Assembly (NCBI GenBank): GCA_001896725.1
Contig: MPPA01000009.1
Coordinates: 124,001-188,000, forward strand
Source of the DNA: Methanococcoides sp. EBM-47
GTDB lineage: Archaea; Halobacteriota; Methanosarcinia; Methanosarcinales; Methanosarcinaceae
Length of the DNA stretch: 64,000 nt
Direction: 5' to 3'
This document shows, one piece after another, positions 1-64,000 of this stretch (position 1 is the first letter of the stretch; each line of letters begins with the position of its first letter). Both the position numbers and the translations under genes were made by a program. The notes under the pieces were generated by a model. That model did not search any database. It was not told the DNA's origin and saw only the letters and a list, made by a program, of their open reading frames with translations.

Positions 1-1118
1 GTTGCTGCCCGCCTTGCAAAGCCTATGGTCAGTATGTTCTCATCCATGAGAACACCTGTTTCTTTATTGACAAAATCGATCAGTTTCTTTTTAGCCTGCA
101 TATGGGCACTCCATATCTCTTGTTTTGGGATACTAAGCGCATAACGCAGGCTGAAATTATCCTGCTTCCATATAGGTATGTGTTTGTCAAAAAGCTTTTG
201 AAAAGGTTCTGAAACCCAGGTAGCAGCATGAACCCCATTAGTAATGGAATTAATAAAGTAACCAGTAAATATGAGTCGGCTAGCTTCTCCATGCTTTCTT
301 GCTACTCCATTCACATAACGGCTGAAGTTAAGTGCCAGACGGGTCATATTTAGAGAATTGCCGTCATGGATCACCCCTTCCAAAGCGAAGAAATCCTCTC
401 TTTGACCAAGCACCTTGCGTGCCATATCTATAGGGAATTTATCATGTCCGGCAGGAACAAGGGTGTGGGTCGTAAATACACATTTATGCCTCACAGCTTT
501 ACTGTCATTTTCTATCAAGTATCCTCTGCCATCTTTTTTTGCGTGTTCGTCCAATAGTTCCAGTGTCAGAAGTGCAGCATGCCCCTCGTTCATGTGGAAA
601 CTCTGGATATTTTGATAACCAAGGGCTCGGAGAATTCTGACGCCTCCTATACCAAGGATAACTTCCTGGCAGAGCCTATAATGCTCATCTCCACCATAAA
701 GATGATGTGTCAAGGTCCTGTCCCATTCATTGTTCTCAGGCATATCTGTATCTAAGAAATAGAGAGGGACAGTAAAGCCGCTAACTCCTTTGACCTCGTA
801 TTTCCAAGCCCTTAAATATATAGTTCTTCCTTCCAGTATAACGATAGTCTTCTGAGGTATTTCCTCCAGATGACCTTCTACATCCCAAGCAGCTGGTTCT
901 TCACGCTGCCACCCATCTGCTTCGATCTTCTGATGGAAGTACCCTTTGCGATAAAGAAGAGTTACCGCAACCATCGGCACCTTCAGATCAGCTGATGAAC
1001 GTATTGTGTCCCCAGCCAATATCCCTAAGCCGCCACTATAAGTGTTGATCTTTTCATCAATTCCTATCTCCATCGAAAAATAGGCTATTGATCTTTGATT
1101 GTTCGTTACTTGTTGCAT
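1..1118 (-). CDS. glgP: Alpha-glucan (glycogen) phosphorylase, N-terminal part, cut by window edge
   Basis: The reading frame is open from ATG at 1118 to the left edge (about 372 residues) and carries no stop. It starts [20 protein letters not shown], continues with [12 protein letters not shown], and includes [17 protein letters not shown] and, at the very edge, TIGFARRAA. These are hallmarks of GT35 glycogen phosphorylases of the short archaeal/bacterial type (SMEIGL, GGLGxLAGD, MNEGH, IGFARRFATYKR). The enzyme releases glucose-1-phosphate from alpha-1,4-glucan in the cytoplasm, consistent with glycogen storage known in methanogens. The catalytic and pyridoxal-phosphate lysine region lies outside the window. 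A GAGGG ribosome binding site lies at 1126-1130. Family assignment is firm; physiological role is inferred. Confidence 0.9.
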
Positions 1119-1162
1119 GTTTTTCCCTCGTGTTCTATTAATGTAAATGATCAGGTTACTGA

Positions 1163-1206
1163 TATTTTAAACCAAAATTTTTATTTTTTCAATACATTAT
1201 AATGTA
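1163..1206 (-). promoter_or_regulatory. Putative glgP promoter with upstream 14-bp palindrome
   Basis: Reading towards glgP, a TTTAAAATA box lies at 1171-1163, about 45 bases before the ATG at 1118, a reasonable archaeal TATA-box position for a short leader. Just upstream of it, 1193-1206 is the perfect palindrome TACATTATAATGTA, a size and place suitable for a dimeric regulator. Function is inferred only from position and symmetry. Confidence 0.4.
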
Positions 1207-1532
1207 AGTTATGATCTTGATTATGATAGCAATAGTTCCGTTTGTTAAATTTGGATGCTTCATATACATTCCGATATCTTCAGGCCTCTTGTACTACCCG
1301 GTTGCATGGTAATTGTTCTAGATATACTGATTTTCACCAGTTTTACAGGTTTGATTTTTAACTTTCTATCCAGTATTTATATTTTATCTTACATGATCAC
1401 TTAATTTATATTTTCTACATTAAACATATTCATAAAAGATTAACTGAAATCTATTATTGAACAAAGCACTAACAACTTTTGCTTCTTAGCCATTTTATTA
1501 AATATTTTTTTAATTATATAAAACTAACCTCT

Positions 1533-1604
1533 CCATTTATAGATTTGAAATAACTTCCCAGATTTCAAACGGAGATAAAAGAGAACTGATATCTCCATAA
1601 ATGG
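1533..1604. other. Nested inverted repeats forming a three-way junction (candidate structured RNA)
   Basis: Three perfect stems nest exactly: an outer stem 1533-1540 with 1597-1604 (CCATTTAT/ATAAATGG), an inner hairpin 1544-1551 with 1562-1569 (TTTGAAAT/ATTTCAAA, 10-base loop) and a second inner hairpin 1571-1577 with 1590-1596 (GGAGATA/TATCTCC, 12-base loop). Joining segments are 3, 1 and 0 bases. The element lies in the AT-rich 646-base gap between glgP and the transporter gene. No known riboswitch core was recognised, so it is described by structure only. The rest of the gap (1207-1530 and 1606-1764) shows nothing recognisable. Confidence 0.45.
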
Positions 1605-1764
1605 TACTCTTTGTTTAAGATATTATTCCAGGACTTTATTTCAATATCAGGATAAATACATAAAACAATTATTCATATATATACACTATTGAGCCTATAT
1701 CAAAACTATGAATTCTACTGCTTTAAATTATATTACGAAGCTGGAATGGAATTCAAGGAACTTC

Positions 1765-2601
1765 TCATACCGATATAAGGATTATAGCGATCATGGAGAA
1801 CATTACTCCTACCCATTGACTTATAGTAAGCTGTTCTTTTAATAATGTGCATGCCAGCAATGCTGTAACTGCAGGGCTCAATGACGATAGGATCGTGGCA
1901 GTATCCAACCTTCCGACTTGTGAGGCAAAAGCAAATAAGATAGCGCCTCCTGTATTAAATAACCCTGCAAGGATACCTATCACAATTATATCAGATGTTG
2001 TTTTATTGACAGTCTTCGTTAGCATTATGAACACGGTGAGCATGATCAATGCTACGGTCCTTGAAACCATTAATGGCCAGTAAATCGCAGTAGCACTGAA
2101 ATTATCAATGGATATAAAGAACAAGCCAAATAATATACCTGCAAGCAAGGGATATTCTAAATCCTTTACTTTAAAATTCAATCCCATATTGTTGCTTACA
2201 ATAAACCATATTCCAATGAATGCAAAAATGAATCCTGCAATTTTAAATGTGGAAGGGATTCCTTCATTTAAAGCTGAATATATTACAGGTATGATCGCTG
2301 ATATTACTGCAGCCAGGGGAGCAACGATACTCATTTTTCCTTTGGCCAGACCCACATATAGTGCTATCGATCCTGCAGCTCCGAAAAACCCTGCAAATGC
2401 ACCCCATATAAGATTGCTTAGTGGAGGAAAGTTTTCTGAAAATGCAAAAGCAAGAGCAGGGAATATGACAATGCCTATGACCTGGGTGATTAGGACCACA
2501 TAATAAGCACTTGTTCGCCTAGCTGCATATCCCCCAACAAAATCTCCAACACCCCACGATAATGCAGATGCAAGCCCGAGGATAATAGTAAAGTTCTCCA
2601 T
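1765..2601 (-). CDS. DMT-family (EamA) transporter
   Basis: This 278-residue integral membrane protein has about ten hydrophobic segments arranged as two five-helix halves, the usual size and plan of drug/metabolite transporter (EamA) proteins. It begins MENFTIILGLASALSWGVGD, typical of the family start (ALxWGxxxF). The second half ends LACTLLKEQLTISQWVGVMF, matching the family signature in which a LxxxExxxxxQxxGxxLI helix closes the repeat. The substrate cannot be predicted from sequence. It stands alone on the minus strand between glgP and a small exported protein. ATG at 2601 is the natural start because the first membrane helix begins directly after it. Confidence 0.8.
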   Translation of the reverse strand: MENFTIILGLASALSWGVGDFVGGYAARRTSAYYVVLITQVIGIVIFPALAFAFSENFPPLSNLIWGAFAGFFGAAGSIALYVGLAKGKMSIVAPLAAVISAIIPVIYSALNEGIPSTFKIAGFIFAFIGIWFIVSNNMGLNFKVKDLEYPLLAGILFGLFFISIDNFSATAIYWPLMVSRTVALIMLTVFIMLTKTVNKTTSDIIVIGILAGLFNTGGAILFAFASQVGRLDTATILSSLSPAVTALLACTLLKEQLTISQWVGVMFSMIAIILISV

Positions 2602-2796
2602 AGGTATCGTTCTGTTTTTTAATTTTCAGATCCAAGCATTTTCAGAATATACTTTTACGGATCATTGATCAGGCTGCTCTTCAGAATATTACTCGTGTGA
2701 AATGATATTGTGATCTTTTAGTTTCCGATTAAGTTATTTAGCTAAACCATAAGGTGATCAATACAAGTTTAGATCATTCTACGATAAGGAACATGA

Positions 2797-3447
2797 TCAT
2801 TCCGATCGACTTCTTGCGACCATAGCGGCAAATCCAAGTAACCCGATGACCTTGATCCAACTCCCATCTTTAAGATAGTTGTTCTTTTTATTTCCGGTTG
2901 TGTTGTCAATACTTTCTTCGCTGGCAGCGGGATCTGCATTTATGACAGGAGGCACTACTGTTCTTATGTTCCTTACTTCTTCCATAGAAGCAAGTTCTTC
3001 CAGCCTGCCAACACTTATCCATGCAGATGCTACAGAATTTTCTTCATCTCTGCCTGTGATCTCCTGTACGAAGGGTTGTATAATATCAATATTGCTACCT
3101 TCATTGAGGTGCACGTACACATGCACAAGATCTTCGCTCACCCCTTTTGCAGGGTCTGCGGGGATAAAATTCGATGATTGGAAACCGCTTGAAATAATTA
3201 CAGGTTCTGATGATGATTGAGATGTGTTTATCTTCACAAGACCTAACAGATCAGTGCTTAGTTTCTTCTCAGCTTCTGTAAGATTGGATTTATCTATCTG
3301 ATCATAAAGCTGAGCATTTAATTCTTTATCAAACATCTCATTCACATTTTCAGATAACACAGATGAACTACAAGTAGCTAACAATAGTATCGAAACTATT
3401 GCAAGCCTAACAACAACCATGCGAAATAGATTCTCCTTTTTACCCAT
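2797..3447 (-). CDS. Exported protein with C-terminal hydrophobic tail, unknown function
   Basis: The 216-residue product has a basic start and a hydrophobic segment (VVVRLAIVSILLLATCSSS, about residues 11-29), so it is predicted to be exported. A cysteine near the end of that segment could also be a lipid anchor. The middle (residues 105-165) looks like a small alpha/beta domain: LVHVYVHLNEG, then ISVGRLEELASMEEVRNIRTVVPP. This resembles the propeptide-like module common in methanosarcinal surface proteases (a V.VY.. strand followed by EV..I..V.P). The C-terminus ends in a short hydrophobic stretch WIKVIGLLGFAAMVA followed by RSRSE, a layout like a membrane or sorting anchor, but it lacks a PGF motif. 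No enzyme residues were recognised. Confidence 0.6.
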   Translation of the reverse strand: MGKKENLFRMVVVRLAIVSILLLATCSSSVLSENVNEMFDKELNAQLYDQIDKSNLTEAEKKLSTDLLGLVKINTSQSSSEPVIISSGFQSSNFIPADPAKGVSEDLVHVYVHLNEGSNIDIIQPFVQEITGRDEENSVASAWISVGRLEELASMEEVRNIRTVVPPVINADPAASEESIDNTTGNKKNNYLKDGSWIKVIGLLGFAAMVARSRSE

Positions 3448-3557
3448 TAAGAATTCTCTCTTGTAATTGCTTTATTTTTTATGATCTCCACAAAGACCAT
3501 CTATATTACCCATATATACGCTTTTCTATAGGGTTGTGAATACTAAAATGTACCGTC

Positions 3558-3581
3558 AAATGATAGGTATGGGTATCATTT
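3558..3581 (-). terminator. Hairpin downstream of the CCA-adding enzyme gene
   Basis: AAATGATA (3558-3565) and TATCATTT (3574-3581) form a perfect 8-bp stem with an 8-base loop, 50-70 bases beyond the cca stop. It lacks a long U-tract on the minus strand, so it may be a terminator or a site in the promoter of the small exported-protein gene that starts at 3447. Confidence 0.35.
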
Positions 3582-3629
3582 AAAAATATAGGGGTAATTC
3601 AAATGTAGATACAATTATTGCAGAGCATT

Positions 3630-4991
3630 TTATATCCTTGGCCAATTCATCAGGAACGATTTGAAGTTCATGTCCTGAATACTACATATCTCACTGGTGC
3701 GAAGCAGTTCAAATCCATTTTTCACTGAGGAACTAATCTGTTTCCCCATGGAACATGATGAAAGTTTCTCTTTTAATAATGAACATGCATCTGAATACTT
3801 GCGGGGTATTTCTGCCACATAGGTACCATTTTCAATATAGAATGCAAACACATTTTCTTCATTTGTGTATTTGGCTTTGAAGCTTTCAGCATGTTGGCGG
3901 ATCCACACAGGTGGACCCCTGTGCTTTCGTAAGGCTGGAAGAGTGGCAGACATGAGTTCCAGTAATAGTATTGTTTTTTGTCCTGACCATGATCCTTTGT
4001 TTATGACCCTGAACTCATATCCTTCAAGCAATGCAACAACTGCAAGCTCCATTTTATACAGTTGTGGATAGAGAACATCCTCCACTATATCAGGTGTTTT
4101 GAATGTGATAGCAATAAATGTAGTTCCACGTGATCCAAGCTTTTGAAACAGTTCACTGTCGACTACCACTGTATCGGATTCTGGAAAGAAGAAATCCAAT
4201 CTGGGGAACAACATAAATTCTCTGCATGCATCGATGAACATACAAAATCTATCCAATGACAAGGCTGCGGCAACATTGCGTTTCGGGTCGGTTGGGTCCA
4301 CTACAACAAGTGGTTCTGCATGTTGTGCTTTGCCGTGTGAGTTGAGGTCTATATATGTTCCTGGTTGCCAGTCACAGGCAGATATGACAACATTCTCAAA
4401 ACAACCATATCTTATCACGAGCAGTTCTGTAAGATAACCTGAAAAACCTTGTGTTCTCAGTTCTGAGCCATAGACCCCTACTCCTTTCATGAACTGTTTT
4501 AACAACAACACGTCCGGTTCAAGCCCCTGGATATTCCTTTTAACAAATTCGCTATGGAAGGGTGTTCTATCTACTGCGGACCTGATGCATGCTGCGGACT
4601 GTACTCTGAAGCAGGGGACTAGGTCCACATCGAACCCCTTGTATCTCATATTTATATAAGGGTGCTCAGCATAGCGCTCTTCAAAAAACTCTGAATCTTC
4701 AGCTATCTTTCTTGCAATTGCCAAACCGTTCTTTTCAAGCTCTTCCCTGCAGGTGTTCTCAGGGAACATGATGAATATGTCCAGATCATGGGTGCCAGAT
4801 ATCCAGGTATTCCTTGCAGCTGAGCCAACAATGTTGGCATACACATCATTCAGACCCATTGAATGGGCTATGAGCTCTACTTTTTTCACAAGCAGTTCTG
4901 CTATTCCTTTTAGATATTCCCTTTCTTCGCTTTTTGGACTTATCCTTTGCAGAACGATCGTTCTCAATCCTCTAAGTGCATCGTTTTCCAT
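3630..4991 (-). CDS. cca: CCA tRNA nucleotidyltransferase (archaeal class I)
   Basis: This enzyme adds or repairs the 3' CCA of tRNAs. The class I archaeal active site is visible as GSAARNTWISGTHDLDIFIM (GSxxRxT followed by DxD), with a third acidic residue in GFDVDLVPCF. The protein continues with the head, body and tail regions usual for archaeal Cca; about 453 residues matches the family. ATG 4991 (MENDALRGLRTIV) is chosen because the family begins near here; the upstream in-frame extension to 5066 is low in family-like sequence. The tRNA-Ser in this window does not encode CCA, so it needs this enzyme. It is transcribed away from the protease gene at 5183. Confidence 0.93.
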   Translation of the reverse strand: MENDALRGLRTIVLQRISPKSEEREYLKGIAELLVKKVELIAHSMGLNDVYANIVGSAARNTWISGTHDLDIFIMFPENTCREELEKNGLAIARKIAEDSEFFEERYAEHPYINMRYKGFDVDLVPCFRVQSAACIRSAVDRTPFHSEFVKRNIQGLEPDVLLLKQFMKGVGVYGSELRTQGFSGYLTELLVIRYGCFENVVISACDWQPGTYIDLNSHGKAQHAEPLVVVDPTDPKRNVAAALSLDRFCMFIDACREFMLFPRLDFFFPESDTVVVDSELFQKLGSRGTTFIAITFKTPDIVEDVLYPQLYKMELAVVALLEGYEFRVINKGSWSGQKTILLLELMSATLPALRKHRGPPVWIRQHAESFKAKYTNEENVFAFYIENGTYVAEIPRKYSDACSLLKEKLSSCSMGKQISSSVKNGFELLRTSEICSIQDMNFKSFLMNWPRI

Positions 4992-5125
4992 AAAAGCCAC
5001 TTCATGTCCTGTGAGGCAATTTATGTTTTTCTTGGAATTATAATTTATGGAGTGATACCAACTCAAAAATAATTTTTATGTTATTGCAAGATTGTAACAA
5101 TAAAACAAGTATTATATATCTATTT

Positions 5126-5160
5126 TTATTATATTATATTATATTATATTATAATATATT
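5126..5160 (+). repeat. ATATT pentanucleotide tandem repeat in a promoter region
   Basis: Four perfect ATATT units (5131-5150), with flanking degenerate units, occupy the region 23-57 bases before the protease ATG at 5183, where the TATA box is expected. Changes in copy number would change promoter spacing or strength. This is inferred; no population data are available here. Confidence 0.7.
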
Positions 5161-5182
5161 AGTTCTTAAAAGAGGAATAACT

Positions 5183-8100
5183 ATGAAGAAAAATCATTTT
5201 TTACTAATGATCGTTTTTTCTTTGATGCTCACATCAAATATCGCTTTTGCTGACCAAGCGGTCCCGGTCCAGGAATCGGTTAATCCCGCTTTTATAGCAC
5301 ATTCTGCAGTACAGGCTCAAAGCATCGATCTGTTAGGCAAAGGAGAGGGAGCTACAGGTCAGTTGCCAGATACGATAGACTTCTCTTATATTGAACATCC
5401 ACCTTCCACCCTAATATTGGATACTTATGTTCCATACTATGATCTTAGGACCCAAGGAAAGGTCACCTCTGTAAAAGACCAGGGATCATGTGGTGCATGC
5501 TGGACCTTTGCATCATATGCCTCTCTTGAATCAACTCTGATGCCCGCTGAAGACCTTGACCTTTCAGAGCAGAACCTAAAGAATTTGCATGGATTCGATG
5601 TAGGCCCATGCTCTGGTGGAAATGCCCAAATGGCAGCTGCATACCTTGCCAGATGGGCCGGTCCTGTGTTAGAATCAGCGGACCCATATGACCCATCTAA
5701 TAGTACCTCCCCTTCTCCAAGGGCTGCTAAACATGTGCAGGAAGTCATTTTACTTCCGACAAGGAGGTCTTCACTGGATAATGATGCTATCAAATGGGCA
5801 ATTCAGCAATACGGAGCAGTGTATGCCTCAATGATATGGTCTGATCCATCATATAATTCTAAGAATTATTCATATTATTATACAGGTTCTTCTACCTCAG
5901 GAGGTCATGGTGTCACTATAGTGGGATGGGATGATGGTTTTGACAGTAAAAGGTTCTCTCCCGCTGCTCCTGGCAATGGAGCCTTCATAATAAAGAACAG
6001 CTGGGGGGATTCATGGGGAGAGGATGGATACTTTTATATCTCCTACTACGATTCCTGTTTTGCAAAAAGGAATGTAAATGCCGTTTTCACAGCTGAGCAG
6101 GTCAATAATTACGATAATATCTACCAATATGATCCGCTTGGATGGACAGCATCTGTTGGCTATGGGGATACAGTGGCATGGGGAGCAAATGTGTATACTG
6201 CCACATCAGATGAAGTCCTAAAAGCAGTATCATTCTATACTACCAGTTCCGGGGTCAGCTATGACGTATATATTTACACAGATATCGTTTCCGATCCCAT
6301 CGGAAATTTGAAGAGCAAAGTTTCAGGCAATTTTGCTTACCCTGGTTACCATACTGTAACCTTGAAGGATCATGTAGGCCTTACCAAAGGACAGAAGTTC
6401 TCTGTAGTGATCAGACTGACCACTTCTGGATATGGTTATCCTCTGGCTATGGAAGTTCCACTGCCTTATCTTTACAGCAGTTCTGCAACGGCAAATGCTA
6501 GGGAAAGTTACATCGGTGAAAATGGACAGGTATGGGAGGATATCACAACTGTGTTTCCTAACGCCAATCTTTGTATCAAGGCACTGACATCAGATGCTGT
6601 TCCAATGCCGGTGTTAAATACAAATACCGGCAAAACTTATTTCAATATCAGTGATGCTGTGCAGGACCCATTGACACTTCAGGGCCATACTATCCTGGTG
6701 GGTCCTGGAACATTTCAGGACAATATATGGGTAAATAAAGAGCTTACAATAAGATCGGCCACGGGTGATCCAGACGACACAGTAGTGAAAGCGCTCGATC
6801 CATCCAGACACGTTTTCTATGTGACGGCTTCCAACGTCTCGATATCGGGTTTTAATGTCACTGGTTCCCTCAATAACAAAGGCATATATCTAGACGGAGT
6901 AAAGGGATGCAGTGCTTATAACAATGTTGTTACCAATAATAACTATGGGGTATATGTCCATTCATCCATAGATGTGAATGTTACAGATAATAACGTAACA
7001 GCCAACAATGTGGGTATCCTTCTTTATGTTTCATCTAATTGTTATGTTTCAGATAATAAAATAGATGCTAATGAGGGGGCAGGTGTGTACCTGCTCAGTG
7101 CATCAGCATGTGTTGTTAACAATAATACCCTAGATTCCAATTTGCAGGGTTTAAGACTGGACGACAGTGTTGATAATTATCTTACAGCCAATAATATCAG
7201 TTCAAGTAACTATGGTATATTGCTGTTATCCTCATATCCTTTGGATGCAACTTCAGATAATACGATAAATACGATAGTGAATGGTCCAAATGCTGCCGAG
7301 CTCGAACTATTCACTGATATTACAGTAGGACCTCATCTGAGATTATTGGGAGCGGACAGGATTGCCCCCAGATTAGCTCATGGGAACGTTCTTGATGGCA
7401 ATGTGATCAGATCAAATAGATATGGTATACTGTCAAAATGCTCGAATTACAATGATATTATCAATAATACTCTGTATTCCAATGATCAGGGCATTTACTT
7501 CAGTGATTGTTATTTAAATACTGTTCAGAACAACACTCTGGACTCCAACTTGTTACAGGCTATCTACATGCTTTCATCTGATGATAATAATGTTAACAAT
7601 AACATGGTCAGACAAAATAATGTAGGCATTCGCCTGCAATCAGGTAACAGGAACATATTGGATAACAATTCAATTATATCCAATAGCTATGGTCTATTGC
7701 TGCACTCTGCCACCGGTAGTATTATTTCTGACAACAACCTATCTTCCAACAACCAAGGGATCTATCTTGTGAACTGTACTTCCAGTAGGATATTGAACAA
7801 CACTGCTTCTCTTAATGTCTATCAAGGTGTTTATATTGTAAGTTCTCATGATAATCTTGTTAAGGACAATCAATTGGTGCAAAATAAAGCAGGTATCCGT
7901 CTTGAGTCGAGCAATAATAACGTACTGGATGAAAATATTGTAAGATCGAATAGCTATGGCTTCTTGCTGCAATCAGCTGATGATAACATTATTTCCAACA
8001 ATGTTGTTTCATCCAATATCCATGGCATTTATTTTATAGACGGTTCTTTTAATGTCATTACTGCAAACACAGCAAATGACAATACTTTGCAAGGTCTTTA

Positions 8101-8839
8101 CTTGATCGATTCCCATAACAATATCATTGAGCATAACAAGGTGTTACAAAGCAAACAAGGCATTCGTCTTCAGTCCAGTGATCAAAACATTCTAGATAGC
8201 AATCACCTGCAGTCAAGTTTCTATGGCACATTATTGTTATTCAGTGATAATAATTCAATTTTAATGAATACTGCAACTGAAAATGAAATAGGTATATGTC
8301 TAAGTTTTTCAGATACTAACCTGCTGGTGGGCAACGAAGCACTTAATAGTACAAATTCCGGTATATATTTTGACTCCTCAAGCTATAATGATCTCATTTC
8401 TAATATGGTGGCATGGAACAAACATGGAATGCGCCTGCATAAAAGCAGATATAATGTACTTGAGGAAAACCGACTTGTTCATAATAAATATGGTTATCTG
8501 GCACAATCATCAGACAACAACTTGTTAAAGACCAACAATGTATCCCTGAACGAATGGTACGGTATGTATCTGCAATCATCCGGTTCCAACCTTGTATATA
8601 ACAACATGTTCAACAATACTAAGAACGTTGTTGATGATAGAACAAATACATGGAACATCATAAAGACAAAGGGTACGAACATAGCAGAAGGTCCATATAT
8701 TGGAGGTAATGTGTGGGCTTCACCCAATGGAACTGGCTTCAGCCAGACAGCCAGTGATGTTAATAGAGATGGAATATGTGATAAGCCGTACAATGTTGCA
8801 GGCAGTTCTTTTGACTACCTGCCCCTTTACTTCAGGTGA
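5183..8839 (+). CDS. Secreted C1A (papain-like) cysteine protease fused to a NosD-type beta-helix
   Basis: The predicted preprotein has 1218 residues. Start ATG 5183 follows an AGAGG ribosome binding site and gives a clean signal peptide (residues 1-23, ending AFA-DQ). A papain-like domain spans about 85-300: active-site cysteine 106 in GSCGACWTF, histidine 242 in GGHGVTIVGWDD and asparagine 272 in IIKNSWGDSWG. Residues about 310-500 resemble the lectin-like domain often attached to archaeal C1 proteases. Residues about 510-1190 are a right-handed parallel beta-helix of about 23-residue coils rich in N-N-x-G-I motifs, ending in the NosD-like DVNRDGICDKPYNVAGSSFD. It probably acts at the cell surface, the helix binding carbohydrate or S-layer. 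Both parts are intact. The substrate is unknown. Confidence 0.88.
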   Translation: MKKNHFLLMIVFSLMLTSNIAFADQAVPVQESVNPAFIAHSAVQAQSIDLLGKGEGATGQLPDTIDFSYIEHPPSTLILDTYVPYYDLRTQGKVTSVKDQGSCGACWTFASYASLESTLMPAEDLDLSEQNLKNLHGFDVGPCSGGNAQMAAAYLARWAGPVLESADPYDPSNSTSPSPRAAKHVQEVILLPTRRSSLDNDAIKWAIQQYGAVYASMIWSDPSYNSKNYSYYYTGSSTSGGHGVTIVGWDDGFDSKRFSPAAPGNGAFIIKNSWGDSWGEDGYFYISYYDSCFAKRNVNAVFTAEQVNNYDNIYQYDPLGWTASVGYGDTVAWGANVYTATSDEVLKAVSFYTTSSGVSYDVYIYTDIVSDPIGNLKSKVSGNFAYPGYHTVTLKDHVGLTKGQKFSVVIRLTTSGYGYPLAMEVPLPYLYSSSATANARESYIGENGQVWEDITTVFPNANLCIKALTSDAVPMPVLNTNTGKTYFNISDAVQDPLTLQGHTILVGPGTFQDNIWVNKELTIRSATGDPDDTVVKALDPSRHVFYVTASNVSISGFNVTGSLNNKGIYLDGVKGCSAYNNVVTNNNYGVYVHSSIDVNVTDNNVTANNVGILLYVSSNCYVSDNKIDANEGAGVYLLSASACVVNNNTLDSNLQGLRLDDSVDNYLTANNISSSNYGILLLSSYPLDATSDNTINTIVNGPNAAELELFTDITVGPHLRLLGADRIAPRLAHGNVLDGNVIRSNRYGILSKCSNYNDIINNTLYSNDQGIYFSDCYLNTVQNNTLDSNLLQAIYMLSSDDNNVNNNMVRQNNVGIRLQSGNRNILDNNSIISNSYGLLLHSATGSIISDNNLSSNNQGIYLVNCTSSRILNNTASLNVYQGVYIVSSHDNLVKDNQLVQNKAGIRLESSNNNVLDENIVRSNSYGFLLQSADDNIISNNVVSSNIHGIYFIDGSFNVITANTANDNTLQGLYLIDSHNNIIEHNKVLQSKQGIRLQSSDQNILDSNHLQSSFYGTLLLFSDNNSILMNTATENEIGICLSFSDTNLLVGNEALNSTNSGIYFDSSSYNDLISNMVAWNKHGMRLHKSRYNVLEENRLVHNKYGYLAQSSDNNLLKTNNVSLNEWYGMYLQSSGSNLVYNNMFNNTKNVVDDRTNTWNIIKTKGTNIAEGPYIGGNVWASPNGTGFSQTASDVNRDGICDKPYNVAGSSFDYLPLYFR

Positions 8840-8855
8840 TAGATAGTGATCGTAG

Positions 8856-8893
8856 AAAGAGAATATCCGTCAGAATAGTCCGATATTCTCTTT
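8856..8893. terminator. Bidirectional terminator hairpin between protease gene and proB
   Basis: AAAGAGAATATC (8856-8867) pairs perfectly with GATATTCTCTTT (8882-8893) over 12 bp with a 14-base loop, with T-runs on either side in both reading directions. It lies between two convergent genes; its right arm is inside the last codons of proB, so it can serve both transcripts. Confidence 0.75.
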
Positions 8894-9994
8894 TTTGATC
8901 ACATGGTTATAATTTTTGTATCCAAGGATATCTACTATCTGATTTGTGTGCTGTCCTTTGATCTTTAACATTTCACTTGATGAGTAATCAGTGATCCCTT
9001 TTGCAAAGACTTCTCCATTGGATTTTATTTCAAGGATATCCCCTCTTCCGAAATCACCGTCAACACTGGTTATCCCGGATGGTAAGAGGCTCATACCTCT
9101 TTTGATGGCTTCCTTTGCACCCTCGTCAACCTCCACTGAACCGCATGATCTTGACAACAAGATCCATCGTATCCGGTTCTTATGGACATCTTTGTTCGCC
9201 AAAAATAGCGTACCCATCTCCTCTCCATCCAGTAATCTGAGCAGGATATCCTTTTCTCTGCTGCTGGCAATGATCGTGTGACAGCCCGCAAAGGCACAGA
9301 TCTTGGCAGCCATTATCTTTGTTCTCATGCCACCCACACCTTTAAAACTTATCGGATTTCCGCCATAGCTCTCCACCTCAGGTGTTATCTCTTCCACAAG
9401 ATGGATCAACTTGGCACCATGATTAGTGTGTGGGTTCTTATCATAGAGCCCATCGATGTCCGAGAGAATTATCAGAAGGCCAGCTTCTGTTTTGCTGGCA
9501 ACCATGGCAGAGAGTTTGTCGTTGTCCCCAAAAGTAGCTTCTATCTCATGCACACATATAGGATCGTTCTCATTGATAATGGGGATCACACCATAACTGA
9601 GGAGGGTGTGCATGCTGTTCCTGAGATTGAGATATGTTAACCGATTTGAAAAGGATTCATATGTGAGGAGTAGCTGAGCTACCTTCAATCCATATTTACT
9701 GAAGGCTTTACTCCATTCCTGCATGAGTATGCTTTGTCCAACAGCTGCCGCAGCCTGTCTTACCGGTATTTCCCGTGGTCTGGAATCAAGATCGAGCACG
9801 TCTACTCCAAGTCCTATGGAACCTGAGCTCACTATCACTACTTTCTTTCCTGAACGATGCAATGTGGAAACCTGTGAAGCTATGGAATCCAGGAAATAAG
9901 AGCTAAGTTTACCCTCATCCTGGTTTATAGATGTAGTTCCGATTTTCACTACAATTTTGTTAATATCTCTTAAAAGCTCTTTCCTGCTGCTCAA
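8870..9994 (-). CDS. proB: Glutamate 5-kinase
   Basis: ProB phosphorylates glutamate in the first step of proline synthesis in the cytoplasm. The 374-residue protein has the amino-acid-kinase start KIVVKIGTTSI, VVIVSSGSIGLG, PIINENDPICVHEIEATFGDNDKLSA and LIILSDIDGLYDKNP, followed by a C-terminal PUA domain (DGDFGRGDILEIKSNGEVFAKGI). The chosen start at 9994 is TTG, preceded by AGAGG at a suitable distance and 19 bases after the proA stop, so proA and proB form one transcript in the order proA-proB. No proC is in the window. The bacterial-type proline pathway is patchy among archaea, so an ancient gene transfer is plausible but not shown here. Confidence 0.93.
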   Translation of the reverse strand: MSSRKELLRDINKIVVKIGTTSINQDEGKLSSYFLDSIASQVSTLHRSGKKVVIVSSGSIGLGVDVLDLDSRPREIPVRQAAAAVGQSILMQEWSKAFSKYGLKVAQLLLTYESFSNRLTYLNLRNSMHTLLSYGVIPIINENDPICVHEIEATFGDNDKLSAMVASKTEAGLLIILSDIDGLYDKNPHTNHGAKLIHLVEEITPEVESYGGNPISFKGVGGMRTKIMAAKICAFAGCHTIIASSREKDILLRLLDGEEMGTLFLANKDVHKNRIRWILLSRSCGSVEVDEGAKEAIKRGMSLLPSGITSVDGDFGRGDILEIKSNGEVFAKGITDYSSSEMLKIKGQHTNQIVDILGYKNYNHVIKKENIGLF

Positions 9995-10013
9995 GAACGT
10001 TGCCTCTGCCAGT

Positions 10014-11369
10014 TTATTTTTCCATCATTACATCAGATAGCAGTTTATCTAGTTTTCGATGAGTGAAATTCCTTGCTGAGGGACCAACATAGTCAGCAAC
10101 TTTTTCGCCGTTCCCTAAGAGGACATATTTGTAAATCATAAGTCCTTCCATACCCACAGGTCCTCTGGCATGGATCTTGTTAGTGCTTATGCCCACTTCT
10201 GCTCCTTTTCCATATCTGAAACCATCAGCAAACCTTGTGGATGCATTGATCATAACACTGGATGAATCAATAAGGTCAGAGAATTTTTTCTTTTTCTTCT
10301 GGTTCTCGGTAACAATACCATCTGTATGATGAGAGCCATATGTATTGATATGTTCGATCGCCTCTTCTATCGAACTTACCAGCTTTATGGAAAGAATAAG
10401 GTCATTGTACTCGGTACTCCAATCTTCTTCCACAGCATGTACCAGATTTTCAATGAAATCAATATGCTCCAATATTGCAAAGGATCCTTTATCGCAGCGT
10501 AGTTCCACACCTGCACTTTCGAGCATCTGGGCCATTTTAGGCAGGAACCTTTCCGCAACTTTTTCATGTATCAATAACGTTTCCATGGCATTGCACACAG
10601 CAGCATACTGTACTTTTGCATCGAAACAGATGGTATAGGCTTTTGCAAGATCAGCTTCATCATCCACATATACATGACAGACCCCGTCCGCATGGCCAAG
10701 TACTGGTATCTTTGTGTTTTCCTTAATGAACTTTACAAATGCATTGGACCCCCTGGGTATCAGCAGATCGATATAAGCGTCCAGTGCCAGAACGTCCATT
10801 ACCTCTTCCCGAGTTTCCATAAGCTGGAAAGCTCCTTTTGCAACTCCCTCGCTCCTCTCGATGGCTTCTACCAATAGATCGAAGATGGTCCTGTTTGAAT
10901 TAAGTGCCTCACTTCCACCTTTGAATATGGTGGAATTGCCACTCTTTAGGCAAAGTGACATTATCTGGGGAACAACGTCCGGTCTGGATTCAAATATTAC
11001 TCCTATCAGACCGATAGGACAGCTTACCTGGTAAAGCTCCAGGCCGTTATCAAGTTCCAGCGCGCTCAGCGTCCTGCCAGCAGGATCTTCGAGCTTTATT
11101 ACATCTCTGATACCGGCTATCATGCCATCTATCTTGTTGTCGCTGATCTTCAGTCTGTCTACCATTGCCTGAGAAAGTTCTCCTTTTCTCTGCAATTTTT
11201 CAGCGACTTCCAGGTCTCTCATATTAGCTGAAAGTATGGCTTGCCTGTTTATATCCAGTGCATTTGCCATTTCCTCAAGTGCACGGTCCTTTATATCCGT
11301 GCTCACGCTTGCAAGGGTGATGGCTGCTTTTTTAGCTTCTATTACCTTTGCTTCTATCTCTGTTACCAT
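10014..11369 (-). CDS. proA: Gamma-glutamyl phosphate reductase
   Basis: ProA reduces glutamyl-5-phosphate with NADPH to glutamate semialdehyde, the second proline step. The 451-residue aldehyde-dehydrogenase-fold protein shows PIGLIGVIFESRPD, LKSGNSTIFKGGSEALNSN and the active cysteine in QYAAVCNAMETLLIHE, plus the C-terminal GPVGMEGLMIYKYVLLGNG. Start ATG 11369 is preferred because AGGTGGT lies 8 bases upstream; the in-frame GTG at 11381 is inside that ribosome binding site. proB follows 19 bases downstream. ProA and ProB usually form a complex that protects the unstable acyl phosphate. Confidence 0.94.
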   Translation of the reverse strand: MVTEIEAKVIEAKKAAITLASVSTDIKDRALEEMANALDINRQAILSANMRDLEVAEKLQRKGELSQAMVDRLKISDNKIDGMIAGIRDVIKLEDPAGRTLSALELDNGLELYQVSCPIGLIGVIFESRPDVVPQIMSLCLKSGNSTIFKGGSEALNSNRTIFDLLVEAIERSEGVAKGAFQLMETREEVMDVLALDAYIDLLIPRGSNAFVKFIKENTKIPVLGHADGVCHVYVDDEADLAKAYTICFDAKVQYAAVCNAMETLLIHEKVAERFLPKMAQMLESAGVELRCDKGSFAILEHIDFIENLVHAVEEDWSTEYNDLILSIKLVSSIEEAIEHINTYGSHHTDGIVTENQKKKKKFSDLIDSSSVMINASTRFADGFRYGKGAEVGISTNKIHARGPVGMEGLMIYKYVLLGNGEKVADYVGPSARNFTHRKLDKLLSDVMMEK

Positions 11370-11537
11370 GGATCGAACCACCTGAGCTTGTTCCTAAAAG
11401 AGGGATTTAGTCATATTGTTTCAAACTGTATACTAACTGATATTGCAAATTAGTTCTTTAGCCTTATACTTATCGATTATGGGCCGGTACTATAAAAGCT
11501 CTGGACCTGATGGGTAAAAAGAGATCATAGGCTTCCC

Positions 11538-11584
11538 TTTTAGATATATTTATCAACAATTGACCTGTAAGGGGTAGCAGGAGA
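11538..11584 (+). promoter_or_regulatory. Putative iorA promoter and ribosome binding site
   Basis: A TTTAGATATATTTATC stretch at 11539-11554 provides an archaeal TATA box about 35-50 bases before the iorA ATG at 11590, and AGGAGAT at 11579-11585 is a strong ribosome binding site. A second box, CTATAAAAG, lies further upstream at about 11489-11497. Confidence 0.45.
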
Positions 11585-11589
11585 TTGAC

Positions 11590-13395
11590 ATGAGCACACG
11601 TGAATTCATGCTTGGTAATGTTGCCATAGCACGGGGCATCATTGAAGGAGGCGGCCAGGTGATCGCTGGTTACCCGGGTACCCCGTCCTCAGAGATCATA
11701 GATACTCTGGCAGCAATGGAAAAAAGAGACTTCTATGTGGAATGGTCGGTGAATGAGAAAGTGGCCTTTGAAGTTGCTGCAGGGGCTGCCATTGCAGGTG
11801 CCAGGTCTGTTGTCACCATGAAGCACGTCGGGCTCAATGTAGCTTCCGATCCACTTATGACCCTCTCTTATACGGGCGTTAAAGGTGCAATGATAATAAT
11901 ATCCGCAGATGATCCATCATGCCATTCTTCGCAGAACGAACAGGATACCCGTAAATATGCTCAGTTTGCACTGATGCCTTGTTTTGACCCTTCGACCCCT
12001 CAGGAAGCAAAGGATATGGTCCCCGATGCTTTCAGGCTGTCCAATAAATTCCAGACAGCTGTTATTTTCAGGCCCACTACCCGTATCTCCCATGGCAAGT
12101 CAGATGTGGAGCTTGGAAAGGTCTCTTACGATAAGCCACAGATAAAGTTCGAGAAGATCCCGGAAAGATGGATCATGATGCCTAAGAACGCAAGGGTAAG
12201 ACACCCTTATGTTTTGAAGATATTTGAAGATATCAGAAAAGAGCTTGAGACCTCTCTATGGAACGAGCTTGAGATCAGGGAAGGATCGAAGATCGCTGTA
12301 ATTTCATCTGGCGTGGCTTCCGTGTATGCAAAGGAGGCTATGGGAATATTGGGCCTGGATGCTTCATTTCTGAAGATATGCACATACCCTGTTCCGGAGA
12401 ACAAGGTCATCAGCACGCTGAAGCATGCAGATACGGTACTTGTTATAGAGGAGCTTGAGCCTGTAGTAGAGGATGATGTACGTATCATGGCACAGAAGCA
12501 GGGGCTCGGAACAAAGATACTGGGCAAATCAGAGGGACTCGTTCCCAGGCATGGTGAGCTCAATGTTGATATCTGTATGGAAGCTATTTCAAAGGCATTC
12601 GGGCTTGATACTGTTCCTCCTGTGATCCCAAAAGTGGATCTAGAACTTCCCACCCGTCCTCCGGTATTGTGTCCCGGTTGCTCCCACAGGGCTGCTTTCT
12701 ATGTCATGAAAAAGGTTTTTGGAAAAGATGGGATTTATCCCAGTGATATTGGATGTTACACTTTAGGAGTACAGTCAGGTGCTGTAGACACTACATTATG
12801 TATGGGTGCAAGTATAACCGTGTCTTCAGGCATATATCATGCAGGAGAGGAACATCCCATATGCTGCACCATCGGTGATTCCACCTTCTTCCACACAGGC
12901 ATGAACGGTTTGCTCAATGCAGTTTATAATAAGGCTGATATCACAGTGGCCATTATGGACAATAGGATCACTGCTATGACCGGCCATCAGCCAAACCCAG
13001 GAATGGGCGGGACAGCTGTAGGTGAATCCACAGTAGCTGTTTCCATATCAGATATATGTCGTGCTCTTGGAGCAGAGTTCGTGGAAGAGACGGACCCTTA
13101 TGATCTGACGTCCACTGAGGATGTGTTCAGACGTGCCAGGGACCACAAAGGTACATCTGTCGTAATTGCAAAGCAGCCATGTGTGATCGATCTTAGACGA
13201 TCAGGAGCTATAAAATCATCATTCTCTGTGGATGAAGAAAAATGTACTGGGTGTAAGGCCTGCGTTAAGTTCGGCTGCCCTGCCACAGAATTTGATACTG
13301 AGCTTAAACGTGCAAGGATAAACAATATGTGTACAGGATGTGGGGTATGCATCCAGATATGCAAATTTGGGGCAATATTGGAGGTGAAGAGATGA
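11590..13395 (+). CDS. iorA: Indolepyruvate ferredoxin oxidoreductase, alpha subunit
   Basis: IorA with IorB decarboxylates aryl pyruvates (indolepyruvate, phenylpyruvate) to aryl-acetyl-CoA using ferredoxin, or runs in reverse for aromatic amino acid synthesis. The 601-residue subunit has the N-terminal pyrimidine-binding half (AGYPGTPSSEIIDTLA), the TPP-binding half (IGDSTFFHTGMNGLLNAVYN with MDN following), and two C-terminal [4Fe-4S] motifs, CTGCKACVKFGCPA and CTGCGVCIQICKFG. Length and order match archaeal IorA. It overlaps iorB by the ATGA stop-start, so the pair is co-translated. All cysteine ligands appear intact. Confidence 0.95.
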   Translation: MSTREFMLGNVAIARGIIEGGGQVIAGYPGTPSSEIIDTLAAMEKRDFYVEWSVNEKVAFEVAAGAAIAGARSVVTMKHVGLNVASDPLMTLSYTGVKGAMIIISADDPSCHSSQNEQDTRKYAQFALMPCFDPSTPQEAKDMVPDAFRLSNKFQTAVIFRPTTRISHGKSDVELGKVSYDKPQIKFEKIPERWIMMPKNARVRHPYVLKIFEDIRKELETSLWNELEIREGSKIAVISSGVASVYAKEAMGILGLDASFLKICTYPVPENKVISTLKHADTVLVIEELEPVVEDDVRIMAQKQGLGTKILGKSEGLVPRHGELNVDICMEAISKAFGLDTVPPVIPKVDLELPTRPPVLCPGCSHRAAFYVMKKVFGKDGIYPSDIGCYTLGVQSGAVDTTLCMGASITVSSGIYHAGEEHPICCTIGDSTFFHTGMNGLLNAVYNKADITVAIMDNRITAMTGHQPNPGMGGTAVGESTVAVSISDICRALGAEFVEETDPYDLTSTEDVFRRARDHKGTSVVIAKQPCVIDLRRSGAIKSSFSVDEEKCTGCKACVKFGCPATEFDTELKRARINNMCTGCGVCIQICKFGAILEVKR

Positions 13396-13982
13396 GTTCA
13401 GCAGGAATCCCCCATTTCGATCTGGTAATAGCAGGTGTGGGGGGGCAGGGCACTATCCTTGCTTCGGATATAATCGGTAAGGCTGCTGTAATGGAAGGGT
13501 TGCCAGTGATGGCTGCTGAGACCCATGGCATGGCACAGCGTGGTGGATCTGTGGTAAATCATCTGAGGATCGGCTGTGAGTTCGGCTCTCTCATTCCTTT
13601 GAAAAGTGCTGATGCTTTAATGGCTTTGGAGCCCAGCGAGGCTTTAAGGCACCTTGAATACCTTTCAGACGACAGTATTGTTATCGTTAATACAGAACCA
13701 GTATTACCCGTAACAGTGACCTCGGGTATTTCTTCATATCCTGATATTGAAGAAATCATCGACTATCTGGAGCAAAGGTTCAATGTAAAGGCCTTTAATG
13801 CAGTGCAACTTGCTAAAAAGGCTGGTCATGTGCAGGCCATGAACACTGTGATGATAGGGGCAATATCCAAATTTTTACCTATTTCAGAAAATGTATTGAA
13901 AGAATGTGTCAAAGCGTCTGTGCCAAAGAGAACTGTGGATATTAATATAAAGGCCTTTGAACTTGGTAGTCTTCAGTGCTGA
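13392..13982 (+). CDS. iorB: Indolepyruvate ferredoxin oxidoreductase, beta subunit
   Basis: The 196-residue gamma-domain subunit pairs with IorA. It begins MSSAGIPHFDLVIAGVGGQG and continues LASDIIGKAAVMEGLPV and ETHGMAQRGGSVVNHLRIG, the standard GVGGQG and AQRGG motifs of the 2-oxoacid oxidoreductase gamma family. ATG 13392 is chosen over the upstream in-frame ATG at 13329 because GAGGTGAAG at 13381-13389 precedes it and it makes the ATGA overlap with iorA. Confidence 0.94.
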   Translation: MSSAGIPHFDLVIAGVGGQGTILASDIIGKAAVMEGLPVMAAETHGMAQRGGSVVNHLRIGCEFGSLIPLKSADALMALEPSEALRHLEYLSDDSIVIVNTEPVLPVTVTSGISSYPDIEEIIDYLEQRFNVKAFNAVQLAKKAGHVQAMNTVMIGAISKFLPISENVLKECVKASVPKRTVDINIKAFELGSLQC

Positions 13983-14107
13983 AAGTTCTGATGTGTTCGA
14001 ATGCTCCTATACATTTTTCTGTTAGAATAAGATATACTCAAATAGAGATTTCTGTGAAACTAATATATCAGATCTTATAACCACTATTAAAAAGAAGGAG
14101 CAAATGG

Positions 14108-14608
<501 letters not shown>

Positions 14609-14702
14609 CGTGGTACATTTGCCGTTGTAATATTAATAGGACCCATATCTTTTCAGAGGTCTACAGTAGACTAAGTGCATGTCTGTTTTTACGTGCAAAG
14701 GA

Positions 14703-14710
14703 TTTATATA
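14703..14710 (+). promoter_or_regulatory. TATA box for the ribosomal protein cluster
   Basis: TTTATATA is a near-ideal archaeal box A. It would place the transcript start near 14735, giving an unusually long leader of roughly 370 bases before rpl3 at 15108. No other equally good box was seen closer to rpl3. Confidence 0.5.
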
Positions 14711-14734
14711 TGAATTTATCTATCTAAGCGCAAC

Positions 14735-15107
14735 GATAGAGATGGGTATGTAAGGTTCGCCTTGCATATCGCAGTGAAATCATTAACTACGTGTGAAAAA
14801 GTCGGATTTAACATATGATGTTCAGGGCCTCTTCAAAATGCCCTCCTGCTTACGAAAGCGTCTGCAGGGACATAAGGTGTTTAAATCGTTCTGGAGATGA
14901 CCACTGTAGGGATATCTGCTATGATCATGCCGGTACAGGGCAGTATACTGCTTTTTACGGTTGTATAGCAGTGGCAGTATAGCTGCCGGTTACACGATGA
15001 ACATGTGTTCTCTGACCCCAGTGTCATTTGGACTTTTTGCATGACCCATGCTATCAGCAAGAAAGTTGAACGGCCAAATCTAACAAATATAGATAGGGAG
15101 AATAATA
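14735..15107 (+). promoter_or_regulatory. Long structured leader upstream of rpl3
   Basis: This gene-free stretch holds several strong potential RNA structures. Positions 14745-14755 pair with 14760-14770 over 11 bp with a TTCG tetraloop. AGGGC (14825-14829 region) can pair with the nearby GCCCT. GCAGTATACTGC (14940-14951) is a perfect palindrome whose half TATACTGC can instead pair with GCAGTATA at 14974-14981, while GGCAG (14973-14977) can pair with CTGCC (14983-14987). The last two pairings exclude each other, like an attenuator. Regulation of ribosomal protein genes is the natural inference, but no known leader family was recognised. The ribosome binding site AGGGAG sits just before rpl3. 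Confidence 0.5.
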
Positions 15108-16121
15108 ATGGCACATGGACACAGACCAAGACGAGGCTCACTCGCGTTCAGTCCGCGTAAAAGAGCACAAAGCCCCATACCACGTTACAGGTCATGGCCG
15201 GTATCAGATACTGGAATAAAACTTCAGGATTTCGCTGGTTACAAGGTCGGCATGACTCATGTCGTGATCATCGATGATACCAAGAACAGCCTTACAGAAG
15301 GTCTTGAGATCACAGTACCTGTGACTGTGATCGAAACACCAGCTATTCGGGTGGCTGCTATCAGGGCCTATGGAAAAGATACTGTCGGCGAGAGGGCTCT
15401 GGCAGAGGCTTGGAGCCTGGAACTTGATAAAAGTCTTGCAAAGACTATCAATATCCCCACAAAGCATGACACTAATGCATCTTTAGGGAAGATCGAGCAA
15501 CTGGTGAACGATGGAATAGTTTCTGATATAAGAGTAGTGACCTATACTATTCCAAAGAGCATCACCGGTGTTCCTAAGAAGAATGCTGACATAATGGAGA
15601 CTGGCATAAGTGGTGCGAATGCCAAGGATAAATATGAATATGCAAAGTCCATCCTTGGTAAAGAAATACGTATAAGCGATGTTTTCAAGGGCGGTAGCTT
15701 AGTGGATGTGGCCGCTATCACTATAGGTAAAGGTACCCAAGGTCCAGTTAAAAGATGGGGCATCATGCTCCAGAAAGGTAAGCATTCCCGTCAGGGAAGT
15801 CTGAGGCAGATAGGTACACTTGGTCCATTCAGGCCGGCGCATGTGAACTGGAGAGTGCCTCAGCTGGGTCAGACTGGTTATCATCAGAGGACCGAATACA
15901 ACAAACGTATCTTCAAGATAGGTACGAACCCTGAGGAAATAAACCCTGCTGGTGGCTTCATGAACTTCGGCCTTGTGAGGAACGATTATGTGCTCATTAA
16001 GGGTAGTGTTCCAGGTCCATCCAAGAGGCTTATCAGGATGCGTGAACCTACCAGAGCGAGAGCATCTGCTATGGGTGAACCTCAGATAGTTCACATCAGC
16101 ACACAGAGCAAGCAGGGGTGA
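15108..16121 (+). CDS. rpl3: Ribosomal protein L3 (uL3)
   Basis: The 337-residue large-subunit protein opens the S10-like cluster. It begins [20 protein letters not shown], the archaeal L3 start, and has [53 protein letters not shown] and [18 protein letters not shown]-like sequence ([20 protein letters not shown]). Five bases separate it from rpl4. It binds 23S rRNA near the peptidyl transferase centre. Confidence 0.97.
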
Positions 16122-16126
16122 ATTAA

Positions 16127-16894
16127 ATGGATAAAACTAATGTTATTGGGATTTCTGGTAATCCAAAAGGTGAGATCTCCCTGCCTGATATTTTCAATGA
16201 GCCATACAGGCCGGACCTAATAAAGAAGGCGGTCCTTGCAGCTCAGGCCAGGAGATACCAGCCTTATGGTCCACGCTTATATGCAGGTATGGAAACCTCG
16301 GCAGTTTCATGGGGTTCAGGGCGGGGTGTGGCACAGATACCAAGGATCGCCACAGGTAGTCGTGCAGCCAGAGTTCCTCAAGCTGTTGGAGGAAGGACAG
16401 CACATCCTCCAAAGCCAGAAGCTGACAGGACCGAGAAGGTTAACAAGAAAGAAAGAAGGCTAGCTATCCGCTCAGCTGTTTCAGCTACTGCTAATGCAGA
16501 GCTTGTGAGGGCACGCGGACATAAGTTCGAGCAAAGTGTACAGTTACCTCTTGTAGCAGAGAATGCATTGCAGGACCTGACCAAAACAAAAGAGGTTGTT
16601 CAGTTCCTTAAGGCGGCTGGTGTCTTCGAAGATGTCCTGCGGGCAAAAGAAGGCAGGAATGTCAGAGCTGGTCGTGGAAAGCTTAGAGGAAGAAGGTATA
16701 AGAACAGAAAGAGTCTGCTGATCGTTGCTGCAGAGGATAGTGCATTGTTCAGTTCCGCAAGGAATCTGGCAGGTGTGGATGTTGTTCCAGTTAACTCCAT
16801 AAGCACCGAATTGCTGGCCCCGGGCACTCATGCTGGCAGATTGACCATATGGACCGAATCTGCTATAGCAGCTCTGGAGGGTATGTTCGTATGA
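16127..16894 (+). CDS. rpl4: Ribosomal protein L4 (uL4)
   Basis: The 255-residue protein has the L4 loop motifs [18 protein letters not shown] and [14 protein letters not shown] that line the exit tunnel, and the ending [19 protein letters not shown] typical of archaeal L4. The stop codon overlaps the rpl23 start as ATGA, indicating coupled translation. Confidence 0.97.
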
Positions 16895-17139
16895 CATCTA
16901 TAAAATATCCATTTATCACAGAAAAAGCTATGATGTTACTGGAGGATAATAAGCTCCAGTTCATTGTCAACAGCAGGGCAACCAAGGGGCAGATAAAATC
17001 AGACGTCATGAAGATGTATGGTTTTAATGTTGTATCAGTGTCTACAATGAGCACCATGGATGGACAGAAAAAGGCCATTGTGACGTTCAGGGAGACCGAT
17101 GCTGCACATGAGATCGTCACAAGGATAGGACTGATGTGA
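16891..17139 (+). CDS. rpl23: Ribosomal protein L23 (uL23)
   Basis: The 82-residue protein begins [14 protein letters not shown] and has [22 protein letters not shown], the L23 core that binds near the tunnel exit, where SRP docks. ATG 16891 gives the family start and an ATGA overlap with rpl4; the longer frame from 16849 lies inside rpl4. Confidence 0.96.
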
Positions 17140-17150
17140 GGTGAGAAGTA

Positions 17151-17864
17151 ATGGGTAAAAGATTAATTTCACAGAACAGGGGTCGTGGTACACCTACCTA
17201 CAGAGCTCCCTCCCACAAGTACAAAGCTTCCCTGAAGCATCCAAAAGCGAACGCTGATGAAATGTTAACTGGTACTGTAGTAGGTCTTGAACACGATCCT
17301 GCACGTTCCGCTCCATTGGCAAAGGTTTCTTTTGTCAATGGCGAGGAGCGAATGATCATCGCTCCTGAGGGAATGGCTGTTGGTACCATCATCTCATGCG
17401 GTGCTGAAGCTGAGGTAAGGCCGGGTAATATCCTACCACTTAACAATATTCCTGAAGGGGTTCCGGTATGTAACATTGAGTCAAAACCAAATGATGGTGG
17501 TCAATTCGCACGTTCATCTGGAGTCTATGCAACAGTGGTTTCTCATGATAAGGGAAAAACAGTTGTCCAGATGCCATCGGGCGAAATGAAGTGGCTTAAC
17601 TCAAAATGCCGTGCCACTGTTGGTATCGTTGCAGGCGGTGGGAGGCTGGATAGACCCTTCCTCAAAGCAGGTAAGAAATATCATAAAATGAAGACAAGAG
17701 CTGCGAAGTATCCTCGCGTGAGAGGAGTTGCCATGAACGTAATTGATCACCCCTTTGGTGGAGGTAACAGGCAACATACCGGTAGGCCAACGACAGTTGG
17801 TAAAAATGCTCCTCCCGGACGTAAGGTTGGACAGATAGCGGCACGTAGGACCGGAAGGCGTTGA
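17151..17864 (+). CDS. rpl2: Ribosomal protein L2 (uL2)
   Basis: The 237-residue protein begins [20 protein letters not shown] and ends with the conserved [20 protein letters not shown] and [30 protein letters not shown] includes the universally conserved L2 histidine loop needed for peptidyl transfer and subunit joining. It is preceded by GAGGTGAGAAGTA. Confidence 0.97.
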
Positions 17865-17879
17865 ACCGGAGGTAATCCC

Positions 17880-18293
17880 ATGGCAAAAAAAATAGGATCT
17901 AAGTTACCAAAAAGAAAAGGTGAGTTCACATATCGCGGTAGGACCGTTGAGCAACTTCAGGCAATGAGCCTGGAGGAGTTCACAGAACTTCTCACAGCAA
18001 AGGAACGCCGCTCTATCAAGAGGGGCTTCAATGAGCATCAGAAGAATGTAATGCAGCAGATAAAGGATGGTGCAGACAACGTGCGTACCCATTACAGGAA
18101 CGTCATAATACTTCCTGATATGGTAGGCAAGACCGTTGCAGTATATAATGGCAAGAGCTTCCTGGACTTTGAGATACAACCCGAGATGATCGGGCACCGG
18201 TTTGGTGAATTTGCATTAAGCCGTTCAAAGGTCTCTCACGGAAGTGCTGGTGTAGGAGCAACCCGTTCGAGCAGATTCGTGCCACTGAAATAA
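17880..18293 (+). CDS. rps19: Ribosomal protein S19 (uS19)
   Basis: The 137-residue small-subunit protein has the archaeal N-terminal extension ([19 protein letters not shown]) and the S19 core [20 protein letters not shown] with the C-terminal [20 protein letters not shown]. It contacts 16S rRNA in the head of the subunit. Confidence 0.97.
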
Positions 18294-18304
18294 GGTGATG
18301 ATGT

Positions 18305-18760
18305 ATGGCAAGGATTAAGTATACTTTAGAAACGGACCCAAAGACCAGCTCTAGGGCAATGTGCTCAGAGCTCCATATCTCTCCCAAGAAATCGAGGGAA
18401 CTGGGAAAGGCTCTTAAAGGAATGCGTACCCAGAATGCAAAGATGTTTCTTGAGGCAGTTGTTGCCAAGAAACAAGCAGTGCCTTTCAAGAGACACTGTG
18501 AAGGAGCAGGCCATAAGAGAGGGCCTATGGCAGGTGGAAGGTATCCTGTGGATGCTGCGAAAGCATTCCTCAAGCTGTTGGAAAATGCAGGCAGTAATGC
18601 TGAATATAAAGGATTGGACCCGGAAAGCATGTATATATCCCATGTGGCCACAAAGTGCGGCCGGGTTATTCCTGGTATGATCGCAAGAGCACGTGGAAGA
18701 GGTAGCCCGCATAACACGGATACTGTCAATATAGAGATTATACTGAACGAGGTGCACTAA
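18305..18760 (+). CDS. rpl22: Ribosomal protein L22 (uL22)
   Basis: The 151-residue protein has [18 protein letters not shown] near the start and the tunnel-lining beta-hairpin region [20 protein letters not shown]. Its TAA stop overlaps the rps3 ATG by one base. Confidence 0.97.
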
Positions 18761-19674
18761 TGGCAATAGAGAACAAGTTCGTACGTGAAGGCTATATCAA
18801 AGCCTCAATGGACGAATACTTTGCTAAACAGCTCAGCAGAGCTGGGTACGGTGGCATGGAGGTAAACAGAACTCCAATGGGAACCCAGATCACGGTTTAT
18901 GCCGAGAAGCCTGGAATGGTCATTGGTAAGGCTGGAAAGGTTATCCGTAAGCTTACAAGGGATATTGACAGGATGTATGATCTGGACAATCCTCAGATCG
19001 ACGCCCAGGAGGTCAGAAAACCAGAGCTCAATGCACAAATGATGGCAACACGTTTGGCATCATCCATCGAAAGGGGCTGGTATTTCAGAAAAGCTGGACA
19101 TAATGCCATGCGGGCGATCATGAACGCAGGGGCACTTGGTTGTGAGATCGTGATCTCAGGTAAGCTCACGGGAGCGAGGTCAAGGACCGAAAAGATCGTT
19201 GAAGGCTATATTAAACACGCTGGTAAACCAGTAGATGATATAGTCGATGAGGGCTTTGCCGTAGCGGTCAAAAAACTTGGTACCCTTGGTTGTAAGGTAA
19301 GGATAATCCCGCCAGATGCTATTCTTCCAGATTCCTTTAAACTTAAGGCTGTTACTGAAAAGACGCTGGATGATGTTGATAAGCCTACAGAACCAAAGGC
19401 AAGTATCGAGAAGCTTGTAAGAGAGGAAGCTGCAGGTGAGGTTGCTGAGGTTGAAGAGGTCCTTGAAGAAGAACAGATAAAGGTGGAAACATCTGAAAAG
19501 GTAACGGTTGAAAAGGAGGCACTTGATGAAGAGCTTTCCCATTCAACTGACGATTCAGAGATCGGCGAGCTTCTGGAAAATGAAGAGCGCAGGGAAGTGG
19601 ATGGCGTCTGGCAACATAAGCATGAGGGACATGACTACTGGCATCCGATAGCACGTATCCACAGGGAGGGCTGA
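18760..19674 (+). CDS. rps3: Ribosomal protein S3 (uS3) with long acidic C-terminus
   Basis: The first 200 residues are a standard archaeal S3: [20 protein letters not shown], the KH-domain [18 protein letters not shown] and [21 protein letters not shown]. Residues about 208-285 form an acidic, glutamate-rich extension, followed by a short His/Trp-containing tail, so the protein (304 residues) is longer than many archaeal S3 proteins. Such acidic tails occur in Methanosarcinales relatives; function unknown. Confidence 0.96.
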
Positions 19675-19676
19675 TC

Positions 19677-19880
19677 ATGGCCATCCTGCGCATGAATGAG
19701 ATAAGGGACATGAGCCCCAATGAACGAATGGACGAACTTGAAAAGTTAAGGAATGAGCTCATACGTGAGCGAGCCCTTACTTCTGCAGGTGGTGCTCCTG
19801 ATAATCCAGGCAAAATCGGATTGCTTAGAAGGACCATTGCGCGCATTAAGACGGTCCAGAAAGAATCAAAGGAGATCTGA
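19677..19880 (+). CDS. rpl29: Ribosomal protein L29 (uL29)
   Basis: The 67-residue helical-hairpin protein begins [20 protein letters not shown] and has the family ending [13 protein letters not shown]. It lies two bases after rps3 and one base before the rnp1 start; no SUI1/eIF1 gene intervenes as it does in some archaea. Confidence 0.95.
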
Positions 19881-19881
19881 A

Positions 19882-20193
19882 GTGGAAATTTCCGCTTATA
19901 ACCTGATATTTCATGAACTTATCGGACTGTTCACAGAAGTGATCAACTCAAACGATCCCTCCTTAAAGAAGATTCGCGGCAAAGTGGTAGGTGAAACAAG
20001 GAATATGCTGATCGTGGAAACATATGACAATAATGAAAAGATGGTTCCAAAATCAGGATCGACATTTCTGTTCCATATACCTCTTCTAGGAGGAAATTCA
20101 CGTGTTACTGAGCAAGTGAAAGTGAACGGGAATTTACTGCTCTCACAACCCGAAAATAGGATTAAGAATATCAGGAAAATTCGCATGAGGTAA
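19882..20193 (+). CDS. rnp1: Ribonuclease P protein component 1 (Rpp29/Pop4)
   Basis: The 103-residue Sm-like barrel protein of RNase P helps mature the 5' ends of tRNAs. Key parts are [36 protein letters not shown] and [15 protein letters not shown], followed by a basic tail. The start is GTG at 19882 with GGAGAT six bases upstream; the longer in-frame extension from 19753 would lie within rpl29. Its place between L29 and S17 is the usual archaeal order. Confidence 0.93.
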
Positions 20194-20198
20194 TAATC

Positions 20199-20528
20199 AT
20201 GACAAGAGATATTGGATTGGATGTACCTGCTCCTGTAGAGGAGTGTAATGACGTTAATTGTCCATTCCACGGAAAGCTGCCAGTCAGGGGACAGATACTG
20301 ATGGGCACAGTTGTTAGCAACAAGATGGACAAGACCGTGGTCATCCAAAGAAAACATGAAGTGCTTATAAGCAAATATCAGAGGTATGAGAAAAGGCAAT
20401 CTAAGATCCATGCCCACAATCCTCCGTGCATTGATGCACAGATAGGAGACTTTGTGACAATCGCAGAATGTCGCCCTCTGAGTAAGACTAAATCATATGT
20501 GGTCATCAAAACGGGGGCAGAGGTATGA
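20199..20528 (+). CDS. rps17: Ribosomal protein S17 (uS17)
   Basis: The 109-residue protein has the archaeal start [20 protein letters not shown], the core [20 protein letters not shown] and [18 protein letters not shown]. It overlaps rpl14 by ATGA. Confidence 0.97.
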
Positions 20529-20923
20529 AAGGGATCCGTTCCACTATACCTCGCTCATTGAACAGCGGTGCCCGCATAGATTGCGTGGACAACACCGGTG
20601 CAAGGGTTGTTGAGATCATATCTATAAAGCGTTATAGAGGTACTAAAAACAGGCAACCATGTGCAGGCATAGGCGATATGTGTGTAGTATCTGTAAGGAA
20701 AGGCACACCAGAAATGCGTAAGCAGATCATGTATGCTGTTGTGGTCCGCCAGAAGAAGGAGTTCCGTCGTCCGGATGGACTGAGGGTTTCCTTTGAGGAC
20801 AATGCAGTTGTTATCACTGATGAGGATGGCCTGCCCAAGGGAACCGATCTGAAAGGGCCGATAGCAAGAGAAGTTGCAGAAAGGTATCCAAAGATCGGTA
20901 CAACGGCCTCGATCATAGTGTGA
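20525..20923 (+). CDS. rpl14: Ribosomal protein L14 (uL14)
   Basis: The 132-residue protein carries [57 protein letters not shown] and [19 protein letters not shown], matching L14 throughout. It contacts 23S rRNA and the small-subunit bridge. Confidence 0.97.
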
Positions 20924-20933
20924 GGTGGGTGCA

Positions 20934-21287
20934 ATGGTTACTAATCAGCCAAGAAAGCAACGAAAGATCCGCTACAATGCACCATTGCATTTGAGACAGA
21001 AGTACATGGGTGCTCCTCTTTCTAAAGAGCTCCGCGAGAAATATGGACGCAGGACAGCCAAGGTCATTGTTGGTGACACTGTAAAAATTATGCGCGGAGA
21101 CCATGCAGGCACTACGGGTAAAGTAGAAGCGGTATCACTTAAAAATGGGACCATAGTTGTAGAAGGAGTATCAGTCTCTAAAGCAGATGGTACGGAAGTA
21201 CCAAGGCCTATCTACCCCTCTAATGTGACGATCACATCCCTTGAAATGAAAGATGACCGCAGATCAGAAGTATTGAGCAGGAAGTAG
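20934..21287 (+). CDS. rpl24: Ribosomal protein L24 (uL24)
   Basis: The 117-residue KOW-domain protein starts [20 protein letters not shown] and has [20 protein letters not shown] and [18 protein letters not shown] 20934 is chosen because GAGGTGG lies just upstream; the GTG at 20925 is within that ribosome binding site. Confidence 0.95.
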
Positions 21288-21295
21288 GTGGTTTT

Positions 21296-22009
21296 GTGGG
21301 AAAACATCAAAAAAGGATCTCTGTACCTAAGAGTTGGCAGACATCCAAGAAATCCAATAAATGGATAACATCAACAAGGCCAGGTCCTCACAATAAGCAA
21401 CTGAGCATCCCTCTTGGAGTGGTTCTCAGGGATATGTTACATGTTGTGGACACAAGGGTAGAGGCAAAGAGGGTGCTTTCTGAGGGCAGCATCCTTGTGG
21501 ACGGCGTTATCAGGAAAGACCTAAGGTTCCCTATAGGATTATTAGATATAGTTTCTATTCCTAAGATGGAACAGTCATATAGAATGCTCCTTGATAGGAA
21601 GGGAAGGTTAGAACTGCATAAACTTGCAGGCGTAGAGGCAAGCAAATTATGCAGGATCAGTGGAAAAACTGTGGTGAAGGGCGGCAAAGTGCAGCTCAAT
21701 CTCAATGATGGTTCTAATCTGATCGGTTCAAATGAATTCAAAACCAAAGACTCAGTTATCCTTTCAGTGCCTGACAAGAAGATACTCAAACATATCAAGT
21801 ATGAGGTTGGCAATCTTGCATTGGTCATTGGAGGCAAACATACCGGCAAAATAGGTACCATTAAGGGTATCAACACGGTGCGTAGTTCCAACTCCAATAC
21901 TGTTCAGATCGTTACTGAAGATGAGGAATTCAATACCATAGAAGACTATGTTGTGGTGGTCGGTATGGATAAACCAGAAATAAAGCTTGGTGGTGATGGC
22001 ATTGAGTAA
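21296..22009 (+). CDS. rps4e: Ribosomal protein S4e (eS4)
   Basis: The 237-residue archaeal/eukaryotic protein has [20 protein letters not shown], an S4-like RNA-binding domain ([20 protein letters not shown]), and a KOW motif ([19 protein letters not shown]). The start is GTG at 21296 with AGGTGG close upstream. Its last codons overlap the rpl5 start by 14 bases. Confidence 0.96.
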
Positions 22010-22511
22010 TCCAATGCTCGCACCCAGGATAGAGAAAGTGGTTGTCCATATGGCCGTTGGTGAAAGCGGTGAACACCTAGTTAATGCTGAAGGGATAATG
22101 AAAGAAATTACTGGTCAGACAGTGGTTCGTACCTATGCCAAAAAGACCCTTCCTGCATTTGGGATCAAGAAAAGTGAACCTATAGGTTGCAAGGTCACCC
22201 TTCGCGGCAGCAATGCAGAGGAATTCCTAAAGACAGTTCTTTCAATACTGGATAAAAAGCTATCTTATTCCCAATTTGATAAAAATGGGAATGTAGCGTT
22301 CGGAATTGAAGAACACACAGATTTTCCCGGGATGAAATATGATCCGAACATCGGTGTTTTTGGTATGGATATAAATGTAGTGGTCGGCCGTCCGGGATAC
22401 AGGATAAGTAAAAGAAGGCTATCTGCAAGAAAAGTGCCTTCATCGCACAGGATCACAAAAGACGATACGGTCTCCTTTTTCAAGGAGAGGTATTTTGTGG
22501 AGGTAGCATAA
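21996..22511 (+). CDS. rpl5: Ribosomal protein L5 (uL5)
   Basis: The 171-residue protein starts [20 protein letters not shown] and includes [20 protein letters not shown] and the C-terminal [19 protein letters not shown]. It binds 5S rRNA. ATG 21996 is chosen over the upstream in-frame TTG/GTG codons, which lie in a GGTGGTG ribosome binding stretch inside rps4e. Confidence 0.95.
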
Positions 22512-22664
22512 ATGGTCCAGACTACTAAACAATTTGGCCGCGGAGCATACGAATGCAAAAGATGCGGAAGAAAGCAGGGCCTTGTAAGGAAATATGATAT
22601 TTACCTATGTCGCCACTGTTTCCGTGAGATAGCCCATGACATGGGATTTGAGAAATATACTTGA
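22512..22664 (+). CDS. rps14: Ribosomal protein S14 (uS14), zinc-binding form
   Basis: This 50-residue protein begins [20 protein letters not shown] directly after the rpl5 stop. Four cysteines in two CxxC pairs (15/18 and 33/36) bind zinc, the usual archaeal S14 form, and it ends in [10 protein letters not shown]. Its length and position between L5 and S8 match the archaeal spc order. Confidence 0.96.
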
Positions 22665-22675
22665 GGTGAAAAATA

Positions 22676-23068
22676 ATGGTGCTATTAGATCCTCTTGCTG
22701 ATGCACTCTCCACTATAAAGAATGCAGAAGCAATAGGTAAACAGTCATGCACACTTAAACCGGCATCAAAGCTCATAGGTACGGTCCTTAAGGTGATGCA
22801 GGACAGTGGATATCTCGGTGAGTTCGAGTTCATCGAGGACGGAAAAGCAGGAACATATGAGGTTAAGCTCATTGGTAAAATAAACAAATGTGGAGCAATA
22901 AAGCCACGTTATTCAGTGGGTTCAGCTGATTTCGAGAAATGGGAAAAGCAGTTCTTGCCAGCCAAGAATTTTGGAGCACTGATCCTCACCACATCTCATG
23001 GTGTCATGTCACAATATGATGCACGTGAGAAAAATATCGGTGGGCAGCTTCTAGCATATGTGTACTGA
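22676..23068 (+). CDS. rps8: Ribosomal protein S8 (uS8)
   Basis: The 130-residue protein starts [20 protein letters not shown] and ends with [20 protein letters not shown] and GGQLLAYVY, the conserved S8 C-terminal motif that contacts 16S helix 21. GAGGTGAA precedes the ATG. Confidence 0.97.
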
Positions 23069-23082
23069 TACGGAGTGATTCA

Positions 23083-23616
23083 ATGGCTAAAGAGATAAAG
23101 AATGTTATAAATATTCCGGAAGGTGTTACTATTACTTTCCAGAATGACATCCTTTCCGTATCGGGACCAAAAGGAAAGAACGAGAGATACGTCTGGTACC
23201 CAGGAATCACGATTGAAGTCACAGGCTCTGAGATCATAGTGGATTCAACCTCGACAAAGAAATCCCACAAGGCTATGGTCGGCACCTTCTCTTCACATAT
23301 TAATAACATGGTTAAAGGTGTGACCCTGGGTTTTGAATATCACATGAAGGTTGTTTATTCTCACTTTCCCATGCAGTTGAAGGTCGAGGGCAAGAAATTG
23401 CTTATCAGTAACTTCTTGGGTGAGAAGAAAGCAAGATCTGCAAACATTCTTGGTGAAACAAAGGTCAAGGCAGGAGCCGACCAGGTAACCATTACCGGCA
23501 TAAACAAAGAAGATGTCGGACAGACAGCAGCCAACATAGAGCAAGCCACAAAGATCAAGAGATTCGATCCACGTGTGTTCCAGGATGGGATCTATATCGT
23601 AGAGAAGATAATGTAG
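23083..23616 (+). CDS. rpl6: Ribosomal protein L6 (uL6)
   Basis: The 177-residue protein has [20 protein letters not shown] and [19 protein letters not shown], then a second L6 fold ending [18 protein letters not shown], the conserved archaeal L6 end. Confidence 0.97.
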
Positions 23617-23625
23617 GTGATTTGA

Positions 23626-24069
23626 ATGGAAGATAATATTGCAAAGTCCTCTTCCGAAACCATGAACTGTGGTGTATCCATGGATGCTGAGGGTAAACGC
23701 CTTTTCAACGTTAGAAAGGTTCAGAAGGCAAAGAAGCCCCAGTTCAAGAGGACAGATTGTCATAAGTATAAGAGGCTAGACTCAAACTGGAGGGTCCCAA
23801 GAGGTCTGCAAAGCAAAAAACGCAAAGGATTTGCTTCAAAGGGAGCTCATGCTCAGGTGGGTTATGGTAGCCCGGTTCTGGTCAAGGGTTTACACCCTTC
23901 CGGTTACTTTGAGGTCATTGTTTCAACAATGAACGACGTTTCATCCATCGATGCTAATACGATGGCCATTAGGATTGATGCAAAGGTCGGTGCAAGGAAG
24001 AAAGCCATGATACAGGAAAAAGCAGTGTCCATGGGAATAAAGATACTCAATCCTGCAAGGAGTGAATGA
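23626..24069 (+). CDS. rpl32e: Ribosomal protein L32e (eL32)
   Basis: The 147-residue archaeal/eukaryotic protein shows [20 protein letters not shown] and [20 protein letters not shown] followed by the alpha/beta core. Its stop lies just before the rpl19e ATG at 24071. Confidence 0.96.
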
Positions 24070-24070
24070 G

Positions 24071-24529
24071 ATGACCGATCTTTCTAATCAGAAGAGGATG
24101 GCTGCTGACATTATGGGCTGTGGTGTGCACAGAGTATGGATGGACCCTGAGGCTGCTAACGATATAGCAGTTGCTATCACACGAGAGGATCTCCGTGAGC
24201 TCATAAAGAAAGGAAGCATTGCTGCCGCTAAACCAAAGGGGGTCAGCAGAGGTCGTGCAAGGGAAAGGGATGCCAAGCGCAAATATGGCCATCGTAGGGG
24301 TCATGGCTCAAGAAAAGGTACAAAGGGAGCAAGGAACCCCAGAAAAGATCAGTGGATCAAAAGGATCCGTGCCATTAGGACAAGGTTGAAGGAACTTCGT
24401 GCAGATGGTTCATTGGAAAGATCCACGTACTGTAAGATCTATCGTAAAGCAAAGGGTGGAGAATACCGTAGTGTTGCACACATGGAATCACACCTTGAAT
24501 CACAAAAGCTTCTTAAACATGAGGAATAA
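24071..24529 (+). CDS. rpl19e: Ribosomal protein L19e (eL19)
   Basis: The 152-residue protein begins [20 protein letters not shown] and has the basic [20 protein letters not shown] and [20 protein letters not shown] regions. ATG 24071 is one base after the rpl32e stop and has AAGGAG seven bases upstream; an in-frame GTG at 24062 is less likely. Confidence 0.95.
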
Positions 24530-24575
24530 AGATGATCAAGAGAAGCTTTGATATTTTATCCAGGAGAATATGATC

Positions 24576-25097
24576 ATGGCAACAGGTCCCAGGTATAAAG
24601 TCGCTTTCAGGCGACGAAGGGAGGGGCGCACTAATTATCATCAGCGTCTTAAATTGCTCATTTCAAAAGAAGACCGTGTAGTGATCCGTAAGAGTTCAAA
24701 ACAAATCCAGATCCAGCTAGTAGCTCCTACGCCTAAAGGTGATGTCACTCTTTCATCAGCCATATCTACAGAACTTGAGAAATATGGTTATGATGCTTCC
24801 AATGGCAATACGCCGGCGGCTTATCTTACTGGTCTTTTATTTGGTTACAGGACCCTTAGCAAAGGGTACGATTATGGGATACTTGATATTGGATTACAGG
24901 CATCATCTCCTGGTTCCCGTGTCTATGCAGCTTTAAAGGGCATGGTTGATTCAGGATTAGAGGTGCCCCATGATCCATCTGTATTCCCCTCTGATGAGAG
25001 GGTCAGAGGCGAACATATTGCAGAGTACATGGAAGGATCAAATCTGCCAGAACTGTTCGATGCAGTAAAGGAAAAGATCTCTTCTGATTTCAATTAG
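24576..25097 (+). CDS. rpl18: Ribosomal protein L18 (uL18)
   Basis: The 173-residue protein starts [20 protein letters not shown] and has TDY-like core [20 protein letters not shown] with [20 protein letters not shown] near the end, matching archaeal L18, a 5S rRNA binder. ATG 24576 sits nine bases after AGGAG, better spaced than ATG 24570. Confidence 0.95.
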
Positions 25098-25105
25098 GTG
25101 ATCAT

Positions 25106-25744
25106 ATGGCATATCAGTTCGAAGAAGAGGAATGGATCCCGCAGACAAGGCTCGGTAAGTTAGTTCAGGAGGGTCAGATCACTTCCATGGATGAAGCGAT
25201 AGACTCGGGCCTGCCTTTGAGGGAATCCAAGATAGTGGATGTACTGCTCTCCAATCTTGAAGATGAGGTTCTGGATATTAATATGGTCCAGAGAATGACC
25301 GACTCAGGACGCCGTGTAAAGTTCAGAGCTACAGTGATCGTAGGGAATGGAGATGGTTTTGTAGGTCTTGGCCAGGCTAAAGACAACCAAGTAGGTCCAG
25401 CCATCAGAAAGGCCATTGAGAATGCAAAGATCAATCTGATACGTGTTAAACGCGGCTGTGGTTCATGGGAATGTGCTTGTGGCCTTGATCATACCGTACC
25501 ATCTGAAGTAACGGGTAAAGCGGGAAGTGTCAGTGTAGTGCTTAAACCTGCACCAAGAGGTCTTGGACTTGCTGCAGGGGGAACAGCAAAGAAAGTACTG
25601 GAAAAGGCAGGTATCAAGGATGTTTGGACACGTACCGAAGGTACTACCAGGACCACTCTGAACTTCGCAAAGGCAACATTTAACGCTCTACAGGCAACAG
25701 GTACTGTAAAACATCCGGTCCATGTCCGCAAGGAGGAGGCTTGA
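25106..25744 (+). CDS. rps5: Ribosomal protein S5 (uS5)
   Basis: The 212-residue protein carries the S5 motifs [40 protein letters not shown] and [20 protein letters not shown]. It sits in the small-subunit decoding region. One base separates its stop from the rpl30 ATG. Confidence 0.97.
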
Positions 25745-25745
25745 G

Positions 25746-26207
25746 ATGTTCGTACTTGTAAGGATGCGAGGTAATGTAGATGTAAGGGGTTCCATTCAGG
25801 ATACTCTTCACATGCTTCGTCTGAACAGGGTAAATCATTGTGTAGTGATCAATGACACTCCTCACAACAGGGGTATGATCCAGAAGGTCAAGGACTATGT
25901 TGCCTACGGTACAATAGATGCGTCCACTCTTGCAGAGATGCTCACCAATCGTGGTAAACTTGAAGGAGGGGAAAGGCTCTCAGATGAGTATCTTTCCCAA
26001 AATACGGATTTTTCCACTATTGCTGAACTCGCTGATGCGTTATGTGCTGGAAAGGTCTCACTTAAGGACATACCCGGATTAAAACCAGTGCTCAGGCTTC
26101 ATCCACCGCGTAAAGGACATGCAGGGATCAAAAAGCCAGTAGAGCTTGGAGGAGTGCTGGGGGATCACGGAGAAGATATAAAAATACTTCTGAACAAGAT
26201 GAGGTAA
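25746..26207 (+). CDS. rpl30: Ribosomal protein L30 (uL30)
   Basis: The 153-residue archaeal long form begins [20 protein letters not shown] and continues [19 protein letters not shown], then the archaeal-specific extension ending [23 protein letters not shown] 25746 is preceded by AAGGAGGAGG in the end of rps5. Confidence 0.96.
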
Positions 26208-26211
26208 TATC

Positions 26212-26640
26212 ATGAGCAAGAGTAACACAAAGAAGTTCAGAGGTTCTCGCACCTGTGGTGGCGGTACTCATAAAAACAGACGTGGTGCAGGTAATCGCGG
26301 TGGCAGAGGAAGAGCAGGGATATGTAAACACCATGCTGTCAGAGCTATTCTTCTGGGGTATGATCAGGGCAGACATGGTTTTACCCGCCCTCCAAAGACC
26401 ATCAAACATGTATCTGTCGTAAATGTAGGCGAACTTGATGAGCTTGCGGATGAGTTAGTGCTTGATGGTCTGGCACAACTTGAAGACGGGCAATACCGTA
26501 TTGATCTGACATGTCTTGATATCGATAAGGTACTTGGTACCGGAAAGGTTACAAAGAAGCTCGCTGTCACAGCTTATGAATTCTCTGGCTTGGCAAAAGA
26601 AAAAATAGAGGCGGCAGGCGGCTCGTGCCTGGAACCTTAA
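26212..26640 (+). CDS. rpl15: Ribosomal protein L15 (uL15)
   Basis: The 142-residue protein starts [20 protein letters not shown] and has [16 protein letters not shown] and ending [20 protein letters not shown]. It ends the uninterrupted ribosomal gene run; a hairpin follows two bases after the stop. Confidence 0.96.
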
Positions 26641-26642
26641 GG

Positions 26643-26662
26643 GTAATGCCTATTGGCATTAC
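26643..26662 (+). terminator. Terminator-like hairpin between rpl15 and secY
   Basis: GTAATGCC (26643-26650) and GGCATTAC (26655-26662) form a perfect 8-bp stem with a four-base loop directly after the rpl15 stop, followed by TTATTCCATTTTTG. It could end or reduce transcription from the ribosomal cluster into secY, which has its own promoter elements downstream. Confidence 0.65.
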
Positions 26663-26717
26663 TTATTCCATTTTTGTAATATAAATTACTATAGGGTGCA
26701 GCTTTATTAATGTAAAC

Positions 26718-26746
26718 GTATATTTAGGTTTATTAATTGTATATAA
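26718..26746 (+). promoter_or_regulatory. Putative secY promoter
   Basis: Two candidate TATA elements, GTATATTTA (26719-26727) and TATATAA (26740-26746), lie after the rpl15 hairpin and 45-75 bases before secY. They suggest that secY-adk-DUF106-cmk-cbf5 can be transcribed separately from the ribosomal genes. Confidence 0.45.
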
Positions 26747-26793
26747 GCACAAATTTTCTGTGTTTGCATTTCTCCAGTTCAAAGGGTGGAATG

Positions 26794-28275
26794 ATGAGTT
26801 TCAAGGAGAGTTTAGACCCCATATTTAGAAAATTACCTGCAGTTGCCAGTCCCGAAGGCCATGTACACTTCAAGAAAAAATTAATGTGGACGCTGGGTGT
26901 ACTTGTACTGTACTTTGCACTTGCTAATGTGCCTTTATTTGGATTATCTGCAGATTCGATAGATTTGTTCGAACAATATCGTGCCTTCTTTGCAGGGGCA
27001 TCCAATTCGTTGATCTTGCTTGGTATAGGTCCCATCGTCACAGCATCGATTGTGCTACAGCTGCTCGTAGGAGCGGATGTGATAAAACTGGACCTTTCCA
27101 ATCCCTCTGACCAAGCTTTTTTCCAGGGTGCGCAGAAATTCATGGTATTTGTGATGATCGTACTGGAAGCACTACCTCAGATAATGGGTGGATATATACA
27201 ACCTGATCTTGCCCTTGCTGCGTCCCTAGGTGTCAGTGGAACCATCGTTACTCTACTTATATTCATTCAGATATGCATTGGCGGAGTACTTATTCTGTTC
27301 ATGGATGAAGTGGTCTCAAAATGGGGTATTGGTTCTGGTGTTGGTCTTTTCATCGTGGCAGGTGTTTCCCAGCAGATAGTTACTGGTCTGTTTAACTGGC
27401 AGGCCGATTCATCCGGACTTCCTATAGGTTTCCTTCCAAAATGGATATATATTATTCAGAATGAGGAACTGGTCACCCTCTTTACAACAGGGCAGGGTCT
27501 TCTGTATGTGCTTGTAACTGGAGGTATATTGGCCCTTGTAAGCACTATTATTATATTCTTACTTGTTGTCTATGTTGAAAGTACGCGTATCGAGATCCCG
27601 TTAGCCCACAGTGCTGTAAGGGGCGCCAGGGGTAAGTTCCCCGTGAAACTGATCTATGCATCAGTTCTCCCCATGATCCTTGTGCGTGCTCTTCAGGCTA
27701 ATATCCAACTGATCGGCCTTTTATTAAGTGGAAGGGGGATAAACATCTTTGGAGAATACATAGGCTCAAGTCCTATAAACGGTATCATGTATTATCTTTC
27801 ACCCATTAACAGCCCTTATGACTGGATCCCATCCTTGGTCAGAAATTCTTTCTCAGGTATGGGTGCCCCAGTACCGGCTGTCTGGCAGATCGGATTACAT
27901 GTCTTTGTAGACGCTGTGATGCTAATCGGAGGTGGAGTGGTCTTTGCTTTGTTCTGGATCGAAACTACAGGCATGGGTGCAAAACAGACCGCTCAGAAAG
28001 TATTCAATTCAGGTATGCAGATACCGGGTTTCAGGCGCAATGTAGGAAGCATTGAAAAGGTGATGGTCCGTTATATACCAAAAGTGACCGTTATAGGTGG
28101 TGTGTTCATTGGTTTGCTTACACTTGTCGCAAGTCTTCTCGGCACACTTGGAGGTGCTGGCGGAACAGGTCTGTTGCTTACTGTAAGTATCGTATACCGT
28201 CTGTACGAGGACATAGCATCAGAACAGATGATGGAGATGCATCCGATGATCAGATCGTTCTTTGGACAGGACTAA
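26794..28275 (+). CDS. secY: Protein translocase subunit SecY
   Basis: This is the channel subunit of the SecYE-beta translocon in the cytoplasmic membrane. About ten membrane segments are visible, with KWGIGSGVGLFIVAGVSQQI (helix 4-5 region), VYVESTRIEIPLAHSAVRGA and KFPVKLIYASVLPMILVRAL typical of archaeal SecY, about 493 residues. AAAGG lies eight bases before ATG 26794 (MSFKESLDPIF); an ATG at 26791 directly upstream is also possible. Confidence 0.96.
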   Translation: MSFKESLDPIFRKLPAVASPEGHVHFKKKLMWTLGVLVLYFALANVPLFGLSADSIDLFEQYRAFFAGASNSLILLGIGPIVTASIVLQLLVGADVIKLDLSNPSDQAFFQGAQKFMVFVMIVLEALPQIMGGYIQPDLALAASLGVSGTIVTLLIFIQICIGGVLILFMDEVVSKWGIGSGVGLFIVAGVSQQIVTGLFNWQADSSGLPIGFLPKWIYIIQNEELVTLFTTGQGLLYVLVTGGILALVSTIIIFLLVVYVESTRIEIPLAHSAVRGARGKFPVKLIYASVLPMILVRALQANIQLIGLLLSGRGINIFGEYIGSSPINGIMYYLSPINSPYDWIPSLVRNSFSGMGAPVPAVWQIGLHVFVDAVMLIGGGVVFALFWIETTGMGAKQTAQKVFNSGMQIPGFRRNVGSIEKVMVRYIPKVTVIGGVFIGLLTLVASLLGTLGGAGGTGLLLTVSIVYRLYEDIASEQMMEMHPMIRSFFGQD

Positions 28276-28289
28276 AAGGGGAAAATTAG

Positions 28290-28940
28290 ATGAATATAGT
28301 ATTATTTGGTCCGCCTGGTGCCGGTAAAGGCACTCAGGCAAAAGAATTGACTAAGCATTACAATATACCTCACATTTCCACAGGAGACATTTTACGTGCC
28401 AATGTGAGGGAAGGTACGAATCTTGGGATAAAAGCAAAGGAATATATGGACAAAGGAGAGCTTGTACCAGATGAGGTGCTGATAGGGATTATCAGGGACA
28501 GACTTCAGCTGTCGGATTGCAAGGATGGGTATATGCTAGATGGCTATCCTCGTACCCTTCCCCAAGCAGAGGCCTTGAAAGAGATCTTAGAAAATATCAA
28601 TAAGCCACTCGAAGTGGTTCTGAATATAGATGTTCCCGACAAAGAGCTTATCGACAGACTGAGTGGGCGCAGAACGTGCTCGTGTGGTGAAAGTTATCAT
28701 TTGATGTTCAATCCTCCTTTAGATGAAGGCACATGTGGTGCATGTGGTGGAAAATTATATCAGCGTGATGATGATAGGGAAGATGTTGTTCGGCAACGGC
28801 TCGAGATATATGCAGCTAAGACAATGCCCCTTATCGATTATTATAATGACAGAGGGATTCTTGTGAACATCGATGGTACAGGGTCTGTTGAAGATGTTTT
28901 CAAACAGATACGTGATGTTCTTGACCCATATAGGAAATGA
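28290..28940 (+). CDS. adk: Adenylate kinase, bacterial-type long form with zinc-type lid
   Basis: The 216-residue enzyme converts AMP and ATP to two ADP. It has the P-loop FGPPGAGKGTQAK at the start, ISTGDILRANV, DGYPRTLPQAE and RRTC. The lid carries CSCGE and CGACGG cysteine pairs that look like a zinc site. It follows secY by 14 bases, the conserved bacterial and archaeal secY-adk linkage. Confidence 0.95.
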   Translation: MNIVLFGPPGAGKGTQAKELTKHYNIPHISTGDILRANVREGTNLGIKAKEYMDKGELVPDEVLIGIIRDRLQLSDCKDGYMLDGYPRTLPQAEALKEILENINKPLEVVLNIDVPDKELIDRLSGRRTCSCGESYHLMFNPPLDEGTCGACGGKLYQRDDDREDVVRQRLEIYAAKTMPLIDYYNDRGILVNIDGTGSVEDVFKQIRDVLDPYRK

Positions 28941-28955
28941 AGTGGGGATTTGATC

Positions 28956-29576
28956 GTGGTAACCACTGATTTCAAGAAGAAAGTCGATCATATGCTGTTG
29001 GCCCTGGGTTTATCCCTTATGATCGGAATAATGGTATTAGGCCAGGATTTCAGGAATGCTCTGGGCAAAGCAGTGGGTTTTATAATGGATCCGCTCATTA
29101 GTTTGGTGGGAGAGTCGAACTTTCATCTTATCCTGTTCATAATGGCTGCTATTACAGCCCTTTATGCATCTCTTATTCAGAAGTATACCATTGACTGGGA
29201 ACTGATGCGTAGTACTCAGGAAACGATGCGCTTATTCCAGAAAGAGTATCGTGAAGCCCAGATTGCAAATAACACTGCTGTAATGAAAAAGCTTGAGGAC
29301 CAGAGAACAAAGATGATGTCGGATCAAATGGAGATGTCCAAACAACAGTTCAAACCCATGGCATACATAAGTATTATTTCGTTGCCATTGTTCATGTGGG
29401 CATATCATTTTATATCAGGACATGCAGGTGCCTCCCTTAATTTTCCCTTTTGGGGGCAGCAGGTACTTACTGATACAGTTTTTGGTCCAATTCAATACTG
29501 GATCTTCTGGTATTTCATCACATCCCTCGCTGTGAGCCAACTGATCAGAAAAGCATTGGACGTTGGTGGAGTATAA
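28956..29576 (+). CDS. DUF106 membrane protein (EMC3/Oxa1-YidC superfamily)
   Basis: The roughly 206-residue protein has three to four membrane segments, a charged coiled region (RSTQETMRLFQKEYREAQIA) and the MKKLEDQRTKMMSDQMEMSK stretch followed by QFKPMAYISIISLPLFMW, all typical of archaeal DUF106. This family is the archaeal relative of EMC3 and YidC and helps insert membrane proteins, in keeping with its place beside secY. The start is GTG 28956 with GTGGGG about eight bases upstream; TTG 28950 is too close to it. Confidence 0.88.
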   Translation: MVTTDFKKKVDHMLLALGLSLMIGIMVLGQDFRNALGKAVGFIMDPLISLVGESNFHLILFIMAAITALYASLIQKYTIDWELMRSTQETMRLFQKEYREAQIANNTAVMKKLEDQRTKMMSDQMEMSKQQFKPMAYISIISLPLFMWAYHFISGHAGASLNFPFWGQQVLTDTVFGPIQYWIFWYFITSLAVSQLIRKALDVGGV

Positions 29577-30130
29577 TGCTTATTACTATTAGTGGCCTTC
29601 CTGGTAGTGGTACTACTACTGTTTCTGATTTACTGTCCAGGCACTATGGAATGGAAGTGATCTCTGCCGGTGAGGTATTTCGCGCCCTTGCAAAAGAGAA
29701 GGGTATTACACTTGCTGAACTTGGTGAATTGGCAGAAAAGGACGAAACTATAGATGTTCAGATAGACAAACGTCAGCAGGAGATTGCAGCTACCAGGGAT
29801 AATATTATACTGGAGGGCAGACTTGCCGGGCATATGGTCCCCCATGCATTGAAAGTGTGGTTAAAAGCGCCTATAGATGTACGTGTACAGAGAATTGTAG
29901 GTCGTGAAAACACCTTTTTTACAAAAGCTCTTGGGGAAACCCTTGAAAGAGAAGCCTCAGAAGCTTTGAGATATCATGAGATCCATGGTATTGATATAAA
30001 TGATCTGTCAATTTATGATCTTGTAATAGACTCGGACAGATGGGACCAGTTCCAGATATTTCATATACTTTCTACGTGTATCAATACTCTTATGGATAAA
30101 GGAGGAGAGCCGCCAGTTGACATGTCCTGA
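29576..30130 (+). CDS. cmk: Cytidylate kinase, archaeal type
   Basis: The 184-residue kinase phosphorylates CMP and dCMP. It has the P-loop ITISGLPGSGTTTVSDLLSR, LEGRLAGHM and DVRVQRIVGRE, matching archaeal Cmk. ATG 29576 shares a base with the stop of the DUF106 gene, and its 3' end overlaps the cbf5 start by 14 bases. Confidence 0.94.
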   Translation: MLITISGLPGSGTTTVSDLLSRHYGMEVISAGEVFRALAKEKGITLAELGELAEKDETIDVQIDKRQQEIAATRDNIILEGRLAGHMVPHALKVWLKAPIDVRVQRIVGRENTFFTKALGETLEREASEALRYHEIHGIDINDLSIYDLVIDSDRWDQFQIFHILSTCINTLMDKGGEPPVDMS

Positions 30131-31136
30131 CTTTTCTAACTCTTTGGCTGGCAAACATACTGAGCTCATCCATAAGACAAAGGCATTGACAGATATTCGT
30201 TATGGCAGTTCTCCCTATATGCGCCCCATGGAACAGCATTTGCTTATGGGTGTGATTAATCTCAATAAGCCAAGTGGTCCTACAAGTCATGAGGTTACTG
30301 CATGGGTCAAAGCTATCTTGGGAATTCAGAAAGCAGGTCATTCCGGTTCTTTGGACCCTGGTGTAACCGGGCTGCTTCCCATAATGCTGGGCAAAGCTAC
30401 AAAGACAGTTTCCACACTGCGTCTTTCTGGAAAGGAGTATGTATGTTTCATGCGCCTGCACGATGTACTTTCAGAGAAAACTGTAAAGAAGGTCTGTGCT
30501 GAGTTCACTGGTCCGATCTATCAGATGCCTCCTGTTATCTCTGCAGTAAAGCGTTCCATACGTGTAAGGAATATCTATTATCTTGAGGTCCTTGAGGTCG
30601 ATGGTCCTATGGTGCTCATGAAAGTTGGTTGTGAAGCAGGGACCTACATAAGAAAGCTGTGTCATGACATTGGTCTGGCGCTTGGCTGTGGGGCCCACAT
30701 GCAACAACTGATAAGGACAAGGACGGGACCTTTTGATGAAGATACATCCATAACTCTGCAGGAGTTGAAGGACGCTTTTATTTTCTGGAAGGAAGAAAGT
30801 TCAGAGGACGAGCTGCGAAGAGTGATAAGACCGATGGAAGAAGGTTTAGCACATCTTTCCAGGATCATAGTTCGCGACAGCGCTGTGGATGCACTCTGCC
30901 ATGGTGCTTCTCTTGCTGTGCCTGGGATAGTAAGTCTTGATCCTGATATAAAGCGTGAACAGCAGGTATGTATCTTTACCATGAAAGGTGAAGCTGTATC
31001 AATAGCCACTGCAAAGATGGACACTGCTGAAATCATGGGTGCAAACAATGGAATAGCTGCATGCACCGAAAGAGTAATAATGGATGTGGATGTTTACCCT
31101 AGATGCTGGCACAGCAGAAATGCCGAGGTAGTCTAG
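30117..31136 (+). CDS. cbf5: tRNA/rRNA pseudouridine synthase (Cbf5/TruB family)
   Basis: The 339-residue protein is the archaeal Cbf5 catalytic subunit of H/ACA ribonucleoproteins and can also make pseudouridine 55 in tRNA. It has the family motifs GVINLNKPSGPTSHEVTAWV, AGHSGSLDPGVTGLLPIMLG with the catalytic aspartate, YVCFMRLH, and PPVISAVKR, with a C-terminal PUA domain. TTG 30117 is the likely start because AAAGGAGGAG ends nine bases upstream. The stop TAG falls inside the tRNA-Ser gene: codons GCC GAG GTA GTC TAG are tRNA positions 1-15. Confidence 0.93.
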   Translation: MTCPDFSNSLAGKHTELIHKTKALTDIRYGSSPYMRPMEQHLLMGVINLNKPSGPTSHEVTAWVKAILGIQKAGHSGSLDPGVTGLLPIMLGKATKTVSTLRLSGKEYVCFMRLHDVLSEKTVKKVCAEFTGPIYQMPPVISAVKRSIRVRNIYYLEVLEVDGPMVLMKVGCEAGTYIRKLCHDIGLALGCGAHMQQLIRTRTGPFDEDTSITLQELKDAFIFWKEESSEDELRRVIRPMEEGLAHLSRIIVRDSAVDALCHGASLAVPGIVSLDPDIKREQQVCIFTMKGEAVSIATAKMDTAEIMGANNGIAACTERVIMDVDVYPRCWHSRNAEVV

Positions 31137-31205
31137 TGGTAGGGCGCAAGCCTGGAAAGCTTGTGGGGCTTCAGCCCCTCGGGAGTTCGAATCTCCCCCT
31201 CGGCG
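31122..31205 (+). tRNA. tRNA-Ser (anticodon GGA)
   Basis: The acceptor stem GCCGAGG/CCTCGGC, D-arm, anticodon stem CAAGC/GCTTG with loop CTGGAAA (anticodon GGA at 31154-31156), a long variable arm (GGGGC-TTCA-GCCCC) and T-arm GGGAG-TTCGAAT-CTCCC are all complete. CCA is not encoded. Its first 15 bases are also the end of cbf5. A decayed integrase follows, so this tRNA is the likely integration site of a past element. Confidence 0.97.
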
Positions 31206-31233
31206 TTATGTCCTAAGTTCGATGCTCAATATA

Positions 31234-31284
31234 CTTTCACTTCGCTTGGATAGAATGTTTTAAAAATATAAGCGGAAGTGAAAG
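31234..31284. repeat. Inverted repeat between tRNA-Ser and integrase
   Basis: CTTTCACTTCGCTT (31234-31247) is the reverse complement, apart from one bulged base, of AAGCGGAAGTGAAAG (31270-31284). It straddles an AT-rich TTTTAAAAATATA stretch and ends just before the integrase ATG at 31288, as expected for an integrase operator or arm-type site. Confidence 0.7.
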
Positions 31285-31287
31285 GGC

Positions 31288-32182
31288 ATGACACTTTATA
31301 ACATTGACAGGAAGCTTGCGTTTCAGGAAGACAGGATCCGTACTGCTAAGTATAGTGAATCTAACAAAGAGTTAATTTTCAAGTTTGAAAGATCTCTTTT
31401 TCTTGAAGGTCTTACCAAGGTAAGGGTGCTAAAGTATCTTAATCAGCCGAATCTCATTGCTGAGAATTTTGATTTTGAATTCAAGGAAGCAACCAGGGAT
31501 GATATTGAATTTGTTATTGAGATGATCCTTAAATCCAATCGCAGTGAAGCAACAAAGTATGATTATCATATCACTCTCAAGCGTTTCTTCAGATGGATCA
31601 ATAAAGGAAAGGATCCAGAGTGTACGGAGTGGCTGAAGTTCAAGCACAAGAACGATTTCAAGTTGCCTGAGGAAATGCTGACAGAAGCGAAAATCAAGCA
31701 GATGATCGCGGCTGATGTGCATCCGAAGGATAAGGCCCTGATAGCTGTATTTTAGGATGTCGGAGGACGTACCGGGGAAATTTGGAGAGCTCAAGATCAA
31801 GCACCTTGTCTTTGACAAATATGGAGTGGTCATGGTCGTTGATGGAAAAACGGGTATGAGAAGGGTAAGACTTGTCTTCAGTGCTCCATACCTTGCCTCA
31901 TGGCTGGATATCCATCCTGAAAAACATAATCCTGATGCTTATCTTTGGGTAGGGATGGGGCAAAGAGGCAGGAGCAAGCAACTGAACTATTCGGCTATGG
32001 AATGCCCACGCTGTAAGCACATGAACGGTTCAACTTCGGGATTCTGTTCGAAGTGTGGTATGGCCTTGAGGGTTGATGTTGCTGTGGATCTGGAGAAGAA
32101 GCAGTCTGATATTGCCATGGCCTTGATGGAGCTTGTGGAGAAGGAGCCGGCGATCGCGAAGATATTGAGGGAGAGTGTTTAG
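31288..32182 (+). pseudogene. Broken tyrosine recombinase (XerA/integrase-like)
   Basis: The N-terminal part (31288-31755) looks like the core-binding half of methanosarcinal integrases: FERSLFLEGLTKVRVLKYLN, RSEATKYDYHITLKRFFRWI, then DKALIAVF ending in TAG at 31753-31755. In the same frame the next codons still read DVGGRTGEI, where the family has the catalytic arginine motif, and then one base is inserted near 31781. From 31757 a second frame carries KIKHLVFDKYG and ends in a zinc-ribbon CPRCKHMNGSTSGFCSKCGM. The catalytic HxxR and Tyr block, about 80-100 residues between LNYSA and the zinc ribbon, is missing. Three separate lesions mean it is inactive. Confidence 0.8.
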
Positions 32183-32234
32183 GCACTTTCTCTACTTTTT
32201 ACAGCAATGCTAATCTGATTAAAGTAACTATTTA

Positions 32235-35200
32235 TCAGGCACTTTCAAGGACTTTGCTCCAGTCATCAGACAGCCGCTCGGCCTGCTGCAATACCAATTG
32301 GATGGCCTCTTCCTGTTTATCAGGTGGATACTTATAACGACGAAGGGTTATACGTACCAGATTACGCAGTTTGGCACGGACACTATCCCGCTTTTGCCAG
32401 TCCACAGTTGTGCTTTTTCTCAGTTTGTCTGCCAGTTCCTGTGCGATCTTCTTTAAAGTTTCATCGCCAAGTTCGCGAACAGCACTTTCATTGTCTGCCA
32501 GTGCATCGTAGAATGCGATCTCTGATTCATTGAGTCCAAGTTCCTCACCGCGTTTTGCAGCTTCACGGAACTCTTTGGCCATTGCAATAAGTTCCTCTAT
32601 GACCTCAGCACTTTTAACGGCACGGCCGTGGTATTTATTAAGGGAAATAGTTAGGCTTTCACTGAATTTACGTTCCTGTATCACGTTGCTGCGTGTTCGG
32701 GACCTGATCTGGTCCTTAAGGAGTTTCTGCAATAACTCCACTGCAAGATTCTTGTGGGGTAAGTTCCTTATTTCATCCAGGAACGCATCGGACAGGATAC
32801 TGAGATCCGGTTTATCCAGACCTGCAAGTTTGAAGATGTCTTCCACACCTTCTGTCACAAGAGCATTATCAAGTATCTGCTTGATGATTTGGTCCTTCTT
32901 TTCCTCTGCAAGCTTTTTATCGCTGCTGGAGGCTTTGGAAATAACAACTTTTACTGCCTGGAAAAAAGCGATCTCTTCACGAAGCTCCATTGCTTCGTCC
33001 CTGGTCCCGCATAGTGAATATGCTTTGGAAATAGCAAGCACTACATCAAAATATCGATTGCGACCCTTCTCAAGACCAAGGATATGGTTAGCTGCAGGCA
33101 GAAGAAGTTGTGATGCATTAGTCTTGTAGCCCATGTAGTTGAGGCCATGGAACATACCCCTGGCTTTTTCCATTTCTCCCCTGAGTATCGCCAAGGCTTC
33201 AGAGTTATCAATAGTAGGAGTGCCTTTTCCCCGATTCTCTACATAGTTTACCAGAGCTGCACGCAGTTCCGAGGCAATACCAATGTAGTCCACCACAAGA
33301 CCACCCTGTTTTTCATGGAACACACGGTTCACGCGTGCTATTGCCTGCATAAGGTTATGCGCACGCATGGGCTTGTCCACATACATTGTATGGAGGCATG
33401 GCACATCAAATCCCGTGAGCCACATGTCACGCACGATGACAAGCTGCAGCAGATCTTCCGGGTCCTTGAAACGATTCTCCAGCATCTTTTTTGTCTGGGA
33501 GCTGTATATATGAAACTGAAGATGTGCCTCATCCGAGGCAGAGCCTGTCATGATGATCTTTATTGCTCCTTTGGAGGGATCATCACTATGCCACTGAGGT
33601 CTTAATTCAGTGATGGCATCATACATACGCACGCATATCTCGCGGCTCATGCACACGATCATACCCTTGCCTTTTATGGAAGAGTTCCTATTCTCAAAAT
33701 GAGTTACGAGATCATTGGCCACTTCCTGGATGCGCTTATTCGCTCCCACTAGTTGCTCCAGGGCTGCCCAGCGGGATTTTGATCTTTCCCGCAAAGCAAT
33801 GTCTTCCTCGTCTTCCAGGACTTCTTCTACTTCTTCGTTGAGCCTTTCGATATCAGTCTGGTTTATGTCCAGTTTTGCCAGACGGCTTTCATAGTAGATG
33901 GGTACTGTTGCACCATCCAGCACTGCATCCTGGATGTCGTAGATGCTGACATATTCGCCAAATACACTTCGGGTGTCCTTGTCATCGCTTTCGATAGGTG
34001 TACCGGTGAAACCAACGAACGTTGCTGCTGGCAGGGCTGAACGCATGTGATGAGCATAACCGTACTTGAAAGCTCCTGTGGTGGTGTCCATTATGGCACA
34101 GAAGCCGTATTGGCTACGGTGGGCCTCGTCGGCTATCACTACAACATTATCACGGTCGGTGAGTTTTGGAAAATGGGTTTCACCTTTTGAGGGCATGAAC
34201 TTCTGAATGGTGGTGAAGATTATGCCACCTGAAGGCCGATTCTCGAGCAGTTCACGTAACTCCTCGCGGCTCTCAGCCTGTACTGGCATTTCCTTGAGCA
34301 GCATTTTTGCATTGACAAAGTTCCCGAACAACTGTCCGTCAAGATCATTACGGTCAGTGACAACGACGAGCGTGGGATTATTCATTTCCGGCTGTTGCAT
34401 TAGCTTACCTGCGAAGCAGGCCATGGAGATGCTCTTACCTGATCCCTGCGTGTGCCAGATTATACCGCCGCGCTTTGATCCGGGTATCACTTTCTCAGCG
34501 TAGTTCGCACGTGGTTCGTTTGCTTTTGAGGTCGTAGTAAGTCCGGCGGCTATGATAGTTGCACGTACTGCTTCCCGCACAGCGTGGAACTGGTGATACC
34601 CTGCGATCTTTTTGATAAGCGTATCTCCTGCTGGCTCGAAGAGAATGAAATGGCGCAGATAATCCAGCAGTAAATCCGGAGCAAAGAAGCCTTTTACCAC
34701 TTTTTCCAGTTCATATTCCAGAAGAGGCTGATCCTTTTCACTGCGGATGGTCCGCCAGGGCATGAACCATTCCTTTGATGCTGTCAGTGAACCTACACGG
34801 GCATTGAATCCGTCGGATATCACCAAAGCCTCGTTGAACATGAAGAGATCGGCTATTTCTGTTTTATAGGTCTGCAGCTGCTCCCATGCCTTCCATATAT
34901 CCGCTTGTTCCACAGCCGGATTCTTCAATTCTATGACAGCAATAGGCAATCCATTTATGAAAATTACTATATCGGGTCTGCGGGGTTGTTTCAGACCCTG
35001 TACTGTGAACTGGTTCACAACAAGGAACCTGTTCATTTCAGGATGCTCAAAGTCAATGAGCTGTACCTTGTCCCCTCGCATCTGCCCGTCTATTTCATAC
35101 TCCACCGGCACTCCTGTGAGCAGCATCTCATGGAAAGCGTGGTTGTTCTTAACAAGAGAAAGATGCTGTGGCTTGCTCAAAGTGTGCAGGACCTCTTCCA

Positions 35201-35390
35201 GTATTGATGCGGGCACACCGGGATTCAGGCGATGCAGCGCAATCAGGAGACGACTTGGCAGGATGACCTGACGGTAGTGTTGGCGCTCCGGGCTTATACC
35301 GTCATGAGCGATATCAGGACCGTACTGGTAGTCCCAGCCGGTGTACTGGAACCAGGTCAAACAGAGTTGTTCGAGTTCATTTTCGCTCAT
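32235..35390 (-). CDS. hsdR: Type I restriction enzyme, R subunit
   Basis: HsdR cuts DNA after ATP-driven translocation when the target is unmethylated. The 1051-residue protein has an N-terminal PD-(D/E)XK nuclease (D140, E154 and K156 in PDIVIFINGLPIAVIELKNP), a superfamily 2 motor with Walker A TQGSGKS near residue 315 and DEAHRSQYG, and a long helical C-terminus that binds the methylase. All motifs look intact. Its start at 35390 is 202 bases downstream of fic, and a copy of the fic-type inverted repeat sits in between. It is separated from hsdM and hsdS by 6-11 kb of other genes. Confidence 0.95.
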   Translation of the reverse strand: MSENELEQLCLTWFQYTGWDYQYGPDIAHDGISPERQHYRQVILPSRLLIALHRLNPGVPASILEEVLHTLSKPQHLSLVKNNHAFHEMLLTGVPVEYEIDGQMRGDKVQLIDFEHPEMNRFLVVNQFTVQGLKQPRRPDIVIFINGLPIAVIELKNPAVEQADIWKAWEQLQTYKTEIADLFMFNEALVISDGFNARVGSLTASKEWFMPWRTIRSEKDQPLLEYELEKVVKGFFAPDLLLDYLRHFILFEPAGDTLIKKIAGYHQFHAVREAVRATIIAAGLTTTSKANEPRANYAEKVIPGSKRGGIIWHTQGSGKSISMACFAGKLMQQPEMNNPTLVVVTDRNDLDGQLFGNFVNAKMLLKEMPVQAESREELRELLENRPSGGIIFTTIQKFMPSKGETHFPKLTDRDNVVVIADEAHRSQYGFCAIMDTTTGAFKYGYAHHMRSALPAATFVGFTGTPIESDDKDTRSVFGEYVSIYDIQDAVLDGATVPIYYESRLAKLDINQTDIERLNEEVEEVLEDEEDIALRERSKSRWAALEQLVGANKRIQEVANDLVTHFENRNSSIKGKGMIVCMSREICVRMYDAITELRPQWHSDDPSKGAIKIIMTGSASDEAHLQFHIYSSQTKKMLENRFKDPEDLLQLVIVRDMWLTGFDVPCLHTMYVDKPMRAHNLMQAIARVNRVFHEKQGGLVVDYIGIASELRAALVNYVENRGKGTPTIDNSEALAILRGEMEKARGMFHGLNYMGYKTNASQLLLPAANHILGLEKGRNRYFDVVLAISKAYSLCGTRDEAMELREEIAFFQAVKVVISKASSSDKKLAEEKKDQIIKQILDNALVTEGVEDIFKLAGLDKPDLSILSDAFLDEIRNLPHKNLAVELLQKLLKDQIRSRTRSNVIQERKFSESLTISLNKYHGRAVKSAEVIEELIAMAKEFREAAKRGEELGLNESEIAFYDALADNESAVRELGDETLKKIAQELADKLRKSTTVDWQKRDSVRAKLRNLVRITLRRYKYPPDKQEEAIQLVLQQAERLSDDWSKVLESA

Positions 35391-35467
35391 GTGATGGCAC
35401 CTTCATGCAAATATCCCTGATAGTTGTGCAGTTAATAACTGTGTTTATACTCTAAAGAAATTAATAT

Positions 35468-35486
35468 GCAGGCTATTTAAGCCTGC
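35468..35486 (-). promoter_or_regulatory. 7-bp hairpin in the hsdR upstream region
   Basis: GCAGGCT, five bases, then AGCCTGC form a perfect stem about 80 bases before hsdR. If the transcript starts further upstream it is in the leader; otherwise it may end fic transcripts. Confidence 0.4.
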
Positions 35487-35544
35487 TGTTCTTAAAAGTG
35501 TGATAAATAAGGTTATTTGCCAGAACATATTCAAAAAAGAAGTT

Positions 35545-35580
35545 ATTACCAATTTAGTATAAATTGGTAGATATTGGTAC
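35545..35580. promoter_or_regulatory. Copy 1 of the Fic-associated inverted repeat, upstream of hsdR
   Basis: ATTACCAAT, nine bases, then ATTGGTAGATATTGGTA. It is close to the copies at 36886 and 36942 in sequence and in the exact nine-base spacer. It lies just after the fic stop and about 155 bases before hsdR. Confidence 0.75.
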
Positions 35581-35592
35581 TCAATACATCCG

Positions 35593-36885
35593 TTAAATGC
35601 CTTTACATCTATACATAAAGCTCCTACCTCTTTCGAGCTTTTCTACATATCCCAGTTTTGCAAGATGCTGCATGTCATTTCTTGCTGTGTCATAGGCAAT
35701 GTTGTACTTTCCTTTGATCTCAGCAATGGAGAAGTATCTGTCAGGTTCTTTGAGTAGGTTCTTGAGTATGTCAGCCTGCCTGAGTTTCAGACTCTCAGAG
35801 GTTTCAATGATCTGTATCGTTTCATGCTGTTCCTGCTTTTTGAGGCTAATGTACTCCTCGAGTTCTTGCAGCGCTTTCTCTATTGCAGAGAGGTTGTAGT
35901 TTATGAAGTATGTAAGATCGTTCCCGTCGGTCTCAGTATACAGGTAGGACAGGGCATATTTTGCTTTGGAGTGCAGCAGTATCCTTGATATCGGCATGTA
36001 CTCAAAGAGCCAGTAACCCCGGCTGAGCATGTACCAATAGAAGATGGACCTTGCACACCGGCCGTTACCATCGGTGAAGGGATGGATAAAACCTATCAGG
36101 AAGTGGAGGATCACACCCTTGACAAGAGGGTGGATGAACTCTGCTTCATCGTTGCTGGCAAACCTGCAGAACTCTTCCATGAGCTGGGGGATCTTCCGAT
36201 AGTCCGAGGGGATATGGTATATTTTGTTCCCGTTCCGGGGGTCGGCCACTACTATCTCGTTGTTGTCCCTGAACTTACCTTCATCTGCGGGATCTGCCAG
36301 AGTACCGTGTGTGATCTCCCTGTGGATATCAAGCAGTGTATCCGGATCAATGGACCTGTCCTTCATTTCTGCTATCCTGCACATGGTCTGATAGCCGTTG
36401 AGGATCATCTTCTCGGAATAGTCCATGGGTTTTCGCTTCTGGCGCAGCATCTTTTTGGCTGCTTCCCTGGTGGTGGCCGCTCCTTCAAGCTGACTGGAGG
36501 CAATGGCTTCTTCCATGAGCGAGTTGATGATGTATCGCTTCCGGTCTGCTGCACTCACACCTCCGGGTCCGCTTTCCAGATTCCCGGCACCTTTTGTGTC
36601 CAGCAGGTGCAGTCTTCTCAGGGTGTCGCCTGACAGGACATACCGGAAGGTCCACTCTGCGAATTCAACGCGCTTGGCCTGCAATGCCCTTGCGCTTTTG
36701 ATCAAAGCCCACATTTGTTTAGCCTCCACAGGCAGTTTGCGGTGCCTAAGCTCTTCCCAGTGTACATACTCGCGGTTGTACTTTGCAACAAGCTCCAGCA
36801 TCTGCGGATCAACGAACATTGAGAGCATTTCAGGATCTTTCCTGATGATCTCCCATATGTCCGGTGCTTTCTGTGGGATCTTCAT
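35593..36885 (-). CDS. Fic-domain protein with winged-helix C-terminus
   Basis: Fic proteins attach AMP or similar groups to target proteins. The roughly 430-residue protein carries the class II inhibitory motif SSQLEGAATTREAAKKML ((S/T)xxxEG), the catalytic HPFTDGNGRCARSIFYW and a C-terminal winged helix (YFSIAEIKGKYNIAYDTARN). ATG 36885 (MKIPQKAPDIWE) is preferred over the TTG at 36894. Fic proteins appear as restriction-linked genes in other hsd loci; whether this one protects, regulates or is a toxin is unknown. Two inverted repeats lie over and just upstream of its start, pointing to autoregulation by its own DNA-binding domain. Confidence 0.9.
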   Translation of the reverse strand: MKIPQKAPDIWEIIRKDPEMLSMFVDPQMLELVAKYNREYVHWEELRHRKLPVEAKQMWALIKSARALQAKRVEFAEWTFRYVLSGDTLRRLHLLDTKGAGNLESGPGGVSAADRKRYIINSLMEEAIASSQLEGAATTREAAKKMLRQKRKPMDYSEKMILNGYQTMCRIAEMKDRSIDPDTLLDIHREITHGTLADPADEGKFRDNNEIVVADPRNGNKIYHIPSDYRKIPQLMEEFCRFASNDEAEFIHPLVKGVILHFLIGFIHPFTDGNGRCARSIFYWYMLSRGYWLFEYMPISRILLHSKAKYALSYLYTETDGNDLTYFINYNLSAIEKALQELEEYISLKKQEQHETIQIIETSESLKLRQADILKNLLKEPDRYFSIAEIKGKYNIAYDTARNDMQHLAKLGYVEKLERGRSFMYRCKGI

Positions 36886-36976
36886 AACTACCAATTCGTT
36901 ACTTTTTGGTAGATACTGGTAGTTATTGGGATAAAAGGATTACTACCAATCTGGGAGAGATTGGTAGATAATGGTA
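36886..36976. promoter_or_regulatory. Copies 2 and 3 of the Fic-associated inverted repeat
   Basis: Copy 2 (36886-36923) reads AACTACCAAT, nine bases, TTTGGTAGATACTGGTA and touches the fic start codon. Copy 3 (36942-36976) reads ACTACCAAT, nine bases, ATTGGTAGATAATGGTA, 55 bases further upstream. Each has an inverted half-site pair plus an additional TGGTA half-site at a fixed distance. Confidence 0.8.
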
Positions 36977-37128
36977 TTACTCGTCGGGTATATTTCCGAT
37001 AATTTGCTCTTTATGATGTGTCTTTTACCCACACTTTCCTAATGTATCCTTAGAGAACAGGTTTCGTGGAACAATTATTATGGAAACTAATTTGACTAAT
37101 TGCTGGCTCATGGTGCCACGGCATACCA

Positions 37129-37740
37129 TTATAATATTCCTACAACTGCATCTCTGAAGCACTGAAAGCTGCTAGAACTATTGCTTTCCCAATCGAGAGT
37201 GCGTCCAAGCTTGCGTGCGACCTCTGTTTTGCGTAGACCACCTTCAAAGTACCCTGCACGCTTCAGTACTCTTTCAAAAGCTTCCCAAGTGCCACCGGCA
37301 ATAGCATCTGGATTTCGGAAACTTTCCTTTTTTGGAACATTAGCGCTTACTCGTGGATATAGACTCTTAACTGCATTCCAGTCTCCGAAATACCAAGATT
37401 CCAGCTCTTCTATGGCAATACGGTTCAATACCTGCCAGTTGTTTACATCATCTGATCTTGTACATAATCCACATTGATGAACCATGCTGTCTAATTGCTT
37501 TTTAAGTTCAAAGCAATCATCATCATCCCTATCTACGATCACTATAATGCGATACTCTGCTGGCAACCAAGAAGAATATCCTTTGAGCCTACTGGGTAAT
37601 TTATCTATCAGGTCATTCTTGCATTGGAAGGGATAAATTTGAAAACTCATCTCACCACCAAGCATTCTAGGAAGCAACCCACGCAGAAATGCTTCCATTG
37701 AAGGCTCCTCTACAAGAAATTCGAGATGGCTTACACTCAA
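37129..37740 (-). CDS. DUF4276 (Toprim-like) protein paired with an ATPase
   Basis: The 203-residue protein starts at TTG 37740, which overlaps the ATPase stop as TTGA and is preceded by GGGGGAG. It has [20 protein letters not shown] (a conserved acidic start), [12 protein letters not shown], which looks like the Toprim DxD, and [21 protein letters not shown]4276 proteins commonly sit next to AAA ATPases and are thought to be nucleases of the OLD/Toprim type. The pair resembles split OLD systems such as PARIS in layout, but the partner family differs, so the name is not applied. Confidence 0.75.
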
Positions 37741-39002
37741 TACTTCTCCCCCTTGCGCATGGGTGCTCCCTGATTCACTAATGGATCTCCGAAGCCGAAT
37801 CGTCCTTCCAGCCACAGATGTCCCAATGAAGCACCTGCTTCCATAAATTGGGGGATTCCTGTAATATCTGCTGCCCGGACAGCTTGAGTATATCCACGTT
37901 CATCACGATAAAGCACACGTACTTCCTCAGGTTGCAGAGCATTGACGAAAAAAGGAGAATGAGTGGTAACTAAGAACTGTCCATGTTCACTGGCTGCACG
38001 GCATTCTTCAGCTAACTCTGGCAACAAGCGGGGATGAAGGAAATTTTCAGGCTCTTCGATACCAATAAATGATGGGGGTTCGGGATCATAAAGTAGTACC
38101 AGATAAGCCAGCATCTTGAGGGTGCCATCTGAAGCAAAACGAGCTAGTACAGGATGTTCAAAAGGAGCATCTTTTATTTGTAACAGGAGGCGACCATCCT
38201 GCATAGGTTCGGCCAGCACCTTTTCTACACGAGGTACCCGTGCGCGTAACACTTCGAATATGTGCTCAAGCCATGATGGATGTTGCTCAGCTAGATATTG
38301 GATAACGTTAGCCAGATTGTCACCTGTGCGTGAAAGCCTTTCCTGTGGTCCTGCTTCTGGTTGTCCACGGGTGTCATCAACTGAAAGGTATGAAACATGC
38401 CATCCAGTTATAAATTCACGTAGTGCAGCTACCCGTGGATGGTCTGCGAACTGACCAAGAGCATTTACTGCAACAAGGTCAGGTGATTTAAGAGGAGTTT
38501 CAACCCTCTTATCACTTTTATCCGGCAATTCCCCACTTATAGCACGACCCTGACCCTCACGATAATCAAGAAAACGGAATGGTTTTCCTTGTTTGCCACG
38601 CCGCCATTGAAGCCATTCTTCCATAACAACAGGTGAACCCTTGCGTTCATCCACAGCCAGATGATAGGTAATTACAGGAAAACCTGGTTCTCTGTATTTT
38701 ATCTCGATCACTACAGGTCCATCACAACCGCGTGTTTTGAGTTCTTTTGCCCTTCCCCGCCTATCCCAGGCACGTCGCAGACCTGATTCAAAACATTCGG
38801 AAAGAAAGGCGAAAACATCAAAAACAGTAGATTTCCCACTACCGTTCGGACCCAGGAGCACTGTCATAGGAGTCAGATTCTTAAACTCTACATGTCTCAA
38901 TGCCCTGTAATTCTCCACCCGCAAATATTCAATACGTGCCGGCTTTTTTTTATCTTTTTCCCTTAAATCGGATATTTCCGGCTTTCCTATATCTTTGCTC
39001 AT
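37737..39002 (-). CDS. AAA/ABC-type ATPase (OLD-like) of the DUF4276 pair
   Basis: The 421-residue ATPase starts [20 protein letters not shown], has Walker A in [17 protein letters not shown], a signature-like [18 protein letters not shown], Walker B in [20 protein letters not shown] and a switch histidine in [13 protein letters not shown]. This is the SMC/RecF-like architecture of OLD and PARIS ATPases that sense phage proteins or DNA ends. It is translationally coupled to the DUF4276 gene. An antiphage role is inferred from family and position in an hsd locus. Confidence 0.82.
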
Positions 39003-39409
39003 AGTGGATAGCTCCTGTTCCTTATGTCTTTTACATTATTTGACATGTAGTTCATCATAGATAAATTTAGGCAGCGGAAAGAATATGAATGGAAAAAGAG
39101 GGATGAACAAATGTGTAGTAAGCAGATTGATATCTGTTTGCTACTATACACGACGACATAAATGCTCAGCTTCTTTCACTCGCAACTCTCCAGAAATTAA
39201 CTTGGGTAGCAGCGTGTCGCGCAGTTCGGCGAGGATGCGGGATTCTACTTCGATTTCCAGATGCTTAAAGTCAATTAGCTAGACCTCAAAATCACGATCT
39301 TTTATTGGAATTAGCCAGTATAGAATAAGAATACATATCATATGACCACAAAAATATATGTACATTGCTTAGATGCTTAACAATGTTATAGTCAATAGTT
39401 CTTATTTCT
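39003..39409 (-). other. Gap between the ATPase and DUF3644 genes
   Basis: This 407-base stretch has no intact gene. It contains the hsdR/hsdS scar at 39144-39286; the remainder is AT-rich with nothing else recognised. Confidence 0.6.
39144..39286 (-). pseudogene. hsdS C-terminal fragment fused to an hsdR-like fragment
   Basis: On the minus strand this reads [25 protein letters not shown] and then a stop at 39144, nearly the same as the end of the intact HsdS ([20 protein letters not shown]). The DNA from about 39164 to 39240 matches the hsdS end at 41377-41452 closely. Just upstream, 39258-39286 resembles a piece of hsdR near 35039-35069 (LIDFKHLEI compared with LIDFEHPEM). The junction of two unrelated hsd pieces marks a past rearrangement. 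Confidence 0.7.
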
Positions 39410-40393
39410 TTAACTATATTTTTCAGCATTCATGCGACAATGCTCTCGCACTTCATCTAACCAGCGTTCATACCAATGCCACGTCTTACCAGCAACTAAT
39501 GTTCCATATCCTTTCCCAGAATTCTTAGCATCCAAAGATTGCCAAAGCTGAGTGTGATTATACATAGTGAACTTTAGATAACCTTCATTTTTCATCAGTT
39601 CAACAATCTGTTTAGGTAGATACTTGTTCCTTTCAGTTTCTTTAATGACTACATAATCTTTATTCACTGCTTCAGCTAATGGTGAGTCGCTTTTAACAAA
39701 TTCAATAACCCTATCTGCTTGCCCTTTACTATTAGCTGTCTTAAGAATAAACAAAATACGATATGCATATCGTTGACTTCCAAATTCTTCATCCGTTAGT
39801 TTGTAATCAAAATCTTTGATAAAACTTTGAATATGCGCAGGAAGGTCATGATGCTCTTCGAGCATTTTCTTTTGCTCAGTGTTAATAGTAGAGAATTGAA
39901 GACTAAATGAGAGATGCTGTTCTATTCCCATACTTGGATCAAATAATTTCTTGATATAATCATTGTAATTTAGACAGCAGGCCTGAAATTTGGCACTTAG
40001 GATGTCATCAATTCTTGTAGTCATCTGATGCTCAATTTCATGTCGTAAACCAATTAAGAAACGTAAATTATTTGCAGCATCTTTATCAATAGGACAGTTT
40101 TTTTCATTTAGGCAACGCTCAAGTTCCCAGTATTTAAAAGCACCATGTTTTGTCTTGTCGAATGTCCTTTTTTTCCCGTTTTGTGTGAAATATCTGTATT
40201 CAATTTTATTACTTCGATAGTAGGCGTGAAGAAGGTAAGTCCATGCAATAATCATCAGTACAACATATGTTTCAGACTTAAAAGTGATATTAGGATTATT
40301 AAAAATTTGTACAGCCGCAAGTGCAGCCTCTCTGGATTTTTTGACAAGCTCAGATTTGACAGAACCAATGCGTCTGTTTCGTTGTTTAGTCAT
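39410..40393 (-). CDS. DUF3644 protein
   Basis: The 327-residue protein has the DUF3644 N-terminus: LVKKSREAALAAVQIFNNPN, then TYVVLMIIAWTYLLHAYY and a helical region with LIGLRHEIEHQM. The C-terminus, from residue 240 or so, resembles a winged-helix module in NKYLPKQIVELMKNEGYLKF. DUF3644 has no proven activity but is often found in defence islands. The start overlaps the upstream nuclease gene by ATGA, so the two products are probably made together. Confidence 0.75.
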   Translation of the reverse strand: MTKQRNRRIGSVKSELVKKSREAALAAVQIFNNPNITFKSETYVVLMIIAWTYLLHAYYRSNKIEYRYFTQNGKKRTFDKTKHGAFKYWELERCLNEKNCPIDKDAANNLRFLIGLRHEIEHQMTTRIDDILSAKFQACCLNYNDYIKKLFDPSMGIEQHLSFSLQFSTINTEQKKMLEEHHDLPAHIQSFIKDFDYKLTDEEFGSQRYAYRILFILKTANSKGQADRVIEFVKSDSPLAEAVNKDYVVIKETERNKYLPKQIVELMKNEGYLKFTMYNHTQLWQSLDAKNSGKGYGTLVAGKTWHWYERWLDEVREHCRMNAEKYS

Positions 40394-41354
40394 ATCAAAA
40401 CCTCTAAATACGGCTTGCGATCAATGACTGCCGCATTAACTTTTGTCCGAAGAAACTCTAAAAAATTACCTTCTTTCTCAAGCAAAAGCACTATTTCTTT
40501 TAAAGTACAAAGAACAACTACTTTTTGTTGTAGTGAATCCTTACAGGTAGACACTGCCGGGCTTGTAAATTTAGATGCCGATATAATAATAGCACGACTT
40601 TCTGCGCGATGGTATACGCGTAGAAGGTGTTGAGAAATTTCAGGAACACCAATTGGACTGTCCCACCATTTCATTTCAACAAAATAGAGATGACTATCAA
40701 CTTCAATAACACCGTCAATTTGCTCTATAATTCCTTCTCCATCATCACCTGTAAGTGTAAAAGCTTCGCGAATTAGGATTCCATAGGCAAGAAATAGCGA
40801 ATTCAAGATACTTTCTAGCTTTTTGCCTCGCTTTTGTTTATCCTTTTCAGAGAACAGAGAGAATAATTCACCTTTTAATTTTTCAATATTCTCTTTCTTT
40901 TTGCGCACTTTTTCAATTTCAGCATGTTTCCTAGCTAAATTATCTCTTTTTTCGGATTCGCGTTCATTTGTCATTCGAGTAAAGCTGTCTTTTACATTCA
41001 CTAAATTCCTTATTTCTGCAACTAATCCTTTTGCTGTTAATTGATCATCCGGCCAGCATGAAGAAAAAGACTCAAATTCAACTACCCTTTTCAAAACTTC
41101 CCTGCGCTCTCTTAAATATTTGTCTCCACTTTCATTCATTTTGGTTAAAATTTGCCGAGTGATTTCAAATTTGTTGATGTTATCTTTGTTTTGCTTCCAT
41201 TGCTCAAATGGAGTCTGCATTAAACTTAAAGGCACCCCTGCACCTTGAAAAAACAGAAATACGTCTTTTTTGCTTTTGTTTAGGCGCGGAATAGTATTGA
41301 TGAGAAGGTTCATCAAATCAGGTGGATAGTGAAAAATATTATCCATTTTCATGT

Positions 41355-41361
<7 letters not shown>
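40390..41361 (-). CDS. PD-(D/E)XK restriction endonuclease-like (Mrr-cat type) protein
   Basis: The 323-residue protein has a nuclease domain at its C-terminus: E183 in KLESILNSLF, D216 in EQIDGVIEVD, and E229 and K231 in YFVEMKWW, the E-D-ExK pattern of Mrr-like enzymes. The preceding residues 125-180 form a charged coiled coil and residues 8-60 (HYPPDLMNLLINTIPRL) a small helical domain of unknown type. It starts within the end of hsdS (seven-base overlap) and overlaps the DUF3644 gene. A DNA-cleaving role, perhaps dependent on DUF3644, is inferred. Confidence 0.78.
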
Positions 41362-42582
<1,221 letters not shown>

Positions 42583-42590
<8 letters not shown>

Positions 42591-42924
42591 CCCTACTCAC
42601 CTCCACCTTCAATTCTCCCAGTTCCTTTTCAAGTTCTTCGATGGTGGGGAGGCTGTCTTTAAGATCATCGGGCAGATAAGGACACTTTACACCAGAAAGT
42701 GTGACAGTATTATAATTCAAGAATAATTGTCCAGCAGGCTGTTGGACTATTGGCTCATGCGAAGAAAAAGCAGGTGATTCAGCACAGGAAAACTTAAAGG
42801 GAGCACAACATTCCTTGAGCCTTTGCGGCTTTGCGCCTTTGCGTTTATTTCTCTTAAATACACTTTTTACCAATGTACTCAGCCTTCCTTTTTCATTTTC
42901 CATGTGTATATCAATTCTGACCAT
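42583..42924 (-). other. Doubtful 113-residue frame upstream of hsdS with TTTGCG repeats
   Basis: The frame overlaps hsdS by eight bases. Its last 30 residues (LPDDLKDSLPTIEELEKELG) are hydrophilic and charged and could belong to a small real protein. The first half translates a degenerate tandem repeat, CCTTTGCG/GCTTTGCG (42817-42846), a kind of low-complexity sequence that commonly produces spurious KGAKPQR-like peptides. Either it is an eroded gene or only a leader for hsdS. Confidence 0.35.
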
Positions 42925-43000
42925 TGCTTTTCAACTGCACACCTTTCTATTTCTTCACTACTTTTTACCCTAGTTTATACCCTAAGTTTTAAACACTCCT

Positions 43001-44449
43001 TCATTTACCGGAGATTACTTCCCAGTGTCCGCCCTTTGCCGGACCTATGCGCCTGAGCAGACCTTTTTCTTTCAATATGGAGATATTGGTCTCTACCTTT
43101 CTTTGGGAAATGCCAATGGCCTCTGATATCATTCTGGCAGAAATATGCGGGTCTGTCAGTATCAGATCAAGTATCTTTTGCTGGTTTGGATTGAGATTTT
43201 CTCCGACCCTATCTCCGACCTTTTCTCCGACCCTATCTCCGACCTTGTCCTGTAAATTGTCATCATTTGCCTTTTTGGTTTCTTCGGGTTCATACCGTCT
43301 GAAGGTCACGATGAACTGTGTACCCACTTCTTCAAAGCTGGTCTGAGGTTCTGCAGCCAATATCCTGCGGATGCCTGCACCCCACTTCTCTATAAGTCCT
43401 GCTTCGTGGAAAATATCCGCGATAAGTTCATTGCGCCGCTCGGAAAACATGCCCGACCTGATCATTTCCACAGACAGCCCTCCATAGAGGCGGCCCTTGT
43501 TCCTGATCTCCACCCGGTTCCTGAAGACCGCCACATTCACCGAATCATACTCGAAATAATCACGGTGGCAAAACGCATTGATAATTCCCTCCCTCAGCGC
43601 ATCCCTGTCGATCTCCGGCACATCGACACGCTTCAGTCCTTCAAGCCGCATGCCCACATGGATATTCGCAAGCACATACTTCTCAGCCTGCGCTATCAGA
43701 TAGAAAATATCCCCGAAATGGTCCTGCATGTCAAGGATAAGGGAGGTATCCTCCCTTGCAAAAGTGGCACACCTCAACCTTGCATTCGGGAAAAAGTCTT
43801 CCGGCCTCTCACCAAAGAGAATGACAGCAGCGTTGGTAGGCTTGCCACCACAAAGCAATTTCAGCTTATCCATGGACTTCTGAAGATCGCCGTCATGCGG
43901 TCTTCCTGCGCTTTTAAGGAACGCAATGAACTTCTCCTCGCTGATATCATCAAGTGTGGCATTCCTACACACCTCAGTATCCCAGCGCAGCCTCTCCCGG
44001 TTCTTGCAAAGGATCATACTCTCAAGCTCATGGATGCTCAGGCGCCGGTCCTCGTCCGCAACCCGCACATAAGCCCGGCCATATGCAAAATAAGGCACAT
44101 TGCTGCCTGCAAACTCCACAAGAATACACTTCTTGCCTCTGATATCCACCTGATAGATAAAAGGATGAATAGAAGGCTCTATGCCCTCCGATATAGCCCT
44201 TGATATATCCCTCAGGGTCTTCCTGCCAGGCTCCTGTCCCAGAACCGTGCCATCGTCCTTCACGCCAAAATAAAGCTCTCCCTCATGATGCTTGTTCAGC
44301 ATAGCAACAATGGATATGACAGCCTCCTTTAGCTCCGAAGTAGACCTTTTCAGTTCAACTGTTTCACTTTCCTTAAGCGGAAGCTCATAATCCAGTTTCT
44401 TCTCACGTATAACAAAATCAGAGGAATCAGTCATGACACTACTTTCCAT
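43001..44449 (-). CDS. AlbA_2/RecG-like DNA-binding protein with winged helix
   Basis: The 482-residue protein starts with an AlbA_2 (Schlafen-type) domain: ESETVELKRSTSELKEAVIS with GELYFGVKDDGTVLGQEPGR. Then comes the GHKL-like C-terminal region of this family (LREGIINAFCHRDYFEYDS, EIRNKGRLYGGL, IEKWGAGIRRI), a repetitive linker and a winged helix (ISARMISEAIGISQRKVETN). Such proteins are called RecG-like or Schlafen-like transcription regulators and are common beside type I loci. The linker holds four 12-bp DNA units (43199-43246, VGDRVGEKVGDRVGEN). Confidence 0.82.
   Translation of the reverse strand: MESSVMTDSSDFVIREKKLDYELPLKESETVELKRSTSELKEAVISIVAMLNKHHEGELYFGVKDDGTVLGQEPGRKTLRDISRAISEGIEPSIHPFIYQVDIRGKKCILVEFAGSNVPYFAYGRAYVRVADEDRRLSIHELESMILCKNRERLRWDTEVCRNATLDDISEEKFIAFLKSAGRPHDGDLQKSMDKLKLLCGGKPTNAAVILFGERPEDFFPNARLRCATFAREDTSLILDMQDHFGDIFYLIAQAEKYVLANIHVGMRLEGLKRVDVPEIDRDALREGIINAFCHRDYFEYDSVNVAVFRNRVEIRNKGRLYGGLSVEMIRSGMFSERRNELIADIFHEAGLIEKWGAGIRRILAAEPQTSFEEVGTQFIVTFRRYEPEETKKANDDNLQDKVGDRVGEKVGDRVGENLNPNQQKILDLILTDPHISARMISEAIGISQRKVETNISILKEKGLLRRIGPAKGGHWEVISGK
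43199..43246 (-). repeat. 12-bp tandem repeat in the AlbA_2 protein linker
   Basis: Four in-frame units of TTCTCCGACCCT/ATCTCCGACCTT encode the linker VGDRVGEKVGDRVGEN. Units are multiples of three, so copy changes alter only linker length. Confidence 0.85.
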
Positions 44450-44542
44450 CTTAATACTCTCTCGGGGTAACAGGAAACATACACCTATTTAACATGCGTC
44501 AAAATATGCCGGATATACTTTCATACATTTCATCGCTGTTCA

Positions 44543-45469
44543 TCATTTATTCTTCCGGTCACAACCCCTTATAAGTTTTTTAATTTTTATCTCCAGCGAC
44601 TTTTTTTCCTGCTCCTGTGCTCCTTCAAGTAGTTCCACTTTGGAAAGAGCTTTGGCCAGATAACTTTTAGCAATGTTTGGGTCCTCGTCCATAAAAAAGA
44701 TAGCAACATGCAAGTATAGTTCCGGATCATCACCGAACTTTTTGCTGACCCTCTTTGCCAGGATCTTCATGAGTTCAAGTTCTCTCCGTTCTTTAAGTTC
44801 CAGAAGATAAACTGCGAACAGGTCAAAGTGTTCCGGGCTGTTCTCCGCCAGGAAATTGAGTTTCTCATCAGCATCCATTGCGAAGAACTCACTTTGAAGC
44901 CGTGTTTTTTCTATTTCATCTTCAGTGAACTCTCTTTCACCCCTCATAAGAAGCTGGTCCACATCTTCATCTGAAAGGTGCATTTTTTTGCCAAGCTTTT
45001 CCATGCGCTCTTCATATTGTTTTTCTTCCTTGGCTGTGTAAACTCCCAAAAAATAGCATATCCACTTTATATACGCCTGTTTGTCTCCCATCCACGATCT
45101 GTTGTCAATGGACCACAGAATATAGTCAATGACCAGTTTGAATTCATGGAAGGTGATCGGTTTTTTTTCAAGCGCATCCACCAGAGGCCCAAGCATCAAA
45201 ATTTCAAAAGGGTGAGAGAAATAACTGACATCCTTGTCAAGGTTCATTTTGATATCCCTTAAAATAGAGATTATTTCCTTGTCAGTGATCGTATTGTCGT
45301 GCTCATGATAATAAAGCGCGATACCTCCCTCAATGGTTCCTAAATGCTCGCTATATTCGGCTTCGTTGTCCTGAAGACTTCTTATCTGTTTAACTTCCGG
45401 TGTATCCGGCTTAAGAAAATCGCTCAACGATACCCCAGCTTTCAAATGATCAGTGTCATTAGAGCTCAT
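44543..45469 (-). CDS. Uncharacterised protein co-transcribed with hsdM
   Basis: I do not recognise this 308-residue protein. It is acidic and largely helical, has no signal peptide or membrane segment and is rich in charged repeats ([20 protein letters not shown]). The C-terminal third ([20 protein letters not shown], then [19 protein letters not shown]) looks like tetratricopeptide-type helices. ATG 45469 overlaps the hsdM stop by 11 bases, so translation is coupled to the methylase. That coupling suggests a role in the restriction system, for example as an assembly or control factor; this is inference. Confidence 0.7.
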
Positions 45470-47093
45470 ATCCGATCCTCTTCAGATTTTCCTTTATCTT
45501 CTCTTCTAATTTCCTGGATCTGGCAAACTGCTCCGACAACTGCAGGGTCAGCCTTTCCATCTTCTCTGAGAAGGGCTCGCCATCATCTTCCTGTGCTGCT
45601 GCACCTACATAACGGCCCGGGGTGAGCACATGGCCATGTTTGCGGATCTCATCCACTGTCACAGACTTGCAAAACCCTGCCACATCCTCATAACCTTCTC
45701 CTTTTTTCCAGGCATGGAAAGTATTGGCAATGCGCAGGATGTCCTTTTCATGATCAAAATCACGCAGTACGCGGTCTTTCATGTATCCAAGATCATGTGC
45801 ATCAATGAATAGCACTTCACCTTTACGTGCCCGGCTGCCATTGTAAGCTTCCTTGCTGCGGGTCAGGAACCAGATACATGCAGGGATCTGGGTGTTAGTG
45901 AACAATTGCCCCGGCAGTGCCACCATGCACTCCACCAGGTCAGCCTCGATGATGGATCTGCGGATCTCACCTTCATTATTGGTATTAGAGCTCATGGAAC
46001 CATTGGCAAGCAATAATGCCATGCTGCCATTGGGAGCGAGATGATAGATCATATGCTGCATCCATGCAAAATTAGCATTACTTGAAGGAGGAATGCCATA
46101 TTTCCAGCGCTTATCATCCTTCAGTTGCTCTCCGCCCCATTCCTTCATATTGAACGGTGGATTGGTCATGATGTAATTTGCACGCAGGTCAGGATGTTGG
46201 TCGCGTGAGAACGTATCTGCAGACTCCTTTCCGAAATCAAAATCCATACCCCGGATGACCATGTTCATACAGGCGAGCCGCCAGGTAGTGGGATTTGACT
46301 CCTGTCCGTATATCGATAATTGCCCGATACGTCCGCCATGCTCTTCCACAAAACGTTCCGACTGCACGAAGAAACCACCCGAACCACATGCAGGGTCGTA
46401 CACCCTGCCCTGGAACGGTTCCAGCATCTCAACGATCAGAGTAACTATCGATTTCGGTGTGTAATACTGCCCACCCTTCTTACCTTCCGCACTGGCGAAC
46501 TGGCCAAGGAAATATTCGTACACATGACCCAGAATATCCTTAGCCTTCATGTTTTCATGGATAAATGGTATGGTGGAGACAAGATCTATCAACTCCCCAA
46601 GTTTACCGGATTCGAGCTGAAGACGTGCATAATCCTTGGTCAGCACACCTTTAAGCTTAGGGTTATCCTTCTCGATAGCCTCCATTGCATCATCAAGAAG
46701 CCGACCTACACTAACCATTTTGTAAGTATCGATCTTTCCATTCTTGATAGTGATCTCCGTACCCGAAGGAAGCTTGGCACAGCTTTGCAATGTACCCCAG
46801 CGAGCCAGAGCCGGTATCCAGAACACATTCTTTTCAGTATAATAATCCCTTATCTCCAGTTCTTCAGCCTCTAACTCCTCATCTTCCCCTAAATAATACT
46901 CATTATCCGGGTCTTTGAATTGTCCCAGAAGCTCCTTCCTTCGCTCCTCAAATGCATCAGATACATATTTAAGAAATACAAGGCCGAGAACTATATGCTT
47001 ATAGACAGCAGCATCAAGGTTGGAACGTAATTTATCTGCAGATGTCCATAGTTTGTTATCCAGTTCTTTCAGGAAATTCACATTTTCATCCAT
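45459..47093 (-). CDS. hsdM: Type I DNA methylase M subunit (N6-adenine)
   Basis: HsdM methylates adenine in the target chosen by HsdS. The 544-residue protein begins [20 protein letters not shown], has the S-adenosylmethionine motif [12 protein letters not shown] near residue 235 and the catalytic [10 protein letters not shown], and ends in a helical tail. The intact motifs imply an active methylase. It is first in the minus-strand hsd cluster. Confidence 0.95.
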
Positions 47094-47471
47094 GATCTCG
47101 ATCCTTTGTTCATTGAAATGTTCTTTATCCCATTTTAGACAGTTGGTTTGATCTCCTTCCCTTATATCATTTTCCTTTTAGTGTATCTTCAGCATTGACA
47201 ACCATTGATAAAAGTTCTTCTCATTTCTTTCTTCAGTTCACCGAACTTACCTGCCGCCGCCATCAGGCAGCCGAATACGCTCGCCCACCTGCCTTATATC
47301 GTATTCGTTGAAGTTTGACATACAGTGTTTAGTATGGGTGGGGGAATAAATACGTTTTAAATTATCTTAAAATTAGGAGTAAAATATGGAGTAATAGTTG
47401 GATGAATGAAGCTTTACGCACCTGAAAGTATTCCCATGTCTGGATGCCGAGAGATTATTTTTAATGTTGTT
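47094..47471. other. Gap between hsdM and the second fic gene
   Basis: This divergent promoter region holds an 8-bp inverted repeat, CGAATACG (47272-47279) with CGTATTCG (47300-47307), in a GC-richer island, and AT-rich promoter-like stretches on both strands. A 24-codon minus-strand frame from 47321 is too short to support. Confidence 0.5.
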
Positions 47472-47615
47472 ATTCTAAGCAAAGGAACATTAACTTAAAG
47501 TTGAAGATATAATTTTAAGTAAAGAAACCTTAATTTAAAATGAAGACTAGATTTTAAGTAAAGGATGCTAAACTTAAACTGCGTAACTGAACTCTTAGTA
47601 AAGGATCGTTGTCTT
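47472..47615 (+). repeat. Four tandem ~40-bp repeats in the fic promoter region
   Basis: Units begin at 47472, 47512, 47551 and 47591 (periods 40, 39, 40). The unit starts ATTTTAAGTAAAGGA, with the inner box TTAACTTAAA in the first three copies, and runs up to the ATG at 47616. Regular spacing of nearly four helical turns puts all copies on one face of the DNA, as expected for cooperative operators. Confidence 0.75.
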
Positions 47616-48767
47616 ATGAATGAAAGAGCCGGAAAATTTGTTTTGACACCTGAAGGTTACAGATCCTTCATACCTAAAGAGTTGCCACCAGAGCCTCCTA
47701 TCGAATATGATGATGAGCTACATTTGTTGCTTTCAAAGGCCGACAGGGATCTTGCCAGGTTGGATGGGATCACCTCTGTTCTACCAAACCCGGACCTTTT
47801 CATTGCAATGTATGTTAAGAAAGAAGCTCTTTTGAGTTCACAGATCGAGGGCACGCAGGCATCCCTTGAAGGAGTTCTGGAATTTGAAGCGGACCTTGTA
47901 CCAAAAGAAGATATCAGCGAAGTAAAAGAAGTCGTAAATTACATCAAAGCCTTAAACTATGGAATTGAAAGACTGGTCGAAACTTCGATGTCCCTGGCCC
48001 TCTTAAAAGAAATTCATAAGACCTTGCTGGAGGGAACAAGAGGAGATGGACTGAATTCCGGAAATTTCAAAGTTCTTCAGAATTATATAGGTACACCAGG
48101 CGCTTCAATAAGAGAAGCGATATTTGTACCACCTACACCGGCTATAACCATACCTGCAATGCAAGCATTGGAAAGGTTCCTGAACGAAAAGGACAACATT
48201 CCGGTGCTTATCAAGATAGGATTGATACATGCCCAGTTCGAAACCATACATCCCTTCCTTGATGGTAACGGCAGGATGGGACGACTTATCATCACCTTCT
48301 ATCTTGTCTGGAAAGAAATACTACCAAAGCCGCTTCTGTACCTGAGCTTTTACCTGAAGAACAATAGAAGCGAGTATTATGATCTGCTTATGAAAGTACG
48401 TACGGAAGGCGCGTGGGAAGATTGGCTCAAGTTCTTCCTCAAGGGTGTTAGTGAAACCTCCCAGGAAGCGGTTAACACCGCAGGAGAGATCATAAAATTA
48501 AAGGACGATATGACAAATAAGGTCTATGAGAACTCTATCTCAAGCATTCACGCCATACGATTGATAAACTTGCTGTTCGACAGTCCACTTATCAGCAGCA
48601 AGGACATTGCCAGCAGATTGAACATATCGTCCGTCACCGCAAATAGCCTTGTGACTAGATTTGAGGAAATAGGTATTCTGCATGAAGTGACTGGTAAAAA
48701 AAGATATAAGATGTATCTTTTCAAGGAATACGTTGACATAATAAGTAGAGGTACGAATATCATTTAG
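47616..48767 (+). CDS. Second Fic-domain protein (class II, winged helix)
   Basis: The roughly 383-residue protein has the inhibitory SSQIEGTQASLEGVLEFE near the N-terminus, the catalytic HPFLDGNGRMGRLIITFYL, and a C-terminal winged helix (ISSKDIASRLNISSVTANSL). ATG 47616 (MNERAGKFVLTPEGYRSF) is preferred to 47565, which lies in the repeat array. It is transcribed away from hsdM and shares only family likeness with the Fic at 35.6 kb. Fic/winged-helix proteins of this type can control their own expression. Its targets are unknown. Confidence 0.9.
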   Translation: MNERAGKFVLTPEGYRSFIPKELPPEPPIEYDDELHLLLSKADRDLARLDGITSVLPNPDLFIAMYVKKEALLSSQIEGTQASLEGVLEFEADLVPKEDISEVKEVVNYIKALNYGIERLVETSMSLALLKEIHKTLLEGTRGDGLNSGNFKVLQNYIGTPGASIREAIFVPPTPAITIPAMQALERFLNEKDNIPVLIKIGLIHAQFETIHPFLDGNGRMGRLIITFYLVWKEILPKPLLYLSFYLKNNRSEYYDLLMKVRTEGAWEDWLKFFLKGVSETSQEAVNTAGEIIKLKDDMTNKVYENSISSIHAIRLINLLFDSPLISSKDIASRLNISSVTANSLVTRFEEIGILHEVTGKKRYKMYLFKEYVDIISRGTNII

Positions 48768-48794
48768 AGTGGGTTTCAATTTGTTTTAGTTGGA

Positions 48795-49210
48795 CGGGCT
48801 GCCCTTCTGCGCTACGCTTGGAACAACAGCCCTTTACCAGGCGGCTGGAGCATCTGCGCGCCTGAAGTCGCACCCATGCTTAGATAGTCTGTCTTGAACT
48901 TCCAATTGTTGCTTTTACCTGCTGATTACTTGTCGGTCTGGAGTCCTGCGCTTGCTCAGCTTTGCTTCGCAATGCTCGAACCTCAGCCCTCTATCGTGGC
49001 TAGGGCATCGATACGCGATCTTAAGCATATCCGTGCTGGAATTGAGTAAGTGTTACTGATGGGACAATTAAATATAGGGTCTTAAGATCCCACGCATACC
49101 GGCCCTTGGGGAGCAGAGCTTTGTTGGCTCCTTCGTGACAATATTGCTAATCAATGGGCTTGGCTGCCCTCATAGAATCCTGTGAGCAGGCTGATGCCTC
49201 TTTCTTTCAT
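48795..49210. other. GC-rich gene-free stretch of unknown nature
   Basis: This roughly 400-base stretch is visibly richer in G and C than the AT-rich intergenic regions around it, and has no convincing reading frame in either direction. Paired segments such as GGGCTG/CAGCCC (48812-48838) and AGGCG/CGCCT (about 48849-48873) suggest RNA structure or eroded repetitive DNA. Signature motifs of RNase P RNA, SRP RNA and tRNA were looked for and not seen. Confidence 0.4.
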
Positions 49211-49329
49211 TTCCTATTTTTAAAATCCTTATCCATTATCATTTTACTTCTAGCTGTATATAATATTTATTCTCTAAAAAATTACTTAATAAATATTTTG
49301 ATATCATTGACGAAAACATAAATATATCG

Positions 49330-49394
49330 GGCATTGGTATTGAAATATAGTAATATACTATTAACTCCTATATTTCAATACCAATGCCGTTTTT
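49330..49394. terminator. 21-bp perfect inverted repeat followed by a T-run
   Basis: Arms at 49330-49350 and 49368-49388 match perfectly over 21 bp (start GGCATTGGTATTGAA), with a 17-base loop and then TTTTT on the plus strand. It lies 3' of pyrF (minus strand) and beyond the GC-rich stretch. It could be a terminator for transcripts from either side or the end of a small mobile element. Confidence 0.55.
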
Positions 49395-49493
49395 CTTAGT
49401 ATTTAATCATAAGGTGCTCAATTTGTGTGCCTCAGGACTCATAGGGTTCATCACTGTTCAGAAAATAAGCTCATCACAGGCACACATTATATA

Positions 49494-50159
49494 TTATTGA
49501 TCGATCGTATCCTTGATTTCTTTTACTATGTCCATAGCAGCTTGTTTGGGATCATCGGCCAGAAGGATGCTCCTGCCGACAATTACCCAATCCGCTCCTG
49601 CTTTGATGGCATCGGCAGCACTGCCACCCTGTGCACCCACACCAGGGGATATGATGGCCATATCATTTCCAATAATACTGCGTATCATTTGTACACGTTC
49701 AGGGCGTGTGGCCGGTGCAACAACCCCCGCAACGTTTGCATTTGATGCCATCTGTGCCATATCCTCTGCGACCCTCTGCATGAAATCAATGGCTCCGGGA
49801 TGGCTCATCTCAGTAACAACATATATGTTGCCTCCATAGATCTCAGCAACTTCCACACACGTCCTAAGGCTGTCAGAACCTGTAAAACCATGGACAATTA
49901 CTGCACTTGCTCCTACTCCGAATGCCTGTTCACAGATCAGACGGTCTGTATTAGGTATATCGGCTACTTTGAAGTCAGCTATCACAGGCACCATTTCTGC
50001 AATTTCACCTATGATGCCTTTTCCTGCTGCAAGGACAAGAGGATAGCCTATCTTGATAGCATCCACATGACCTTTTACATTTTGGGCTATTCTGAGCGCC
50101 TGCTGTCCGTCCGTAACATCCAGAGCGAGTATCAATCGTGTATCTTTGATCAACTGCAT
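49494..50159 (-). CDS. pyrF: Orotidine 5'-phosphate decarboxylase
   Basis: PyrF makes UMP, the last step of pyrimidine synthesis. The roughly 221-residue TIM barrel starts [20 protein letters not shown] and has the catalytic [20 protein letters not shown] and ending [20 protein letters not shown] with GRSI. The start at 50159 is supported by AGGAAGTG just upstream; an earlier ATG at 50174 lacks a ribosome binding site. It is 18 bases after dys. Confidence 0.95.
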
Positions 50160-50176
50160 CACTTCCTGGTACATTA

Positions 50177-51133
50177 TCAGTTAATGTCCTTAGCAAGCCT
50201 ACTCCTTACAGCTGCCACAAGCAAAGGCAAAGTAATGGTCGCATCAGAGTGTACCGTGACCGAGCGGGCGTCTTCACTTACCTTGCCCCATGACCGTGCT
50301 TCATCAAGAGTGGCACCGCTCAAGCCCCCGGTCTGCGGGGTATCCATGGTAAGCTGTATAGCATATTTGAATTCCTGATGGGTCACAAGCATTGACTGGA
50401 AAATATAGTTCTTGGGAACCCCACCTCCGATCAGCAATGCACCCGGATCCTTTGCTTCATAACAGATATCTATTATTTCTCTCATATCTGCAAATGCATC
50501 TACATTAAGAGCATGCATCTGTTTGTACAGCCAGGCTTGCAGCCCTATCATGGAATCCTGTATGGCAGGGCAGTACACAGGCACGCTCATGTCAGCAGCA
50601 GTGCGTAATATGGAATTCTTATCATCGATGTTACTGCCAATATGTGTCATGAATTCCCGGATGGATATGGTCCTGTCCCCTATATCAGAGAAGATAGACT
50701 GCATCTTCTCTTCAAAATCCGTGAAATGATGTTCAGGCAGGAACACATCGTAAATGCGGTTGATCTCCTGATGCTTGAGTTCCAGATCATCGGTTTGCTC
50801 AGTGCCTTTGTAATGGTGCAGACCCATGGATTCCACTACCTCGTGCACCATATTTGCTCCTGTGGTGACAAGTACATCAATGTAGCCGTCCCTGATGAGA
50901 TCAGCTACAATGGCTCGCATGCCCGCTGGCACCATTGCTCCGGCAAGCCCGAAGAAAGTGGTGCTCTTGTTGCTTAACATCTCATGATAGATATCCACTG
51001 CATCAGCTATCCGGCCTGCTCCAAAAGCACAGCCATCCAGTGCATGTATCAGTTCGTCCACGCTCATGCCAGCTGTTATTGTGGCCTGATCGATAGGACA
51101 CTGAAGATTTCCTTCCTTTGAATGATGAAACAT
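50177..51133 (-). CDS. dys: Deoxyhypusine synthase
   Basis: This enzyme transfers the aminobutyl group of spermidine to a lysine of translation factor aIF5A. The 318-residue protein has [50 protein letters not shown] and the catalytic lysine in [11 protein letters not shown]. It is found only in archaea and eukaryotes (with few exceptions), supporting the archaeal assignment. It precedes pyrF in a two-gene unit. Confidence 0.93.
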
Positions 51134-51260
51134 TTAATAACCTTCTTTTTGTATGTTTACAACATTCATATGTTTTAAGGTTTCTTCATATTTACCTTAC
51201 CTTTACGATTTAGAATGGACCTATATACCATATTCAAAATAAAATCCGTTATACATTAGA

Positions 51261-52091
51261 ATGACGATAAAGATAGAACCCATATTCAATGAACCTGTGC
51301 TTGTTGTAGAAAACAAAATGAGGTCGCTGGTAATAGCAGATATACATCTGGGGATTGAGTGGGACCTCTGCACAAGTGGTTTTTTCATACCCAGCCACAT
51401 GCAAAAAGGACTTGACCGGATCCTGGAACATATAGGATCAATAAAACCTGATAGAATAATACTGCTGGGAGACGTTAAACATAACGTTCCTCAGACCTCA
51501 TGGCAGGAAAAGGACGAGCTACCTTATTTTCTGGGCACTCTGGCAGAATATGCACATGTAGACATACTTCCCGGTAATCATGATGCAGGCATAGAGTTTC
51601 TCCTTCCTGAAGGGAAGGATGTGCAGTTGCATTCTTCCAGAGGTACCGTTATAGATAGTGTGGGATATTTCCATGGTCATACCTGGCCAGCTCCCGAACT
51701 GTTTGAGGTCGAGTATATTATCATGGCCCATAATCATCCAACGGTCCGTTTCACAGACCCTCTTGGCCATAAGGTAGTAGAACCTGCGTGGGTGCGCACC
51801 CGGCTGAAAAAAGAGGTATTACAGGCGCATTATAGTAGTCTAGACCTAAATATAGGATGGAAAGACCCGATGGTATTCATTGTACCATCTTTCAACGAGC
51901 TGTGTGGAGGCATTGCATTCAATGAGTCATTGGAAGATGACCTGTTAGGTCCTATATTTTCAGGTGGAGTGGAACTGGATAATGCAGAGATCTATCTGCT
52001 GGATGGAACAAAGCTGGGACTTCTGAAACATATACGCAAATTGCATGGCCCTAAAAATAAGCGCAAAGAAAAGGGTAAGGGACACAGATGA
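51261..52091 (+). CDS. Metallophosphoesterase (archaeal, Lhr-linked)
   Basis: The 276-residue calcineurin-type phosphoesterase has metal motifs [32 protein letters not shown] and [11 protein letters not shown]. The stop overlaps the lhr start by ATGA. Such a phosphoesterase/helicase pair suggests a shared role in DNA repair, as in the DNA-ligase-associated phosphoesterases, but its substrate is not known. Confidence 0.88.
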
Positions 52092-54919
52092 GCTTTGGGA
52101 ACATGTTCGATGCTTTTGATCTGAAAATCCAAGAAACTTTGATAAAACTTGGGTTCAAGACCCCTACGGAACCACAGGAAAAAGCCTTCCCACATATATT
52201 AAAAGGAGAACATACGTTCCTAATAGCTCCCACAGGCTCAGGAAAAACCGAATCTGCAGTACTGCCGATCTTCAATAACATCCTTGCAAGACCCCTTGAA
52301 GAAAGAAAGGGCATATCTGCTCTGTACATCACGCCTCTGCGGGCATTGAACAGGGATATGCTATCACGTATACAATGGTGGGGCAAGGAATTGGGCATTG
52401 ATGTGCAAGTACGTCATGGGGACACTTCACGTAACGAACGTCAGAAACAGTCAAGAAGACCACCGGACCTCCTGATCACAACACCTGAAACCTTACAGGC
52501 AATGTTCACAGGTAGGTTACTGCGGGAAAATCTGGGATACGTGAAGCATGTCGTGGTAGATGAGATCCATGAGCTGGCAGCTTCAAAAAGAGGAGCACAA
52601 CTTGCTATAGGTCTCGAAAGGCTTGTGGAGCTTGCAGGTGAGTTCCAGAGGGTGGGGCTTTCTGCCACGGTAGGTAACCCGGAAGAAGTTGCACGTTTTC
52701 TTGCCGGATCAGAAAGAAATGTAGTGGTCTTACAGGTCATCATATCCAAATCTCTGGAATTTAAAGTGGTGCGTCCGCAGATAACAGCAAAGGATATGGA
52801 GATCTCCCAGATGGTAGGATGTGATACTGAGTTTGCTGCACATCTGAGATGCATCCGGGATACAGTAAGAAGACATGAATCTACATTGATATTCGTTAAC
52901 ACGAGACAAAGTGCAGAAGCTCTGGCATCAGGATTCAGGATAATGGGCGAACCTATTGGAGTACACCATGGTTCCTTATCCGTGGAAACCCGTATCGAAG
53001 CTGAAGAATCGTTCAAGGCAGGGAACATAAGAGGCCTTATCTGCACCTCCTCCATGGAACTCGGTATTGATATCGGAAAGGTGGACCATGTTATACAGTA
53101 TGGATCACCACGACAGGTTTCCCGACTTTTACAAAGGGTTGGACGTGCAGGTCATCGGATACATGAGATCTCCAGGGGAACTATTCTTGCAGTCGGACAG
53201 GACGACATTGCAGAGAGCATGATGATCGTGATGTATGCTCTCGAAGGAAAAGCGGAAAAGATATCAGTACAGACCGGGGCCCTGGATGTGCTGGCCAACC
53301 AGATATCCGGGATGGTACTTGATTTCGGGGAACTTGATATTGCACGCCTGTATTCGATCATCAAAAGAGCGTATCCTTTTCGTGATCTGACCTTGCAGGA
53401 GCTGGAAAGGGTTGTGGAGCAGGTCACAGAATACAGGCTGGTATGGAGAGAGGGTGGGTCAAACGTACTAGGAAGGAGGCGAAAGAGCTGGCAGTATTAT
53501 TATGATAACCTTTCCATGATACCAAGTGAGAAAAGGTATGAGATCTTTGATATGGTTTCCGGCAGGCCTGTTGGAATGCTGGATGAGGCTTTTGTTGTAA
53601 CATCTGCAACTCCTGGTGCTGTGTTCATCACGAAAGGTGATATGTGGAGGGTCATAGACATGGACGTCGAAAGATGCAGGATAAAAGTAGAGCCTGTCAA
53701 GGCAAAAGGTGAGATCCCCAGTTGGGTGGGGGAGGAAATACCTGTGCCTTTTGATGTGGCCCAGGCAGTGGGAAGGCTTCGTGCTTTAATAAGGGATTCA
53801 CTTCTTAATGAGATGGATGAGGGAACAATAGCAGCAGAGCTTATGCAAAAGTACCATGTTGATATGGCAGGTGCCAAAGAGTTGATATCGCTTGTGGCTG
53901 AACATGTGACGGCTGGGTTCAAGGTCCCGGATGATAAGACATTGCTTATCGAAAGCGATGCTGGTGCAGTGATCATTAACGCTTGTTTTGGGCATAATAC
54001 CAATGAAACCTTAGCCAAAGTATTGACAGCATTGCTTGCAGCACGTTTTGGGAGCAGTGTGGTACAGGAAGTGGACCCTTATCGCATAAGACTTGAGGGT
54101 CCATATAGGCTGAAACCTATGGAAATAAGGTCAATGATACTTGATATTGGGCCTGACCATATTGGACCTGTCATAGAGATGACCCTGAAGAACACAAATC
54201 TGATGAAGTGGAAAATGATGCATGTTGCCAGGAAGTTCGGAGCATTGAGCAAAGATCTGGATTACGACAGGATCAGCATGAAAAAACTTCTTGAAATATA
54301 TAAGGATACTTCTATGTACGATGAGGTTATCCGAGAGATCCTACATGATATGCTGGATGTGGAAACAGCCAGCAAGATTTTATCACGTATATCATCAGGT
54401 GAGGTCCAGATCGAGATCAGTGCCCCAACACCGATCGGTTCATCGGGATTTTCGATGAAGCGTGACCTTGTAGCCCCGGAAAAAGCAGACAGATCGATAG
54501 TGCTTGCCCTCAAGGAACGTATCATGAACGATAATATCATATTGTTCTGTACGCACTGTAAAAAATGGGTCTCTAACAGGAAGGTAATGAATGTACCGGA
54601 CGATATCACATGTCCTGTGTGTGGATCAAAAATGGTGGCTGCCCTCAAACCATGGGAAAAGGAAGAGATAAAGCTTGTGAAAAAACAGGGTGGTTCTGCT
54701 TCCAGTGAAGAAATAAAGCGTATCAAGAGAGTATATAGAAATGCTAATTTTGTGAGGGCCATTGGGAAAAAGGCTGTCATTGCACTTGCTTCTAGGGGTG
54801 TGGGCCCTGAGATCGCCTCCCGTATAATACAGAAAAACAGGCCTGATGAAGAAGATTTCTACAGGGACATCCTGGCAGCAGAGCGTAACTATGCTAAAAC
54901 GAAGAAGTTCTGGGACTGA
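52088..54919 (+). CDS. lhr: Lhr-type ATP-dependent DNA helicase
   Basis: The 943-residue superfamily 2 helicase has Walker A PTGSGKT (48-54), [36 protein letters not shown] and [11 protein letters not shown] motif VI, then the Lhr-specific winged-helix and C-terminal region. Residues about 818-846 hold two CxxC pairs (CTHCKKW and CPVCGSK), a zinc ribbon, followed by a helix-hairpin-helix ([12 protein letters not shown]). Archaeal Lhr helicases unwind branched DNA and RNA-DNA hybrids in repair. Confidence 0.93.
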
Positions 54920-54991
54920 TAATTCACAAAATGGCCTGCGGCCCTGAACAGAAACATATTTAATCTAGTATAAAACGCTATTCCCAATAGC

Positions 54992-55035
54992 TTTATATTC
55001 GATGTATTGTAAACTTAGTTGACTAACTCTTTAAT
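54992..55035 (+). promoter_or_regulatory. mtaA promoter region
   Basis: TTTATATT (54992-54999) is the likely TATA box, about 55 bases before the mtaA ATG, with ATAAAAC further upstream at about 54971. The strong ribosome binding site GGAGAGAAGGA (55038-55048) follows. Confidence 0.5.
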
Positions 55036-55053
55036 TGGAGAGAAGGATTAATT

Positions 55054-56070
55054 ATGAGCGAACTAAACATGAAGGAAAGGTTTTTAAAGGCATTGAAAGG
55101 TGAGAAAGTTGACAAGGTCCCTGTTCTATCCGTTACACAAACAGCTATTGTCGAACTAATGGATAAGACAGGTGCTGCATGGCCAGAAGCCCATAGTGAT
55201 GCAAAGCTCATGGCAGAGCTCGCATACGCTTCATATGAGGTATGTGGCCTTGAAGGTGTAAGAGCACCATATTGTCTCACTGTTCTTGCTCAGGTAATGG
55301 GATGCGAGATCAACATGGGTACAAAGAACAGACAGCCATCTGTTACAGCCCATCCATACAATGATACTGCAAATCTCAAAATACCTGAAAACCTCCTTGC
55401 GCAGGGAAGGATCCCCGCTGTACTGGAAGCATTGAAGATCCTTAAAGAGAAGACGGGTGGGAATGTTCCTGTGATAGCAGGCATGGAAGGACCTATCACC
55501 CTTGCATCTGATCTCTGCGGTGTTAAAAAGTTCATGAAATGGTCCATAAAGGACAAAGATTCATACAACGCTATACTTGACTTCGCAACCGATGCATGTA
55601 TAGAATATGCTAATGCCCTTGCAGATGCAGGTGCAGATGTGATCAGTGTGCCAGACCCGGTGTGTTCTCCTGATCTTATGCCACCAGCTGGTTTTGAAGC
55701 AGACCTTAAGCCAAGGTTACAGAAGTTCGCAGCAGCAGTAAAGGTGCCAATGATCCTCCATATCTGCGGTGATGTCACAGCGATCATTCCAGCAATGGCT
55801 GACTGTGGATTTACATCCATCAGTATCGAAGAGAAGGTTAAGGACCTGGCAGGCGCAAAGGCAAAGGTTGAGGGCAAAGTGACCATTTGTGGCAATGTAT
55901 CAAGTCCCTTCGTTCTGCTTGCAGGTACCCAGGACGCTGTAAAGGAAGCAGCCACAGTCGCTCTTGAGGCAGGAGTGGATGTGCTTGCACCAGGCTGTGG
56001 TATAGCACCGGACACACCCGTTGCCAACCTAAAGGCATTGGTTGCTGCAAGGGACGAATTCTATAAGTAA
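55054..56070 (+). CDS. mtaA: Methylcobalamin:coenzyme M methyltransferase, methanol-specific
   Basis: MtaA moves the methyl group from the MtaC corrinoid to coenzyme M, giving methyl-CoM. The 338-residue UroD-fold enzyme starts MSELNMKERFLKALKGEKVD and has zinc ligands in MILHICGDVTAIIP and LAPGCGIAPDTP. It faces mtaB with about 180 bases between stops. MtaA rather than MtbA is suggested by the neighbouring mtaCB genes, not proven by sequence alone. Confidence 0.93.
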   Translation: MSELNMKERFLKALKGEKVDKVPVLSVTQTAIVELMDKTGAAWPEAHSDAKLMAELAYASYEVCGLEGVRAPYCLTVLAQVMGCEINMGTKNRQPSVTAHPYNDTANLKIPENLLAQGRIPAVLEALKILKEKTGGNVPVIAGMEGPITLASDLCGVKKFMKWSIKDKDSYNAILDFATDACIEYANALADAGADVISVPDPVCSPDLMPPAGFEADLKPRLQKFAAAVKVPMILHICGDVTAIIPAMADCGFTSISIEEKVKDLAGAKAKVEGKVTICGNVSSPFVLLAGTQDAVKEAATVALEAGVDVLAPGCGIAPDTPVANLKALVAARDEFYK

Positions 56071-56082
56071 ACCCATTCTTTC

Positions 56083-56101
56083 TGTGGTCTTCATGACCAC
56101 A
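56083..56101 (+). terminator. mtaA terminator hairpin
   Basis: TGTGGTC and GACCACA form a perfect 7-bp stem with a five-base loop, followed by a T-rich TACTCTTTTTC tract, 13 bases after the mtaA stop. Confidence 0.7.
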
Positions 56102-56149
56102 TACTCTTTTTCTAACTTACGTTAATGTTATAATTATGATATTATAATT

Positions 56150-56165
56150 AATTAATTAATTAATT
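56150..56165. repeat. TTAA tetranucleotide repeat
   Basis: Four TTAA units occur between the convergent mtaA and mtaB genes. No function is apparent. Confidence 0.7.
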
Positions 56166-56218
56166 CAAAGTGCAAATGCATTTGAAATAAAAAATAGCAA
56201 CTATATAATGAATTAGAA

Positions 56219-56239
56219 CAAAAAAAGAAAAAAGAAAGG
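56219..56239 (-). terminator. T-rich terminator of mtaCB
   Basis: On the minus strand the sequence 10-30 bases beyond the mtaB stop is a run of T interrupted by single C residues. Such U-rich stretches are usual archaeal transcription terminators. Confidence 0.65.
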
Positions 56240-56248
56240 AACCCAAGT

Positions 56249-57640
56249 TTAGAACTTGTAGTTCTCTTCTGGCTTGAACACTGCTATTTCTGACTTGTAC
56301 TTGGCAAGCATATCGCTCATGAACTTGTCCGTTTCATCGGTAAGTGCATTGATAGCTTTCTCTGCGTCTGCAAGTGCATTTGTCTCGAAGCGGGACATCT
56401 GCAGTTTGCCTTCGGCCTTTGAAGCATTGAGGAGATTGACCGTCTCAGCTGCAGCAGCCTTTGCACGGAGATACAGATCATTTCCGTTCTTAGCGATCGC
56501 ATTACCAACCTTCCATGCATTGTCGTATGCAAGGATGTATCCCTGTGGGTCTCTGTACCTGTCGGACAGCATCATCATGTCACGGAGCAACTTACCGTTC
56601 CCGGTGTTGAGTGCAACGTTCATGAGAGCTGCATCCATGCTCAGGGTCTGTGCCCAACACTGGACCGAAGTACCACCGAACTCACCGTGGTATTCGACAG
56701 ACTCATTGGACCATAGGTCACAGCACTGCATTGTCAGGTTACCCATGACATCAGCGTGTGCACATGTTGCAGACTTTCCTTCCTGGGCTATGGGTACACC
56801 AGCTATGGACTTTACAATGGTGTTCTCATAACCGCAGTCCTTACCAGGACCCTTTGCACCTGCTTCATATCCGCAGAGCGTCCTTGCTGCAGAGATCGTC
56901 CTTGCAATGATCGCAAGGGTGTGAGCAAGGTTCTTGTCAAGCAGTCCGCCTGCAATGAACATTGCAGTGTTCGCCTGTGAACAGTCCGTGTCACCAGCTG
57001 GGATTACACCCTTCTTCTGTGCGATCTTGGCAATGTCCTGCCAGATCATGGTCATGTCAATGGAGCCAAGGCATCCAATCGAGTAGATCAGACCAGGCAT
57101 ATCGTTTCTCAGGATCGCGTAGTCAAGGACTTCTTTTCCACCCATCGTTTCGATGGACAGGAAATCTGCTCCGCCATCTGCAACCGCTTCAAAGGATTCC
57201 ATGAGCAGGTCGTACTTTGGACCGATCAGTGCAAGGTAATCACGCTCTTCACGGATGTCACCTGGTGTGTGCCTGAGAGCACATTTTATGCCATACTCTT
57301 CGTTGTATTCTTCGATAATGGTCTTCTGAACATGCGCGATCTCGCCTCCCCATGTCGGGTTGTTGGTCATCTGCTGCACGTGTTCCGTCTCAAGTGAGAT
57401 AGATGGGAAGCCGATCTGTACAGCCCTGGCCATTATGTCGGTGGTAAGCCTGCGGTATTCAGAAACAAGTTTCTCCTTGGACTGTCCAGTATCTGGCCTT
57501 GGTGCATAGTTAACTTCGGCTGTAACATAGCCGGCACCGACCTCCAGACCTAACTTTGTCTTTACAGGGTACTTTGCGTTACCGAAGAGCATGTCGTCAG
57601 CTTTGGTGTATGCCATTTCAGTGTATCTTTTTACTGTCAT
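56249..57640 (-). CDS. mtaB: Methanol:corrinoid methyltransferase
   Basis: MtaB activates methanol with a zinc ion and methylates the corrinoid of MtaC. The roughly 463-residue protein begins MTVKRYTEMAYTKADDMLFG and has LSIETMGGKEV, IYSIGCLGSIDM and GAKGPGKDCGYENTIVKSIA with the zinc-ligand Glu and Cys residues of the family. ATG 57640 is chosen over the in-frame GTG at 57649, which is inside its GAGGTGA ribosome binding site. It follows mtaC by 14 bases in one operon. Confidence 0.95.
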   Translation of the reverse strand: MTVKRYTEMAYTKADDMLFGNAKYPVKTKLGLEVGAGYVTAEVNYAPRPDTGQSKEKLVSEYRRLTTDIMARAVQIGFPSISLETEHVQQMTNNPTWGGEIAHVQKTIIEEYNEEYGIKCALRHTPGDIREERDYLALIGPKYDLLMESFEAVADGGADFLSIETMGGKEVLDYAILRNDMPGLIYSIGCLGSIDMTMIWQDIAKIAQKKGVIPAGDTDCSQANTAMFIAGGLLDKNLAHTLAIIARTISAARTLCGYEAGAKGPGKDCGYENTIVKSIAGVPIAQEGKSATCAHADVMGNLTMQCCDLWSNESVEYHGEFGGTSVQCWAQTLSMDAALMNVALNTGNGKLLRDMMMLSDRYRDPQGYILAYDNAWKVGNAIAKNGNDLYLRAKAAAAETVNLLNASKAEGKLQMSRFETNALADAEKAINALTDETDKFMSDMLAKYKSEIAVFKPEENYKF

Positions 57641-57654
57641 TATTGTCACCTCAT

Positions 57655-58416
57655 TTAATGCATGTGGAAGTTATCCTTCAGCTGCTCCAAGCCCTTACCA
57701 GCGAGGATCATGTCTGCCATCTGTGGGGCATGTGCAGCTTCCTCACCATATACACCAAGCTCATACGTCTCTACGAAGTCCTGGTTCACAGCTCCGCCAC
57801 CACACTGGAACGGCACCTTTATGCCAGCTTCAAGCAGCCTGTCGTTTATTTCCTTAAAGGCATACATTGTTGTTGTCATAAGTGCTGTACCTGTGATCAT
57901 CATTGGTTTCTCTGCCTTGACGGCTGCGACGACCTCATCTACCGGGACATCACGACCAAGGTCTACTACTTCGTAGCCAGCTGCTCTTAACAGGGCTGCT
58001 ACAATGGTCTTGCCAATGTCGTGAACGTCACCTTCTGCAACGTGGCAGACAACTTTGCCCTTAGGAGTTGGGGCTGAACCGGATTTCTCTTTACAGAACT
58101 CGATACCCGCAAGCATTGCATCAGCAGACATCATAACATTTGGCAGGAATATGATGCCTTCATCATACAAGTCTGTGACGACCTTCATACCTGGCATCAG
58201 CATATCGTCGATCAATTTGATCGCATTTGCACCGGCATCGATCGCCTTCTTCAGGCCTTCGACAACATCATCCTCCTCGCCCTCGAAGATCGCCCTATAA
58301 ACCGATTTGGCAGGCTCGGTCTTTGGGTACTGCTCAGCTGCTAATTCCTCAGGTGTCTGTGCTTTCTCCTTCTGCACATTATACCTAATTAATATTTTAC
58401 TGGGGTCTACATCCAT
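57655..58416 (-). CDS. mtaC: Methanol corrinoid protein
   Basis: MtaC carries the methyl group between MtaB and MtaA on a histidine-bound corrinoid. The 253-residue protein has a helical cap (EGEEDDVVEGLKKAIDAGAN) and a B12-binding domain with the ligand motif VAEGDVHDIGKTIVAALLRA and a GTALMTTTMYAFKEI loop. The strong ribosome binding site AAGGAGGTAAATAT precedes the ATG. Confidence 0.95.
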   Translation of the reverse strand: MDVDPSKILIRYNVQKEKAQTPEELAAEQYPKTEPAKSVYRAIFEGEEDDVVEGLKKAIDAGANAIKLIDDMLMPGMKVVTDLYDEGIIFLPNVMMSADAMLAGIEFCKEKSGSAPTPKGKVVCHVAEGDVHDIGKTIVAALLRAAGYEVVDLGRDVPVDEVVAAVKAEKPMMITGTALMTTTMYAFKEINDRLLEAGIKVPFQCGGGAVNQDFVETYELGVYGEEAAHAPQMADMILAGKGLEQLKDNFHMH

Positions 58417-58497
58417 ATATTTACCTCCTTATGTTCATTTTGCATGCATGGAATGCACTGCAACTAAACATGCGGCACTAAAATAACAGGTAACCTA

Positions 58498-58560
58498 GTT
58501 GTACCAAAGATATCTCTCATACAACTAATATTTATACCTGTTCTCCTTTGTACCACATGA
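58498..58560 (-). promoter_or_regulatory. mtaC promoter with flanking direct repeats
   Basis: TATTTATA (58529-58536; TATAAATA on the minus strand) is the likely TATA box, giving a leader of roughly 90 bases. TTGTACCA occurs at 58499-58506 and again at 58548-58555 in the same direction, one on each side of the box, suggesting a regulator site. Regulated mta genes in Methanosarcina are controlled by Msr-type proteins; the site here is not matched to any known one. Confidence 0.45.
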
Positions 58561-59148
58561 TAGTGTACGAGCAATCAGCATATAAGTATTACGGTTATGG
58601 TTTTTTTTGTATTTTTCTTAAATATAAGATTTTCAGATGATTAAATATGAATATATTTTTAAAATTAAAATAATAAATTTGGTTTATTTTATTAAAATAT
58701 ACCTTAACATGCTTATATATGAATATAGATCAGTATAAAAGCTTTATTTTCTATATCAAGATATTAAAATGCTGTTTTAATTTAAAAAAACATTAAAACC
58801 GTTTAGAATATGCATTATTTAATTAATTGAATTAAATATATATATCTATGGTGATGGTCAAAACAGACTTAATTTAGAAATGTAGTGACAAAAAAGATAT
58901 CTTTCATAATTTGGTTTTATCTATCACATTTTTAAAAATATTGCTTACTCAATTAATATTAAATAGTAAATTTAGAATTCAACCAAAACAGATATATATT
59001 GCATTTATTTGCACGCATTCTACGAAAAACATCTCATAGAACAGATCTTTGTGTTTGAAAAAATAAAAATTATAAATATACACATGTATATAAATAAATA
59101 AGAAAAAAGTTATAATCCTATAGCTACTGTTATCCGGACAACATAGCT
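58561..59148. other. AT-rich gene-free region between mtaC and the GTPase gene
   Basis: This roughly 590-base stretch is very AT-rich with many short A/T runs and no reading frame. The minus-strand T-run CTTTTTTCTTATT (59099-59111) beyond the GTPase stop is probably its terminator. Nothing else was recognised. Confidence 0.6.
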
Positions 59149-60240
59149 TCAAATAAACTTGATGCCATGCCTGTCATCCTTTTTGCGGACATTTATACCC
59201 TTTAACGCAAATGCCTCCACAACGCTGGAGTCAACTATGTCTATCAAAGTCATTTTATCAATATTGGAAACTGCAGACAATATCTTGAATCTGGGCACCC
59301 TGCTCTTGGAACTTATGAGTTCCATGCTTGGTTCTTCATAATGGGCAGTAACGTTCATTTTCACGGTCTCATTATCATTTTCAAGGAACATCTTTATATG
59401 TCCCACGAACTCAGGACTATGTTCCATAACTCTGGATTTGACCAACCTCATTGTTTCCTGTACAATTGTCCTGGCAACATTCGGAAGTATGTTCCCGCCA
59501 TCCACAATGAACTCTGTTGCATAACTGCTGATCCCCGAGGCTTCTACGGAATCCATGCTTTCATCGACCAGTTGCTCTCCCTCCATGGCCAGCAGTTCCG
59601 GAGTAACTGTCCGAAGCTCACCTGAAATTTTTTCAGCTGTATCTTCTTCCAGGACCAGCCTGACAAAATTGTGCCAATGCTCATCCTGTAGTTTTGTAGA
59701 AAGCTGGATAACACTGGCCTTTGGATTAAGCTGCTGCACCGAGGTCTCTATAATAGGTATCTGGAGTGGTTCCATAAGGTCTACCTTATTGATCACCAAA
59801 ATCTCTGCATCAATGATCTGCCTCATTGAGAAATGTTTTACTTCCTTCAGAAGCTGCTTGAACCTGCTGCCATCTATGAGTGTGACCAGCGGTGCAACCA
59901 CCGTTCCTTTCAGGTCCATAAGATATATCTCATTTTTGATGACCTGAGGGAAAGCGATACCAGTTGGTTCGATTAGCAAAATATCCGGCTGAAATTCCTT
60001 CATGAGCATAGAGATGGTGATCTTCATGTTCACCTTAAGACTGCAGCAGATGCAGCCACTGGTAAGTTCAGTGGTGTCCAGCCCGTATTTAGAAATAACA
60101 TCTCCATCGACCCCGATCTCGCCGATCTCATTAACGATGATAGCGACCTTTTTACCTTGCGCGCTGAGCTCTGTACCAAGTCTTATGATGGTAGAGGTCT
60201 TGCCACTGCCAAGAAATCCACCTATAACTATCACTCTCAT
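59149..60240 (-). CDS. CobW/P47K-family GTPase, linked to corrinoid activation
   Basis: The roughly 363-residue GTPase has the P-loop GGFLGSGKTSTI, the zinc-binding SGCICCSLKVNM, LLIEPTGIAFP and VINKVDLMEP. CobW/G3E GTPases deliver metals to proteins; beside ramA this one could help deliver cobalt/corrinoid or repair the activase. It follows ramA by about 33 bases in the same direction. ATG 60240 has GGATGGT upstream; ATG 60255 is an alternative. Confidence 0.85.
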   Translation of the reverse strand: MRVIVIGGFLGSGKTSTIIRLGTELSAQGKKVAIIVNEIGEIGVDGDVISKYGLDTTELTSGCICCSLKVNMKITISMLMKEFQPDILLIEPTGIAFPQVIKNEIYLMDLKGTVVAPLVTLIDGSRFKQLLKEVKHFSMRQIIDAEILVINKVDLMEPLQIPIIETSVQQLNPKASVIQLSTKLQDEHWHNFVRLVLEEDTAEKISGELRTVTPELLAMEGEQLVDESMDSVEASGISSYATEFIVDGGNILPNVARTIVQETMRLVKSRVMEHSPEFVGHIKMFLENDNETVKMNVTAHYEEPSMELISSKSRVPRFKILSAVSNIDKMTLIDIVDSSVVEAFALKGINVRKKDDRHGIKFI

Positions 60241-60273
60241 TCTAATACCATCCATAAAAAAGAAAATGGAAGA

Positions 60274-61890
60274 TCATACTTCCATTACCTTCAGGTTCTT
60301 CCACTGGAATTTGTCGGAAGGACATGCTCTGATGCATCTCTTGCAGTTCGAGCCATCACATAGGGCAGAGCTTATCATCACAACGCCCTCATCATCTATA
60401 GAAATAGCACCTGTCGGGCAGACCTTTATACATTTCTTGCATTCCGGACAGTCCACCTTCATTGTGAGATAGGTACCCACCTGTTCCAGCACTTCAAGGC
60501 CTTCCTCTCCCAGTACAGGTATATCCCTCTGCACGCGCCTGTCCACTTTAATCGTCTTTGAAGCCTCTTCAATAACAGGCAAGCTTTTTTTCTTGAGTAT
60601 CTTCTGGAGCATCTTGAAAGGCATACCTTCTGTCCAATAGGATATTTCCTGGATATATGCATCCTTAAATGCCTGGTCTGTTGCGAACATCACATGATTG
60701 CTCAGGATCTTCCTTGCAATATCCTGCAGCTCCCACAGCCTTTCTTCTGAGACCAATATCTCTTTAGCAACAGAAAGGGAAGTGTTACCAATTTGTATCA
60801 CTTCGTCCACATTAAAGGGTACCATGCCTACATGATGAGCCTTGATCGCATCCATATATGTTCCTGCGGCACCAGACATGTATGCTTTGCGTATATCACT
60901 TACTTCGATACCTGCTGCCTTACAGAGAGCAAGGTGGCCAGCACGAAGGGCACCCATGGCAAGTCCTGCTTCACTCAGATCATGCTCAAAGAACTTCACT
61001 TTGTCCTGCAAATGCAGGACATTATCGGGAGTATTGATCTTTGGCAGCTGTATTACACCTGCCTTCATACCAACATCAACTACCGCTATGACGCCAGTCC
61101 CTGTTATACCCTTGGATTTAAGTGGATGGTCTTCAAGGACCTCTCCAGTTTTCGGATCTACAAGCTTTGCTTTAATAGTGTTCATTTCCTCATCGAGCAC
61201 ATAGTTCCTTAGATTACCATTCTCGAACTCCACGTCAGATATCACAAAGGGGGAAGCAAGTTTTCCATGTGCTATCTGCTGACCTTCGAGTGCAGGACCT
61301 GCTGCTGCAGAACCGGTATATATGGTACCATTAACGATAAGGGCCATCTCGGCATTAGTACCATAGTCAGTAGCTATGGCAATATCCGTGGTTTCCAGAA
61401 AGCCCGATTTGATTATAAGAGCAAGAGCATCTGCACCAATTTCATGCTTTATGGCCGGAGGAACCCTTAGGGTTGCGTTCTTGTAGATCTCAAGACCAGG
61501 GATGTCACTACAGTTCAGGATAGCTGCATCCCTTTTTTGTTCTTTGATGTGCAATTTTTCCTTTTTCCTTTCACCAGCATATGCGAGATCATCTATAGGT
61601 ATACCCTGAAAAATTGATAACTGGATAGGATTTCCACAAATGGACAGCCTTTCAAGCTCCTCTGGTTCGATCCCCAGCTTTTCGATGATCTTCCTTACGG
61701 CATTCACATGAAGCCCATGTGCAAGGTCCTGTCCATACGTAATGGCAAAATCCAGATGGTCCATGATGTTTGCACCTGGGAGAGGATTTCTCAGGGTAAT
61801 AACTGTCTTTTTTATTTCCCCGGTATCAAGGTCTACCTTCTGTGCACGGATTCCACTGGTTCCTATATCTACTGCAACGCCTAATCTCAT
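60274..61890 (-). CDS. ramA: Corrinoid activation protein, RamA family
   Basis: RamA reduces oxidised Co(II) corrinoid back to Co(I) with ATP, allowing methyltransferases to restart. The 538-residue protein begins RLGVAVDIGTSGIRAQKVDL, an ASKHA-like (DUF4445) fold, and ends with two [4Fe-4S] motifs: CPECKKCIKVCP and CDGSNCKRCIRACP. The intact cysteine ligands support activity. Which corrinoid proteins it serves (methanol, methylamine or both) is not shown; its neighbour mtaC is 1.9 kb away. Promoter-region repeats lie upstream at 61995-62068. Confidence 0.9.
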   Translation of the reverse strand: MRLGVAVDIGTSGIRAQKVDLDTGEIKKTVITLRNPLPGANIMDHLDFAITYGQDLAHGLHVNAVRKIIEKLGIEPEELERLSICGNPIQLSIFQGIPIDDLAYAGERKKEKLHIKEQKRDAAILNCSDIPGLEIYKNATLRVPPAIKHEIGADALALIIKSGFLETTDIAIATDYGTNAEMALIVNGTIYTGSAAAGPALEGQQIAHGKLASPFVISDVEFENGNLRNYVLDEEMNTIKAKLVDPKTGEVLEDHPLKSKGITGTGVIAVVDVGMKAGVIQLPKINTPDNVLHLQDKVKFFEHDLSEAGLAMGALRAGHLALCKAAGIEVSDIRKAYMSGAAGTYMDAIKAHHVGMVPFNVDEVIQIGNTSLSVAKEILVSEERLWELQDIARKILSNHVMFATDQAFKDAYIQEISYWTEGMPFKMLQKILKKKSLPVIEEASKTIKVDRRVQRDIPVLGEEGLEVLEQVGTYLTMKVDCPECKKCIKVCPTGAISIDDEGVVMISSALCDGSNCKRCIRACPSDKFQWKNLKVMEV

Positions 61891-61994
61891 TTTTATTCCT
61901 CTGGGTACGTGATCTTATAAATTAGATATTTTCTCTTGAAGCACTATATATTCTTTTACATTACATCATGAAAAAAACAGAACGGTTTATTAAC

Positions 61995-62068
61995 ACTGTC
62001 AAAAAATGGAAGTAATCTTACGGTCATTGTCAAATGTTGAATTAGAGATACTGTCAAATATTGACAGT
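61995..62068. promoter_or_regulatory. Repeated TGTCAA boxes upstream of ramA
   Basis: ACTGTCAA (61995-62002) and a near copy ATTGTCAA (62026-62033) precede a palindrome, ACTGTCAA-ATA-TTGACAGT (62050-62068). The set is 105-180 bases before the ramA start and after the FeoC-like gene stop. It is probably an operator array for ramA and the GTPase. The regulator is unknown. Confidence 0.6.
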
Positions 62069-62122
62069 AATTGCATACTTTAATAATATGTGAGCACAAG
62101 CCATTTTTTATAAAATTAAAAT

Positions 62123-62380
62123 CTAGTGCTTTTCAATAAGCTTGAAACCTTTATCAGTAAGCACATATTGAACAGCACCAAGATCAATGTTACATGCATT
62201 GCATGAAGAACATGAACCACATTTACGAGAAAGTTCTGTATCTGCCTTTCTGATATACCCCATTTGTTCCAGTGTCCTGATCCTGTCCTTTAGTTGTTGT
62301 CCTGACATGCCCATTATGCCGGCAGTTTCATTCAGTGACATCCTCTCTATAAATATATGCTTTAGAATCTCAGAGATCAT
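62123..62380 (-). CDS. feoC: FeoC-like winged-helix protein with cysteine cluster
   Basis: The 85-residue protein has a winged-helix start (MSLNETAGIMGMSGQQLKDR, LEQMGYIRKAD) and a C-terminal CGSCSSCNACN cluster, the plan of FeoC, an Fe-S regulator linked to the iron transporter FeoB. It is last in a minus-strand unit with a small membrane protein and feoB, so an iron-sensing role is likely. Confidence 0.7.
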   Translation of the reverse strand: MISEILKHIFIERMSLNETAGIMGMSGQQLKDRIRTLEQMGYIRKADTELSRKCGSCSSCNACNIDLGAVQYVLTDKGFKLIEKH

Positions 62381-62393
62381 ACATCTAACCTGT

Positions 62394-62873
62394 TTACTTA
62401 TTCATATTCCCGAACTCTTTTTTCCATATAAGGTATCCACATAATGGTAATGCTCCTAGATATATAGCTGGTCTAAGATCATTTACAAAGTCCCAGCCCT
62501 TGATTTCCGGATCATTTAGCAAGTATGAGTCCATCCAGTTGCCGGTCATCACAAGCACATAAACTGCTGCAAATAGTAGCGATATTAGTATACCCACATA
62601 TATATAAGCAATGCCTTCGTTCGATCCGTTCCTTAGATCCAGCATACCGTAAATGAAGATACTGCCAATAAGCAGTAATATCAGGCTACCGATGAGATCG
62701 GAAGGCGCAAAGAGTAGGTCAGCTATATCACTTTTAAAATAGCTCATATTACATAGGTCCATCATAGTACATAAACTAAAAAATAACTGTATGCTGCCTG
62801 CAAGTACATACAGGAGTCCAGTAAAGGATGCAAATAGCATCTTTTCTTTCAATCTTCCTGAATAATGTTCCAT
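62394..62873 (-). CDS. Small membrane protein in the feo operon, unknown
   Basis: The 159-residue protein has four hydrophobic segments (about residues 13-35, 58-77, 88-108 and 136-150). No family is recognised. It lies between feoB and the FeoC-like gene with gaps of 9 and 13 bases, so it is probably a partner of iron uptake in this lineage. Confidence 0.6.
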   Translation of the reverse strand: MEHYSGRLKEKMLFASFTGLLYVLAGSIQLFFSLCTMMDLCNMSYFKSDIADLLFAPSDLIGSLILLLIGSIFIYGMLDLRNGSNEGIAYIYVGILISLLFAAVYVLVMTGNWMDSYLLNDPEIKGWDFVNDLRPAIYLGALPLCGYLIWKKEFGNMNK

Positions 62874-62882
62874 AGATACACC

Positions 62883-64000
62883 TCAGATGAGCAGCATTCC
62901 TCCTTGGAACACTACAAAGGCCAGCAGCCAGGCAACGATTAACCCATAGGCAATGGAAAAGGCTGTCCATTTCCACGATCCCGTCTCTTTTTTGATTATA
63001 CCCACAACTGCTATGCAGGGCATATACAGCAGACTGAAGACCATCAGGCTTAATGCTGTGATACTATGCATATTGGGGTCGGCAAGTAAGCTGTCCGTAA
63101 GTGCAAAATGGTCGTCACCAACCCCATATAACACACCCAGAGATGCCACAACTATCTCCTTGGCCACAAATCCGAATAACAGGGATACAGATATCTTCCA
63201 ATCAAAACCAAGAGGACCCAGCAGAGGCTGAATACTATGTCCTATAATGCCAATGAAACTGTTCTCGCTGCCATATTCAACTCCCCATGGCAAGGCAGCC
63301 AGCAGCCATATAACAACTGAACCCCCCATGATTATGGTTCCTGCTTTTTTAATGTACATGGAACCATTGTCCCACATATGACGTATCCCGTTCTTGATGG
63401 TTGGGATCCTGTATGGTGGGAGTTCCAGGATGAACGGAGCCGGATGACCTTTAAGGGTAGTAGTGCGCAATAGTTTTGCAGAGGTTACAGCTACAAGGAT
63501 CCCCAGCAGATATATGCAAAAGATAACGGTTCCTGCATTTTTGCTGAAAAAAGTACCTGCGAACAGTATATAGATAGGAAGTCTTGCCCCGCAGGAAATG
63601 AATGGTAACACCATGATAGTGGCCATACGGTCCATTCTATCCTCTATGCTACGAGTTGCCATAATAGCCGGTACATTGCATCCGAACCCAAGCAGCATGG
63701 GAATAAAGGACTTGCCCTGCAGCCCGATCTTGTACATGATCCTATCTACGATAAAAGCTGCCCTGGCCAGATAACCACTATCTTCGAGCAAAGAAAGCAG
63801 GAAGAAAAGGATGAAGATATTAGGTATGAACGAGAACACTGATCCCACACCTCCGATAATACCCTCTCCCAGCAAAGATGCAAGCCAATCCGGATGAATG
63901 TGAATTGCTGCCATTTCTCCCAACCACAGAAAAATTTTTTCAACGATGGTCATAAAAGGACTGGCAAAACTGAAAGTAAGCTCAAAGGCACCCCACATAA
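62883..64000 (-). CDS. feoB: Ferrous iron transport protein B, C-terminal membrane part, cut by window edge
   Basis: FeoB carries Fe(II) across the cytoplasmic membrane using a GTPase domain. Here about 371 residues of the membrane part are present, with the Gate/nucleoside-recognition motifs LEDSGYLARAAFIVDRIMYK, LLGFGCNVPAIMATR, FISCGARLPIYILFAGTFF and SLLFGFVAKEIVVASLGVLY. The GTPase half is outside the window. The frame is open to the right edge, so the true start is not visible. Confidence 0.92.
   Translation of the reverse strand, partial: MWGAFELTFSFASPFMTIVEKIFLWLGEMAAIHIHPDWLASLLGEGIIGGVGSVFSFIPNIFILFFLLSLLEDSGYLARAAFIVDRIMYKIGLQGKSFIPMLLGFGCNVPAIMATRSIEDRMDRMATIMVLPFISCGARLPIYILFAGTFFSKNAGTVIFCIYLLGILVAVTSAKLLRTTTLKGHPAPFILELPPYRIPTIKNGIRHMWDNGSMYIKKAGTIIMGGSVVIWLLAALPWGVEYGSENSFIGIIGHSIQPLLGPLGFDWKISVSLLFGFVAKEIVVASLGVLYGVGDDHFALTDSLLADPNMHSITALSLMVFSLLYMPCIAVVGIIKKETGSWKWTAFSIAYGLIVAWLLAFVVFQGGMLLI

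Follow-up and report, generated by a model that had tools for sequence, protein, structure and literature searches.

Type I restriction-modification locus of Methanococcoides sp. EBM-47

Genes encoding an Mrr-type nuclease and a DUF3644 protein are located behind hsdS in a type I restriction-modification (R-M) locus of Methanococcoides sp. EBM-47, and the question raised by this locus is whether the two proteins act as partners of each other and of the type I system or as separate effectors. The analysed stretch of DNA (the window) comprises 64,000 nt of contig MPPA01000009.1 (positions 124,001-188,000, forward strand), and all coordinates given for this locus are those of the window. A preliminary description of the DNA had proposed that expression of the nuclease is tied to the specificity subunit by overlapping codons, and that DUF3644 holds or guides the nuclease.

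The genes are organized on the minus strand in the order hsdM, a gene encoding a 308-aa protein, a Schlafen-HATPase-winged helix gene, a 113-aa ORF, hsdS, the nuclease gene, the DUF3644 gene, a scar of an hsdS 3' end, HEC-01A/B, a Fic gene and an intact hsdR (Table 1). By its gene content, the locus is a type I R-M locus carrying many candidate effectors. Two Fic genes are found around the effector-rich part, one inside the locus and one (47565-48767) divergently oriented just upstream of hsdM.

Table 1. Features of the type I R-M locus in the window.
Feature	Position	Strand	Remarks
hsdM, type I methyltransferase, 544 aa	45459..47093	-	
308-aa protein, no family match	44543..45469	-	overlaps hsdM end
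Schlafen AlbA_2 + HATPase_c_4 + winged helix protein	43001..44449	-	
113-aa ORF, no family match	42583..42924	-	overlaps hsdS start
hsdS, type I specificity subunit, 411 aa	41355..42590	-	
Current hsdS 3' end	41374..41455	-	a copy recurs downstream of the cassette
Cassette block: last ~110 bp of hsdS + nuclease + DUF3644	39403..41464	-	aligned with 6930-8992 of L002
Mrr_cat PD-(D/E)XK nuclease gene	40390..41352	-	conserved start MKMDNIF, 320 aa; upstream ATG at 41361 gives 323 aa
Mrr_cat catalytic domain	40489..40827	-	residues 179-291 of the 323-aa ORF; E183, D216, E229, K231
DUF3644 (PF12358) protein, 327 aa	39410..40393	-	HEPN-type predicted RNase; PADLOC PDC-S19
HEPN Rx4H motif R117-HEIE-H122 of the DUF3644 protein	40028..40045	-	
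hsdS-tail scar	39164..39285	-	encodes 23 residues (not shown)
AAA_21 ATPase, PADLOC HEC-01A	37737..39002	-	
DUF4276 protein, PADLOC HEC-01B	37129..37815	-	
Fic-domain protein	35593..36894	-	
hsdR, type I restriction subunit, 1051 aa	32235..35390	-	

Active site and start codon of the nuclease

The assignment of the gene at 40390-41361 (minus strand) to the Mrr-type nucleases was confirmed by a PF04471 match above the cut-off (E = 1.3e-8). The four catalytic residues named in the preliminary description are present and are invariant in an alignment of eight family members, down to 22% identity. With the catalytic E, D and ExK in place, the protein belongs to the Mrr_cat group of PD-(D/E)XK nucleases. 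A model of the nuclease built from three sequences (pTM 0.42, low confidence) shows the expected succession of helices and strands, in which D and ExK occupy neighbouring strands of the series. The catalytic geometry is intact both in the sequence and in this low-confidence model, so that the loss of geometry which the preliminary description had named as a refutation was not observed. Residues 1-170 form, in the same low-confidence model, a helical module with a long coiled-coil-like helix. A sequence search of the PDB identified no relative of the nuclease, and none of the DUF3644 protein.

The nuclease could be a type IV-like (modification-dependent) endonuclease that works on its own and is merely carried along in the locus. 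It would then cleave phage DNA whose modifications let it escape the type I enzyme, and the adjacent DUF3644 would be an unrelated HEPN effector. The modification-dependent enzyme MspJI was the top structural match of the low-confidence model (E = 4.6e-3, prob 0.93-0.97), and the PADLOC profile mREase_IV matched the nuclease (E = 3.8e-6). The score of this profile match is weak, however, and no modified-base reader was matched by the N-terminal helical module in the searches run.

The overlap of the nuclease and DUF3644 genes is real: it consists of a 4-nt ATGA in which the DUF3644 start lies inside the nuclease stop, and the same overlap is found in Methanosarcinaceae archaeon UBA470 (L002), the closest relative. 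For the junction of hsdS and the nuclease gene, tight packing was found in both loci, but the 7-nt overlap in the window requires the ATG at 41361, which is not conserved. The start that is conserved in UBA470 corresponds to window position 41352, 2 nt past the hsdS stop. In UBA470 an in-frame stop rules out the upstream nuclease start, and hsdS and the nuclease gene genuinely overlap by ATGA. The window differs by one G-to-T change, which places its hsdS stop 6 nt earlier. Given the conserved start and the exclusion of an upstream start in UBA470, the codon overlap at the hsdS end of the window is probably an artefact of start choice.

The DUF3644 protein is a predicted HEPN RNase

The view that no activity is known for DUF3644 is outdated in so far as the prediction of a HEPN RNase dates from 2013, when Anantharaman et al. 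described DUF3644 as a new HEPN domain (PMC3710099); a measured activity for DUF3644 was not found in the literature. The window protein matches PF12358 (E = 1.2e-59) and PADLOC PDC-S19 (E = 1.8e-169), and R117 and H122 of the Rx4-6H motif are invariant in 74 sequences. The top PDB matches of an AlphaFold2 model of the protein (mean pLDDT 74.9) are HEPN proteins, namely 2hsb (prob 0.97), MntA-HepT and ST0689, with a TM-score to the target of 0.59 and a weak E of 0.15.

PrrC, an anticodon nuclease encoded in the EcoprrI type IC locus as a guardian of R-M, is a HEPN RNase that has been proposed as a second line of defence (PMC3710099, PMC12707154). The window shows the same embedding of a (predicted) HEPN RNase gene in a type I hsd locus. 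It differs from EcoprrI in that profile searches found no ATPase domain in the DUF3644 protein, which therefore lacks the ABC-ATPase-HEPN fusion of PrrC/RloC, and in that a DNase gene is also inserted. A second related group is the EC042_2821 family, which overlaps DUF3644 (PDC-S19) and has members fused to REase domains and found in R-M operons (PMC3710099). The window protein shares with it family membership, the R-M operon context and the reported association of HEPN with REase, whereas the REase of the window is of the Mrr_cat type and encoded by a separate gene.

A set of 80 DUF3644 loci from GTDB genomes was surveyed. At least 39 of these are type I loci, a lower bound because 24 of the 80 received neither a type I nor a BREX label with the profiles used; another 11 are BREX loci. 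DUF3644 is located directly behind hsdS in 29 loci, in 24 of them within a range from a 15-nt overlap to an 11-nt gap, and 16 have the gene order hsdS-DUF3644-hsdR. The PrrC-like arrangement of a HEPN gene embedded in an hsd operon is therefore present in the window and in 29 of the 80 loci. This recurrence directly behind hsdS indicates that the coupling noticed in the preliminary description is general for DUF3644 and hsdS, with the nuclease as a guest.

The BREX-embedded DUF3644 proteins (L003-L006, L009, L012-L015, L029 and L044) are 63-78% identical to that of the window. In L006 (3-13397), BrxC, PglX, PglZ and BrxL were confirmed, and DUF3644 lies between pglX and pglZ. A 431-aa protein without PADLOC match adjoins DUF3644 in this locus, its gene overlapping both pglX and the DUF3644 gene. 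Effectors of the PD-(D/E)XK, HEPN and Schlafen types embedded in BREX and BREX-related loci have been described (PMC12839542). The window resembles these loci in carrying PD-(D/E)XK, HEPN and Schlafen-HATPase-winged helix genes inside a modification-based system, and DUF3644 itself occurs in both settings; it differs in having type I R-M as the host system and in the copies of the hsdS 3' end that delimit the cargo. Positions behind hsdS and within BREX are typical places for back-up effectors (PMC12839542, PMC3710099, PMC12707154), which counts in favour of an effector role. A separate HEPN effector is a better explanation of DUF3644 than a holder or guide of the nuclease.

Co-occurrence of the nuclease and DUF3644

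If DUF3644 held or guided the nuclease, forming a dedicated complex with it, the two would be expected to recur together, and the preliminary description had itself named co-occurrence as the check. No nuclease homologue of any kind was found in 78 of the 80 DUF3644 loci. Among the 80, the nuclease is present only in UBA470, and the remaining locus, from Hydrogenimonas (L033), carries a short, different Mrr_cat-like ORF (3635-4030, 131 aa) which is distantly similar to the window nuclease and lies 88 bp upstream of DUF3644. In 238 genomes of the class, the nuclease was found in 14 and DUF3644 in 10; both occur together in only two, which belong to the genus of the window and carry the same cassette. 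The two families thus overlap in 2 of 14 nuclease genomes and in one genus, and in all other archaeal and bacterial contexts examined the nuclease occurs without DUF3644. Guidance of the nuclease by DUF3644 as a general rule was rejected on these counts, and the proposal is unsupported. A dedicated complex is nevertheless suggested by the ATGA overlap in both the window and UBA470, by the joint movement of the pair as one block, by the HEPN-REase fusions known in the EC042_2821 family and by the Hydrogenimonas arrangement. Weighing both sides, we consider such a complex improbable, and a fixed complex in this one genus possible.

The nuclease in other genomes

The nuclease of UBA470, adjacent to DUF3644, is 89% identical to that of the window. 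The closest bacterial relatives (51-52% identical), from Azotobacter, Klebsiella and Citrobacter plasmids, a viral contig and L165, are located directly before LmuA-LmuC-LmuB (Lamassu/ABC-3C). Among the E. coli matches, an annotated ABC-three component gene is next in all 30 listed of 36. The viral copy, Lamassu-linked, was the only one obtained from viral contigs with the family alignment; the window nuclease alone gave no match in viral contigs, and no relative was found in phage records. The similarity to the nucleases of the Lamassu/ABC-3C operons of Enterobacteriaceae and Azotobacter spans the entire protein, N-terminal helical module included, and there too the nuclease gene overlaps its downstream neighbour by 4 nt. 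The downstream partner in the window is DUF3644, however, and no Lamassu genes were found adjoining. LmuC was not matched among the window proteins scanned, and the locus does not qualify as Lamassu; the AAA protein has HEC-01A as its best match and, within its best 25, no LmuB except distant PtuA/AriA-type ATPases.

In Lamassu operons (L108-L110, L114, L115 and L165), LmuA regularly follows another Mrr-type nuclease gene that stands alone, and LmuA of these operons itself shows a weak Mrr_cat match plus CTD6. These Lamassu systems may therefore consist of four genes, two of which encode nucleases.

In other methanogens the nuclease gene is solitary amid housekeeping genes and broken in some. 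Since the gene is solitary in most archaea, the nuclease need not depend on R-M at all; an obligate tie to hsdS was rejected, as solitary and Lamassu-linked copies exist. Solitary copies in methanogens would suit the type IV-like enzyme introduced above. In close bacterial relatives of the window nuclease, on the other hand, the gene always opens a Lamassu operon (among the E. coli matches listed, all), which suggests an effector under the control of a sensor rather than a stand-alone enzyme. Together with the weak profile score, this makes an autonomous modification-dependent role rather unlikely.

One archaeal locus (L132) has the independent arrangement hsdM-hsdS-nuclease-hsdR without DUF3644, with overlaps of 10 nt at hsdS and 4 nt at hsdR. 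This arrangement and the tight packing in the window and UBA470 make co-expression of the nuclease with HsdS plausible, which is the part of the proposed tie to the specificity subunit that holds. The overlapping codons of L132 would also fit a nuclease that extends the type I enzyme itself and cuts DNA together with HsdS/HsdM, either in place of the usual cutting subunit or in addition to it. With an intact hsdR in the window, and close relatives that are solitary or beside Lamassu genes with no hsdS, we regard this as very unlikely.

A shared cassette in a proposed hsdS-tail slot

Window positions 39403-41464 and positions 6930-8992 of the UBA470 locus share 90.6% DNA identity over 2,063 bp (a 2.06-kb block). 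The genomic background of the two species, where measured, shares 82-85% identity. The flanking type I proteins are far less similar (hsdM 57%, hsdS 42%, hsdR 51% identity), and at both edges of the cassette it takes only some 60-120 bp for identity to drop from about 0.9 to 0.3-0.5. Third-position mismatches amount to 11.5% in the nuclease gene and 21.6% in the DUF3644 gene, compared to 56-62% in the hsd genes. As the cassette is far more similar than the hsd genes around it, the two type I systems are different ones between which the cassette has been shared. The nuclease and DUF3644 genes form a movable cassette in a type I locus and are probably back-up antiviral weapons.

In the window, the cassette is bordered by hsdS on one side and, on the other, by the scar (82-122 bp) that an earlier hsdS 3' end has left. 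The scar behind DUF3644 is 82% identical to the hsdS 3' end of the window over 82 bp (67 of 82 positions, compared to a best of 38 in 500 shuffles). An island from another genus of the family (L179) contains the same type I system (hsdR-Fic block 84.5% and hsdM 86% DNA identity), and the window scar is 82% identical over 122 bp to its positional equivalent there. Between hsdS and the scar, the sister island carries a different cargo, a 501-aa deaminase-HATPase (6638-8143) in which a cytidine-deaminase-type domain is fused to HATPase_c_4. HEC-01A/B, located between the scar and the Fic block in the window, are absent from this island and were found elsewhere outside type I loci.

Scars of hsdS tails were also found beside DUF3644 in L051, L063, L073 and L079; a 17-nt tail repeat in L060 was discarded as chance. 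Judging by these four cases and the scars of the window and L179, all in cargo-bearing loci, the hsdS-tail slot seems to be occupied by defence genes that can replace one another. Second hsdS genes, or hsdS shuffling unrelated to cargo, are other possible sources of a repeated hsdS tail. We infer that recombination within the conserved parts of hsdS swaps the cargo jointly with the hsdS end, whichever way each event went. More tentatively, type I loci could have a dedicated slot at the hsdS 3' end, in which recombination in the conserved tail would introduce another back-up effector along with another specificity end and leave the old tail as a scar, such that specificity and suicide weapon would be swapped in one step.

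A proposed role as exchangeable back-up effectors

Taken together, we consider it fairly probable that the nuclease, as a DNase, and the DUF3644 protein, as a HEPN RNase, are separate back-up effectors carried as exchangeable cargo in the hsdS 3'-end slot. In the mechanism that we propose, translation of both genes would follow that of hsdS, and both proteins would be latent while the R-M complex is intact. Inhibition or evasion of the complex by a phage or plasmid would allow them to act: the DUF3644 RNase would presumably halt translation in the manner of PrrC, and the nuclease would cut DNA. New cargo would arrive with a new hsdS end through recombination in conserved hsdS regions, and the old tail would stay behind as a scar.

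The proposed slot for exchangeable cargo behind hsdS is a more interesting feature than the pairing of the nuclease with DUF3644, and suggests how R-M loci swap back-up weapons. One nuclease lineage appears to serve in three settings: within Lamassu operons, within type I loci and as a solitary gene. For DUF3644 (PDC-S19), a widespread family of defence candidates, a role follows that can be put to the test, namely that of a HEPN RNase backing up type I R-M and BREX systems. Embedded effectors would be traceable by a simple signature in the sequence, the scar of an hsdS 3' end.
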